Positions 1 through 64,000 of a DNA stretch of 64,000 bases are shown here, piece after piece. Positions within the stretch are counted from its first letter, which is position 1. Each line of letters opens with the position of its first letter. The notes below the pieces were generated by a model, which saw nothing but the letters and a program-made list of their open reading frames with translations, had not been told where the DNA came from and searched no databases. The stretch is from Saksenaea vasiformis B4078. Its lineage: Eukaryota; Mucoromycota; Mucoromycetes; Mucorales; Saksenaeaceae. The stretch covers positions 124,001-188,000 of the forward strand of contig JNDT01002388.1 in assembly GCA_000697055.1 (NCBI GenBank), in the 5' to 3' direction. A program made the position numbers and the translations under genes.

Positions 1-3000
1 GGAAGGCTACAGAGCCAATGGAGTTGGGTGAGCCATGTTCTTATAGTATTATCCAGTTTCTGCGTGCGTACTTACAATATTTTCTATTTTGTATGTTAGC
101 TTCGTACACTGTTGCAGTGGATGATAATGGATCGCATAAGGCGATACTCTTGGGGAGTCACCGAATCGCATGTAGACTCTTACTACTGTAACTATTGTGG
201 AGCAATTTGACTGACCTTCTTTCGTAAGCTGTCACCGGCGCGAGCTCCAGAAAAGGAAGGAACTTTAGAGAAACAACATAGATAATGAGAACAAGAATGG
301 ATGGGTAAGTAAACAAAAATTGGGATACAGACAACGACAGAGAGGGTCATACGAAAGGAAACGTATGAGCAAAGTATACTCAACAGTAATCAATCCGCTT
401 ATCGCTGTAAATGCACAATATGCACCATCTTGAGGTCAATATTCCCTTCCCGGTGTGACCAAACTGAACTCGAACTCCATCTTAAAATGAGAGCAACTAC
501 CTTACAAAACCGCATCCAGGTAAAGCTGGAACGTTGGCATGACCTGTTTTGAAACATGGTCATGTCCCTGCTTTCGAAGGAAGGGAACGAAGATTACTTT
601 ACTCCTGATAGTAGGGCTTCTGCTGTGTGCTAATACATTTAGTCAAGATGAGGTGGCCATTTGGTGCTTCAATCCGATAATGACAAAGGATTCACTTAGT
701 AGATAATCAATAAAGTTGCCAGAAGTTGGACGTCGGAGAAATATTTTGTTTGACAAGGTTAATACAATACTGGCGACAGGGACAGTTCCTTATGAAGCAG
801 TGTCCGGACAGCAATATCCTAGCGCAATCGATATTTTATTGATTAATGTCGTCTCCTTTTGCTATATGGTCCATTAGGACAATTTCTGGCCCCATGGCCA
901 TACGCACGACATCTTTAGCATTCCGTTTTTCGGTTTGGGTTTCTTGTACACGACATCTTATGACCTTAGTCTTGATGGCAGTATGTGCAGAACAGCGATG
1001 TACCAACCACAAGGCGTATACCGAAATGCCATGGTCATTTCTCCATTTCAGTATATGTGTGAGTTTTTTTTATAACTAGCGTCGGTAGTCAAAGGCAGCT
1101 GTAACACTGCAACAGCTTTCCGCATGAAAACGCGGCTGGTTTCTACTGGACTAAGCCTAACATGCAGGATTTTTCCGAATCCATTCAGGATGTCCCTTAT
1201 CCTGGCTTCGAGGTTTTGTGCTGGCACCAGAGGTAGATTTGATAGATAGATACATACAGCTTTTGTTTCTTCATTGATTGCAGGGGCACCGACTATGACC
1301 GTGTCATCTTCAGATACCAATTCGCACAGACCAGGACTTTTTCACCCTTATGTTCACTTCGATAATCCTACGTTTTTCTTGTTTGTGAATTAGAGCTCAG
1401 TTATTTCGGATACTGCTTCTTTATCATGTTCAATAGTTGTGTCGAACTTTCTCGCCGAGTGGTAATATCAAACATATGGTCCTTTTTCCCAAGAACAGAT
1501 CCTATAACTGAGTCTCATCAACTTCACTGCTTGCCAGACGCTCGATGACCGACGTTACACAAGGCACATCCACCAATGCAAATAAAAGGAAGCGAAAAGC
1601 AATGAAGATGCTTCGGATGATACATTGCACGGATTACGTCCACAAATGCAAACAAGAAAGAGAAAAAGGCTATGACCGGTGCAACAATCAGCAGTGCAGC
1701 GGAACGCTAGGCTCGGCAGACAACGAGGAGATGAAGAATTTGGATAAGCATAAGACGTCGGTTCTGTTTACAGGCACCGTTGTGGAGAAGGAGACAAAGC
1801 ATTGATGATGACATTAGAATTTGATCACCCGTGTCATTCACTTGTATTGGATCCTGACGATGATAAATGGACCGACCATTTTACGGTGGACAAAGCAATT
1901 CGAACCTTAAACTATCCTGATAATTATTATCCAGCTGCAGAGCTAGAATTCTGTTCGGCAAGCTCGATTATATAGCGCTTGCGGATATATGATAAGCATA
2001 TACACAACTACATAACTCTTATAAAATATCGACTTTTACGCTAGCACCGATGGCTGAGCGAACACGCGCTGATTGGAGCTTTGTACCGCTTTTAAGCAAC
2101 TCGCTCCTGCCCCATCTGAACGTAATAAAATTTGGGTGGTACGTTGATAGGTCTCTACTCCTCTATCATCACTAAAGTCTTTCCAGGACGGAAGATTTAC
2201 CTTTTTCTTAGGAGCCATGCCAAATTCCCGTCCCAGCGATCAATAAGGTCTGAGGTGGTTTCAGTGGGTGTGCAAGGTATGGCTCCTAAGAGGTCTGAAA
2301 AAAAAAATAGGTGTATCCCCATTCAGGTCATATGCACTCCATTAGGAAAGGCTGGTGCTCTCCTGGGGCAAAAAAGAAAAAGAAAAAAAAAGAAGCCTGT
2401 GCAGAACGAAGTTAGCACAAGATGACCATTGAAAAAGCTGCGGACACTACAAAAAGAGGAAAGAAAAAGGAAAAGGAATAGCGAAGTGGGAGGGTTACGA
2501 GATTGAAAGTACACCTCAACCAACTCGAACTATCAACCATACAGTTAAATTCATATGAATGGGTTACTGCAGTAGCACCTACCGAAGAAATAAGGCAGAA
2601 AGAAAGACAAAGAGGAGCAAAGGGCAGTGTTTACTGGACTGTATATCTGAAACATCGTTGAATCATTCATACGCTGCCTATCCAAGACAGTGGCGTTCAA
2701 CTATTTAGCCACAGTGTGTCCCTTGAATTCACGCGCAATTGAAGGGTCATACTAGTTGAATGAACACGCTATGAAGCACTTGCAGATTTATTCTTTTTTA
2801 TTTTTTGTGAATGCAAGATTTCCAATCAGGTGCGCATTTGCGTTTAGATGAGGACACCCAACAACTCTCGTTAAACACGTCAGAAATGTAGGAGAGAGCG
2901 TCAGTATGACGGATAAATCCAGTGTTCTCTTTCCAAGTCAGATAAGCCGATGGTTGAGATCATCAGTGATGTTTGTACTGATAGCCATGCTCACTTCTCC

Positions 3001-4163
3001 GATCGGTTTCTTCAGGGACGAAGAATGTACCCGTTAAAACAATAGGACAGAGAGCAACAAGAAACTGCAGAAGTTGACATTGGTCTCCATGGTTCTGCAT
3101 CTCGGATTCCAAAATGGGTTTTGGTCCCACCTAGTTTTTAGATTTTCCATCGCGTACCACGTACTTTCAGTAGCATTCTTCTATTTTAGGAAACTGTACA
3201 AAAAAGGAAAAAGAATACAGCTATCTTTTTTCACGGGTCAGGAGGCTTGGTGGGAACCCTAGGCCCAAGCCAATCACGCGTTTAAAGAGAAATAAACTTT
3301 TTGTTTTATTTTACTGGATCTGAAATCGGTCGTTCTTTCTTTTTTTTTCGGAAGCATTCGCATCTATGGTAAACAGAGTTTTATTCAATTTATATACAGA
3401 AATTTTTTTTTGTTATAATGAACCCTGGTGATGTACATCACTTCTCATTCTCCGCGTGTCGGTGTGTCACACTTTGCTTGTCTTTGTTTACCTGGCTCAC
3501 TACAAGAAAATCACCTGTCCGATAGCAAACTTAATTTAGAGTGCTCTTTTGTTCTACCTGAACAAGACCCAACTTGCCCGATGTTAAGGGCGCTTATTCA
3601 CTGACATCGCTCCACTAGTAGTTGCTATAACCCAACGTACTTCTTTTTTTTTTTTTTTGGTGTTACTATCTTCCTAGCCGTCTTCCCCGATAGAATTGTT
3701 ATTTGGAGACTTTGATCCACTATTTTCTCTGCGTCATGGGATGATCGCTGATGAAAGCCTTTACTTTTCTCCTTGGAACTTGGAGTAGATATATTTCATG
3801 AGGAAAGTGACATCTTTTACGTCTTCCGAACGTGGTTGATCAGTTATCTCCTCGGTCAATTGCTTCATGTTAGAGTGACTTGTACAGATCTCGGATAGCG
3901 ATGACACGATGAAATTACCGTTTAATATCTAGAACATTGAACGGATTAATTCATTCATTCATTCATTCATGCAACGCAAAATCGTGTCACTACTATTCAC
4001 GGTTTCGTTAATGACTCTCCTATTTGATGATTGTTTATATGAATAAAAAAAAATATGTAATTAATTTTATTATTTTCATTGAGGAAAAAAAAAAGATGTT
4101 ATTGTTGTATATTTTGGATGAAAGAGGAGATATAGTAAAAAAAGAAAAAACAAGTATTAAAGT
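1..4163. other. gene-poor flank, no confident gene
   Basis: No multi-exon gene could be assembled here. There are only short open stretches: a minus-strand one at 1048-1320 whose translation has an RRM-like look (VCIYLSNLPLVP) and could be a decayed retroelement ORF1, a plus-strand one at 1545-1805 and a 57-codon one from about 1804. None is recognised. A 12-bp inverted repeat CTTAGGAGCCAT / ATGGCTCCTAAG lies at 2207-2218 and 2279-2290. An (ATTC)n microsatellite sits near 3951-3970. Long T and A runs occur at 3300-3420 and 4040-4150, the latter probably the FTR1 3' flank. Confidence 0.5.
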
Positions 4164-5399
4164 TTAAGCTTTGACGTTTGCGTCGTCATTCTTTTCAGAT
4201 TGATGATGTTCTTCATCGTGAGCCTTGCTGCCAAGGATTGCACCATCTTGATCAACAAAGTTCTTGGCGTTTTCCAAGGCAACATCGCCTTCGACTTCGT
4301 CCCATTCGCCACGTTCGGCCTTTCGGATAGATTCACGCTTTTCCTTGAAATGCATGTAGACAAGGGCGGCAGCGACAAGAACCCAGTAAAGACAGTAACT
4401 AATAATGGTACCAATGGTAGCAGTGTTGTTCCAGCCAAGAATAGCATTAAAGATTTGCCTAAAGAAAAGAGAGCATGGTTAGAAAAGATTGTAAAATGAA
4501 AAGGATGCAGAAAAACTTACCAGCCACCATTGTCATCTGTCTTGGCTTCGGGGTCACCCCATGAAACGTGCCAGACGGCAGTGGTCACCTTGTAGGCAAT
4601 GACATCGCCACCTTCTTCGGCAGCTTCACCACCAATGACCTGGTTCCAGGCGTTTTGTTCAAAATAACCGACTGCCTTGGACATGAGACCAGCCGCGACC
4701 AAGTACAGAATAACAGTCGAGAAAATGAAGAACCAACGAAGTCTAAGAAGAGAACCACCACGGTAGATCAAGAAACCAACGAGAGCACCACAAATGAAAC
4801 CCATAATAGCAGCAATGGGAATCGATTTGGCTTGAACGTTCAATGAGACCTGTACAAAAAAGAAATGTAAATATAAAGAATGAAAGATTTTTTTCATAGG
4901 GATAACATACACCAGCAATGAACACGACAGCTTCAAGACCTTCTCTCAGGACAGTGATAAAGGGAAGGAGAAAGAAGGAGTATTTTTGCATCCAGACCTT
5001 GAATCCAGACTTGGTATGTCTTGTTTCCATGGCTTTGGCCAACTTGAGTTTCCATTTTTCTTGCATACGTTCAGTCTTTAACATAGCAAGACCCATCAAG
5101 GTGATCATGATAGTAGCAACCAAGGAGAAGACACCTTCCCAGATATCTTCGGAATTACCCCAGAGATCGTTCAAGACAGTATAGTAGACAGCAATAAAGG
5201 CAGCACCGATACAGAGACAAATGAAGAAGCCGATAGCAGCACCAATCCATACTTGATTACGAAGACGTTTGTAAATAGGCGTATTTGTTTCGAATACTTT
5301 TCGAAGGAAAGAAAGAAGCACAGACACAATAATGGCTGCTTCTGTTGTCTCACGGAAGACAATGAAGAAAATTGGCACGTCGAAAAGGTCCTGAGACAT
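4164..5399 (-). CDS. FTR1: high-affinity iron permease Ftr1
   Basis: Plasma-membrane Fe3+ permease that takes up iron oxidised by its partner ferroxidase. Three exons, complement of 4911-5399, 4521-4849 and 4164-4458, join in frame to a 370-residue protein; both introns are GT-AG (61 and 62 nt). The protein has about seven hydrophobic segments and the two R-E-x-x-E iron motifs of the family: RETTE at residues 16-20 and REGLE at 152-156. The C-terminal tail is acidic and charged (cytosolic). Length is normal for fungal Ftr1. It is transcribed away from FET3, with a shared 872-bp promoter carrying iron-GATA sites, so co-repression by iron is expected. The start is the ATG that begins the conserved N-terminal segment (MSQDLFDVPIFFIVFRETTE). 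Confidence 0.97.
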
Positions 5400-6271
5400 G
5401 ACGACTAGCCCTCAATTAAGATAAGAAGAAAAGGGGAAAATTGAGTGGTGTACAAAAGAAAAGAGAAAGAAAGAAGAAAAAAAAAACGAAAAAAGAAAAT
5501 AGAGTCGAGATAATATAAGCACCTTAGGTTACTAGATAAAAAGGTAGGGTAGCCAAGGTTACCGAAAAATAAAAAAAGAAAGTGAAAATTTTTTTTATCT
5601 ATTTCTTATTGTATAATTTTCTTTTTTTTTTTTTTTTTTGCTTTATGTCGAAAAAAAAATTATAAAGCGGATGAATCGGGTGATGAGAAGGAGTTTCTTT
5701 TTTTTTTTTTTTATCTGATGGGGGCAAAAATAAAAGTTAACTACTTTATCAGATATTCCCGATCAATGGTGTCAAAAACCCCAGACGGATGGGTACGACA
5801 TAAAGGGTACACTGATGTTGTACGACGGTCATCTATGGGTCGGGAGCATGTATTTGACCAACAGGAAATCGACATAATTATAGTGGCGCCATGTTTTATC
5901 AGATGGAAAACTTTCCGACTGTCTACTGTCGTACATACTAGTTGACGTTCCTCCATTGGACATCCGATCCCGGTACATAGCGGAGTTACCATGCAACATT
6001 GTGCAAAATAAGGAAATTTTTTTATTCAATACCATCTCGCTTCCGAATAACAAAAAAAAAAAAACTTTCATTGCTGTGAATTCTATAGGGAACGAAAAAA
6101 AAAGTTTTTTTTTTTTTTATATCTGATCAGATTATTGTCTTCCACATTCTCCCCGCAGGCTCTTAACTTTTGGCATACTTGAAGCGCCCTTTCTATTTAT
6201 TTTCTAATTTTTTTTTCTTCAGTCTAGTTTTCCTCTTTCTTTTTTTTTCTTCTTCTCCTTTAATCCTTTCC
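5400..6271. promoter_or_regulatory. bidirectional FTR1-FET3 promoter with iron-GATA sites
   Basis: This 872-bp divergent intergenic region contains three exact copies of the 9-mer ATCWGATAA read on the minus strand: 5711-5719 (TTATCTGAT), 5746-5754 and 5896-5904 (both TTATCAGAT). A perfect 12-bp palindrome ATCTGATCAGAT at 6121-6132 gives two overlapping near-matches. ATCWGATAA is the established target of fungal iron-sensing GATA repressors (SreA/Fep1/Urbs1 type). By simple calculation at equal base composition about 0.01 copies would be expected here. The rest is T-rich and A-rich tracts near the two start codons. That a GATA factor acts here is inferred from the motif and the gene pair. Confidence 0.85.
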
Positions 6272-8523
6272 ATGCGTTTCTTGGAGACACTTCTTGCGGC
6301 TGGCCTTGCCACCTCAAGTATCGCACAAGCTGCACGCATCGTGCATGATTGGAATATTACTTATGCTATGGCCAATCCTGACGGTCTTAAGGAACGTCGG
6401 GTTATTGGTGTCAATGGCAAATGGCCGTAAGTAGTAGTAACATTGTTTTGCATTAGATAACTAAAGAAAATGATGATTGTTTATTTATATATATAGTCCT
6501 CCAGCAATTCATGCTACAATCAATGATACATTGGTTATTAATGTCCATAATGGATTGGATGAACCTACTTCTCTTCATCCTCACGGTCAGTTCCAAAATG
6601 GTACTGTCTGGATGGATGGTCCTGTTGGCGTTACTCAGTGGTAAGGGCATTGAGCGAAAAGAGAAAAAAAAATTTTTTTCTTGTTTATCTGATCTTTTTT
6701 TATTATTATTTTTAGTGCTATTCCCCCGGGACATGATCTTACTTATGAGTTCCCTATCATCCAAACTGGTTCTTACTGGATCCACAGTCATTTCATGGTA
6801 AGAATAAAAAGAGAACGAGATTAGAAGAAAGTAGATGTACTCATTCACTGTCATTTAGGGTCAATATATGGATGGTCTTCGTTCACCATTAATTCTTCAC
6901 AATCCCAACGAACCTTACAAATATGATGAAGATATCACTGTCCCCTTTTCAGGTAAATTTTACTTTATCGCGTATCCCGGGTATTGCCGGTCACTAAAAT
7001 TCCGTTATTGTAGATTGGTATCACGATGATTACCATAAGGGTCTGGACACTTTCATGAGCATTTACAACCCCACTGGCGCTGAACCTGTTCCCCGTAAGT
7101 TTCCCCCATTTACACCCAGTCATTGTACGCGTTTCTCATAGCTTGACCAATAGAATCCGGTTTCCTTATGGAAAGCGTTGATTCAAGCTTGACTTTCCAA
7201 CCTGGAAAAACCTATCGTCTTCGCTTAATTAACATGTCTGGTTTCTCCACCTATTTCTTCAGCATTGATGGTCACGACCTTGATATCATTGAAGTCGATG
7301 GTGTAAGTGGCCTATTCTATATATGAAAAAAAAAGCCAGGATCTCTCATTGTTTTTTTTTTGTATAGATCGACACTGAACGCAAAACTGTTAAAAATGTT
7401 TACTTGACTGCTGCTCAACGTATTTCCGTCTTGGTTACCGCCAAAAATGCTACTTCCCTTAACTACATGATGCATGCTGATATGGACATCGGCATGTTTG
7501 ATGTCCTTCCCCCGGATCTCAAGACGAGTAAGTTTCCAAAGGAAATAGGGAAACAACAATGCTAACTTACTTTCTCACAGACATCACTGTTCCCCTCTAC
7601 TACGACCGCTCCCACAACAACTTTGCCCCTAGCGAAGATGTTGGCATGGAAAGTGACTTTGATGATATTGCTCTTCCTCCTCTTCGTCGCGCTGCTGCCG
7701 TTGAACCTGACCACCAAGTCAACTTGACCTTTAACTTTGATGTGACAACTGACGGTCTCAACCGCGGTATGTTCAACGAAATTCCCTACTTGACCCCCAA
7801 GGTCCCTTCCCTCAACACCCTGTTCTCCATGGGCAATCTGTCAAGCAACGTCGACGTCTATGGACCTCAATCGATGGCCTACGTTCTTAAGCATTTGGAT
7901 ATGGTAGAAATTGTCCTGAACAACCTCGACGATGGTGACCATCCTTGTAAGTGTCTTAACTTGTGTTTGTTCTTCGTTCGTATCCTGACAGCTACAATTT
8001 AGTCCATTTGCACGGTCACGCCTTCCAAATCGTTGCTCGTGGTGAGGGTATCTATTCCGGCAACAAGTCTGAAGTGAACTGGATTGTCGATAATCCAACC
8101 CAGCGTGATACTGTCCTCGTCCCCGGTCTTGGCTACACTATCATCCGTTTCCGTGCCGACAACCCCGGCGTTTGGTTCTTCCATTGTCATATCGAATGGC
8201 ATTTGGAATCCGGTTTAGCTGCTACCTTTATTGAAGCTCCCGATGTTGCCCAACAACGTATGAAGCTCCCTGACAAGTTCTACGACCTCTGTGAAGCTGG
8301 TGGAAATCCTGCTCGCGGTAATGCTGCTGGCAAGCAAGGTCTGGATCTTTCCGGTGCTCCCGATGGCATCCGCCTCATCTACGACGGCTTCACCGCCAAG
8401 GGCAAGGGTGCCATGGCTGCATGTATCATTGCCGCCTTGATCGGTATTGGTACCATTGTCTGGTACGCTTTGGCCGATCCCCAAAAGGAAGCAAAGGCCA
8501 TTGCTGCCGCGAAGCAAAACTAG
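6272..8523 (+). CDS. FET3: Fet3-type multicopper ferroxidase
   Basis: Cell-surface Fe2+ oxidase that hands Fe3+ to Ftr1. Nine exons (6272-6426, 6497-6640, 6716-6797, 6859-6952, 7014-7094, 7154-7302, 7368-7527, 7581-7946, 8003-8523) give 583 residues in one frame. Features in order: an N-terminal signal peptide (MRFLETLLAAGLATSSIAQA); the first copper motif HPHGQFQNGT; WIHSH; WYHDD; the HPFHLHGH motif, split by the last intron; and HCHIEWHLESG near residue 485. A C-terminal hydrophobic segment (AACIIAALIGIGTIVWYAL) anchors it in the membrane. All four His-rich copper motifs and the type 1 Cys are present. The first motif has Pro (HPHG) where fungal Fet3 usually has an aromatic residue. It is paired head to head with FTR1. 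Confidence 0.97.
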
Positions 8524-8550
8524 ATTAACAACAACAAAAAAAATAACCTC

Positions 8551-8670
8551 CTGCTTTATAATTCCTCTTTTTTCTTTACATAACTAGGTATAACCTTCTG
8601 CTTTATAATTCTTTCTGCTTTATAATTCTTTCTGCTTTATAATTCCTCTTTTTTCTTTACATAACTAGGT
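8551..8670. repeat. direct repeats between FET3 and Fanzor 3' ends
   Basis: A 39-bp sequence starting CTGCTTTATAATTCCTC and ending ACATAACTAGGT occurs identically at 8551-8589 and 8632-8670. Between them lie two 17-bp partial units (CTGCTTTATAATTCTTT) at 8598-8614 and 8615-8631. The second 39-bp copy contains the Fanzor stop codon (TAG, minus strand, 8665-8667). The repeats occupy almost the whole 141-bp space between the two convergent genes. Confidence 0.9.
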
Positions 8671-11530
8671 TAAGGACCTCCCGCCGCTAACAGACGGGCG
8701 TTGAAATGTTAGTGGCCGGCTATTGTTATGTCTAGACATATACAAAAATATACTACGCATATTTGCAGCGGCCATTTGATCACGATTCCACCAAACCGTT
8801 CGACATGTTTTTTTACAGATGAGAACAGTGTGGATTTTGCCAGCTTGATCGCAAGCATCTGGCTTTTCTTCTGCATTTTTCAGATGCCGTTCGTCACAGC
8901 TTGGACATATTTGGGAGGACAGGAACTCGTCCACCATGATGACATTCGTACGCACCTATGAGGAAGCATAGTAAAAGTCAACGTCAGAAAAAATAATTAT
9001 TGAGTACCTTTTTCCTTGAAGCACCCAGCTTCATTGCCTTTACAATTGACTTCGTTGGAGCAGATATCTTCCCCGTCATTGAACCTGAGAATGCTGCATT
9101 TCCATAGGCAATGATTATCGGCTTCTCTTTGTCTTCTTTCCGGTCATTCGGATCAGCAAATCGGAATCTCTCGCGAGATCCATGTTTCTGAACAGACTTC
9201 GGAATGTTGTCATTATATTTTGCACTTCCGCCCAAAAGTCGTTTAACAACTTCACTGATTCCTTTCTGTTTGTTTATATACGTCTTCCATCTGATTTTTG
9301 CGAATCTATATCAATGGACATTAACTTGAGATTCTTATTTATACACTTTACCTCATATCGCGGTCATAAAACTCAGCGATAACTTCATGATGCAATAGAC
9401 GATAAGTAATTGAAGAAATCATGTTCTCGAGTTTCGCCGTCCTGATAGACGGGATCTTATCGATGATTTCCTTCGTCGCAGGCTCTGAATTGAGGAACTG
9501 TTTGCGGCATCTGGTGGCATGGTTGAATCCACAGAGGTGGTAGTACTCCCGTGTACTTGTGGATCGTACTCGATGACTGCCTGTCGCAACTCCATCTGCG
9601 GCCACGAAAAGGTCCGTAACGCCGGGGTCAACTCCCCAAACAACCGCGTTGTCCACTATACCGCAGAGATCTGCCGGCGTTGTCGGCTTGCGCTTGGGAT
9701 CGTACGGTGGTTTGTACTTTTTGAATATGAATTCAACATCAACACCGTTAGTGCGGATTTCATCCCTATTGTACAAAGCCAATGAGATATGTTGGATGAC
9801 AATAAAGTATATCACTGCAATTCATACCAGAACTCGATTTTTTCTCCCGACAGGCTCTCCAAAGTAGGAAAACCGATTTTTGCCATGTCGAATAGTTCAA
9901 AATAAACTTTTCGTACTTCTTCATTGGTTGAACGATATTTCAACGTCGTGCCTGTCTGTTTCAGAAGATGCGCAAATGTTGGCTTATCTACCAGAATGTG
10001 TCGTACTTGAAAACTGTTGACTGGAAGGAGTGAAAAGCGCCTACATCCTTTAGGATCAGTGTACTTCTGTGGTTTGAAAGCATCGCTTTTTATCGCAGCT
10101 ATGGTCTCTTCAACGAACTCCTTGAGAAGGATCACTTCTTTTTCTGGTAATTTTCGGAGCTTCTTTGGAAGCTTAAGTCCTGCCTGCTTACGGATGGCTT
10201 GTCTTACAGCGAACTCAAGACTCCGGATGGATTTATTGGACAAAGTCTCTGTATGCGCTATCTGTGGCAAAGATTAAACTTTGATCAAATTGGTAGAGAT
10301 ATTACCTCTTTGACTTTGCGATGGACGTATGCAGTGGATACGTATTTTTGGGGCTTCTCTTCGGTAATGAATACTTTGGCTTCCATCCGCTGGAGAACGT
10401 GAAACATCCAAGACATATAGATATGGGGTTCAGCGTTCAAGTTTTTATCGTCAATTGCAACGTCGCCAAGCTGTGACGCTACAGATTTTCGAATGGTTTC
10501 GGCTTTACTTCGTAAACCAGGTTCATCTGGAAGTGCTTTTGGCCAGCGGGATTCGGAGCCTGCTATCTTGTCGTAGATGTGATTCGCTAGCGCTTTTCGT
10601 TCTGATACTTTGAGTGACTTAACGTACAGCTCGTCTTCTTCGTCTGACAGGACAATTAATAGGTACTGGATTGTTTTTTCACGGAAATTTGATGTAATAT
10701 GATTTCGAATATTTTCCTCGTACTGTCTTGCTTCAGTCGCAATTAACGCCATGAGGCCTTCGCTGTGGAACTTTTCGGGGCTGTACGAAGATATGGACTC
10801 TTTGAACATGTTGTAAACGGATTTCATCAGCGGAGGAGCATGCGATCCCTGCCCAGCGACAAGTGCAAACGCGGAGTAGCACAGATCGTGTGTGATTGGA
10901 GGCAAAGGTTGTCGATTTTGCAAGAGGTGTAAGAAAAAGAAATTTGTGAAAAGCGATCCGATGTACGCGATATCTCGAGTAACTTTAACAGTCTCTTGCA
11001 CAGCATTGATGAAACCAGGATTTTTTCAAGTGTTGTGTAAGGAGGATTTGATAACGGATGTCCGTTTGAACTGTGTCGTGGCTTTCCTTTTCGGTTTATG
11101 CTCCTTGCATAACTTGCTTGAAGACCTTTGGTGAGACGTCTCTCCACAGGACGGACACCGGATATCTTGGCCAGCCGCAATTTTTTCTTGGTTTTTTTGT
11201 TCCTGTATATCCTTCTTTGCCTTGAATTTTTCCCCCCTCTTCTCATAAGCCTTTTCAGCCTTCACCAGAGCCTTTGATTTTCTTTTACTGCCTGTTGAGG
11301 GGCCAGGAACGCAACTTATATCTTCATCGGATTTGGTTGACAAATCTATTTATTTGTAAGGAACTGACAAAGAAGCCATGAAAGGAAACCATACCTTGTT
11401 CAACATCATTATCTGTATGTGTCTCAGTTGAAGCTTGAAGGGATGTATCAGTGGTTTGGTTAAAAAAGGAGGTTATCAATGTCTGGTTTTGCGGTAGAGG
11501 CTCAGCCTTGATTCTGCGTTTTTTACGCAT
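8665..11530 (-). CDS. Fanzor (TnpB-like RNA-guided nuclease) with one premature TGA
   Basis: Eukaryotic relative of transposon TnpB. Six exons, complement of 11395-11530, 10306-11345, 9828-10261, 9352-9765, 9008-9305 and 8665-8955, join in frame to 871 codons; introns are 44-62 nt and GT-AG. Order of features: basic N-terminus (MRKKRRIK, likely nuclear localisation); a lysine-rich stretch and a Cys/His knuckle (CPSCGETSHQR); a helical middle region; RuvC-I GVDPGV (Asp about 583); a RuvC-II-like strand (IIIAYGNAAF) without the usual Glu; VDEF (Glu about 784), the likely rearranged catalytic Glu; a zinc finger with C-x2-C and C-x3-C (about 791, 794, 821, 825); and RuvC-III WNRD (Asp about 833) followed by AAANM. 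A TGA at 11026-11028 interrupts exon 2; the same frame continues with Fanzor-like sequence on both sides. A CGA-to-TGA change is likely; a 63-nt GTTATC...AGAG intron is a weaker alternative. Confidence 0.85.
8681..8719 (-). ncRNA. candidate Fanzor guide-RNA scaffold hairpin
   Basis: Arms CCGCCGCTAACA (8681-8692) and TGTTAGTGGCCGG (8707-8719) are near-perfect inverted repeats around a 14-nt loop, lying over the last Fanzor codons. TnpB and Fanzor guide RNAs are known to be encoded at the 3' end of the nuclease gene and to overlap it. The minus-strand RNA forms a 6-bp stem next to the loop, then a mismatch and further pairs. The role is inferred from position only. Confidence 0.35.
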
Positions 11531-11701
11531 GGCAGTAACGGAAAACAGTAAAAAGAGATAAATGGAGAAAGAAAAAGAAAAAAGAAAGAAGGTGTATCTC
11601 TTGTGACGTCTTACCTGGTTTCATAAATCAAGTGCATTTGACTCTTTTTCATGATGAACAGTTTTTCCATCAGCACCCATTTCATCAGTTCGGTATCTTG
11701 T

Positions 11702-11968
11702 TATGGAGGATGGTCATATCTGTCATAACGTCCAAAAGTTGTGTGAATGCTGCGTGGTCGCGCATCACTCGTCGCTTCTTTCAAAAGACCCTTTCTGAAT
11801 AAAATGAGTGCGTCCTCTTTAGACGCGTTTGTACTATCGCACAGCAGCGATCATTTCAATCAACCATATTTCTTAGGACACTGGCGGCCGCTCAGATGCT
11901 GCGTATTTATTCGTCATCTTTCTATCCAGGAAACGATTTCATATCTACAAAACTTCTGGACATCCGCC
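11702..11968. repeat. dispersed repeat, copy A
   Basis: It begins TATGGAGGATGGTCAT and ends CTTCTGGACATCCGCC, and is clearly related to 63107-63299 in the same orientation. Well-conserved blocks include CAGCAGCGATCATTTCAATC and CTACAAAACTTCTGGACATC. Copy A carries an extra 75 bp (11869-11943) absent from copy B and bracketed by CATA direct repeats. It lies just upstream of the Fanzor gene. Confidence 0.8.
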
Positions 11969-12599
11969 TGTATAAACATAGTAATCTTGTCTTTATTATT
12001 CATCTTGATAGATACTTCCAGAAGAAATTAACTTTATCGCGTAAAATGTGATTTTGGATAAGCAGTAATAAAATGAAGGAATGAAAGCCTTGTTGCCAAT
12101 GCTTGATCAGTAAGAGATGTGATATATGGTAAGAAATAGAATATGTGCCTCAGAATGGTACATGCCCAAGGAATCGCATTTTCTTGAAAGGAGCTACTGC
12201 AGAAAGATATATGGCAAGAGGATATATAGAAATTATGCTTTGCGGATACTTATATTAGGAAGACATTCCCAAAGCTGCGGACCTTCGCTTTGCTCAGATC
12301 GCGGTCCTTTTAGGTTTAATTATCTTAAAAGAGAATTTATGTTACAAAAGGAATTACGTTAAAAGAGTACTGACATAAACGTGTTAGATGTTCGGTATAG
12401 GTATAAATTTTTCTTTTACAAGTTGCAAGTGAAAAACTATAAGCGAATCTGGAAAAAAGGAAGCAGTGTATATTGACGCACCGCCTTATCCATCCAATCA
12501 GCATTGAAACTTTGAAGTCAAAGATTTTAATGTAAGACGAGTTTTCGCCCGTGATCCGCATGATCACGTAGAGATTTTTGGTATAAGAAGGATATGTAT

Positions 12600-13620
12600 G
12601 TTATGGAGAAGAAATATAAAAAGAATTGCATGTAAAGACGTAGTATGTACAAAGATAGCGGTGTGTAAAAATATAGTGTACAAAAAAAGCGATATACAAA
12701 AAAGGGAAGGCATAAAAAAGGAGCATACAAAGATGCATACAAAGAGGCGTACAAAGAAGAGGTATATACAGAAGAGGTATACAGTAGAGATATGATACTC
12801 TGATAAAATATGGCGATTGCAATGGATAGCATAGGAAGAAGTCATTGAAGGAGGCAGAGCGAAAAGGGGCATATGTAGAACGAACTCATCGTAAAAAATA
12901 ATATACATCAGCATGCAAGTTCATGGTAAAAAGAGAAGAGTGTGCAGCCGCAAGAGAAATATGGCAAGAAAAAGTATTGCAAGGATTGTGCGAAAAGACA
13001 TAGCTATCCCAAGAAGAAGATATGCATAAGAAGAAATCATGGAGACCATGAATTTCAATGAGAAACATTGCAAGAAGAAAACGTTGCAGTGTAACATTTC
13101 ATGAAGAAACGCCTTGCAAGAATATTCTGTGCAAAGGCGCCATTGAAACAAACAGAACGGAACCACGACATCGTGGAAAATCACCGCAAGAAATGTCCAC
13201 CGTGATATGTTCGTAAGAGAAGCTAATAAAAGAAAATAAAACTGTTGTTGAAAGAGGCTGCATGAAGGAAAATACAACAGAGAAATATCGCAAAAACATT
13301 TTAAAAAAGGATTCATCCTCGAGAAAAACTAACCCCAAGAAGAATCAACTCCAGGAAGAAAGTGCTCAAGAAGAAACGTTCTCAAGAAGCGGTGCCCATA
13401 AGGAGTGATGTCCTCAAGGAATGACGTCGTCAAGAAGAAACATCCTCAAGAAGAAACATTTTCAAGAAGCCATGTGCTGAAGAAGCCATGCCCTGAAGAA
13501 GCGACGTCCTCAAGAAAAGATGTCACCAAGAAGAAAAACATCGCAAGAAAATCCGTCTGAAAAAAAGACATTGCAAGAGGAAGGCACTATAGTCCAAAGA
13601 ACAATAACCATTCGCAAGAC
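12600..13620. repeat. purine-rich degenerate tandem repeat
   Basis: About 1 kb is strongly purine-biased on the plus strand. The first part repeats TACAAAGA-like units (12650-12785). The second (about 13300-13540) is built of irregular 12-25 nt units of the type CAAGAAGAAAC and CAAGAAGC (for example TCCTCAAGAAGAAACAT). No protein function is suggested. Confidence 0.6.
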
Positions 13621-13997
13621 GCGAAGCCATAAATAACACGCGTACAAAAATAGGTACTTGCTGAAACTGGAACAAAAAAGGTGAGGGTGGGGGCGAATGA
13701 GAAGGGCGGAAACCGGGTGGATTGCAAACAGGGCGCCGCCGATTATTATAGATAGGAGGAGGCGACCGTTTTTTCTTTACATAATGCATATTACTTTCTT
13801 CTTTTTTTTTTTCTTCCTCCCTTTTTAATGCTATATCGACTGAAAATAAAATTATTCCTCATCGCGTCAACGCATCCTCGCTGCTAAGCAGAAATGATAT
13901 TCAAATACAATTCGCTTACCGACAGAATGCTTCATCCACCGAGGGTTGGTGTCAAATAAGTAGTAGAAGCATGTCATTTTTAACTTTCATTTATTTT

Positions 13998-16538
13998 TTA
14001 CTTTGCGCTTTTTGATGAGAATAGGCTAGCGAAAGCACGCCGTCGTCCACTCGAATGACTTCCAGCAACACTTGATGCTTCCCCACCTGATATAACGCTG
14101 CGACTGCTTAAGGAAGCTGAATCCACGCTATGTCTTTTCGGCGGTTGATTTGGGTACACGCCTGAGTCCATTCTCCATACTTTGATGCATCCTTGAAAAT
14201 CCGCTGAAACGATGATCTGGCCGTCAGGAAAATTGTAGCTCGCCTTTGTGGGCTGATCGTCACTGTCTTGCGCAAACGTAGGAACTGGTGTATGGTTGTA
14301 GATGATATCATGTCCTGTCTTGGCAAGGATTTGTCGTGTTTTTGTGGGTGCAAACGCCGTACTGGTCACCATGTCCTGGTGCGCCTCAAAATGTTCACTG
14401 CGATTCCGTAATTTATCCTTGACCTTTCGCTCACTTCGCTTCAGCCATCCTGAGGCCTGCGATTCGTCCTGCTTCCGTTGCTCCCCATGACCCAACGCAC
14501 TACTGCCCTTTGCTGGCCCCTCGTGAAAATAATGGGAAGGTGAGGTACTGACTTGCTCGGTGCTCCATAGATAGACGTTGTAGTCTTCTGATCCACAGAC
14601 AATATAACGTCCATCGTCGCTAACAATCACATGAGTGAAAAAAAAAGGCAAGGCCATCTTCTTCTTACCTAAAGGTGGCCCGGATCTGCATGGACAAATT
14701 CTCATTGCCTTTATACTTGTACATTAGACTCTTATCCTTCATATTCATTAATCGGATCCTCGAATCGTTACTAGTAACAAGAATCTTCTCGTCCCCAGAG
14801 GCCATGCCAGGCATTGCTTCAATACCCGTGATCTTACGGCCTTTTTTGGCATGTCGTTTCTTGACTGCTGCTTGTGTGTTGTACTTTAATCCCTGGGTTT
14901 CATAGAAGAAGACCTGGCCAAGATAAGACCCTGCACAAGCGGTATGGCCATCTAATGTGAATCCCACCGCCGTAATCATATTGCCCTCGGGGATCTCGTT
15001 CCAAAAGGCCACCTTTTTCTCAGGAATACTCCATAGACGAAGTTTACAATCAAGGGATCCTGAGAGAAAGAAACGATCATCCTAGCAAGCAACGTTTAGA
15101 CGCGTCCCCCTCCTTCCCATAGACAAAACGTGTACATACCTTTGGATGAAATGCAATGCCTGTGACGAAATCCAGATGGCGGAAAACACATAAGCATTCC
15201 TCTCTTGATGCATGCCATAAACTATTCTTTCGCAACCGTTAAACGCTCGGCTTACTGTGCTAGGCCTTTCTTTTTTCATGTTTTTTTTAATAATCAGCAC
15301 TCACCGCACAGTTTTGTCCATGGAACTTGACAATAGGAAGTTATTCTATATCATTTACTCTTAGTAAATTAAGACATCACCCATTTGCTATGATTTTCCT
15401 TCTTACCTTGGACCAACTCAGATCCAGGATGTCGGCCGCATGCCCCCGATATTCGTGGATCGGCGATTCTTCAAACACCTTAATTGTATCCTCTGTTGCT
15501 CCTTCCTGCCCAAGCACCTTCCATACACGTACCACACAACTTTGTCCTCCTGCTGCCATGTACTTCCCATCCTTACTAAACTTGATGATCCACGTTGCAC
15601 CACCCTCGGACGGACCACCTACAGATGAGGCATAGGATCCTGCCGCAGTAGCCAATGTTTGCGCTAACACCAGACGCGAGAAGCATTTGCTTGTCTTCAT
15701 TTTTGATTTCATCTAATGGAGAAATACAAAACCAGTTACATACATGGCCATTGTTGACAACAAGCACCATTTTTACCTTCACACACCGCATGCCATGGGG
15801 CGGTACAGTGGCTGAATGGTTCAATTGGGAAAGTAGCATGGAATGACTCGACTCAAGACTGTTGCGTATATCCTTAGCGGAGGAGGACGAGCTGGCAACA
15901 CTGCGGTCTGACACCGTGTCACTCACCGGCTGGGATCGACGACGAAACTTCATACGGGATAACAAGCCGCGCGTCCTCCTTAATATAAAATCAGTATGCA
16001 CATCAACCACGCTTTACTCTCTGCTTTACTTTGTTCCCGAAGCTACTTGTAATTTATTTGTATCCGATCCTTCTTGTGTATCTGATTTTTCATCTTCAGT
16101 ATGTGCATGGTTGTCTCGATCGGAACCTGAGTCGTTGGCTTCATCGTACACGTAGACAATCGGTACTGAACGTGAACTGCCAGAAGCATACAGTTTGGAA
16201 GTCCGTCGTATAATATGTGCAGACAACGGATCCGTCGATTTTCGTTGATCCGGTTCGTCCGACATGGATAAATCCTCAAGCTCAGCTACTTGGGAAAATT
16301 CATCTCCAAAAGAAAAATTTACATGTTAGACGAAGATGAAACTTTTATCCACAAGGACCTTATAAAGCCGACTCTTTTTCTCTCTGTCCCCCTCGTACAT
16401 ACTTGTTTTCAAGGATGGTGATGACATGATGTTCCTTTTGGAAACATAGAGATTTTGCTGTTGGGGATCCACAGATATTCGTGGCGACATTCTTTCTTTT
16501 GCATCATAGAATTCCTCATCTGAACTCGCACTATCCAT
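13998..16538 (-). CDS. WDR44/DGR2-like WD40-repeat protein
   Basis: Eight exons, complement of 16403-16538, 16303-16030, 15978-15777, 15712-15407, 15345-15305, 15221-15140, 15081-14669 and 14619-13998, give 691 residues in frame. The first 200 residues are acidic and Ser-rich, then basic (RMKFRRRSQ). Next comes the stretch before the propeller typical of WDR44-like proteins (KCFSRLVLAQTL). WD repeats follow with clear signatures: KFSKDGKYMAAGGQ...VRVWKV, SSSMDKTVRLW, FFLSGSLDCKLRLW, YIVCGSEDYNVYLW and IIVSADFQGCIKVWR. A long insertion lies before the last blade and the tail is Ser/Arg-rich. The animal relative WDR44 binds Rab11; the role in fungi is poorly known. A CTCTCACCAG just upstream of the chosen ATG suggests a further 5' exon, possibly untranslated. 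Family assignment is by motif reading. Confidence 0.85.
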
Positions 16539-18614
16539 AGCACTTAGCCCCTGGTGAGAGAAAAAAAGAGGGCAAGACAAATGCGGATGAGAGGTCAAAT
16601 GAATTGAACGTGACTTTATGCAACTCAGCCTATTGATGATCTACCCCTTTGAATCATTTTTGACCCACTGTTAATAGCAAAGACAAGCATGTTCAGATAA
16701 ACCATAGCTTAAGTATTTCATAGGATCGATTACCATAGACTCAGCTTGAACGCTTGTGAAGCCAAAAGTTTAGTACTCCAGGACAATGCGATATTCCCCT
16801 GTTCCTAAAACGTTTCGTCGAAAACCTTGTTTCCTTTCATTCAACTGCATACATTGACACAAAGATGTTGTCAATCTTCATATCTCTCTAACACGTGCGT
16901 ATATTGATTCATTGCATCCAAGGATATTTGACACTAAAGCTCAAACGGTATGGTAACTTGTCCTCACACGCACGAAGCTACATCTGATCAGCAAATGTTA
17001 GACCTGATTTTCAGGGCATTTTTTATAGAGCAGAAATATTGCGTAGAAACCCGGAGATGATAACGCAGACGGCATGATTCCTGCATCGGCCATTGTAACA
17101 AAGGCTCCCTCCGACATGTTATGCGACGTCGTCGCTACCAAATAAGCAACGGTAACAGTGTGACCTTAGATTTATAAAAGGAGAGAACAGTGTACTGGAA
17201 GCACGTACTCTTCCCTTTCCTCTTTTCAATATCCAACATACAGTTTATGACCCAGCCTTGTTGAAACGTAAGGTATTATCTAGTGATCATAACTCGTAAT
17301 TCTGAAGTTGCTGGTGCTCAGGGGGGTCTGCCTCCTGTTTTCAGACAGTTGTAAAACCGATCAAAAGATGCAGAACTATGTATAGCAATTCCAGCGTTCT
17401 CAGACGCACGCAGAAAGAGCGTTAAGGCGCGATCTGAAAAATTCTTCGCCCTACAGCGAGGAAATCGGCGTTGTTCATCGCGAACACACTTTTACCATCC
17501 GCTAATATATAATGTATTTCAATTTAGGGCGTGCAGCTTGGGACAGTTTAGATCTGAGCTGAGCCACACGTTTCCCGAGGGACAATGCCACCAGTTTTTG
17601 TGGAGCTGATGATATACGCATCGGTTGTGACCGGATGGGCTCTCTCGGACGAAGCATCTGGTTCAACTCGGGAGACCCTTCCTCTTGCAATATCCACTGG
17701 CTGCTGGCTGACACACTTAAGCTTGTATAGCAACTAGGATGTTACACGTTACTACTCTTTCTGAAGATCAGCCAGGAGTCGTTTAGTGGTCGGGACTACA
17801 CAGCATTACTGGAATTCTTGGCGATCTATTTGTGCTTTTGGAGCAGCTTCAATTTTATTATCTGAATGGAAAGCCAGAACAATAACGAGCGTCGGCTATT
17901 AAAATCCAATACACGCTTAACCCCTAAATCGCAGATATTGATGATGTGTCCAAACTTATTTGTTGCTCATTCATGTTAAAAATGTATACTCAGTATCACT
18001 TCGTCAGTTCGCTAAGTTTTACGCCGCAATTACTGGTCGTTTTCATAGAAACATAATAATCTTAATCGAGCCTCATGTACTTCACTTCTGATTCTCTACA
18101 TCTATCTAACCGATATTTGTATCGTGTACCTTGGGAGCGCAAATGATAACATGGATGTTTTATTGCCGTGAGTAGAACCTTCCATGAAACCTACTTGTAG
18201 AGCACGTATCAAACACAAGCATGCATCTGCTGAAAAAGTCGCTTCAGAATCATCTGAATGAATTATACCCGCTCTGTAGTCAAACGCAGTTCATCGCTGT
18301 TGCGACGTTCTGTCGCGATTCTCTTGTATTAATCATTGTGAAAATCGGTCAAGACATCTTGGCGAAGATCATTGTCCTTTCAAATAGAACAACTTTTTGC
18401 AACGATGAACAATGCATTCGATGCATGAACATGAAAGTCAGGGAAACAATGGTAACGTTCCTTTGTTCTGCGCTTGTCTCTTGCAGAACCGAGAGAGGTG
18501 ATTCAACTTTGAAAGGTGGGAAATCATCTGTCACACGGAAAGTTCGGTTCAGCCAATAAAAACGTGCAGATTGCATACAGAGTAGCTTTTCTTTACCTGT
18601 CTTTCCGCACCCTC
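16539..18614. other. intergenic, nothing recognised
   Basis: About 2.1 kb with only short, unconnected reading frames on both strands (for example 17502-17714 minus and 18221-18559 plus). I see no splice-consistent coding series, RNA gene or repeat. It must contain the promoters of the two flanking divergent genes. Confidence 0.5.
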
Positions 18615-20198
18615 ATGTCAGCCACCAATCTTCCCAGCGAAATCTTCCGTAGCATTGCAAGTTATTTATTATTAGACGATCAGTACACATGTCTATTTGT
18701 ATGTCGGTCGTGGTACATGATCGCGCGTTCGATTGTCTACCGCTCTGTCCACCTTACATCGGATGGTCAGCTTATTCGTTTTCTCGACGACTGTCTGCAA
18801 AGCTCATTAGACAGGGGCGATCCAGTAGGCTCTTTCGTCAGGGAGCTGACTATTGAATCGGTCATGCTAAAGCCAGCGCCGTTTCAGACAGCGTTTGTTT
18901 CTGGCGGCCCACAGCCCGCTTTAACTGTCAACACAATGGATGCGATCCACACACTGTGTCCGTTACTTGAGAGCTTATCGCTCAAAGGGAAGCGTATGCT
19001 GACCTTTGATCCATATTTCCTCCATGAGCATTGTCCGACTGCAAACAACTTGAAAAAATTACGATTCTTTACGTGTACCGTTGATCAGTACCTCTGGTTT
19101 CAGTATTTTGCACACAAATACCCTATGCTCGAAGATCTCGAGATTGAGTGTCATCGTGGCATCGATCCAGCACCATCCTACCATGAAAGAACTTACCATG
19201 CCCTTGGTGTGCTAGGGCGCGCCCTCCGACATATCAAAGTGCTCAAGATGCAGGACATCGTGGTAGATCAACAATTTTTCAAGGCACTCACAGAAGCTCA
19301 ACCCAAGCTCTGTACATTAGAAGTCGCACCGACATGGCGCGGCGTAGGAGAATGTATGATACAAGACACATTGACCGCCTTATGGCACTGTGTCCAACAA
19401 CTGGGACCAGCCACGGTGAAAGCGCCGCTGTACCCAGGCAACCGCAAAACGTTCGCGACACGTATCGCAGAAAATCTTGCTCCATGTCGTCATCTGACCT
19501 CCTTATCACTCCTATCTACGGACTACATTACACCGCGTCGTAGTACATTTGAGCTCGATGCCATTCTGTACTACTGCCCACAACTGACAAATATGACCAT
19601 CCAATATGCCACCGTGACCATCTCCCCAGAAACTAAATACCACCTCTGTCATGAAAACCTCAAACGTCTCGAACTCAATGTGGCTTTCTGGAGCCCAGAT
19701 TTATTCGACTTTTTGAGCGCTTACTGCCCCCACGTCAAACAAATCTCTCTAAGCAGTGTTGCACGCACGGGCTTACCCATGCAACCCGCCATTGAAATCA
19801 ACTTACCCCATCATGATCTCACATCACTCTATATCCACGATATTGGCCGCATGGATGAAACAGATATGTGGCTCGCCAATGCAACCATTCTCTCCATGGC
19901 AGCATCCCAAGACTCCGAACGAACATGGTACCACCTATGCAACCATAATAACTGCTGCATCCACCCAGACGCCAAAGGACCAGGTTACCTACGACAACTG
20001 GATTCAAGCGATGTCCAACTCGTCACTAGGTACCAGCCACAGCAAGATGAACGACCAGCCGATGTATCCCGCCATCGGTTTGACTTTGTACGAGAACCAT
20101 GGGAAACAGATATTCCCTACGGTTACGTCAAGATACAATGTCGTTCCATTCAAGAATTCATCTTCCACGATATCATGTACCCTGCACTCCGTATATAA
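18615..20198 (+). CDS. F-box/LRR-like protein
   Basis: Intronless gene of 527 residues, probably a substrate adaptor of an SCF ubiquitin ligase. The F-box is at the extreme N-terminus (residues about 5-45): LPSEIFRSIASYLLLDDQYT, then FVCRSWY. The remainder has irregular leucine-rich periodicity (LRKLRFF, LCTLEVAP, LTSLSLLS, LTNMTIQY, LKRLELNV), as in the F-box/LRR families expanded in Mucoromycota. The frame is open upstream to 18516, but the first ATG there is at 18615 and begins the F-box region, so it is taken as the start. It converges on PRP45, with only 122 bp between stop codons. The substrate is unknown. Confidence 0.85.
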   Translation: MSATNLPSEIFRSIASYLLLDDQYTCLFVCRSWYMIARSIVYRSVHLTSDGQLIRFLDDCLQSSLDRGDPVGSFVRELTIESVMLKPAPFQTAFVSGGPQPALTVNTMDAIHTLCPLLESLSLKGKRMLTFDPYFLHEHCPTANNLKKLRFFTCTVDQYLWFQYFAHKYPMLEDLEIECHRGIDPAPSYHERTYHALGVLGRALRHIKVLKMQDIVVDQQFFKALTEAQPKLCTLEVAPTWRGVGECMIQDTLTALWHCVQQLGPATVKAPLYPGNRKTFATRIAENLAPCRHLTSLSLLSTDYITPRRSTFELDAILYYCPQLTNMTIQYATVTISPETKYHLCHENLKRLELNVAFWSPDLFDFLSAYCPHVKQISLSSVARTGLPMQPAIEINLPHHDLTSLYIHDIGRMDETDMWLANATILSMAASQDSERTWYHLCNHNNCCIHPDAKGPGYLRQLDSSDVQLVTRYQPQQDERPADVSRHRFDFVREPWETDIPYGYVKIQCRSIQEFIFHDIMYPALRI

Positions 20199-20320
20199 AT
20201 TCCCTCTTCATTCCCCAAAATACGCATAACCTTTTCCCAGACGAACTCTAGTCTTGAATTTTCTTTCAAGTAACATGTATGTCCAAACATTTAATAATAA
20301 AAAAAATCAGAATGTGTAAA

Positions 20321-22302
20321 CTATCTTCTCTTCCTCTCATGATCGTCATCGCTGTTATCATCGTCTCGTGCTCGCTTGCCCTTCTTTGCTTTGTTCAAAA
20401 AGGTATCCAATCCAAACACATCTTTCTCTGGTGCTGCTTCTGTCGATCGTCCTGCAACGGTTTCCGCTTCAAATTCGACAGGGCGACTAGGTACATCCCC
20501 TTCACTGCCCCACATTTCGGAATCAGCTTTTCCCTTGAATTTATAAATGGACGAAGAGGTCTGTGCGAAAAGAGGCTTATCATACAAGCTGTAAGCTATT
20601 TTAGAAGGAAAAAAAACTTCAGCGTGCGTTCGTTTGTAGGGATTCCAACTTACATTCATCGTCTTTGAAGCCCGAACTGATACCTTCGCTCTGGTTGAAA
20701 AGACGTGCATCATACATGCTTTCCTTGCTCATAGAAGGCTTGGCCAAACCAAGTGCAATTTTTTCGGAAATATCACGTCCTTGTTCGCTAGTCGTAGATG
20801 TCAGTTTTCGTCCATACCGTTAACCGACCAAAACTTACCGAGCCAACTGCTTCGCTCGAGCTTCTGTTCCCATTCGGCTCATACGAAGTTCTCGTTCACG
20901 CTGTTTCTGTCGTTCACGTCGCAGCTGATCACGCTCTCTTGCTTTCGCTTCATCTTCATATTCTCGACGTCGACGGTCTCGTTTTTCACTTTCACTCTCG
21001 CTTTCGCTCTCACTCTCACTGCCTGATCGTTCCGATCCTGATCCTTCATCTGATGAATCATAATCAGCCACCATCGAAGCAGCTGTAGGTCGGTTGGATG
21101 GGACAGATATCTCTGCAGAAGAACCCGTTGTTTTGAAACCAGCTCTAAGGAAAGAAAATGATAAATGCAGCGTTCTTATTTTTTTTTCCTTCCTTCTTAC
21201 CTTTCCTCGCGTGCTTTCTGGGCCAAATTTCTCAACTTTTCTTCTTCAGCCTCCTTCTGTTTCTGTGCCAACTTCTGTTGCATCAGGTTTCTCTGTCTCA
21301 CTTCTTCTCTAGCATGACGGTCAGCCGCGTAGAGTGCTTCTGAGAATTTGGCAAAGTTGTCGTTGATCGTTAATTCTTGTAATCCACGTCCATCGGCAGC
21401 CAATCGTTTGTCAAGTGGGATTGTATAACCCTTTGTATTCTTCCAGTTAGAAATGCAAGGAGGAATAACCCACTCGGCTTGTTCTTTGGCGGTCAATTTT
21501 CGTGGTGGCGAATGCATCACAGGTGCAGGTGGTGAAGGCGGGCCACGAGGCACTTTTTTGTGTAAATGGCTTGGTGGTGCCATCGGATCGACAGGTGCTT
21601 CTACCATACGGATGATGCGTTGTTTTGCGCCTGAGTTGAATGTATTGCTGTCCTGGTTCTGCGCGGGGGTGTAACGGATATAGGTTGGGTCTTTGTTTGT
21701 GCCTCCTGTCGTTGCAACAACATTTTTTGGCTGTGCTGCGGCCAGCTTTCCACTGACAATACGTTCGAGGGCTGCACGAGTTTTCTCAGCAACACTTTGT
21801 ACTTCCTCTTCACCTGGTCTATCCATAGCAATTTTTTCGACATCGACATCTTTACGTTCTTTCAAAGGCACAAGATCTTTCAATGATGAATGAATAATAC
21901 GATCCTCGCTGTGCCCCTGACGTACGACAGCATCGTACTTAACATTGCCGTCTTCATCCACTTCCAATGTAAGTGCACCGCCGCTTCGCTCCGTCGCTTT
22001 ATCCTTTTTACGACCCATATCAAGAGGGTACTGAGCGACATGGATCTCAGGGAATGCTCCACCGTTGCCATAATCTTCGGGATAACGAGGTCGAAAATCT
22101 TTACGTTGTCCATAAGGTGGGATTCTAGCGATCGTACGTTTGGAAACAAGTTGACTGATTTTTTCCTCTATTTTTGCTGAAGGAGCGGCTTGAGCCTCCA
22201 GCTTAGTCTGGGGCTTTGGTAACAAACTAAATTAATCACAATCAGTCACCATTTTCTTTCTTTTTCTCACACATCAGCCAATTACCTCGAAAGCGATGCC
22301 AT
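20321..22302 (-). CDS. PRP45: pre-mRNA splicing factor Prp45/SKIP (SNW domain)
   Basis: Spliceosome component (Prp19-associated) and homologue of human SNW1/SKIP. Five exons, complement of 22286-22302, 21201-22226, 20839-21144, 20654-20787 and 20321-20595, give 585 residues. The first exon has only 17 nt (MASLS). The signature ISNWKNTKGYTIPLDKRLAA (about residues 265-284) is followed by DGRGLQ, and the Pro-rich segment RGPPSPPAP precedes it. A charged helix (RRERQKQRERELRMSRMG) with an acidic Ser/Glu run lies after exon 3 begins. The C-terminal region has the family-typical MYDARLFNQSEG and YSLYDKPLF. The gene ends in a basic tail (DDDHERKRR). All junctions preserve frame. Confidence 0.96.
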
Positions 22303-23098
22303 AACGATGCAGCTTTCCTGCTGCCAGCTCGGCCTTTAAAAAAAGTAAAAAGCTTGATGACGTTACTCTTCGAAACAAATTTGTTGGTGCAGCCAACTTT
22401 TTTCTCAGAAGCCACACAAAATTTCCTCGGGTCGGAAATCAAGCGTTCAGGGTAATTTTGGCGGGCGTGCGGTTGTGCAAGGTAAAGCTCCTAAGAGATC
22501 TGGTACAACGTACAATAAGTTGCCTAATCTCGTATAACTGATCATCATCAGTATATGGGTTCTCTTCCAGTCACCATGCTTTATGTCGATCATAGCTCAT
22601 AGGGTCGATATTTTATTGACATCATCTATTAACTCTTGGTGAACTGCTTATTTAAGGTGACAAAGCACATATGCAAACTTGATTTTGAGGTTTGTTCGCG
22701 GCAACGAACGAGATGGGGGAAACACCCTTGTAGCATCGATAACGTCGACGGGAATAAGCAGTTCTTTGAAGGAGTAATCGCATCTCTTAGGGAAGATGTT
22801 CAGCAAGCGCTAGCTACTAACGATGTGGGTCTGTACCGTTACATACCGCAGATAAACATACCAAACGATGTTGCAGTTACAACACTTGAGGATGTCAGCC
22901 AAATCACTTTTGCCCTATAATCCGTATCAACAGCCGGATCCGACGAAACTGATCTTTATTCAGCGGTTCTCTCCTTCTCATGTAACTTCTCGCACGGTTG
23001 ATAGAAAAACGGAGATGCGTAAAAAGAAAAGTCTGCAAATAGAATATGATATTCCAAGAAAGGAAGAGAAAAAAGAGACTACGGAAAAAATTAGTTGT
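22303..23098. other. intergenic, unrecognised small frame
   Basis: About 0.8 kb. A 94-codon plus-strand reading frame at 22636-22920 has plausible composition but no recognised motif. A fragment GTGCAAGGTAAAGCTCCTAA near 22470 resembles GTGCAAGGTATGGCTCCTAA near 2270, suggesting a short shared repeat. Confidence 0.4.
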
Positions 23099-26000
23099 TC
23101 ATCTTTGTCTCTTTAAATCATGAAGTTTCCATCGCGCGAATATATTTCCTTGATCTGCCGCTTTCTGGTACCATTCGATTGCTTTGTCGATGTCGTCCTT
23201 GTCATAATAGTAGATATACCCAAGTTTCATTTGCGCTTCTTCATTTCCTTGATCTGCCGCTTTCTGGTACCATTCAATTGCTTTGTCGATGTCTTTTCTT
23301 TCATATCTGTAAATACTCCCAAGTTTCATTTGCGCATCTTCATTTCCTTGATCTGCTGCTTTCTGGTACCATTCAATTACTTCGTCGATATTAATCTTTT
23401 CTGATATGTAAATACTCCTAAGTTTCATTTGCACATTGCCGTTTCCTTGATTTGCCGCTTTCTGGTACCATTCAATTGCTTTGCCGATGTCATTCTTTTC
23501 TAATTTATAAATACTCCCAAGTTCCATTTGCGCATTTTCATTTCCTTGATCTGCCGCTTTCTGGTACCATTCAATTGCTTTGTCGATGTCGTCCTTGTCA
23601 TAATAGTAGATATACCCAAGTTTCATTTGCGCATCTTCCTTTCCTTGATCTGCCGCTTTCTGGTACCATTCAGTTGCTTTGTCGATGTCGTGCTTGGAAT
23701 AATAGTAGATATACCCAAGTTTCGTTTGCACATCTTCATTTCCTTGGTCTGCCGCTTTCTGGTACCATTCAATTGCTTTGTCGATGTCGTCCTTGTCATG
23801 ATAGTAGATACTCCCAAGTTTCCATTGCGCATTTCCATTGCCTTGATCTGCGTATTTCTCGTATATTTCAATTGCTTTGTCGATGTCGTGCTTGTAATAA
23901 TAGTAGATATACCCAAGTTTTGTTTGCACATCTTCATTTCCTTGATCTGCGTATTTCTCGTATATTTCAATTGCTTTGTCGATGTCATGCTTGTAATGAT
24001 AGTAGATATACCCAAGTTTCCATTGCGCATTTCCATTGCCTTGATCTGCGTATTTCTCGTATATTTCAATTGCTTTGTCGATGTCGTGCTTGTAATAATA
24101 GTAGATATACCCAAGTTTTGTTTGCACATCTTCATTTCCTTGATCTGCGTATTTCTCGTATATTTCAATTGCTTTGTCGATGTCATGCTTGTAATGATAG
24201 TAGATATACCCAAGTTTCCATTGCGCATTTCCATTGCCTTGATCTGCGTATTTCTCGTATATTTCAATTGCTTTGTCGATGTCGTGCTTGTAATAATAGT
24301 AGATATACCCAAGTTTTGTTTGCACATCTTCATTTCCTTGATCTGCGTATTTCTCGTATATTTCAATTGCTTTGTCGATGTCATGCTTGTAATGATAGTA
24401 GATATACCCAAGTTTCCATTGCGCATTTCCATTGCCTTGATCTGCGTATTTCTCGTATATTTCAATTGCTTTGTCGATGTCGCGCTTGGAATAATAGTAG
24501 ATATACCCAAGTTTCGTTTGCACATCTTCATTTCCTTGATCTGCCGCTTTCTGGTACCATTCAATTGCTTTTTCGATGTCGTCCTTGTCATGATAGTAGA
24601 TACTCCCAAGTTTCATTTGCACATCTTCGTTTCCTTGATCTGCCGCTTTCTGGTACCATTCAACCGCTTTGTTGATGTCGTCCTTGTCATAATAGTAGAT
24701 ATACCCAAGTTTCATTTGCGCATCTTCATTTCCTTGATCTGCCGCTTTCTGGTACCATTCAACTGCTTTGTCGACATCATTCTTTTGATCTCTGTAAATA
24801 CTCCCAAGTCCCAATTGCGCATCTTCATTTCCTTGATCTGCCGCTTTCTGGTACCATTCAATTGCTTTGTCGATATCATTCCTTTCTAATCTGTAAATAC
24901 TCCCAAGTTCCAATTGCGCATCTTCATTTCCTTGATCTGCCGCTTTCTGGTACCATTCAACTGCTTTGTCGATGTCTTTCTCCACTTCATCTCCGGAACG
25001 ATATATATCTCCAAGTATGGTTTGTGCTTTATTATTTCCTTTATTCGCCGCTTTTTCATACCACTTAATTGCTTTGTTCATGTCTTTCTTTTCATCTCTG
25101 CACATATCACCGAGTTTGATTTGTTCATCTTCAAGTCTGCATTGCGCATCCCTATTTCCTTTATATGCCGCTTTCTCATACAATTCCATTGCTTTGTGTA
25201 TGTCTTTCTCGATCCCATCTCCATTTCTGTACATATCCCCAAGCTTCGTTTGCTCGACTCCAAGTCTCTGTTGCGCATCCCAATATCCTTTTTCTGCCGC
25301 TTTTTCGTACCATTCAATCGCCTTGATGATATCTTGGATCACTCCATCCCCATCTCTGTACATATCTCCGACTTTAGTTTGCGAATCTTCGAGTTTCCAT
25401 TGTGCAATCCAACTTCCATAACTCACTGCTTTTTCGTAACATTCAATTGCCTTGATCAGATCTTTTTCTTTTCCGTCCCCATCTCTATACATATCTCCGA
25501 GTTTGTTTTGCGTATATTCGAGTCTCCATTGTGCATCACAATGTCCTCGCTTTGCTGCTCTTTTGTACAATTCGATTGCTTTGTTGACTTCTTTTTCCAC
25601 TCCGTCCCCATCTCTATACATATCTCCAAGTTCGTTTTGTGCATGTCCAAGTTTCCATTGAGCATTTTCGTTTCCTTGTTCTGCTGCTCCTTTATAGCAT
25701 TCAATTGCCTTGTTCATTTCTTTCTTCACTCCATCCCCATCTCTGTACATATCTCCAACTCTGACCAGAGCCTTTGCAAGTCTCCGTCGACCATATCTCT
25801 CCATTTGATGTTCATCATCATGTCCAAATCCGAATCCGTCTACCATAGTTTCATACAGCAATTTTTGATACCAATCAATTGCCTTTTCGAATTCTTTCAT
25901 TTCATCCATGTAAATATCTCCAAGTTGGATTTGCGCATCTCCATTTCCTTGATATGCCGCTTTCTGGTACCATTCAATTGCTTTGTCGATGTTGTGCTTG

Positions 26001-27750
26001 TCATAATAGTAGATATACCCAAGTTTGATTTGCGCATCTTCATTTCCTTGATCTGCGTATGTCTCGTACATTTCAATTGCTTTGTCGATGTCATTCTTGT
26101 CCCATCTGTAAATATCCCCAAGTTTCATTTGCGCATCTTCATATCCTTGATCTGCCGCTTTCTGGTACCATTCAGTTGCTTCGTCGATATCTCTCTTTTC
26201 ATGTCTATAGAGCTCTCCAAGAAGGAATTGCGAAAATGCATCCCCTTGGTCCGCGAAGTTTCGATAAAATTCAATGTCAGAGCTTTCTCCCCGCCATGTA
26301 TATTGGACCGGCCAAGTCTTGTTTCTGTGATAGGTTGAGTTTGTGTTCAGGTTGACGTCTCGCCGGTCTCTGCACAAATTGCCTTCATAACTGGGTACAT
26401 CGCGCGGATCTTTTTGTGTCTCTCCACTTCTTTGACAAACAGCTTCCCAGTCTACGTTAATATTGTTGGTACCGCCATTTCTATCGGAATCCTTTTCGCT
26501 GATTATGTCTTTCTCAGGTTTGCTTTGCAATTTTTCATGTCCACTATCCATCGCTCTGTTGCTGCTCTGATTTAGAACTTGCAAACAACTCATGCCTTCA
26601 ACTTTGTTTTGCAAGTCCTCCTTTTCTTTATCACACTTTTTGAAAGAATCTGCTGTGTACTCTTCTGTAGCATGCGCAGATTCGCTATCGGGATGTGCCT
26701 TGTCATAAACTCGCTCCACTTGGAGACGCTCATGGTCATCAAGGATGTTATACAACGGCTTCATGTCTTTGAATTGGATAATTGCTGCTTCAGATTTTGT
26801 CGTTTCCTTCCAATTTTCTAGTCCATCCAAGAAAAATACTCCGGGATCACCACCTATCACAAGCTGATCTAGTTACTATTACAGACCGAATGAAAGTTAC
26901 CTATGACCTTCCAATATTTGTGATTTTTGACTGCGTTTGTAACGTTCTCCGCTACGTGTTCGCTGGACTCCCTGTTCTCCAAACCATACTTGTTTCCACC
27001 TTGCGATTTTGTCCTCTCTTCCTTACAAGCAAGTAATCCACCTAAATGAGAAGACAGTTAAATTCTGCTGTGCCTGAGAAACACAGTACCAAGTAAAACC
27101 CTTGATGGGTAGTAATAACCGAATCGCTCAAACACAGTTTGAAGTCCTTCGTACTTCTTCTTGTTGGTGCCTTCCTTCAGCGCATTTTGTATAGCTTGCT
27201 TGAAATGAGTCGTTGCCTGAACAAACTTGGAAGACAGATGCACCTGATGCGACTTCCTTTTTAGCTATCCCACCCTGATAAAATTCGTGTGGGACCTTAC
27301 TTCGCCCCATGAAACATAAGAAGCGGTGTATTCTACTGTGTCGTTTACAAAAGATTTCTGGTTCTCCTTACGTGCACAGGAACTAGACTTAGCAGCAACA
27401 TCATAAGCAGATGCTTTACATGGCAACTTGCGGAAGCTGTCATCCATCAACACTTCCGTAAAGTTATCTGCCCCGATGGTCTTTGTGTACGTCTGCTCTA
27501 TGAATGGCTTTTCGCAAGAATACTCACGAACCACTTTTAAAATGTTATCCTTTCCCTCTCCAATCTCTATTGCAGAGTGCTCGGCGATGTATCCATCGAA
27601 ATGGAGACCCCGCGTGCATCGGGTGACAACATCGTACGTCAAAAACTGAATAAGCTGTTGATAAGTGTCAGATGACCGCATATACAGTAGGATATGTGCT
27701 TTTCTTGTTACATTAAGTGATAACTCCTCTTTGGCGCAGTTGGAACTCAT
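23099..27750 (-). CDS. giant Sel1-repeat protein, N-terminal part disrupted
   Basis: Exons complement of 27090-27750, 26901-27041 and 23099-26853 join in frame to 1519 codons. The N-terminal 320 or so residues are non-repetitive, with conserved-looking blocks (KPFIEQTYTKTIGADNF, YVSWGEVRSHTNF, FERFGYYYPSRVLLGG). From about residue 430 there are some 30 Sel1-like repeats of 33-42 residues with consensus IDKAIEWYQKAADQGNEDAQ plus a KLGxIYxxDKD segment; Sel1 repeats form TPR-like helical scaffolds. One insertion interrupts repeat 5. An in-frame TAG at 27265-27267 interrupts exon 1. Around it a +1-frame reading (GIAKKEVASGA) looks coding, so two compensating indels are likely. Either the gene is decayed or translation starts downstream. 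The true start may lie further upstream. Function is unknown. Confidence 0.7.
23830..24530. repeat. 198-bp higher-order tandem repeat inside the Sel1 gene
   Basis: Two alternating 99-bp Sel1 units, one encoding GNGNAQWKLGYIYYHYKHD and one NEDVQTKLGYIYYYYKHD, repeat together with a 198-bp period for about 3.5 periods. The copies look almost identical at the nucleotide level (for example TTTCCATTGCCTTGATCTGC recurs at 198-bp spacing). Confidence 0.9.
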
Positions 27751-29269
27751 TGAAGTTGAAGAAAAAGAAGTTGCGATGTTTGTCACTCTTAATTAGTCTA
27801 ACCTTCGGAACTGCTCCGTTTGAAACTTGTAAGGTTCCTGCCTACCCAATAACAGCCGCCAAATGTAAAGTTTCACGGGAGCAAACGCTGTGCACCCCAC
27901 AGGTAAGACGTTTCGCTGGACTTCATGTCACACTGACTTACCGTGGTACCGTTGTGTTTTCCTGGACGGGAAAACTATTGCATAGCAGCCAAGCAAGTTG
28001 CTTCCATCTTATCTTACACGATAAACACATCATCTTCTTAAGAAAACCTATGACTCTTGCGAAGAATTAAGAGATGGGTGGTCAAGAATACGCTTATGAT
28101 AACGGGTTTCCTGTAACTAGTTTCAGCAGTGACAAGAAAACATGCATTTTTCTATTGCCCGAAACTGGTGATCGATACCCCAACAAAGGATATTGTCGTC
28201 ACAGTTTCGATTCTATCAAGGATGCTTCTGATACAATGACAGTGCTCTGTACTCTGATCAGGGTTTGCTACGGGCGCGGGGTCGAAGAGCATTTCTGCAA
28301 AGCACGTTTGTTTACGTTTGAGGCCAAATAGATGCGTACATGATGTTCTCTGCCTGCAACCACGATCTACACATCGAAACGCGTAGGAAAGGTATGACTC
28401 CCTAGCGATCAAGGAGACATCGGTCTAATCCTTCCTTTGGTCCACTTATTAAACAACTCCTAAAGTGAGTATTGTGTTATTTATTTTGACATAACCAATA
28501 TCATCGAGGCGACCGTCAAAGGAAAGCAAAAATATCACAAGGACCTCTGGTATTATTCTTCAACATCCGGAATATCAAGTACAGGTGATGACGAGATCCG
28601 AAGGAGAGCGGCACAATTCCCGCAAAAATTTCTCAAGGGATTGCATGCGCTGAGGGAAGCAACGTTCCATGTCAAGGAGCAGAAATGGGTGAATGTGATA
28701 ATCAACATAGCTGGCTCCTCAGATCATTTCTGCCCCACGTTTCTTCAGAGACTCCTTTCCTAGGTTGCACCTGCGCGTTTTGAGTCGAACCCCACTTCAC
28801 GCCGACCTACCCTGCAAATGGGCACTATTGTTGAACGATTGTAGAAGATTGTGGTACATTTAACACCGAGTATCGCCCACCTTGGTCTTTGCGATGGATG
28901 GAACAGGGCACTTCTGACATTGAAAAAAAAAGAAGCTGCAGTTCATACGCAGCGCGATGGTGGCAGACTTTCGTTACACGAGTCTCTCCATTCACAGTTT
29001 GAAAGAATCACAAATGTAGCAGTAGACATCAATAGCCATATCAAATATACAACCGAGACCATTTTACTTTGGGTACATGATGGTTACTTTGGGAGAAGAG
29101 AGAAATGAAGCTATGCAAAATTAAGTGGTGGGAAGGGAATTAATGATTATAACGAAAAGATGTTCAATGTACAAGAAATCACAAGTGATTTTTTTAAGGA
29201 TGAATAGCGATGGCGTTCTACAATTTTTTTTTCTTTTTTAGTATCAACGGTAGTTGTACGCCTTTTTTA
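27751..29269. other. intergenic with decayed coding fragments
   Basis: About 1.5 kb. A plus-strand stretch at about 28490-28760 reads as coding-like without a start (KGKQKYHKDLWYYSSTSG, then RRRAAQFPQKFLKGLHALRE) and stops at the TAG near 28761. Smaller frames lie at 28074-28331 (plus) and 28152-28412 (minus). None is recognised; they may be remnants of a mobile or duplicated gene. Confidence 0.3.
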
Positions 29270-31590
29270 TTACTGTTTTACCTGTCCATTTTCCATCGTT
29301 TTCTGCAGTTTTTTAGAGCACCGCTCAGGGACTGTAGGACAACTGATCAGGTCATGACCTGATTTCTCGCATAGTTCACAGTAAGAAACTTCATCTTCAT
29401 CAATGACACATGGCTTATTGAGCAGCGTCCAGCGTTTCAAGCCTATTCGACTACGTGGTGAAACGAGTTCTTTGATATCGCCTAGTTCGTACTGTAATCG
29501 TTGTGTATGGCGTCGTTCGCGTTTCAATGCCTCTTCTGTATCCACCTGCTTGAATGTTTTATCTTCAATCAGACGTTCCAACGTGGCCACATCCCGATGT
29601 AATGCTTGGATCTCTTTCCATCGTGCCTGCGATTCCTTGGTATGTTTCTCCGTGAGCTGACGCATGACTGTCGCGTGTTCAATGGCCACACGTTCCAGTT
29701 GGGTATGTGCTTCACACAGTTGTGTCTCCAATTGACGAATGCGTTCTGCGTTCTGCTGCCCTTTGTTGTTCTCTTCATCTTCCTCCTCATCATCCGTTGC
29801 TTGAGACAGCAAGACAACAGGTTCAGCGGTGCGTAGCCGTTCCAGTTCATCCATCAATCGGACACATTCTGTTTCCATCTCCGAATGCGATGCCTTGAGT
29901 TTTTCATGGTCGTATTGTAACTGCGTCTTTTCGCTTCGGAGTGCTTCCAGTTGGCGTTGTGCACATTTTTCAGATTTGCTCGATAGGATGGTGGAACGTT
30001 CCTTTTCTTTGGCCAGCATAGCGTTCTGCACCTCGAGTTTCTCGATTTCGATACGTAGCGTTTCCATGTCCTTTGCATGTTGTTGTCGTTCTTGTTCCAG
30101 CAAGACTAACGTATCTTCCACCAAGTTGTCACGGGCACGTACTTCGCTCAACGTGTTTTCTGCATCAGCCAGTTTCGTTTGGACATGCATGAGATCACGT
30201 TCAACCGTCTGTTTCGCCTCACGAAGCGCTTGCATTTCATCCTCTTTTTCCTTTGCATTTTCCGTGCGCAGGTCCTGGATTGCTTGTGCTAATGCTTCTT
30301 TTTCTTTTTCAGCCTGGGTTTTGGCTTCACGTTCTTTTTCAAGGGATTGCGTAACTTCCTTGAGTTGCTGTTCCAACTGCGCATGTTCCGCTTCGGTCGC
30401 AGTTTTTTCTTCTTTTAATGTCTGTTGCAGTTGTTCCAATTCCTGGCGTTGGTTGTCTTTACTATCCATAACGGATTTGCATTGATTTCGCAAATCATCA
30501 ATGGTTCTTTCATAGGCTTCAATGGCTTCGAGTCCTGCGATCCGCAATTCTTCGCGTTCAGATTCGAGCGCGTCGACTCTGCTCCGCTCGTTTGTCAGCT
30601 TTGTGTTCAATGCCTGCAGGTCATCGCGATGCAGACAAACGGCGCTTTCGTACAACTCGAGACTTTCCATACCAGCGCGTTTCAGTTCTTCCACGGATAA
30701 TTCCAATTCTTTGATACGCGTTTGGTAGGTTTCCAACGTTTGGTTCTTATCTGCCAACTCGTTTTTCAATAGGTCCACTTGGGTCTGACTGGTTGTTGCG
30801 AGTTCGTCTACCTTTGCTGTGAGTTGTTCATTTTCACGTCGTAGTTTTTCCAATTCGGCTTGCAAAATGACATGTTGTTCGATAGTGGCGTGTTCAGAAG
30901 ATGGTGTGGTAGTGATCGTGAGGTTGGTATCGGCACGTGTTGCGGATGATGATTCTGTTAAACTTTGCACCACCTCAGACGTCGTTTTGTTCGGATCTTC
31001 TTGATCTGGTAAGGGAATGGTTTCAACAGACAGTGTAGGATTTGACCTGCATTGTGTGGGATTTGTGTTATCTGATGTGTGCCAAGAGCTATTTTGAGGG
31101 TATAGATGATCGGTGGAGGTAGTGGAGGTGGTGGTTGCATCGCGTAATTTAGCTATTTTAGGAGTGTCAGGTGTGACAGATGGATGCCAATCCTTTTTTG
31201 TCTCTTTCACGAGGTCAATGTCCTGGGTGGTAGAGCTAGTAGGTGTCGTTGCTGGAGATGGAATGCCAGTCGTGGTAGGTTGAAGGAAAAGGTGTGATTG
31301 AGATGCTTCTGGACTTGCGGGTAAACTTGGGGTATACGATCGACGTCGCATCTCCCACGTCGGAGATGATATGATCGTCGATTGCGATGCTTCGGGTTTG
31401 ACCGGGCACTTTGAAGGTTGCGACAACCCAATATAACGAGAAGCGCGTGATCTTAGAGTGGTACTCGGTGTAGACCGTCGTTTTTCGGTTGGCGATGGTG
31501 TGCTGTCCTGATCGACGACTGTTACTTTGGATAAGATGACAAAAATGCCTGTACGTGGAGGACAAGTAAAATAGCGCACCCTAATTGCAG

Positions 31591-31627
<37 letters not shown>

Positions 31628-32159
31628 AGTTTTAACAGTAAAGGCTATATGATTATTTATATATGTGTTTTTACCCGTTGATCGAACCATTGTTCTTTCC
31701 TGTTCCAATGGTATCAAGTTGAATACCAGCCCAAGTACCCGCTTTGAATTGTGTTGGGCCAATGTATTTCAATGTACCGACAATACCCATGGAGTCTACG
31801 GCGACTCTCGCTCCCACGCGTAGTTTAGAAGGATCGTCGGATTTGACCTGCAATGACGGTCTGGAAGTTAGTTTTGTGGTAGCACTAGGGGAAGGAGTTG
31901 TGAGCGAAGAGCGTGGAGTTGTGGGGGCAGTCAGTGTCGTACTGCTGGAAGATATTGAATACCGCGTTAAGGAATTAGGAGAATCCACTTCATCGTAAGA
32001 AGTGTCTGAATGAGATGAACATTTGTATAACTTTGTTGGCGATGTGTTTGGGGAGTCATTGTTTTTTCTTCGAGAGTAATTTAAAGAGGGATGTTGAGAG
32101 AAGCGACTGATCTTCTGTAACCCACTCGACAGGGGCGTCGTGCTGGGTAATCTTGACAT
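29270..32159 (-). CDS. CLIP-170/Bik1-like CAP-Gly microtubule plus-end protein
   Basis: Two exons, complement of 31675-32159 and 29270-31580, give 931 residues. A Ser/Thr-rich head is followed by a CAP-Gly domain (about 113-185: GTLKYIGPTQFKAGTWAGIQ, then GKNNGSING, interrupted by the intron, then VRYFTCPPRTGIFV). Next come a Ser/Thr/Pro linker and about 500 residues of heptad-rich coiled coil rich in Glu, Gln, Arg and Leu. At the C-terminus is a CCHC zinc knuckle (CELCEKSGHDLISC, about 896-909), as in CLIP-170. The tubulin-binding GKNDG motif reads GKNNG here. Such proteins track growing microtubule ends and support polarised hyphal growth. The 94-nt intron holds an (AT)n(GT)n microsatellite. 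It is divergent from the EDC1-like gene. Confidence 0.93.
31591..31627. repeat. (AT)n(GT)n microsatellite in CLIP intron
   Basis: About 22 bp of alternating AT run directly into about 16 bp of GT, wholly within the single intron that splits the CAP-Gly domain. Its length may vary between strains without touching the protein. Confidence 0.9.
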
Positions 32160-32982
32160 GAGCAGAAGTCAGAAAAATGGGAAGTTCGCATACAAAACTG
32201 AGCGAAAATAAAAAGGAATGGAAAGAGAAGAGAGAAAGACAGGTTGTTCCTGTCATGCAAGTATATCTGATTATAGGGTTGTTGTGTTGCACTGATAATA
32301 GATTTGTTGCGTTGTCCTACTTACTAAAGAAGCCAATATCATGCAAGATGTTTGTAAGAAGACTAGACAAAATACAGAGAGAGAGAGAGAGAGAGATAGA
32401 TAGATATATAGAGATAGAGAAAGAGGAAAACCCTAATGATCTTTTATTGTGATAACCCTTTCCCTTTTCTCCTCTTTATATATATTTATATTAAAGAAAG
32501 TGTTTTTTTTTTGATTTGATGCATTTCCCTTTTGAAATAATAAACGGTTTTACTTATTTCCAACTCCCTGTTACGAATAAACTGAGAACTAAAAAAGTGA
32601 AATGTCCCATTTCGGCGTCTCAACACATGTCATACCGAACCAATGGAAATGATATATTTTATAATACACGTGTACATATCTTTTCTTATGAAAACCTCCC
32701 CCAGTTCTGTTTATTTTGTTTTTTTTTCTTTTTTCTTTCTTTCCTTGAATCCATAGTTTTCGCATGTTATAACACTCAATCCTCTTTACACATAACATTC
32801 GACCTTTTCTTATAATCCTTTTTCATCCGCCCTAATCTTCCCTCTTTTTTTTTTGTATCTCATATTTCTTTTTTTTTCTTTTCCGATATATTTCTCTTCC
32901 CTTTTTTTCCGGTTTTACCTATACATTTTCGTTTTTTCTTTTCTTTTCCCTTGTTCTTTTCTCCCCATCTCCATTTTACAAG
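32160..32982. promoter_or_regulatory. divergent promoter, CLIP-like and EDC1-like genes
   Basis: The 823-bp space between two divergent start codons contains a (GA)n microsatellite at about 32375-32396 and long T/C-rich tracts just before the EDC1-like ATG (32840-32970), typical of fungal promoters and leaders. No specific binding site is identified. Confidence 0.5.
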
Positions 32983-34120
32983 ATGACGAGTCTGGCTGTC
33001 TCCATCAGAACAAAGAACTTGCCACAAGTTATTACTACTACTACTTCTTCCAAGTCTATGCAGCCATCTTCTAAAAAGCAACAACTCGCAAAGAATAACA
33101 ACAACAACAACAATCTCCGATTACCACAGAAACCTCATTCTGCTCATGGCAAGAAACATCTTAAGAAGTCTCAAGAAGTACTAGTTAATGATACGGAGAA
33201 GCTTAAAGTGGTGGAAAAGAAAAAGAAGACTATTCCTCCTACTACTAAAAAACAACAACCCTCGTCCTCTGTACCATCGACTCCGCAGCAACGACGTAAT
33301 GTCTTACCTGTTAAGGTGCGCCGAGCCGAACGACGAAGAGATATTGTATTGATGACGGATGCTATTCAAACTTCTCAAGTGGATCTTGAATTGAGTGCAA
33401 GTCCCCCTTCATCATCATCTGCAAGTTCAACTGAATCCGAGGATTCTGATGCTACGGCAAAGAAAACCGTGCAGAGTAAGCGTCAAAAAAATAAGCGTCA
33501 ATCTCCCCAAAAACAACAAGTCCCAACCGCTTCTGCTTTTCCACCATTGCAACAACAACAACAACAGAAGAAAAGGTAAAAGAAAAAAAAAGGAAGTCAT
33601 TGAATCGAAATGACTCATAATAATAATGACTTCCAGACATGAGACTGGTGGTGGTCGTACTCGTCGTCGTTCAAGTAGTGCTATTGATTTAAGAAGTCAA
33701 GTTTATGCTGGACCTACCTTTAACAATGCTCCCGCTCCAAGTGCTCTACCAATCCCTGCCTTTCATGCAGGTGCATCTTCTTCTACTCTCCTTCCTGTCG
33801 AGTCCTTCCCTTACATGCGTCAACGGACTGTTTCATTGAACCTTCATCTTGAACAACAACAACAATCAAAACAACCAGCAAGAAGACGTCAAGATCATGA
33901 TGATATATTTGTGATAGAAGACTATCATCGTCCTTCCGAACCTTCTCTTCAACAACAATCAACGGAACTTATGAATTTATTGACTCCCTCTCGTCATTAC
34001 AACCGTCGACAACAATTACCTACCAAACTTTCAACTGCTCACGAACTCGATACAGACCGGACCTTGTCTGAAATCCAGCGTGGATTAAGATCCATGCTCA
34101 AGATCGAAGCAGCATCGTAA
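32983..34120 (+). CDS. EDC1/PNRC-like mRNA-decapping activator
   Basis: Two exons (32983-33575, 33637-34120) give 358 residues of low-complexity, basic, Gln/Asn/Ser-rich and probably disordered protein. The recognisable part is the short motif YAGPTFNNAPAPSALPIPAF at residues 221-240. It matches the conserved A-G-x-x-F-x-x-x-P-x-P-S-x-L-P-x-P pattern of yeast Edc1/Edc2 and animal PNRC proteins, which bind Dcp1 and activate Dcp2 decapping. The C-terminus (LSEIQRGLRSMLKIEA) is a predicted amphipathic helix, plausibly a second contact. The intron carries a 10-bp perfect inverted repeat, reported separately. Role inferred from the motif alone. Confidence 0.75.
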
Positions 34121-36126
34121 ACGAAAAAAAACACCCTTTATGGGGTGTTCCATGATGAACATTCAGTTGTGCTTCCCTTTTTTTTTATCATTCTTCACAA
34201 GCTCGCTATCTCAAACACTTTGCTTACCATGAACGCGGACTTCTCTCTCCCCCTCTCTATCTCTTATCTCTCCCCCTCTCTCTCTCTCTCTCACACACGC
34301 TTCTTCCCCCCTCCCCTTTTTTTTTTTACTTCTTCCTCAATCATACCCTTTCTTCTTCTTCTTCTTCTTTGTATATTTATTTTCCCCTCTTCTTCTTTCT
34401 TTGGTTCTGTTTATTGCGAAGCACAGTGTATGTGTGTAGTTCTATTGTACCTTTTTTCTTCTTCTTTTATTTCTTTCTTTGGGATTGTGAGAATGGCTTT
34501 TTTTTTTGGTATTTGCACAAAATTGTAATGTTCGTTCATGTTTCTTTTTTCTTTTCTTTCTTTCTTACTTCTTTTTTCTTCGATTTGTATCATATTTTCT
34601 TTCTTTGGTGTGTTTTGCTTTTTCTTTACTTTCTTCTGTCATGTTATTTCCCTTTGTTTTACACATTTCCTTTTATCTCGACTAAGACCGGTAGTTGAGA
34701 TGAAATGCAGGTTGGAGTAACTGCTAAAGAGAGTGAATAAATTGTGAATGACGTTTGGTGATGTTTTTTCCTTAATCCGTTTTTTTGCTGATAACTTTTT
34801 TTTCCTTTGTGTTTGCTTTCAAAATGGTTCGGAATTACGAAAAAAAATTTTTTTTTTTTTGGGAGCGATAACAATGTCTCACACCATCTTCCCAAACGTC
34901 TGTTTTCCCATAAGGCCGCTCTTTATTTTTCCGAATGTATCATCTGACTGGTGCGAACGCAAGGGTCTGTTTCTTTTTCGTCCATCGTCATGGAAATGGG
35001 TTTGACACAAAAAAAGAAACCCCGACCTTGCCAAATAGGTATAGTACCCCAGATGTCCATTGTTGTTGTTGTTGTTGTTGTTGCACGTTACATTGAGTGT
35101 CAGTACAGAAAGAAAAGAAATGAGTGTTATTAGAATGACGATCAGCGTTCCAAATACGGAACCTTTTGCCCTTGCCAACGTGTCCTGGTTGGCAAGGATC
35201 TAAAACCAACCACATGGGCACACACCCAACTAACAAAAAAGAACGTAAAAAAAAATAATTTTCCATTTGCTTGGCCGGAAAAATACAAAGAGGATGAAAC
35301 AAATCTAGAATGGTCTGCATCAAAAGAAAAAGGAACTGCAGGACCTCCGAAAAGTTGGTCCCGAAACATGATCCACAAAAGGATACTATTGCATCCCCAA
35401 AACGCGAGATGAACCGATCGGCTTGTTTTTTATCTTTTTTTTATTTCGTGTCCCCCATCCCTGAAAAAAAAACTATCAGTGCTATCATCATCGTGCAGAA
35501 ACAGAAAGTGAGGAAAAAGAAAAAGGAGGTGATGCATAAGTACATACATCTAAAAGTATGCCTGCTTGATGTTTTCTCGTGCCTGAAAAAAGCAAAATCC
35601 TCAATGTTCGGATGACATGGATGTTTATGGTAAAAAAAAAAAGGAAAGGTGATATGTAGGAAGGAGGAAAGGAATTACCGTGCGGATGGGTGCATAACTG
35701 TTTCATTTTTCCTGAACAACATCCTCTCATACCAAACAACCATGCGTTCAATAAATCGAAATATGTTTTCTTTTTAAGTTTACTGATTGCGAATTTTTTA
35801 ATAATGAAGTCATCGCAAAAGCAACCTTGATGAGTTCTGCGGAACGTGCCACGAAAAGGAACGTAGATAGAACTTATTCAAAGACACGTGTAAATCAATC
35901 CATCAATATCTTCTTCTCAAAAAACCAAGCTCGGCCCATTCTGAACATCTTCACAAATGACGAACCATTCGCCCATCTGTACCACATACGCGCGCCCCAC
36001 CTCCGTAGGAGAATATCGTATGATCACCGACACAGCCACACCGCAAAATGTCAATGAAAATGATAAATGCCATTTTGTTTTAGTTATAGAAAGTACGTAC
36101 ATAATAGAGGGGAATATTATCATCTT
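34121..36126. other. intergenic between convergent genes
   Basis: About 2 kb. 34145-34700 is C/T-rich low-complexity DNA with (CT)n runs around 34255-34295, probably the 3' flank of the EDC1-like gene. A (TTG)n run lies at about 35059-35083. A perfect 10-bp inverted repeat is at 35170-35197. The small reading frames here are low in complexity and not supported. Confidence 0.5.
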
Positions 36127-38848
36127 TCAAATCATGCCAAATCCTTCCGAGTTGCTAATACTTGTCAACAATCGTTCGCGTAATTTCTGTTTACTGCTGT
36201 ATTCGCATAACAGCAAAACATTGTAACACGTATGCGATGTTGGTAACCTTGGAAATGAGAATAGTCAGTCAATCAATGAACCTATCCCCCCTGATCTTTC
36301 TTTCTTTCTTCCTCACCTGTCCGAATCACCCCCGTTTTTTGCAATGACAAACTGAAGCTTACTTAATCCACCGATCGGTGCCTATCCTACAGCATCAGTA
36401 TCACCTCGTTTTGTGTCCAACAGGTGTTCTTACCCTATCAGAACCTGTAGCGAAAAACAGCAATTTCTTCTTCTCTTCAGGGGTAAATGAGTGGACAATT
36501 TCCCAAAAGTACCTTACAAAGCACCTTGTTAATAACATGGCAGACATCGACAAATCCAGCTTACTTTATAATGAAGGAGTCTTTTGTCCATCCACCATCG
36601 TAAACCGTGGATCTTTCTAGTGCTTCAAAATCCAGATCAGAGCTACCACATATCAGCTGTTCTATCTCTTCTGGCCTAAAAATCTAACCGATCCCCTGTG
36701 TTTTAAGAAACAACCTTATACAGAGATATACTTATTTACCTTGATTGCGCTATCTTGACAGACTAAACGGAATCCCTCTCGAAAAGCCAGTAGCTGTTTT
36801 TCCACTGATTTGAAAAGGATGAATCGGGTATACAACTCAACAAACTCTAAATCGCTCACTCGTCAAAACTTGGTCAAATGATATGATCTGTTTACCTCCA
36901 CGATTTTCATTCGTCAGCTGGATAGTTGATCCCATCGGCTTCAGATCAAACGTATAAACATGTCCACACGATTCAAGATTCACCTGGAACGATCGATCAT
37001 ACTCCGACTCAACATGTCCATCAAAGGTTAGCAGTTGTTTCAAACCTTTCCCCAGACTCTGCTCGTTATTCAGTTCAATAAGAAAAAGCAAGTAACAAGC
37101 GAAAAGTCATTCACTTACGGGATCAAGTTGTTCCAGATCGGGAAGCGTAACATCTATGTTCATCAACTGTTTGTACAATGCAAGCGGAAAATGCAGATCC
37201 AAAATAACGCTATTGTAGACAGCGAGACCAAGCAGTAGTCCTACTAACTTGTATTCTCGTATGGTATAATCATCCACAGCAGGGTTTGCGTTGAACCAAC
37301 AGAGTCGTGACTCTTCGTTAAAAATAAACATGCCTAATATACATCGTACAATGAGATTGATTGACAATGTCTATTCCTGGTTACATCGTCGTTACCGTAT
37401 TTAGGATCAAATAATTCGCGGACAACGAGTTGAAAAAATTCCTTCTGCACACCCCCTTCATCAACACCTTCTTCGCCCACAAATTGTACACGCAGCTGTT
37501 TCTTAAGATCATGGACCGATTTTTCTTCAAGCTAAAAAAAAAAAAAGAACATGTTTGTTATTATTGCCATCCTCCTAAAACACCATCACACAACGCGTAC
37601 TTACCTGTTCCAAAGCATCTGCAATGATATGGTCTCGGCGAATTTCTAACACTAAATAGGGACTATTGACACCTAAAATATACAAACTGGTTTAGTAGTT
37701 CTAATCCAATAGAATGGTCTTACCTTGAAATAGCGCTCGGAAAAACGCATCTTGTAATTCATGTCGCATCTGAAAGACACTTTCGATTTTCAGTATATCC
37801 GCTTTGATGGCGGGATTCAGCACAAAGGAATAATCACAAAATGAAAATCTATGCTGAAAGTTGCTCGTGTTATTCCTTTCATATTGCCCGCAGCCGTTAC
37901 CCTTTATGATCCTTGAAATTTGGAAAATCTTCCTTTATTTCCAAGCGCTCGTTCAACTCGTCGTTATAAAACTCCGTGTAGGGAACGTAATGCCGCCGCT
38001 CATTGAGTCTATCTATTAAGCATAGAGGCTTAGAGCAGAATGTCGGATCATAGAACTTACACATCATTGCTAAACATTTCGTTGCGTCAATGATAGAGGG
38101 ATTGGAATTGGGACTCATTTCAGATCGTGTTACCAGATCACGGATGAGTTGTTGAAACAAAAGCAAGATATGTTCGAATTCAGCCGATGCGCGAGATGTC
38201 TCTGTGGGTTCAATAAGGTACCGGCATAGCATATCTTGCAAGTAATCATTCAAATTAGCAGTAAATTCACAAAGATCAATTAAAATGCCATTCAAATAAA
38301 ATGGATTGACAAACGTTGGGCACTTGATTTTTTTTTTTCTTATTGATCAGTTATCCATGAAAGTCAATTTTTTTTTTTTTTACCTGGAACATAATAACGA
38401 GAACATTCAAATGCTGTGCACCGATCTTTTCTTTGCTATTCCGAACACAATACCGTAAAAGATTACGCGATCGTCTTTCGAGTTGCTCTGTAATATAGGA
38501 AGGACACTAACAGGGTATGTCAGCGATCATCTTTGGATCCACAAGAGCTTGCCTCCGATTGCAACGTCTCAAATGCCATGCGCGCTTGTTGTTTATCCAC
38601 AGGACAAAGTCTGTAAGACCCATTACCCTTCTGTAGAACCATCATGTAAGAGAGGAGGCGGCATGGATGGTCCATCGAGAAATTACCCTCATAAAGCTCC
38701 CACTCAAAGCATGGATATCGCCAAACACAGTCAACAGTTTGTCCTCGAGAGGATTCCACACATTGCTTTCTTTACATTGATCCACAAGCGTACGAACAGT
38801 TTCGTAATCAATGGAGTCCGATCGAGATGGCGGCGTCAGTTTATTCAT
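36127..38848 (-). CDS. HECT-type E3 ubiquitin ligase (HUL4/HECTD2-like)
   Basis: Fourteen small exons, complement of 38687-38848, 38553-38630, 38384-38485, 37901-38322, 37724-37848, 37605-37672, 37396-37531, 37119-37333, 36896-37058, 36740-36846, 36565-36683, 36434-36512, 36317-36381 and 36127-36247, give 653 residues with every junction in frame. The N-terminal half has the HUL4-type lead-in ([15 protein letters not shown]). The HECT domain follows: [77 protein letters not shown] and [10 protein letters not shown]. The C-lobe ends PTSHTCYN, with catalytic Cys621. It transfers ubiquitin through a thioester; substrates are unknown. Intron 2 (38486-38552) fits best as GC-AG. The N-terminus, short for the family, is the least certain part. 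Confidence 0.9.
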
Positions 38849-40111
38849 GGCAAAAAAGTAAAACAGAGAATGCGAGATCTTGGTGGAACAAATGTCTCTG
38901 GTGGCTCTGACTTTGAGAATAAAGCAGGCCTACTGACCTTCCATTTGCGGAAATGCTATGAGAAGAGACATCGGCTGTCAGAAGCGAGCCTTCTGTTTGT
39001 ACGTCGTTCGCAGAGAACTATCACTATCACTTGGTGCGCTATGAGTACCTTGATATAACAAATAAAAGCTGATGCTATTGATGTTATGTTCGTTTACTCT
39101 TGATGCGTTGCTGATCCCCCTGAGACAACCCCCTGATTGAACCATCATGGTACAACTCTGCCTAGAGGTAAGCCATGCTGTTCAAGTACATTTTTTTTCT
39201 TTTTTCTTTTTTTTTTTACTACGCGGATAACAAGTGCATTGTAGTTCATGTACGATGAAAAACTTATCTGCAATGATGCAAGACTTGGAACATTCTTTGC
39301 CTTATCTCCCTTGATAAGTATTTATAGATAGCTCTTCTTTTTTTTATTTATTTATTTAAGCCTTGAATAGGTATGCATACTTCATCAAATTTGAAATACC
39401 TCTAGTAGGATATAGCTCATCGTCTAAGGTAGGGTCGATAACGCTGTAGTTACTAGGCTACGAGAGAATAGCAAGGTCATGCATCCATTTGAACGTCGTT
39501 TACGTTAACGTTAATTCCGCAAATGTAGTATGATCTATATTAAGGCAGGCAACAAACACAAGAACTAAGCTCGCAAAAAAAAAAAAAAAATATACGCAAG
39601 ATAGCACCATGGCTTTTGGTTTCCCCCCCCCCCCCTTGCAAACATTGCGCAGGATCGCATGACGGAATCTGTTATCTAAGCAATTAATCTCTTACAAAAG
39701 GGAATAAATGGCAAATATAGGTATAAGCAATGTGAATGTTTATTGACTGTGGGTGTCGCCATTCATGGCTAGAATGCTAGTTTTTTCTTCTTTCTCGTAC
39801 AATTTGGATCATAAGAAAACTGCTAGCAGGCTTTCAAGTGATAGACGCTTCTCGCATCGCATGTTTGACGGCTAGTTTCTTTATTTCGGTCGGGTAACAG
39901 CAAACAGCTTTGATGTTGTTATGGTGATACAATTCCGCAAAACACTCCCGACTCGTAATTGACAGTAAACACATCTGCAAAAGGGTCGGCCCAAAGTCTA
40001 CTAGGAAACAGGAAATCAGTTATGCATGCTGAAACTTGTACCTGATTTCTGATTGGGCAAGACAACTATTTAGTAGACTCGAGGAAATTGGGGACTTTGA
40101 CAGCTTTTTCG
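38849..40111. other. intergenic, nothing recognised
   Basis: About 1.26 kb containing homopolymer runs (T at 39190-39218, A at 39577-39592, C at about 39626-39635). The reading frame at 38483-39058 (plus) is largely the antisense of the HECT gene. No gene is supported. Confidence 0.5.
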
Positions 40112-41067
40112 ATGCGCTTCCTCTCGAGATCTCTTCCATTACTGAGACATGCGAATGCTTCAATGATCTCGCGTTGGCATTCGTCGGTGCTCCTTAAGCA
40201 AGTAGACATCGACAGTGATTTTCGATTACGTGCTGGTGAAGAAAATTATGCGTGCGACATGAACACGCCATTACCGCACCAACCCTTGCTGGAGAAACTG
40301 ATCAATGAGACAAAACAAACATTCAGTGCTGCATTCATGTCAACGGGCACAGTACAGGCACAATTACTGCATCAACTTGTGGCTATTACAAGGTCCAAGA
40401 GAGCGTTGGAAATTGGTACCTTTACGGGCCACGGAGCCATCGCCATGGCTTCAGCCCTACCGGCTGAGGGCAAACTGATATCTTTAGAAAATTCGCCCGA
40501 GCATGCTGTGATAGCGCGTCGCTACATAAAAGAAGCAAAACTTGATAGTAAAATTGAAGTCATGGAAGGTGACGCCCGGGATAGGTAAGAAAAAATGCGC
40601 TATTTTTTTTTTCTTTTTTGATTGACAGCTCATTCCGCTACTAGTCTCAACTCGCTCATTCGGAAGAATGACCCGTTTGACTTCATTTTTCTAGGTAGGG
40701 TTCTTTTTATGCTTGAGTATAACCTATCTAATTTAGAATAGATGCCAACAAATCCGCATACATTAATTACTTTGATACCATCATGGGAAGCAACCTTCTA
40801 CAGGATCACGGCGTTCTTCTTGCAGATAACGGTAAGCAGACATATGTGAAATGTTAGCGATACTAAGTAGAATTAGTTCTTTTGTTTGGAGAAGTCTGCC
40901 GCCATGGCGGATATTCAAGTCCAGGGAACGCGGAAATATCAAAAAACGTGAAGAAAATGGCGAAAAAAGTACACGAATTCAACCAACACGTATTAAACGA
41001 TCCCAGAGTGGAGGTCGTCATGCTTCCGTTGTTTGACGGATTATCCGTCATTCGCAAGAAATTATAA
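40112..41067 (+). CDS. class I SAM-dependent O-methyltransferase (CCoAOMT-like)
   Basis: Four exons (40112-40584, 40645-40694, 40742-40831, 40877-41067) give 267 residues, the usual size for this family. The SAM-binding motif is LEIGTFTGHG (99-108), followed by the acidic LISLENSPEH loop. The metal-binding segment FIFLDANKSAY spans the second intron, and LLADNVLLFGEV is the next metal-site motif. The C-terminus (MLPLFDGLSVIRKK) is the conserved family ending. The first 25 residues (MRFLSRSLPLLRHANAS...) are Arg/Ser/Leu-rich without acidic residues, suggesting a mitochondrial presequence. Members methylate catechol-type hydroxyls with a divalent metal; the substrate here is unknown. The start is the first ATG in frame. 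Confidence 0.92.
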
Positions 41068-41806
41068 TGCGTTACCAACCCTTCATCCGACTAGAAAACA
41101 GCATCCCATTGCAGAACTGTTCCAGCACACAGCGAGGGTTCTGCTCGATAACTACGGTTTCTCGCTTCTTTTCGTTAACTCCACAACGGATTTGTTGTCA
41201 ATAATCATCAATATATTGTGTAAACATCCCACTGACCTTTTGGGCAGTATGTTCACTCTTTTTTTTTTTTTTTTTTTGCTGGCAGGAAGAGGGAGAAGGC
41301 GTTCCTTTTTTTTTTTTTTCAAGTGCAGACGCCATGACGAAACCATAACCCCGGTATGGATCGGTCTGTCCCACCTGGTCAATGAAATCAGAGGTACGTG
41401 TTTGCTTCTGGTTCATGTGCGCATAGCCATTGCAGAAGAATGGGGCATACAGACAAAGAAGCCATGTCCATGTTGTCTCATGTCGGTACGCGACAATGTC
41501 GCTGAAGAGGTTTTGATGATTCGCTCCGGTGTTTTGCAACTCTTAAAGCGTTTCCCCAAAACGTGAAGAGCCAAATTCTCACATGGCTATAAAGAAAGAA
41601 GACAGTTTGACATATCCATGGAGTGTGGGGTTTTTCAGCATCATGCGCCGGTAGCTGACCTTTTGACTCAGCTGAATTGTTCCGATTTGGTTGAAGTATG
41701 GCATAAAATAAAACCAGACGTGATTTTTTTTCCCTGGTGCCTTTTTTTTTTTCTCTCTCTAACCCCGTTTTCCCCACAACATAAACCCAGTTCCTGGTTC
41801 TCAACT
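41068..41806. other. intergenic with coding-like fragments
   Basis: Plus-strand segments in changing frames look coding: 41095-41250 (PIAELFQHTARVLLDNYGFS) and about 41335-41390 (DETITPVWIGLSHLVNEIR), followed by pieces up to a stop at about 41566. They may be exons of a small unrecognised gene or remnants. T runs break them at 41261-41277 and 41308-41320. The rest is the acyl-CoA oxidase promoter. Confidence 0.25.
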
Positions 41807-44252
41807 ATGACTATTCCTCTTCAGAACTCTACAGCTCCAGATGCAAAGGCTGCCTTGGCTCGATTGGAGCTGATTAAACGTCAGTTGAACCTGACGCCCT
41901 CGTCCATGTCCCTACAGGCACCTAAAGACATGGCTGCTGAACGCGCTGCAGCTGAGTTTAATATTGATGCTTTGGCTCGCTGGTGGGCAGGCGGGGACAA
42001 GCAATATGAGCTCCTGGTAAAACTAATTTACTCTCCCTGCAGTGTTGCATTTACCAGAAATCCTTTTCTCAACCTTGTTTCTGTTGACAGCAAAAAGCAT
42101 ATCAAATTATCAGAGGTGATCCTGACTTGGTTGTGCAGTCACCTCGAAACTTCCTCGAGTTTACCACCGCTGAAATGCGTGAATTGTAAGTCAAGTCAAT
42201 TTTTGCCTATGACTCCCTTCTAACCGCTATATCCTATGCAAAGTACCATGGGCCAAATTTACAAAATCACGCAAATTGCAAAAGACCCGGTGCTCGGTGC
42301 CAATAGAGACCTGGTGTATGAAATCGCACGTGCCGTTAATATCTACAATGAATCTTTCTCTATGCGTTTCTTTATCCATGATTCTCTGTTTCGAAATGTT
42401 GTCATGATGTTAGGCAGCAACGAGCAACGGGAACAGTGGCTTGATGAAGTGGATAATTTTCGAATTCTTGGATGTTTTGCCATGGTAAGCTCCGTTATTC
42501 TTCTCGTGTAACGTTTCAGCGAGCTGATCTCTCTCTCTCCTTGGTGGTTAGACTGAACTCGGTCATAGTTCTGCTCTTCGAGATATAGAAACAACAGCTA
42601 CCTATGATGCCAATGCGGACGAATTCATTGTTGACTCTCCTTCAATCACTGCAACAAAATGGTGGATTGGTATGTCAGGCCAGACCGCCACACATGCTGT
42701 TGTCATTTCGCAAACCGTGATCAACGGCCAGAAGGTCGGCCTCAACTGGTTCATCGTCCAGCTTCGAGAAAAAGGAACAGGAAAATTGATGCCAAATGTG
42801 GTGATCGGCGACATTGGTCAAAAAGCAGGACACCATGGTGTAGACAATGGCTGGATCCAGTTCCGTGGCGTCCGCATCCCACGCTCTCATATGCTTAGTA
42901 AATGGGTTGAACTTGACCGCCACGGCAACTATACACCGGCTCCTAACCCCGCCGTTATGTATGCCACATTGATTCCCGAGCGTCTTTCCTTAGTGACAGT
43001 GACGACCCAAATGATCTCGCAAGCCCTCACCATTGCCACGCGCTACGGTGTGACCCGTCGACAAGGTCCCAAGAACTGTCAGATCATGGATTATCAATCC
43101 CATTTCGTCAAATTGATCCCTGCCATCGCCTTCATGTATGCAGTCAAGTCTGCGCAAGATGTCTTGGATGACCAGTTCAAGGTGCTGACCACAGGCGGCG
43201 AGATGGATCCTACCGTGTACCTGAACCATATGGGTGAAATGCATGCCATTTCAGCGTCTCTCAAGGGTCTGACAGGCTGGTATTCCTCGGAAGTCCTCGA
43301 GACATGTCGTCGCGCCTGCGGTGGCCATGCTTATTCCTCTTACAATGCCATTGCCAATATCATTGCTGACTGGGGCGTGATGACAACGGGTGGTGGCGAC
43401 AATGTGGTGGTGCTCCAGCAAGCCGCTAGACTTTTGCTCTATCGATTGTCACAGAAACTCGAATTTGACGAATATCCTGAGCTGAAATTCAAGAGCTCTA
43501 CTCATTACATCGCGGATGCAAAGCGCTACCTAGCTAACCAGACTTGGGCAGTGAAGGATATTGCTCAATGCATTGAACAACCCAAATTAATCGAAGATGC
43601 ATTATACAGCATCCTTGTGAAACGGGTAAAGCTTCTTTTCTTGTCTTCTCTTCTCTTCGTTGCTAACACTGGAAAAAAAAAATTGATTTTAGCTTTACAG
43701 CATCCAGAAACAGCTTGAAAACGGGAAATCACATCATGATGTCTTGCTTGACTCTGTTCGCGTGGCCGAATTCCATTGTGCAGCGTTCATGTACAATGTG
43801 AGCGTCTCCAAATTCATAGACTCGCCGGATGCAGCCATTGAACCTAGCGTTCTTTCCATTATGCGCCGAATTACAACGCTATGGGGTCTCCATGTGCTTT
43901 ACACTTATAGTGACCAAGGATTTAAGGAAGGCTTCCTTAATCCCGAGCAAGTGAAGAACATAGAGCAAGTCTATCAGGATGTAAGTAAATAGGTTTAAGT
44001 AACGATTCGTTTTGTCTCACACACATAACACATTCTGTAAAGTACTGCAAGTCGCTTCGTAAACAAGTGATCGGACTTACAGATGCCTTCGGGTTCCCTG
44101 ACTTTGTGCTCAAGGCTCCGATCGCCAGATACGACGGTGATATCTACCAACCTTACTTTGATACAGTCCTCCAAGCACCCAATAGCATGGGTCCTACGCC
44201 GTACCACGATAAATACATCAAACCCTTGACGGAACGAGATTCGCGCAAATAA
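41807..44252 (+). CDS. peroxisomal acyl-CoA oxidase
   Basis: FAD enzyme of the first step of peroxisomal beta-oxidation (acyl-CoA to trans-2-enoyl-CoA plus H2O2). Six exons (41807-42016, 42091-42185, 42244-42484, 42552-43625, 43693-43980, 44043-44252) give 705 residues, normal for the family. Seen: the flavin motif TELGHSSALR right after intron 3; GQKAGHHGVDNGWIQFRGVR; the RRACGGHAYSSYN motif; and the acyl-CoA oxidase C-terminal domain. Residues 19-27, RLELIKRQL, match the peroxisomal PTS2 consensus exactly. The C-terminus (DSRK) is not a canonical PTS1. The catalytic-base position of animal and plant enzymes (E in x-E-G-E/D-N) reads Gly here (GGGDN, about residue 463). Confidence 0.95.
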
Positions 44253-45272
44253 TAATAAGATTTGTTATTTTTCTTCTGTTTTACAATCGCAAGATAAGAA
44301 TAAAACAAAGTTTTTTTTTCTTTTTTGTATACAAAAGCATTTTTGGTTCTGTTGATATTTTTTTTTTTTTGCTGTAAGAATGCTGCACGCCAACGGTAAA
44401 CACAAGAACATACTGGGACAGGATATGAGTACGTAACTGTTGGAGCCAAGCCGAGGAAATGGTGATTAGATGCAGCATTTGCCAACTTAGTATACATGCA
44501 AAGAAGTGTGTGTTCCATCATCTTCAAATAGTGTTTGTTCCAAGAATCTGACTTTCTCGTATGGGTAGTAGTACTTATAACAACAAAGAAAACCTTAGTT
44601 ACCACACGCACCCACCATTTCAATTCAAGGCAACCATTCACGGGCACTATAGATTAGTTATAACATGCAATAATGGGTTTGATCAACAAAATGCGGAAGA
44701 TCATTTGCAGCATTGCAACATCTTAGCTCCTCCTCGCCTTCCTTTTCGTGAATAGGTTTAACCACTTGTACCATTGTGCACGAGCTTGTAACACAATAGT
44801 CAAGCAAACTGCAACGCGATGCGTCGTACACATCCTGCATCACAGCATTTAATTCCGCTAAACGGTGCCCTGCTCGTTGCCACAAACAGCTTAAGGTTCT
44901 AAGTACGAAAACAAACTCTGAAGCACCGCTTTATAAGACAAGAAAAAGAAAGAAAGAAAGGAAGAAGGACCTGTACATGCGCAACTGTTTCGTCACTATG
45001 CTATTCATTTTTATTTGATTTTTTTCTTTTTACCTATGTCACAAAAGGAATAGTTAAAAATACGACCAAATAGATTGATGAGATTTAAACTGTTTCGAGG
45101 GAGGGAGAAGGGGGACCGCATTAAGCGTACAGAATATGATTGGCTGAGGAGTATGAGCCAAAAAATCGCGATCTGTTTAGGCTTTAAGCGAGTTGCACAC
45201 CTGTATGATTTGAGGTGCTACCAACAGCCAGTGTGGTTCTTCACCCTTTTCTTTCTCTCTTAACCTTTATTT
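44253..45272. other. intergenic, one unrecognised minus-strand fragment
   Basis: About 1 kb. The minus-strand frame 44658-44885 reads coding-like (QRAGHRLAELNAVMQDVYDA) but no partner exons or known motif were found. The remainder is T-rich with no feature seen. Confidence 0.3.
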
Positions 45273-46073
45273 ATGGGGACCGCCATCCCTTACTCGTATT
45301 CCCGGAAGCCACCGGGCTCCTTTTATTTCTTAATCCTTTTTTTCGTTTTTGGATTCATCTTGAATACCGCGTATGCACGTACGTAAACCGTATTCTTTTG
45401 TTCGACGCGTCTGTTGTTGTTGTTCATCTTTATTCAATCCTAAAATTTAGATACGCAACTGCAAAGAAATACGAGTGTAGGCAGTCATGCTTATAGCCGA
45501 AGACAAAACGAACCTCATAACGGCGGTAAGAAAATGGGACATTCTTCGTGAAATCAGTGGCTAAATAAAATTCTACCAGAAAGTCCTTCTGGAAAGGATG
45601 AAGGAAGTAAGGGAATGGGTCACCAGACGCCTGAGATAGCATCTAGTAGTAAAAGCAGTGACGATCATCATTATCCAGCACCTTCCGACCATCGCTCTGC
45701 ATCAGATGACCAGCATCCGATGTCTACCAACCATGATTCAGAGAGACAGAACGGGCATAGTCATTCTGAAGGATCTACATCAAGCGCAAACCCAGCAAAG
45801 GCCGATTCTCCGAAGCGCGATGCGGAGGAAAAGTCACCTCCAGACGGTGCACAGCACACGAAGGCAGACAACCCTAGTACCTCTGCTGAACACACTGACG
45901 GTCCTTCTACATCTTCGTATAAACCAGAAGAAACAGAAAGTAGTAGTAGTAGTAGTAGTCATCGTACTACAAACTCTGATGTTACGCCAACGGGAAAACC
46001 TACCACCTCGGAACCGGTGCCACCAACCGATAAGCCTGTTAGCTCTACTGACCAATCTCCCACAACAACAACA

Positions 46074-46111
<38 letters not shown>

Positions 46112-47747
46112 GACTGATCGATCCACAGAAACGACAACCCATGCCGATCCCACGCCTTCTACAACTTCAGATCAGACGAATACAAAGTCCGGAGAGACGA
46201 CGACAACGAGTGCCGAACCGACCGCAACCACGGACCGTACAACAACTAGTGAACCTACGACATCTACCCTACGTACAACGACAACAACCGATCCCATAAC
46301 AACCACTAAGCATACGACAAGCACAACCACGGAGTACACAAGCACACACTATATAACAACCACCACAACTACCGAATACACAACTCCTACTTCTATGTCT
46401 TCTACAACGACAGAACCAACAGTTACCAGCAGAAGCAGCAGTACCACCACAGCCATAGTACCTACAACGACTACAGAATCGACCTCTACGACTGCCGAAT
46501 CGAGTTCTACTACCGCCAAGTCTACTACTACTACTACGACTGCTGAGCCGACTACCACGTCTACTGCCACAACTACCGAGCCTACCACTACGACAACCGT
46601 TGAACCCACCCCAACTACAAGCTCATCATCATCAGCCACGACCGATGAGACAACAACAACGACGACGACGAAACCCAGCACCACTTACCAGTCTACAACA
46701 TCCGCTGAAACAACATCCAGTAGTACAACAACTTCTGATACATGGACAACCACGGCTGCAACGACCACTGATACTACTACTACTACTGCTACATCCAGTC
46801 TTTCCGTAACTAGCACGTCTACTTCTTTCACTACAACGACTGCAGATACGACCACTCTATCGACGACGACGCTAATCACAGAGACTGCAACAACGACGCA
46901 TTCCTTCTCTGTCACATCGTCGAGAGCAACACCTTCGCTCGTACTTGGTCAAAACGAGTGCGCATCTGATCCACATGCCGTTGGAGGCCATTGCCCGTCT
47001 GATTATTTTTGTAACGCTGCTACACGTGCTTGTGTTCATCTACTTGGCAATGGCGAACAGTGCGTGGAAGATTTTCAATGTGCTTCCGCGCATTGTGGTG
47101 ATGATCGCCGTTGCGGTGATCTTCCAGTGGCTCCTTCTGCATTAAGTGGTGGTGCTATTGCTGGCATCACGATTGGTGTCATTGCTGGTATCGTCGGTCT
47201 TGCCTGCGCCATCCTATGGTTCCACCGGCGTTCACGACGCATGGGACGTCGTATGGCCCGGTTCGTAGACGAAGAAGGACATCCTCCTCAACCGAACACA
47301 TCCGCACGCCTCTCCAAATATAACTTCTTGGCAAATGTATTGGACAGACAACCAGCCCCCAGTGGCGGTGCCGCTGCCACTGCTTCTGTTATTTCCCCCG
47401 CGATGGTACAAACCCCAATGGCCGAGAACAATCTTCAGGGCGGCCAGTACAATGCATTGCAGTCGCAGCCAGCCTCCGCGTCGTCATCACCTGGTCAACG
47501 GTCAAATAATAGCACACTTCCGATTGCACAACAAGGAGGAGGAGCAGCAGCAATGAGTGGATCGGGACGAGGGCAATACCGACCGTCATTGGTAGGTCCT
47601 CAAACACAGGTCGATCAAGATTGGGATAGTTGGATCCAACGTGGTCCTCCCATCACATCGGAAATTCTTCCAAGACGATTTCCCCCACCTTTTACACCAG
47701 CCAACCAGACTACAGATCCCTGGTCGCACGGAGGACAGCGACACTAA
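45273..47747 (+). CDS. mucin-like Ser/Thr-rich type I membrane protein
   Basis: Model of two exons, 45273-45378 and 45580-47747 (757 residues). The first exon was found by hand: it gives a signal peptide whose hydrophobic core (FYFLILFFVFGFIL) ends NTAYA before QSPSG, a good cleavage site; the 201-nt intron ends TTCTACCAG. Without it the protein would start at 45615 with no signal. About 400 residues of Ser/Thr/Pro follow, with long Thr runs (O-glycosylation expected). Then come a compact 8-Cys module (NECASDPHAVGGHC to DDRRCG), a transmembrane helix (GGAIAGITIGVIAGIVGLAC) and a 190-residue cytosolic tail starting HRRSRRMGRR. Architecture resembles fungal cell-wall stress sensors or adhesins; no sequence family is recognised. 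Confidence 0.75.
45940..46112. repeat. trinucleotide repeats coding Ser and Thr runs
   Basis: (AGT)n at about 45941-45960 and (ACT/ACA)n at about 46060-46110 within the mucin-like gene encode Ser and Thr homopolymers. Both are in frame and could vary in length between strains. Confidence 0.85.
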
Positions 47748-50452
47748 CCACCGAAACATACATCTGGCCTTACTTTTCCCTTTTTATTTAAACAATAGAC
47801 ACAATGCTATCTATAGTAACATATAAATGACTCTGACAAACAGAACAATTTACATCATAAAGGAATACCTTTTTTCTTATTATTATTATTCACCTTGCTT
47901 TGTCCTTTTCTTTTCTTTTCTTTTTTATTTTTTCCTTGATAGTTTGGGTTCTACATCCTGAATTGCTCTCTATTCAGGGAACAGCCATTTTATATATACA
48001 TCCGATTAGGCACTATAGAAAATAATAAATGCAAAAGGCCAAAAAAAAGAAAAAGGATGCCTCGCATAAAGGTACATCGTAAATTTGACGAGAAAGGGGA
48101 TAAGAAGTGGAAAAATAAAAAATAAAAGCAAATGAATTGCCCAACGCTTTTTTTTTTTTGAAAACAAGGACCTGATCGCTGTTTGTGTCATAAAGGTTTT
48201 TGTGTACAAATACAAAATTGCTATATTTGTTAATAGGTTAAACCTGATTTGATCTGTAACCACTTCAGTTATGTGATCCCATCTATGCGGCATCAGAATA
48301 TATATATACCATATTCGTAAACAACATATCCACGGGGTATTGGAAATTTTAGAAAAAAAAATGTCAAATGGTTTAAAACCATTGAGGGTTACAATAGCCA
48401 AACTTGCTCGATGCGTAGAACGGGTGTCCACCTGACAAACTTGACACTTTGGAACCCGAGATTCGCAAAGGAAAACATTCCATAATAGACGTTTGATTCT
48501 CAAACATAAATTCGGAGAAGCAGGAGGCCTGTGCTCCGCAAGACATATATTAGCGACAGGATCAGGCTTTTGTGCAGCGAAGATGCGTCCAGGCATCACT
48601 GTAGGTATGTGGTTTGCTAGAAAGGTCAAGATGGGAGAATTCACTCCTAAGTCCCACGAAAGCTACTCAAAGCTGGCGATTTACATTTTTTTTTTTGTGC
48701 ACATGAAAGAAGCATTACGAAACTTATCACAAGATCAAATGTTGGCTATTCTAGAGTGATGCCGACATAGGAACTGGTGTATTGGCCAGCGGCACAAGCG
48801 ACATTTCGCGGCACTTTCGAAGATCTACAATAAGGTCACCGTTTGATAGTTTGAAATGCCAATTGCATAGCTACGATGGGATATCTAGGTTACGAAATGT
48901 ACGTAGTTTACATCTTGGCCCTTCCAAGGATACGCTGCATCTTTAGCAATTCATCAAGCACTCACCAGGAGGGACGTTCTGCGCTCAGCAAATAGAGTTT
49001 CTTCTGGGTCATTTGTAAAAGTTTCAAAAGCAGGAAATATCTATAGGACATCTGTGAAGACAGATTCCTCACAGTAATTCGTCATGATCACTTCAAGGAA
49101 GCACAGCGCTAGCTCAGGACACATGTACAGATATACACCAACAATCAGATGGAAGCATCTGATGCGTTGAAAGAAGAAGACCTTGCCAGCTTGAGGTGGC
49201 TTTGAGCGGAGAAAGATAATTGCTCCGCGTAGGATCCATGCGAATCTTTCAGAATATGTTGTCTATAAACATGTAGTTTGCAGCGCGTAAGTACCACCGC
49301 TCAGTAATCAACTAATAATAAGGTAATCACTGCGAAATTTCTGTAATTATGTAGCAAACGCCTACATTTCCATTTTAGTACAAAGCGTGGAAAACAGTTA
49401 CCCAATCATCGGCTTTCACGCATACTTGAGAGATCGACAAAGCAAAAGCGGATCAAATGCGAAACCTATGGGACGGATGGGAGCTTTGCTCTGGTCCTAA
49501 CTTTGCTAATCAAATAGCGTCAGTGGCAGATCATGAAGACGTTAAGAAAAAAGTTTGAACAATGGGAATGACTTCCTTTTTTCTTATAACGGTTTAGTCA
49601 TCCAATACTTTTTCAGAGGAAAGGTTTCTGTGAGGACGAAAGAGGAAAGATATAATAAGAAGGGCCACTAGGCTCTTAATTGGTCCAAACAGAGGGGGAG
49701 GCGCAAATCCTTTTTATACGTATTAAAGCGGCGTTTGAAAGAAGGCATTTTGGGCCTTCACTGAACATTTTCTACCTTCTCGGTATTGCCAAGCGAAATG
49801 ACATAGTCGCTTGAAATATCACCGCCACCTTTTTCATTTCTTTTTTTCCTAAAATAGTTAGATAACTTATACTGCCAAGTGAAAATGATGTGTTCTGTGA
49901 ATAGAGCGTGTAGTAGAAACAGAACTGAAATGTTCCCAATTTTTACAAGTATTTTAGCCAGTAGTACGAATCAATTTAGCCCACGTTGAAATAAGGAAAG
50001 AAACCATTTTAGGATCATCAACAATAAACAATCTTTTATTATTTTTGCCACTTTGTTGTCATGAATGACTAAGATGTAAGTAGATCCTAAAAGATCCCTG
50101 ATTCTTTTACTCCTGGACCTCAAATCTATTTGAAGTGTGAATGGTTCCAGTCCGGGCCTTGAGACAGCATCATCATTGACCAATCACAATGAGCATGTGA
50201 TGTGCGACATCCCAGCCATTCAAGCGAGCTGTTTTTGGAAACATTGAAATTGCGAGTGTTCTTTTGGGAACACGCACCCTTTTTTTTTTTTCTTTTTTTA
50301 GTTTTTGCTCTCTTTTCTCTCTTTCTACCCTTTCTTTTTCCTGCGAACCTTTTTTGTTCCTCTTCTTCTTCCTCTTCTTGTTTTGCTGTCGAGCATTCTC
50401 AAACTTAAAGGCGTTGTTACGATTCACCCCTCTTTAACCAAAAAAAACCTGA
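47748..50452. other. intergenic, nothing recognised
   Basis: About 2.7 kb of AT-rich DNA with scattered small frames (48006-48644 minus, 48493-48759 plus, 49971-50183 minus). They overlap each other on opposite strands, lack motifs and lack splice-linked partners. T/C-rich tracts at 50280-50380 precede the NIPA-like start codon. Confidence 0.5.
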
Positions 50453-52351
50453 ATGAGTTTCGTTAATTCCACTACTCCAAACTCATTTACCACAGATGCC
50501 AACGATGCCCGTGGCGCGCTTTATAAAGCTGTTGGTGTAGGTTTGGCTGTTGCCAGCGGTAAGACACAAAATGAACTATTTTTCGGTTATATTTATAATC
50601 TGTGTGCATTAGGTGCATTTATTGGAAGTAGTTTTGTGTTAAAGAAAAAGGGGTTACTGCAATCGACGGAACGTTCAGGTTAGAACAAGAACAATCGAAA
50701 CTTCTCGATCCTGATCTAGTACAAAAATAATAATCACAGGAGGCATTGCCGGTGAAGGATACAGTTACTTAAAATCAAGCATGTGGTGGAGTGGCATGAT
50801 CCTAAGTAAGGGCCAGTAGGGGAGAACCGTCGATCTGATTATGAGCTCTATTCTTCTTCTTGTTCTTCTTCGATAACAGTGGTTGTGGGTGAACTTTGCA
50901 ATTTTGTGGCCTATGCGTTTACACAGGCAATTCTGGTGACACCACTCGGAGCGTTAAGTGTCGTCATTAGGTAAACTAGTAGTTACCTTTTATTTTTCCC
51001 GCATTGATTGGTTCTGATCTATTTTTTTATTTTATTTTATTTTTTTTTTACTCGCCCATCTCGTTTCATCCAGCGCCGTCTTGTCCTCTATTTTCTTGAA
51101 AGAACGTCTGACTTTTCAGGGAAAGATCGGATGTTTGCAATGCATACTAGGCGCGGTTGTGATTGTATTGCATGCACCGGAGCAAGGCGCGGCGGATAAT
51201 TCGATAGAGACGTTTAAGAAACTGATGTTATCTGTGGGTACGTTTGCTTGCTTTTCCCTTGTTAAACCTTTGTATGTTTATATGTTCTTGGGATCATGCA
51301 GGCTTTTTGGTTTACGCCGCCATTTCCGTTACTGTGTCACTGGTGCTCGTTTTCTACTGTGGGCCTCGATGGGGGAAAAAGAACATGCTGGTTTACATCA
51401 CCGTTTGCTCGTTGATCGGGTCACTGTCGGTCGTCTTCACCCAGGGCATCGGTGCTACGATTGTCTACTCTTTGTCCGTCAGCAATCAATTCACCAACTG
51501 GTTTGTCTATTTGGTGTTGGCCCTGACTATCATCACCTTGGTTGTCGAGATTGTCTACCTCAACAAGGCATTGAACATGTTCAACACTGCGTTGGTGACA
51601 CCTACGTACTACGTGATTTTTACCACTCTCACCATCGTGAGTTCCACCGTTTTCTATCGCGGTTTTGAGGCATCCGGCGTAAGCATTACCACATGTGTAC
51701 TGGGATTTGTGATTATTGTTTCTGGCGTGACACTTCTACATCATTCACGAAGTCAACCATCGGATGATACCAGCAGCATCGGCCATGATAGACGTTCTAG
51801 CCTTCTCCAAATGTTCGACAACGAAAAACTATTGACATCTGAAGAAGATCTATCATCACATGACGAGCATTCTCATTCGCATCACCATCATCTTTCTCAG
51901 ACAAGCGCGCGCGAACTAGGCCCTACAGAAGTCTTTGCAAGTAGTAAGCCTTCTTCGAACTTTGGGCGGCTCAGCAACTCAGCCCGCCGGAGCTTCAACC
52001 TTTCAAGACATGGCAAGTCTGAGGAAGTGTATACCGAAAACATTAGCATGGACAGTACCATGATCTCAACATCAAAAAGTCAAGGTGAGAAAAAGATCTA
52101 AAAGATGGGGGGTCGCGAACGTTAATGCACGTGGTGATCTAACAAAACTGGATGTTTTTCTAGATATTGGTTTATTAGATGATCGATCGATTCCCCCGAT
52201 TCCACCGCCACCTACCACCCCGCCATCTTCCTCATCATCACCAAAGCCCCGAAGAACTCAGGAAACGATTGATCCATTGAGCGCAGTAAGGTTGGGGTTA
52301 AATCGCGATAACGGCGACAAAAAGGGCTTGATCACTGAACATGAGGATTGA
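50453..52351 (+). CDS. NIPA-family magnesium transporter
   Basis: Seven exons (50453-50558, 50613-50678, 50740-50805, 50880-50970, 51074-51237, 51302-52084, 52164-52351) give 487 residues. It has about nine membrane spans and the family's conserved starts: AVASGAFIGSSFVLKKKGLL, NFVAYAFTQAILVTPLGALS, LSSIFLKERL, GCLQCILGAVVIVLHAPE and YLNKALNMFNTALVTPTYYV. The cytosolic tail is Ser-rich with a His cluster (HSHSHHHH) and ends in a Pro-rich exon. Animal NIPA proteins carry Mg2+ into cells or endosomes; substrate here is inferred. Intron 1 (54 nt) is a multiple of three with no in-frame stop, so it could be retained. Confidence 0.93.
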
Positions 52352-52595
52352 GCTTCTTATTTTTTCTTCTGATCAAACTGTACATTATGATATCTTCTTT
52401 TTTTCTTTACTTGTAAAGAGGCACTGAACTTAGTAGCCTGAAGTTTTTTTTCCATCTGTATACACAAAAACACGCACATAAAATGAAAACCATACAACAT
52501 CTTATACGAGAAAGTGTTAAACGGAGGGAGAAATAAAATTTTTTTTGCTTCCTTTTTTTGTTCTCTCTCTCTCTTTTTTTTTCCTTGTCATCGTC

Positions 52596-54119
52596 ATGGC
52601 ACAAGAAGAAAGCAGTAGCAGCAATCGTACGGTAAGACGAGAAAGAAAAGTGGCATCCCGAACAATTTCCTGATGGAGGAAATCTTAGACTGTTCCTAAA
52701 AAACGAAAAGCCGCGGAAGACGATGCTCTTGCGGAAACGTCACGACGGAAACGACGGGCTGATTTCAGAGACACCGAAGATCTGGACGATGTCGAGTATT
52801 ATTTTGAGCATGGTAACATAGCAGCGTCCATGGTGCTTTCCATTGACTTGATGTAGGGCTACGAAAAATAAAGCCATACTATTTCAAATACCAAGCTTAT
52901 GCCAAAGGGCGCTGGTTAGGAAGAACCATTCTGGACGTCTTTACTTCCGAATTCCGTGATAGAAGCGAAACCTATTATGTAAATAGGGAGCATACAATGA
53001 GGGAACGTTGCGGCGCAAATGCTTATGGAATTTGTAGGACCGCGCTATTCGTGATGGCCTGGTGACCATCAATGACAAGCAAGTAGACATCAGTACCGTA
53101 GTGCGGAACGGTGATATCATTGGCCATCGGATCCATCGCCATGAACCTCCTGTAACGGACAAGCCGATTAAAATTGTGTACGAAGAAGATGGTCTCTATG
53201 TTATCGATAAACCTGGCGGTATTCCTGTGAGCACACAGTCGAGCATATGCGGGAGGGATCAAGTTAACGTTGTTCTTTAGATCCATCCAGCAGGACGCTA
53301 TCGTCATAATACAGTTTTGCACGTGTTACGGAAGCAGCATGGTATTCAGACGCTGTATCGTAAGTGCATTTGTCAGAGATCAGGATGTTTTTTTTCTTAA
53401 AGTAACGTGCAACAGCGGTCAACCGACTTGATCTGTTGACATCGGGTTTGATGCTTATCGCCTTAAACCCGCAAAGGGCCAGGGAATTGGAACAACAAAT
53501 GTCGCAGGGCAATATCCAAAAAGAATACGTATGTCGCGTAGCAGGTGAATTCCCAAAGTAAAAAAAGAAACAACGAAAAGGATAACTCGCGACCTGTCGA
53601 TTGACCCTTCTCTATAGAGATCAGGTGGTATGTGAGGCTCCCATCAAGACAATTTCCAACAAACTGTCCCTCAACTATGTCCATGAAGACGGCAAGGCAT
53701 GCACGACTATTTTTGAACGTATTCGATACGATGGTTCGACAAGTATCCTACGCTGTAAACCTTTGACGGGTCGAACGCATCAAATCCGAGTCCATCTGCG
53801 TTACCTAGGTTACCCCATTGCAAATGACCCACTGTACGGAGATCAGACGTCCTGGGCACCCATGCTACATACATCCCATACACTGACGGAGGAAGAAGCA
53901 CAAAAAGTACAGAAAAAACTATTACAATTGCCTGACAATAATCCTGGTACGTCGCAAACAGAGTATGGTCGATGCGAGGATTGTAGTGTACCATTGCTAG
54001 CAGATCCCAAACCAGATGATCTTTTCATTTGGTTGCATGCATGGCGTTATTCAGGAAAAGGATGGTCCTATGAAACAGAACTTCCTGACTGGGCAAAAGA
54101 AGAAGAAGAAAAGCAATAA
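52596..54119 (+). CDS. RluA-family tRNA pseudouridine synthase (Pus9/Rib2-like)
   Basis: Seven exons (52596-52631, 52689-52812, 52857-52978, 53038-53226, 53281-53359, 53416-53557, 53618-54119) give 397 residues. It has the family lead-in RKIKPYYFKYQAYAKGRW, an S4-like segment (RDGLVTINDKQVDISTVVRN), the catalytic motif VNRLDLLTSG (Asp189), IQKEYVCRVAGEFP, and the C-terminal TGRTHQIRVHLRYLGYPIAN followed by DPLYG. These are the standard RluA-type motifs. Yeast Pus8/Pus9 modify U32 of tRNAs. No Rib2-type deaminase domain is attached. An N-terminal basic stretch (KKRKA, RRKRR) suggests a nuclear signal. It ends 176 bp before the convergent RBMS-like gene. Confidence 0.94.
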
Positions 54120-54295
54120 TCTTCGGAAACAAAACGCATAGCACAAAAAAGAAATGGACTTTTTTTTTCTTGCAAAAGAAAACAAAGATTAGAAAAGAAA
54201 ACCCCTTTTTTTTCCTTTTTTTTTCCTTTTCTTTTTGTCAAAACCCTCTTTCAATTCCCTGTAGGTGGTATTCAACGCATCACCTTGTACAATAA

Positions 54296-55034
54296 CTATT
54301 CTTTGCTGCTGGCTTGGTTTTCTCCCAAGACATTCAGTTTCTTTTCCACTTGGTCTGCTAATTCTTTTACATCGTCATCATCATCAGGAGGTGATGCTAA
54401 AGAGTCTGCTGCATGTTGGCTGGTGGGATTGACGGGTGCTAAAGTACGAGGATATCCGCAACTAAGAGTTTTTTTTTTTTACCGAGGAAATGATTTGTGC
54501 TCATCCGTCAGATCATTCCGCAAATCATTCGGTCACTCTAACTTACTGAGCATCGTGATAGAATCCACCTGCATTCGGCACTGAGGCCGGTGCAATTCCA
54601 AGCATTGTTTCTGGAGTAATAGGCATCTGTCGCATAGGAAATCCTGCCATTGGTTGAAAATCGCGAGGTCTAAACATTCGCTTGCGTGTGGTTTGGCTCT
54701 TCAGTCTTTTCTGTGCTGGAGAATCCGCAAATCGAACTTGCAATGGTGCAGATGATCCAGCGATGGTATGTCCATTAAACTTCTCAATAATGGCGATCGC
54801 CGAACCTCGATCGGACATTCTGCAAAGACGCATAAGTATCTTATTTTCTTCCCCCATTGAACTGTTGCTGTTGGGTCTTTTTTTTTTTTTTTTTTTTTAC
54901 CTAGCAAATCCGACGCCACGGCTCAGACCGGATTGTGGATCTCGCAAAATTCGGTTGGAAACCGTTTGATAAGGTTTGAATAGGTCCTCCAGTTTCTATA
55001 ATAGAACATCTGTACTCTATCCACGCTTCACTCC

Positions 55035-55082
<48 letters not shown>

Positions 55083-56155
55083 ACCTGTTCGGTTGTGTCC
55101 AATGGCAAGTTAGAAATGTAGATGTTGGTGGACGTTTCATCTTGCAGATGTCTCAGCCGAGAGCTAAAGGATTCCTAATGGACTACAGGTGTCAAATTTT
55201 TACCGGAGAAGGAAAAGAAAGTCGCATGTTTTTATTCCTTACCTGTCCTACCCTAGCAAAGGATGCTTGATATCCGGCTTTATTTAAGCCTTCAATGGCA
55301 TTGTGGCAATCCTCTTCACTTTCATACATGGCAAAGCCATACCCCTTGCATTCACCCGTTTTTTGATCAATGATCGCCTTGGACGACGTAATTTTTCCGT
55401 ATCTGCAACGCGCGGGTTAATCATCATGCGTGTTTCCGTCTAATTTATACGCACGCTTCACACATATCCAAAAATGACTCATCGGTGATTGAACTCGACA
55501 GTCCGCGTACGTAAATATTATGCGAGTGGTACTGTATATCTTGTTGCTGTTGGTATGATGATTGGTTTTTGTGTTTGTGCGGACGGGTATCGAGGTTGAA
55601 AGGACCAGGAAGTGAAATGAATTGATGTGGCGGAGAACCGGGGACCGATGCTGTTCCTGTCAAGATAGGTGAGATATGGAGCGGTGGATAATGCTGTGCC
55701 GAGTGAGGAGGAAGCATGTACGCATGCGTGGGCGGCGACAGCGTCACGCCCTGCTGATATTGAAACGTCGGGCTGAATGGTGGACTGGTAGGGTTCACGG
55801 GAGGCGACTGAGGGTGTATTGCAGGAGAGCCTGGATAGCTATAGTCCGAATAATACTGAACCATTTGAGGGCTGAGTGGATAGAGATAGGCATAATTTGC
55901 CGGGTCGTTAGGATCAAAACCAGCATTATTGCCACCACCACTTGCCGCAGCAGCGGCCACAGCGGCGGCAGCAGCTTGGGCATGCACCTGCGCAGCATGA
56001 TGATGTTCAAATGCCAACTGAGCTGGGTCGATGTAGCCAGCATAAGGTGGGTATGGTGGGGATGTAGGTGGTATCATAGTATTGATGCCGTTACTTGGTC
56101 GAACGTTGTTGCGATCCTCAACCACAGGTTCACTCTCTGCTTGCGTCGTGCTCAT
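54296..56155 (-). CDS. RBMS/MSSP-like two-RRM RNA-binding protein
   Basis: Six exons, complement of 55455-56155, 55243-55402, 55085-55174, 54901-54995, 54547-54819 and 54296-54461, give 494 residues. The first 210 are Pro/Ala/His/Gln-rich and probably disordered. RRM1 (about 213-290) starts HNIYVRGLSSSITDESF and contains KGYGFAMYES. RRM2 (about 301-385) has NIYISNLPLD, RILRDPQSGLSRGVGFARM and PLQVRFADSPAQKR. Paired RRMs ending in an RFAD-type strand resemble animal RBMS/MSSP proteins, which bind single-stranded nucleic acid. Reading through a GTAAGT at 54546 would end the protein at DAQ; splicing adds 55 residues with an acidic, helical end. A (TC)n microsatellite (55036-55076) fills most of intron 3. 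Confidence 0.88.
55036..55076. repeat. (TC)n microsatellite in RBMS-like intron
   Basis: About 40 bp of uninterrupted TC lie within the intron between the exons starting at 55174 and 54995, close to the 5' splice site of that intron on the minus strand, where the RNA reads (GA)n. Confidence 0.9.
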
Positions 56156-59100
56156 GAAATTAGAGAATGTCAAACAAACTTAAATAGAGCAATCACTAAT
56201 CGGGTTGGTCATCAAAGATATATAAATACACACGCACGCACACACACACACACCGCTTACGCTTGTACATACATATAAAAATAAAACTATCACCGTTTGT
56301 ACCTTTTTGTATAAAAAATGTTAAAAGGGAAGAAAGATAAAATAAAGTAACCAAAAAATCAGAATTAGAGGGAACTTGCATTCGAAACGTCATCAACTCA
56401 AAACCGCTTTTTGTCATACCTAACACTTCTGGTAGATACCCTCGTTTTTACGATTTTCTGAACTACTCTCTTACTTGTTTCCCCTTTTGTTATAGTAAGA
56501 ACCAACTAAGAATTACACCTTACACCACTCATCTTCCCTTTTTTCACCTTCAATGGATGGTTACCCATTGCGGAGTTTGCCTCCTTTTCTATCATCTTTG
56601 ATCCTGATGAATCCCTTCCCACTATTGCTACACCAAACTCTCTTCCATTGACCGCCATTCATTTGATAACTAAAAAACTAAATCATCCCGAGAAATATGG
56701 ACAGGCACTCCCCCCCAAAAAAAAAAGCAAAAATAAGAAAAGCTAAAGTCCGGTGATGATATCATCCAATCATTGCCGTTTCTAGACTTGCGCAGCAAAA
56801 AAGAAAGGATTTTCGCATACGTCCAAATTCAATAAGGAACATGCAACAAAAGATCCAGCCTTCAATGCTTTGGTTTCCCTTAGAATAAACATAACGAATG
56901 GAATAAAATGGGTGTGCCACCGCATGAACAGTAAATTGTGAGTCAAATATAAGTTGCAGGTGATTTTATTGGATTCCTCGTGAAGGTGTACAACCTAACA
57001 CAGACGTTGTACATTGCAAAGGAATATCAGACGGATCTCCAAGTTGTGCATCATGGTTATTGGTGTTTGATCTCCATGGCACATGCTTCTAGTTACATCA
57101 GTTCCCTTGATACAGGATTTTGACAAGAAAAGCATCAACAAAAAATGGAACTAAATCCCCAATACGTGGATTTTTACTACCATTCGGGAATCTACCGAAT
57201 CAACAAATTTTATCATTTTCTTTCTTTCACGCATTAGCCTTGTTTCCGCACCAGAATAAGCCAATGAGGTTTACAGACCTTGAGGCAATTATAGATTAAT
57301 GTGCTAAACAAGTGCAATTGTCATAATGCTAGGTACTTTACCTGCATCTTCATCAAAAGTAAATTGACAACACTGCGTTATCAATTAAAGCGTGCAGATT
57401 TCTCTAGTAACTCGTGTCATGACTCGCTAACCTTTATTCCTACCTTCTTCCTTTTGGTGTGAGATCGCATCGCATCAGCAGTATGCCTAGTTCTGGACTG
57501 TCGGGAATTAACCCCATTTCGTTTAAACTACCGCCAACTTAAACTATCCTTCTCGTTTACCTGCACAATATTTACATGAACTGTTGAAAGAAAAATAATG
57601 CTGGATGGTGAACCTTTATTGCGCTTCATCATACCAATTGAATAATAAAATGAAATGAAAATAAGGAGACGTCAACCAAAAATGCATGCTTCATTGACTT
57701 TACTTCTTTGTCGGACCACGCCAAAACACCTGTACCTTAGTTCAAACACCGTCTTCTAAAAGTGTCCCCCGGGATCTCAACTATATTCTGCACAACGGAC
57801 GCTGCACAGCTAAACCGCTTTTGTCCTACCTCAATCACAGCTATGAAGAGAGGAATGAAGTCTGGATCTGCCTAATCGTTCATTTGGTTGCTGGACTGGG
57901 CGCAGCCTTGTCTTACGCAGGAGAGGGATCTGTTACATTGGCAACATTGACATTTTGTGGTCGCTAACCAAACATAGCGGTATATAAAAAATTACGGAAA
58001 AAAATAGCCTCAGTGCCGAAACTGATGTTACCTGACGGCTGGCTTTAGCATATGCTTCCCGGGCCGTGGCGCTGTGGGTATCTTCAAAGCATCAACCAAC
58101 GTCCTATTCAGAGACTCAGTAACGATGCCTTGGTTCAACGAGGCCACTAATGATAAATGAATACCAGCCTAATGAGAAACTAATGACAAAGATAAAATGA
58201 TTTTGAGCAAAGACAAAATACACTAGTGAGCTAATCAAAGACCTATAGTATGTATAATAAGTAAGGGCAAAGATTATATAGACCCACAAATATGATTTTC
58301 AATGCGTTGCCAACACAAGAAAACCGTTTCACATGCCACAACAACAAGCTACGTATTGATAAGGATGAACACCGTCTGGATGAGAGTAGACACTTACGAT
58401 ATCGAACTTAACTTTGAGGGATGCTGAAAAGAAAAGGCGATAATTGTATATCTGCTTGAAAATCCTATTGTGTGCTCGTCTCAAGAAATTGGCCTCCTCA
58501 ACAGACTCTTCTAATACATCATGCTGATAGGCATTCTACTTTCTTTTTGCTTAAGTCTTTATGCGCTAGACTTAATGAGTAATAATCTTCATTTTGCGAC
58601 CTCCGGATTTGTATTTGAAGATAACGACGGGCGGAAGGATATACACGAGCATTGGTTAATTTCGGTTTTGCATCTTGAAGATACATGAAGAAGACGATAT
58701 TATGGAGGATGACTTCGAGAGTTTGTTCTTTGCTGCATTTTCCGGTCTGCAACGGGATCCACTGCTGAAATACGATGATGCTTTCTATCGATAACGTAAG
58801 CGTTTGTTTGCTGAACGCTTTCTTCCTATTGATGAATGAGATTGCTGTTCTCAGTCATGTTATGTATATATATACCAGTCTCCAGCTCCTTGTCGAGATC
58901 GAACTTTCTATTGGTATATAAAAAAGAAGCTGCTGCGCCGTCTTTTGAGGATCGAATATTCGGTCAGACCTTCAGCAGGTCACGACGTTATCAGAATATG
59001 CACCTTGGAATGCATCCTTACAGATTATAGTCAGATTGCACAAATACAATCTATAGCATCGTCACATAGGCAAGTTTAAGACGTTTCATTCGATACAGCA

Positions 59101-59764
59101 TACAAGTATGTTCTGCAAGTCTAACAGTTGCCGGCATGGAAAGGGTACGTATCCATGCCGAAATCATCCAAGTTCTGGCACTGCACAATAGTCTCTGAAG
59201 TAAAAGACGTTGAACTTGACCAAGTGCATGCTGTGTTACCGTTATTCTCAGCCGAGCATTCCTTTCTATCTTGGCGCTAATGGAATAATGAGAGGTGAAA
59301 TGATCCTGCTATCGTAACGATATACTATCCATGCGTTGCTTAAAGAAGCATAGACACGGTGGTCTTCTTCTTCATAACGCCTCCCTTCGTCCACCAAGGT
59401 CACCACAAAGAATTCGTGTATTTAGGCTGTGGAAGGCAAATCAAAGCAAAGGAACATTCCCGCCTATATCCCTAGAAACAAATCATGCTAATATCTTCGA
59501 GGAGTCAGAAACCGGTATATTCGCCTGAATTGTCTGACGACTGGTCTTAGTCCTCGGTAGTACTCAATTCGTAATACTCAGTAGGGTGTGCTAATTGGTA
59601 CAAAGTTGATTCACAGGCTCCGTGTATCACGGTACCTCCCTTCCATAACATAACAGCTTTAAGGTAAATAGCCGGTGATGGTATATTGTCTTGCTTCTAT
59701 TTGTATGGCGAATCAACTGGGTGATACAGAATAGAAAATGTAGAAAACGCCGGATGATCGGCAT
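56156..59764. other. long gene-poor interval
   Basis: About 3.6 kb without a supportable gene. An (AC)n-like microsatellite lies at about 56227-56253. A minus-strand frame at 58519-58752 (AKPKLTNARVYPSARRYLQI) looks mildly coding-like but has no partner exons. Other frames are short and featureless. The 5' end holds the promoter of the RBMS-like gene. Confidence 0.5.
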
Positions 59765-61754
59765 TTAAGGTCGATAAAGGTTCCGGGGCCCATATACTTT
59801 GACTCTTTCTAGTCTTTGTGGGAGCACGCGTTTGTACATCATCTCGACCCATTCACATACGATCGGTCGGGTGTCACGCGGATCAATGATTTCCGGAACA
59901 TCGAATAGCTCCGCTGTACGGATAGGGGAACGTAACGCCTCATACTGACCTAACAGCTTTTCATACACCTCATTTCGTTTCTCACCCGCGGCCTCCAGTT
60001 CTCGCCGATGTGCAGCCTGAGTAGCATGCCTTCAGCTATCTGTATTCAATGGAGCGACTAACTTACTGCAATGCCACCTTCTAGTGGTAAGCTTCCCCAG
60101 TCACCGCTCGGCCAAGCGACACGCATATTAGGTACGCGGTTGTCAACGAAAGCAGCACCTGCCACACCAAATACTTTTCGTAATATAACGCTGAAATAGG
60201 GAACGTCACATTGGTACAATGCGGCAGTTAGTGTCGAGCCGTGGCGGATCGTTCTAAGTAGCAGCTAGTGAGCCCTCATCATCCTTATTTCCGTGCACCT
60301 ATAAGACCCTCTGTCACGTACGCTTCCTTCTCTGCCTGTGTTCCTACAGCAAATCCGGCATAGTCAGCGAAGTTAACGATAGGCAAACCGAAGGTATCAC
60401 ACAGATCAATGTGGCGTCTGAACTTCTGGCAACTTGCCGCAGTAAGGACGCTGCCGTTTCTTGTACAATCAAATGAAATAATGCCAATCGGATAGCCATT
60501 TAATCGTGCAAGACCACACACTGCACCATCTCCCCAGAGCTCACCGATGGGGAACCATGAGTCATGATCAACGACGCGTGTGATTATTTCATGTACGTCG
60601 TACATGCGCTGTCGTCTTCTAGGAATAATCGACAAAAGTTCATCATCGCGACGCATTGGATCGTCGTGCGTTGTTCCACGGGGAGGCATTTCAGCTGTGT
60701 TGCTTGGCAAATAACTCAAGAAATCTCGGATCTGTCGGAAACAGTCTTCTTCATTGGCTGCAACATTATCGAATGTACCGTTTGTGGCGTGAATGAGCGG
60801 CCCACCCAACGATTCCTTTGTTACTGTCTCAAACGTGGCGTTGGCTACGACGGGTGGTCCGGCTGCAAAAAGTGATCCAATGTCTTGTGATAGAACGGCG
60901 AAATGCGTAAGTGTCGCTCGTGCCGCTCCCAATCCTACCGCTAGAGGATGATCTCATGAATGCCAGTAAAATACATAATAGTTTTTTTTTTTTTTTTTTT
61001 TTTTTTACCAGGTCCAAGTGCAGCGGCACATATGGGTATTTCTGATAGACTGGCAATCATATCATGCATGCCAATTAACGGAGGAAGATACGTTGCACCC
61101 TTCTCAAAGATCAAGGTCACCGAACCACCACCACTGCTTCCGTCGATCAGCCGCACCTAAATTTTCGGTGAACTTCTTTATAAATGGAATTGAAGATAAG
61201 TTACAAGAGGAATTTTTAACTTGCGTGCTGCTTGTTCAGCAAAAATCTATGAGAGGTTTACCGAGACGCTCGACTAGGCTTTTTTTTTCTCGCTTACGCA
61301 TTTTCCCCACACAGCAGCATCAGCGTGTCCAGCACGGATAGAAAAGTCATCGGCGGCTACAATCACATCACGACTGGAAACGGTAGCTTTACCGCACACA
61401 AAATTTGCTGGAACATAACTCTCAAGATCACCGTTCTTGTCGTACTTGGCCTTTCCTGCAACACTTCCGATCTCACGGAAGCTGTTTTTGTCGACAAACG
61501 CGTCGATACGTTCGCGTACCCACAGTTTTCCAGATGTTTTCTGTTTTATATAGCCTCGATCGTTTGTATCCGGTGTGTTGTTTTGTGTTTGTCGAATCTT
61601 CAGTTGTTGCAATAGGTCCTGAGGTAGATCGTGGACGGGTTTGACACAGTACTTAGATGCAAAGATAAGCTACCTTCCATTCGGATTTTTCAAGGGCATC
61701 ATCCGTTTTCAGATGCTCTACAATACGATCAAGTCTTTCTTTAGCTTTGGACAT
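59765..61754 (-). CDS. acyl-CoA carboxylase carboxyltransferase subunit (PccB-like)
   Basis: Transfers CO2 from carboxybiotin to an acyl-CoA. Seven exons, complement of 61674-61754, 61298-61618, 61205-61246, 61009-61156, 60318-60940, 60067-60264 and 59765-60016, give 554 residues. Motifs: RERIDAFVDKNSFREIGS, SSRDVIVAADDFSIRAGHAD, RLIDGSSGGGSVTL, GAARATLTHFAVLSQDIGSL, the second half with GFAVGTQAEKEA, then IRHGSTLTAALYQCDVPYFS, FGVAGAAFVDNRVPN and RTAELFDVPEIIDPRDTRP. This is the crotonase-fold carboxyltransferase seen in PCC/MCC/acyl-CoA carboxylase beta subunits. The acceptor (acetyl-, propionyl- or other CoA) cannot be told. The donor of intron 5 (GTGACA at 60317) is weak but is the only one that keeps frame. 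No clear targeting peptide. Confidence 0.92.
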
Positions 61755-64000
61755 GAGAGGAAAAGAAAACGAGTGAGAAAAGAAGAAATGAGCTTATTCT
61801 CAAAAACAAATATCTTTTGACTAAGGACAAAATCGGGGTGACAATTTCCTAACACCCCGCCAGCGGAGCTTCCAATTTCTTACCATCGCTTCTCTGCCGA
61901 AGTTTACCCCGGACATGCACATGTGCCTTCCTCTTCTACTTCATTCTTACAGACATCAGTGAATATAATAATAATCAGAAACATAGCATAGTAAACACTC
62001 TGCTAGTGTCAATTACGTTACGCTAACGAGAAACTTATAGTTCAGGGACAGAAACTTTAATCAAGATTTGTAACAGCTTTTTCAGCTTACCAGTGTATCT
62101 ATGAGATCATCCCAATCTATATGCATTGATACGCAATTTCTTCAGTAAGCTTATGGACAGTCAGCATTTGACTTATGACTATATCCGCCTTGTCTGGTCA
62201 AACGGTAGATAAAAAGGTACACCCAACCTGCGTGCTTGAATCAGAGGAGATTTCTATACAATTTCCTTAGGATCACAGAGCTGCATCAAGCACTGACCAA
62301 CAGTGGCAGCGAGAAACAATAAGAACATATTGTTTTCCATACACTTGACAGTAGACGTTCTGTCTTTGAGTTTTGACATAGCTGAGGAACAGCAGTAGAC
62401 TGATCAAGTACCCATGATAAGTTAGGTATTGGTATGCAAGCACCAGCTATACTCCCTGGAAAAATGCACTTGATACGTGTAATGCCTATAGCAACAGATT
62501 CATCACCATCATTTAACAGTATAAATAGAAGCCATATTAAAGAGGAAAACACTACTGCTATGATAGTAAGCAACCCGTTTTGTTCTTAGTCATACGTCCC
62601 AAAACAAAGCAGGAGAATCACCGTACGGTGTTACTTGGAAACACCGTTTACGCATGATGGGAAACGGTCGTCGAAGGACAGCAATACTCACTATACAAAA
62701 GCCGTTGAAATCGCGACCAGAGTCGGCTGTCGCCTCCTCTTATTATAAAAATTAGCAGTGCCCTTTGAAACTGGCCCTTTGTCCCATTCGCCAGCCGATG
62801 GCCTTTTCATTCGCTCAATGCATCCAGAATTGAGAACCCGCTGCGGCTTCATTCGCCCTAAAATTGCAAACTGGCCCTGGAGGTCTCGTCAGTACCCGAC
62901 CGTGGCTTGCACTCTTGTCTAGAAAAGGACCTCTTACTAAGGAAATAGTCTTTTTTAACTGAGAGCTTTGATTGGACTAAAAAGCGCAAACCACCGTTTC
63001 ATTGGCCTTTATTCGCATCGCATTATGGATTAAGAGGCCCAAACTGCAATGACCATACCAGCCCTGCTTTCTGTTACTGTTCTGTCTCTTTTTTTTTTTC
63101 TCCGTGTATGGAGGATGGTCATGTCTCATTGGAACGCCCGAAGGTTTAATGAATGCTGCGTGTTCGGACATCACACGTCATCCCTTTCAAACGAACCCTT
63201 CTAGATAAAACGAGTGTATTCTCTTTAGAAACGTTTGTACTATCGTACAGCAGCGATCATTTCAATCAACCACATCTACAAAACTTCTGGACATCCGCCA
63301 TCGCATTGAACATGCTGTCCTTGCTTTTTTTTCTGTCAGCAAAATCCTTACATCCTCGTGGTTGTCGAGAAAAAAAAAAGATATCAAAGTATGGAGATGT
63401 ACTAATGGTAATCTAGCGTGGTGGAGTTCCGGAATCCTTTACGGCTCCCAAGAAGCAAAGATTCAGTATCTGACATGAAGTTTTCTTACTTTGTATGACT
63501 GAATCGTACAGTTGTGCCCTTGTCCTTTTGATTTCCCTGCTGTATGGATTTATATCAGACGCGTAAAATTGATATATCACTGTTGTAAGGTTTTCGGGAT
63601 TATCCTAAAGTCTCCTCCAAGTACACGCAGCGTTCTCAGTAAGCAGCACTTTTTCGAGTCCTCCTATGTGATGCGAATTTTTGTAATGCTTCATTGGTGC
63701 GCTTCTTCTACCGGCCTTTATTTTTTTAGTTTAGGGTTTCTTTTACGAGACTACTTCGTGTGACATATATCTACGGATGGTCTTCTTGAAGTACATCATC
63801 AATTCCCCACCTGTTCCCGGTAGCAATGTCGTGCTTGGATTTGCTCCGCTTGCCTTTTCTTAGATGTAACTGATCAAATGGATTCGTTCACTTTGACGAT
63901 TGCAATGATCGCATTAATGTGACTGTAGTACATATCATACAAATAGCACGAAATTGATCTGACGTCTCTCTTTTTCCTTGTTGTCTCATCAAAAATGAAA
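61755..64000. other. gene-poor end of window
   Basis: About 2.2 kb. A hydrophobic minus-strand frame at 62286-62573 and several smaller ones have no recognised motif. It contains copy B of the dispersed repeat (63107-63299). No gene is supported. Confidence 0.5.
63107..63299. repeat. dispersed repeat, copy B
   Basis: Runs from TATGGAGGATGGTCATG to CTTCTGGACATCCGCC and matches 11702-11968 in order and orientation, without the 75-bp insert found in copy A. Both copies keep a partial plus-strand frame (SSDHFNQP; LQNFWTSA) broken in neither at the shared blocks, which may be a decayed coding or leader segment of a mobile element. Confidence 0.8.

Follow-up and report, generated by a model that had tools for sequence, protein, structure and literature searches.

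A probable disabled copy of a multi-copy Fanzor1 element with an omegaRNA-like 3' end in Saksenaea vasiformis B4078

Fanzors are RNA-guided nucleases of eukaryotes. The following descriptions are taken from three reports. PpFz1, a Fanzor1 of Parasitella parasitica, is reported to cleave DNA and to bind cyclophilin with its RuvC insertion; its guide is said to be preceded by a stem 1 of 7 bp and a stem 2 of 4 bp (PMC11423790). The Fanzor1 families of Mucor, Rhizopus and Phycomyces were assigned to MuDR or left unclassified, some copies of the latter containing Crypton or Harbinger transposase sequence; one Mucor family has near-identical 3' Fanzor parts joined to differing 5' parts, and Fanzor1 was also found inside Chlamydomonas Helitrons (PMC3627910). 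SpuFz1 of Spizellomyces belongs to a multi-copy element with 30-nt inverted repeats and has an omegaRNA from the 3' end, located beyond the stop codon, with the flank as guide; the omegaRNA of GtFz1 overlaps the last 17 codons (PMC10432273).

The window, i.e., the whole stretch of 64,000 nucleotides which was analysed, very probably contains one copy (about 8662–12535) of a multi-copy Fanzor1 element with a putative omegaRNA at its 3' end and a proposed homing scheme, the copy being now disabled. Like the families of Mucor, Rhizopus and Phycomyces, it is a Fanzor1 element of a related fungus, but here Helitron Rep/helicase sequence was found upstream of a few copies. The family shares with SpuFz1 the multi-copy nature and the catalytic layout, and a similar arrangement of omegaRNA and guide is predicted from sequence; in contrast to SpuFz1, no inverted pair was listed at the two element ends in a repeat scan, and the proposed scaffold lies almost wholly in the coding sequence. 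Compared with GtFz1, it is contained in the reading frame except for its last three bases. Unlike PpFz1, for which DNA cleavage was reported, the window copy is broken. Its features are, in window coordinates:

8642–8661, minus strand: flank, putative guide if an omegaRNA is made (flanks differ between copies; length assumed)
8662–8672, minus strand: 3' terminus of the element, TAAC-CTA-GTTA, which may form a 4-bp stem that includes the stop codon; the element ends at 8662
8665–8667, minus strand: stop codon TAG closing exon 6
8680–8698, minus strand: hairpin, predicted omegaRNA stem-loop within the coding sequence, both sides changed in four of six pairs across families
8665–8955, minus strand: exon 6, alternative Glu at 8926–8928 (computed from spliced coordinates)
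8779–8781, minus strand: RuvC-III Asp of WNRD in exon 6 (computed from spliced coordinates)
8803–8907, minus strand: zinc finger in exon 6 (computed from spliced coordinates)
9008–9305, minus strand: exon 5, RuvC-II strand AYGNAAF without Glu
9352–9765, minus strand: exon 4, RuvC-I DPG at 9621–9629
9828–10261, minus strand: exon 3
10306–11345, minus strand: exon 2, zinc knuckle of the N-terminal region and the part after it, holds the internal stop
11026–11028, minus strand: premature in-frame stop, codon 152, private to the window copy among five aligned
11125–11157, minus strand: CPSCGETSHQR knuckle (computed from spliced coordinates)
11395–11530, minus strand: exon 1, start codon and basic N-terminus
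11705–11970, no strand assigned: unrelated 266-bp repeat in the 5' non-coding part, absent from C457 and C187
12511–12535, minus strand: 5' end of the conserved element (TTACATTAAAATCTTTGACTTC...), less sharp than the 3' end

Splicing of the six exons reproduced exactly the 870-residue model of the initial annotation, in one frame and with GT-AG in all five introns. The sole internal stop is codon 152 (TGA), and the claim that one nonsense codon separates the gene from an intact one was right for the coding frame. The 266-bp insertion in the 5' non-coding part had been overlooked, as had the element ends. Since the stop removes everything after residue 151, including RuvC, the window copy should, judged from its sequence, be a nuclease pseudogene; its 3' end might still be transcribed.

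The 38.7-Mb assembly (666 contigs) was searched with the RuvC exon of the window, which matched at least 150 stretches (150 of 229 candidates being scored), or at least 135 places after merging by hand, when 15 second fragments of a copy already counted were dropped; the weakest of these showed 26–33% identity. Four copies (C457, C527, C299 and C187) match the window copy over about 3 kb at 89–91% DNA identity, and C538 matches it over 1.2 kb at 88%. Values of dN/dS in the coding frame were 0.21–0.27 between the window and the four close copies and 0.28–0.41 among the four. The family therefore multiplied under selection on its protein. Yet none of the five copies compared is free of lesions: the window copy has its stop, C457 and C299 have single-base deletions, C527 shows deletions, a stop and changed acceptors, and C187 combines small indels with a stop and one changed acceptor. 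GT-AG was kept in 17 of the 20 introns of the four aligned close copies, the acceptor being changed or deleted in the other three; as aligned, the first-intron acceptor carries the same alteration in C527 and C187. A domesticated or still active host gene, in which the stop is read through, lies in an unrecognised intron or represents a sequencing error, appears quite improbable. An intact remainder of the frame, purifying selection in the family and a possible sequencing error at codon 152 would agree with such a gene, but the window gene is one copy among many, and all four close copies have a sense codon at the stop position, yet are broken by other kinds of lesions. An intron at the stop would remove conserved residues, since the surrounding sequence aligns with homologues.

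Further Fanzor sequences were noted in the assembly. One place (L008, C648:189686–190111; 58% identity) lies 1.7 kb past the right edge of the window, and L071 (C419:63800–67500, minus strand) contains an unbroken Fanzor-like frame of 772 amino acids, with RuvC-I changed to DPR and WNRD kept.

The motifs which had been named for the protein were largely found as described. A script check placed the D of DPG (in RuvC-I GVDPGV) at residue 583, the pattern ExxxxxxCxxC (EFLSSQICPSC), with the Glu proposed just ahead of the zinc finger, at residue 784, and WNRD of RuvC-III at 830; AAANM following WNRD and the CPSCGETSHQR knuckle are present as well. In an alignment of four rows (the window protein and three homologues) the D and G of RuvC-I are invariant, homologue P0005 reading DTG, and so is the alternative Glu six residues ahead of the first zinc-finger pair. 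The RuvC-II strand AYGNAAF does lack Glu; this is a family trait, since the three homologues read AYGAANF, AFGAATF and AFGKTSF. The zinc finger, given as C2-C2, has instead the pattern CxxC...CxxxC.

At least eight distinct homologous proteins were found, and the window protein is 35–36% identical to three of them; together with the DNA identity to four copies over about 3 kb, this excludes a chance origin. Profile searches and structure prediction had been proposed for the Fanzor assignment in the initial annotation. The Pfam domain Cas12f1-like_TNB matched the window protein at 3.5e-5 and 24.3 bits, below the curated cut-off of 26.3 bits, which homologues P0004, P0005 and P0006 exceed. With the single window protein, SpuFz1 was matched at 0.0012 and GtFz1 at 0.084; a four-sequence profile gave 6.1e-7 for SpuFz1 and 1.2e-5 for GtFz1. 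This profile consisted of rows possessing the C-terminus; an earlier one, with rows mostly lacking it, gave no PDB matches. In the structural comparison, Fanzor1 structures were the best seven of 149 Foldseek matches, and seven Fanzor1 chains headed both match lists obtained; the model was that of homologue P0004, not of the window protein, with a mean pLDDT of only 49.9. The refuting conditions set out in the initial annotation did not overturn the assignment, and the identity of the window gene as a Fanzor1 RNA-guided nuclease is supported. A Fanzor2 or a misassembled bacterial TnpB, with which the same TNB-domain match would also agree, is disfavoured and extremely improbable.

With the close copies aligned, the 3' end of the element falls at 8662, three bases beyond the stop codon. 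An alignment of 16 family ends showed TTAACC[T/C]AG and then dissimilar flanks in 15 of them, 12 as TTAACCTAGTTA; in the remaining one, C613, similarity was lost short of this terminus. The genome contains 27 exact occurrences of TTAACCTAGTTA versus 14 of a reversed control; a pattern derived from the known ends, which adds the hairpin loop and spacing, was present 20 times versus none. At their 5' ends the close copies cease to be similar near 12535, at TTACATTAAAATCTTTGACTTC; this boundary is less certain than that at the 3' end, because some sequence beyond it is common to C457 and a second family. A Harbinger-like TTA target-site duplication was considered and rejected, since most rows have TTA after CTAG in a single orientation (one row has TAA and one CCA), whereas insertion-made TWA should occur both ways.

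Two repeats were observed in and next to the element. The 266-bp repeat has inverted ends of about 8 bp, as judged by eye, is also present at C629, C582 and C299, and looks like a small non-autonomous transposon. An exact 39-bp repeat (8551–8589 and 8632–8670), the second copy of which straddles the 3' junction of the element, brings about 10 bases of the element end plus flank back at a distance of 81 bp, with 17-bp tandem units in between; it represents a later duplication or, alternatively, a target similar to the element end.

The last 46 nt of the element contain a hairpin with compensatory changes between families and are followed by variable flank. A second Fanzor family (RuvC exon 53–54% identical) has the same terminus with another hairpin sequence, and a third family has the variant terminus CTTGTTA. 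Covariation was determined with 16 rows, namely distinct 46-mers with the TTAACC[T/C]AG motif plus one hand-picked row of the third family, the set excluding C613 and a fourth family. Over these 16 distinct ends, 90.6% of cells retain the six-pair hairpin, and in four of the pairs both partners change. Hairpin and terminal stem together had a covariation score of 0.363 versus 0.140 for shuffled sets (none of 500 reached it), and slid versions gave at most 0.229; two of the five covariation measures were within the shuffles (pairs changed on both sides, 397 of 500; further pair types, 145 of 500). The hairpin changes represent few events, since the 16 ends form three families and the changes are mostly between families. 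The only variation in the terminal 4-bp stem consists of two rows in which it is broken, so that covariation lends it no support, and the 46-nt ends of the three families did not adopt it when folded freely. A loop-tail pseudoknot, which competes with this stem for the same TAAC, fits the pair counts as well; its tail pairing was likewise not formed at the tip in free folding. We lean to the terminal stem, since PpFz1 was reported with a 4-bp stem 2 (PMC11423790). Free folding of the last 100 nt of the window copy was not unusual (z of -1.05, 30 of 200 shuffles as good), so that the case for an omegaRNA rests on comparison; a search of Rfam gave no match in the window at gathering scores. The 3' end looks like that of an omegaRNA, with all but the last three bases of the proposed scaffold within the coding sequence.

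An intact relative of the window copy would make the Fanzor1 protein and, from the same strand, an omegaRNA at the 3' end of the element. The final codons would fold into the scaffold, a hairpin of 6–7 bp and then possibly the 4-bp stem, and host DNA adjoining the insertion would serve as guide. The complex of RNA and protein would then cut matching DNA at re-formed empty sites, and repair would copy the element back in. The structure of the gene, its homology, the 3' boundary, covariation in the hairpin and purifying selection on the family were observed here; RNA expression, guide use, cleavage and homing are what we infer for the Fanzor1 element.

Helitrons have a hairpin at their 3' end, terminate in CTRR and insert between A and T. 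The hairpin of the present element, followed by about 11 nt, CTAG and T, matches such an end, and the Fanzor gene could be cargo at the 3' end of a Helitron, the hairpin and CTAG being the Helitron terminator; spread would then occur by rolling-circle transposition and not by nuclease homing. This is unlikely, but of some weight. When the 135 Fanzor places and five family ends were compared with 29 Rep/helicase places, merged by hand from two sets of 23 and 29 rows, a Fanzor place was located within 6 kb downstream on the same strand at four of the latter (C457, C92, C527 and C184). At C457 and C92, with Rep/helicase genes 36–60% alike in matched protein pieces, the helicase frame stops about 0.4 kb ahead of the same Fanzor 5' end. 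Co-occurrence of Fanzors and Helitrons is also mentioned in PMC10432273. However, the other 25 Helitron places are without a downstream Fanzor neighbour, C282 having instead a Fanzor place 5.6 kb upstream; at C92 only the Fanzor 5' end is present before the contig stops, and C184 and C527 are fragments. Hairpin, CTAG and T were found in two families, but CTTG in two others, which end in CTTGTTA (one copy CTTGCTA; by eye, two and four copies) and break the CTRR rule, and the TTA kept after CTAG would be unexpected for a Helitron end. In the window itself, tblastn with ten Helitron fragments (E 1e-3) found no Helitron Rep/helicase. A palindrome upstream of the 5' end was rejected as a Helitron end, as no places other than the C92 and window copies have it.

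A Fanzor1 element with homing remains the preferred reading, and the neighbourhoods suggest, short of proof, that Helitrons occasionally carry the Fanzor module along. It is a rather doubtful proposition that an omegaRNA scaffold which, except for its last three bases, lies in the C-terminal codons and has the stop codon as part of its final stem-loop forms, together with the gene, one mobile 3' module which is passed between distinct Helitron lineages; if so, a rolling-circle transposase and an RNA-guided nuclease would act on one and the same end.

Many other copies exist, and Fanzor1 was already known from related fungi; the window gene is therefore less exceptional than it was first rated. 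The present analysis adds its family of copies, the ends of the element, a covarying hairpin at the 3' end that lies within coding sequence, and the neighbouring Helitrons. A genome with well over 100 RuvC-exon places, several families and readable ends should be suitable for studying the co-evolution of guides and ends, and provides material for asking which transposase moves Fanzors. The hairpin with compensatory changes between families, next to a near-constant terminal motif, is a concrete and testable model of the scaffold.

Elsewhere in the window, the C-terminus of a multicopper oxidase (7960–8523, plus strand; Pfam Cu-oxidase_2, 1.1e-30) was found, the frame of which ends about 140 bp from the 3' end of the Fanzor element. 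An open frame of 1257 amino acids (23099–26872, minus strand) contains putative SEL1-like repeats and, at 23144–24976, 99-bp tandem units.
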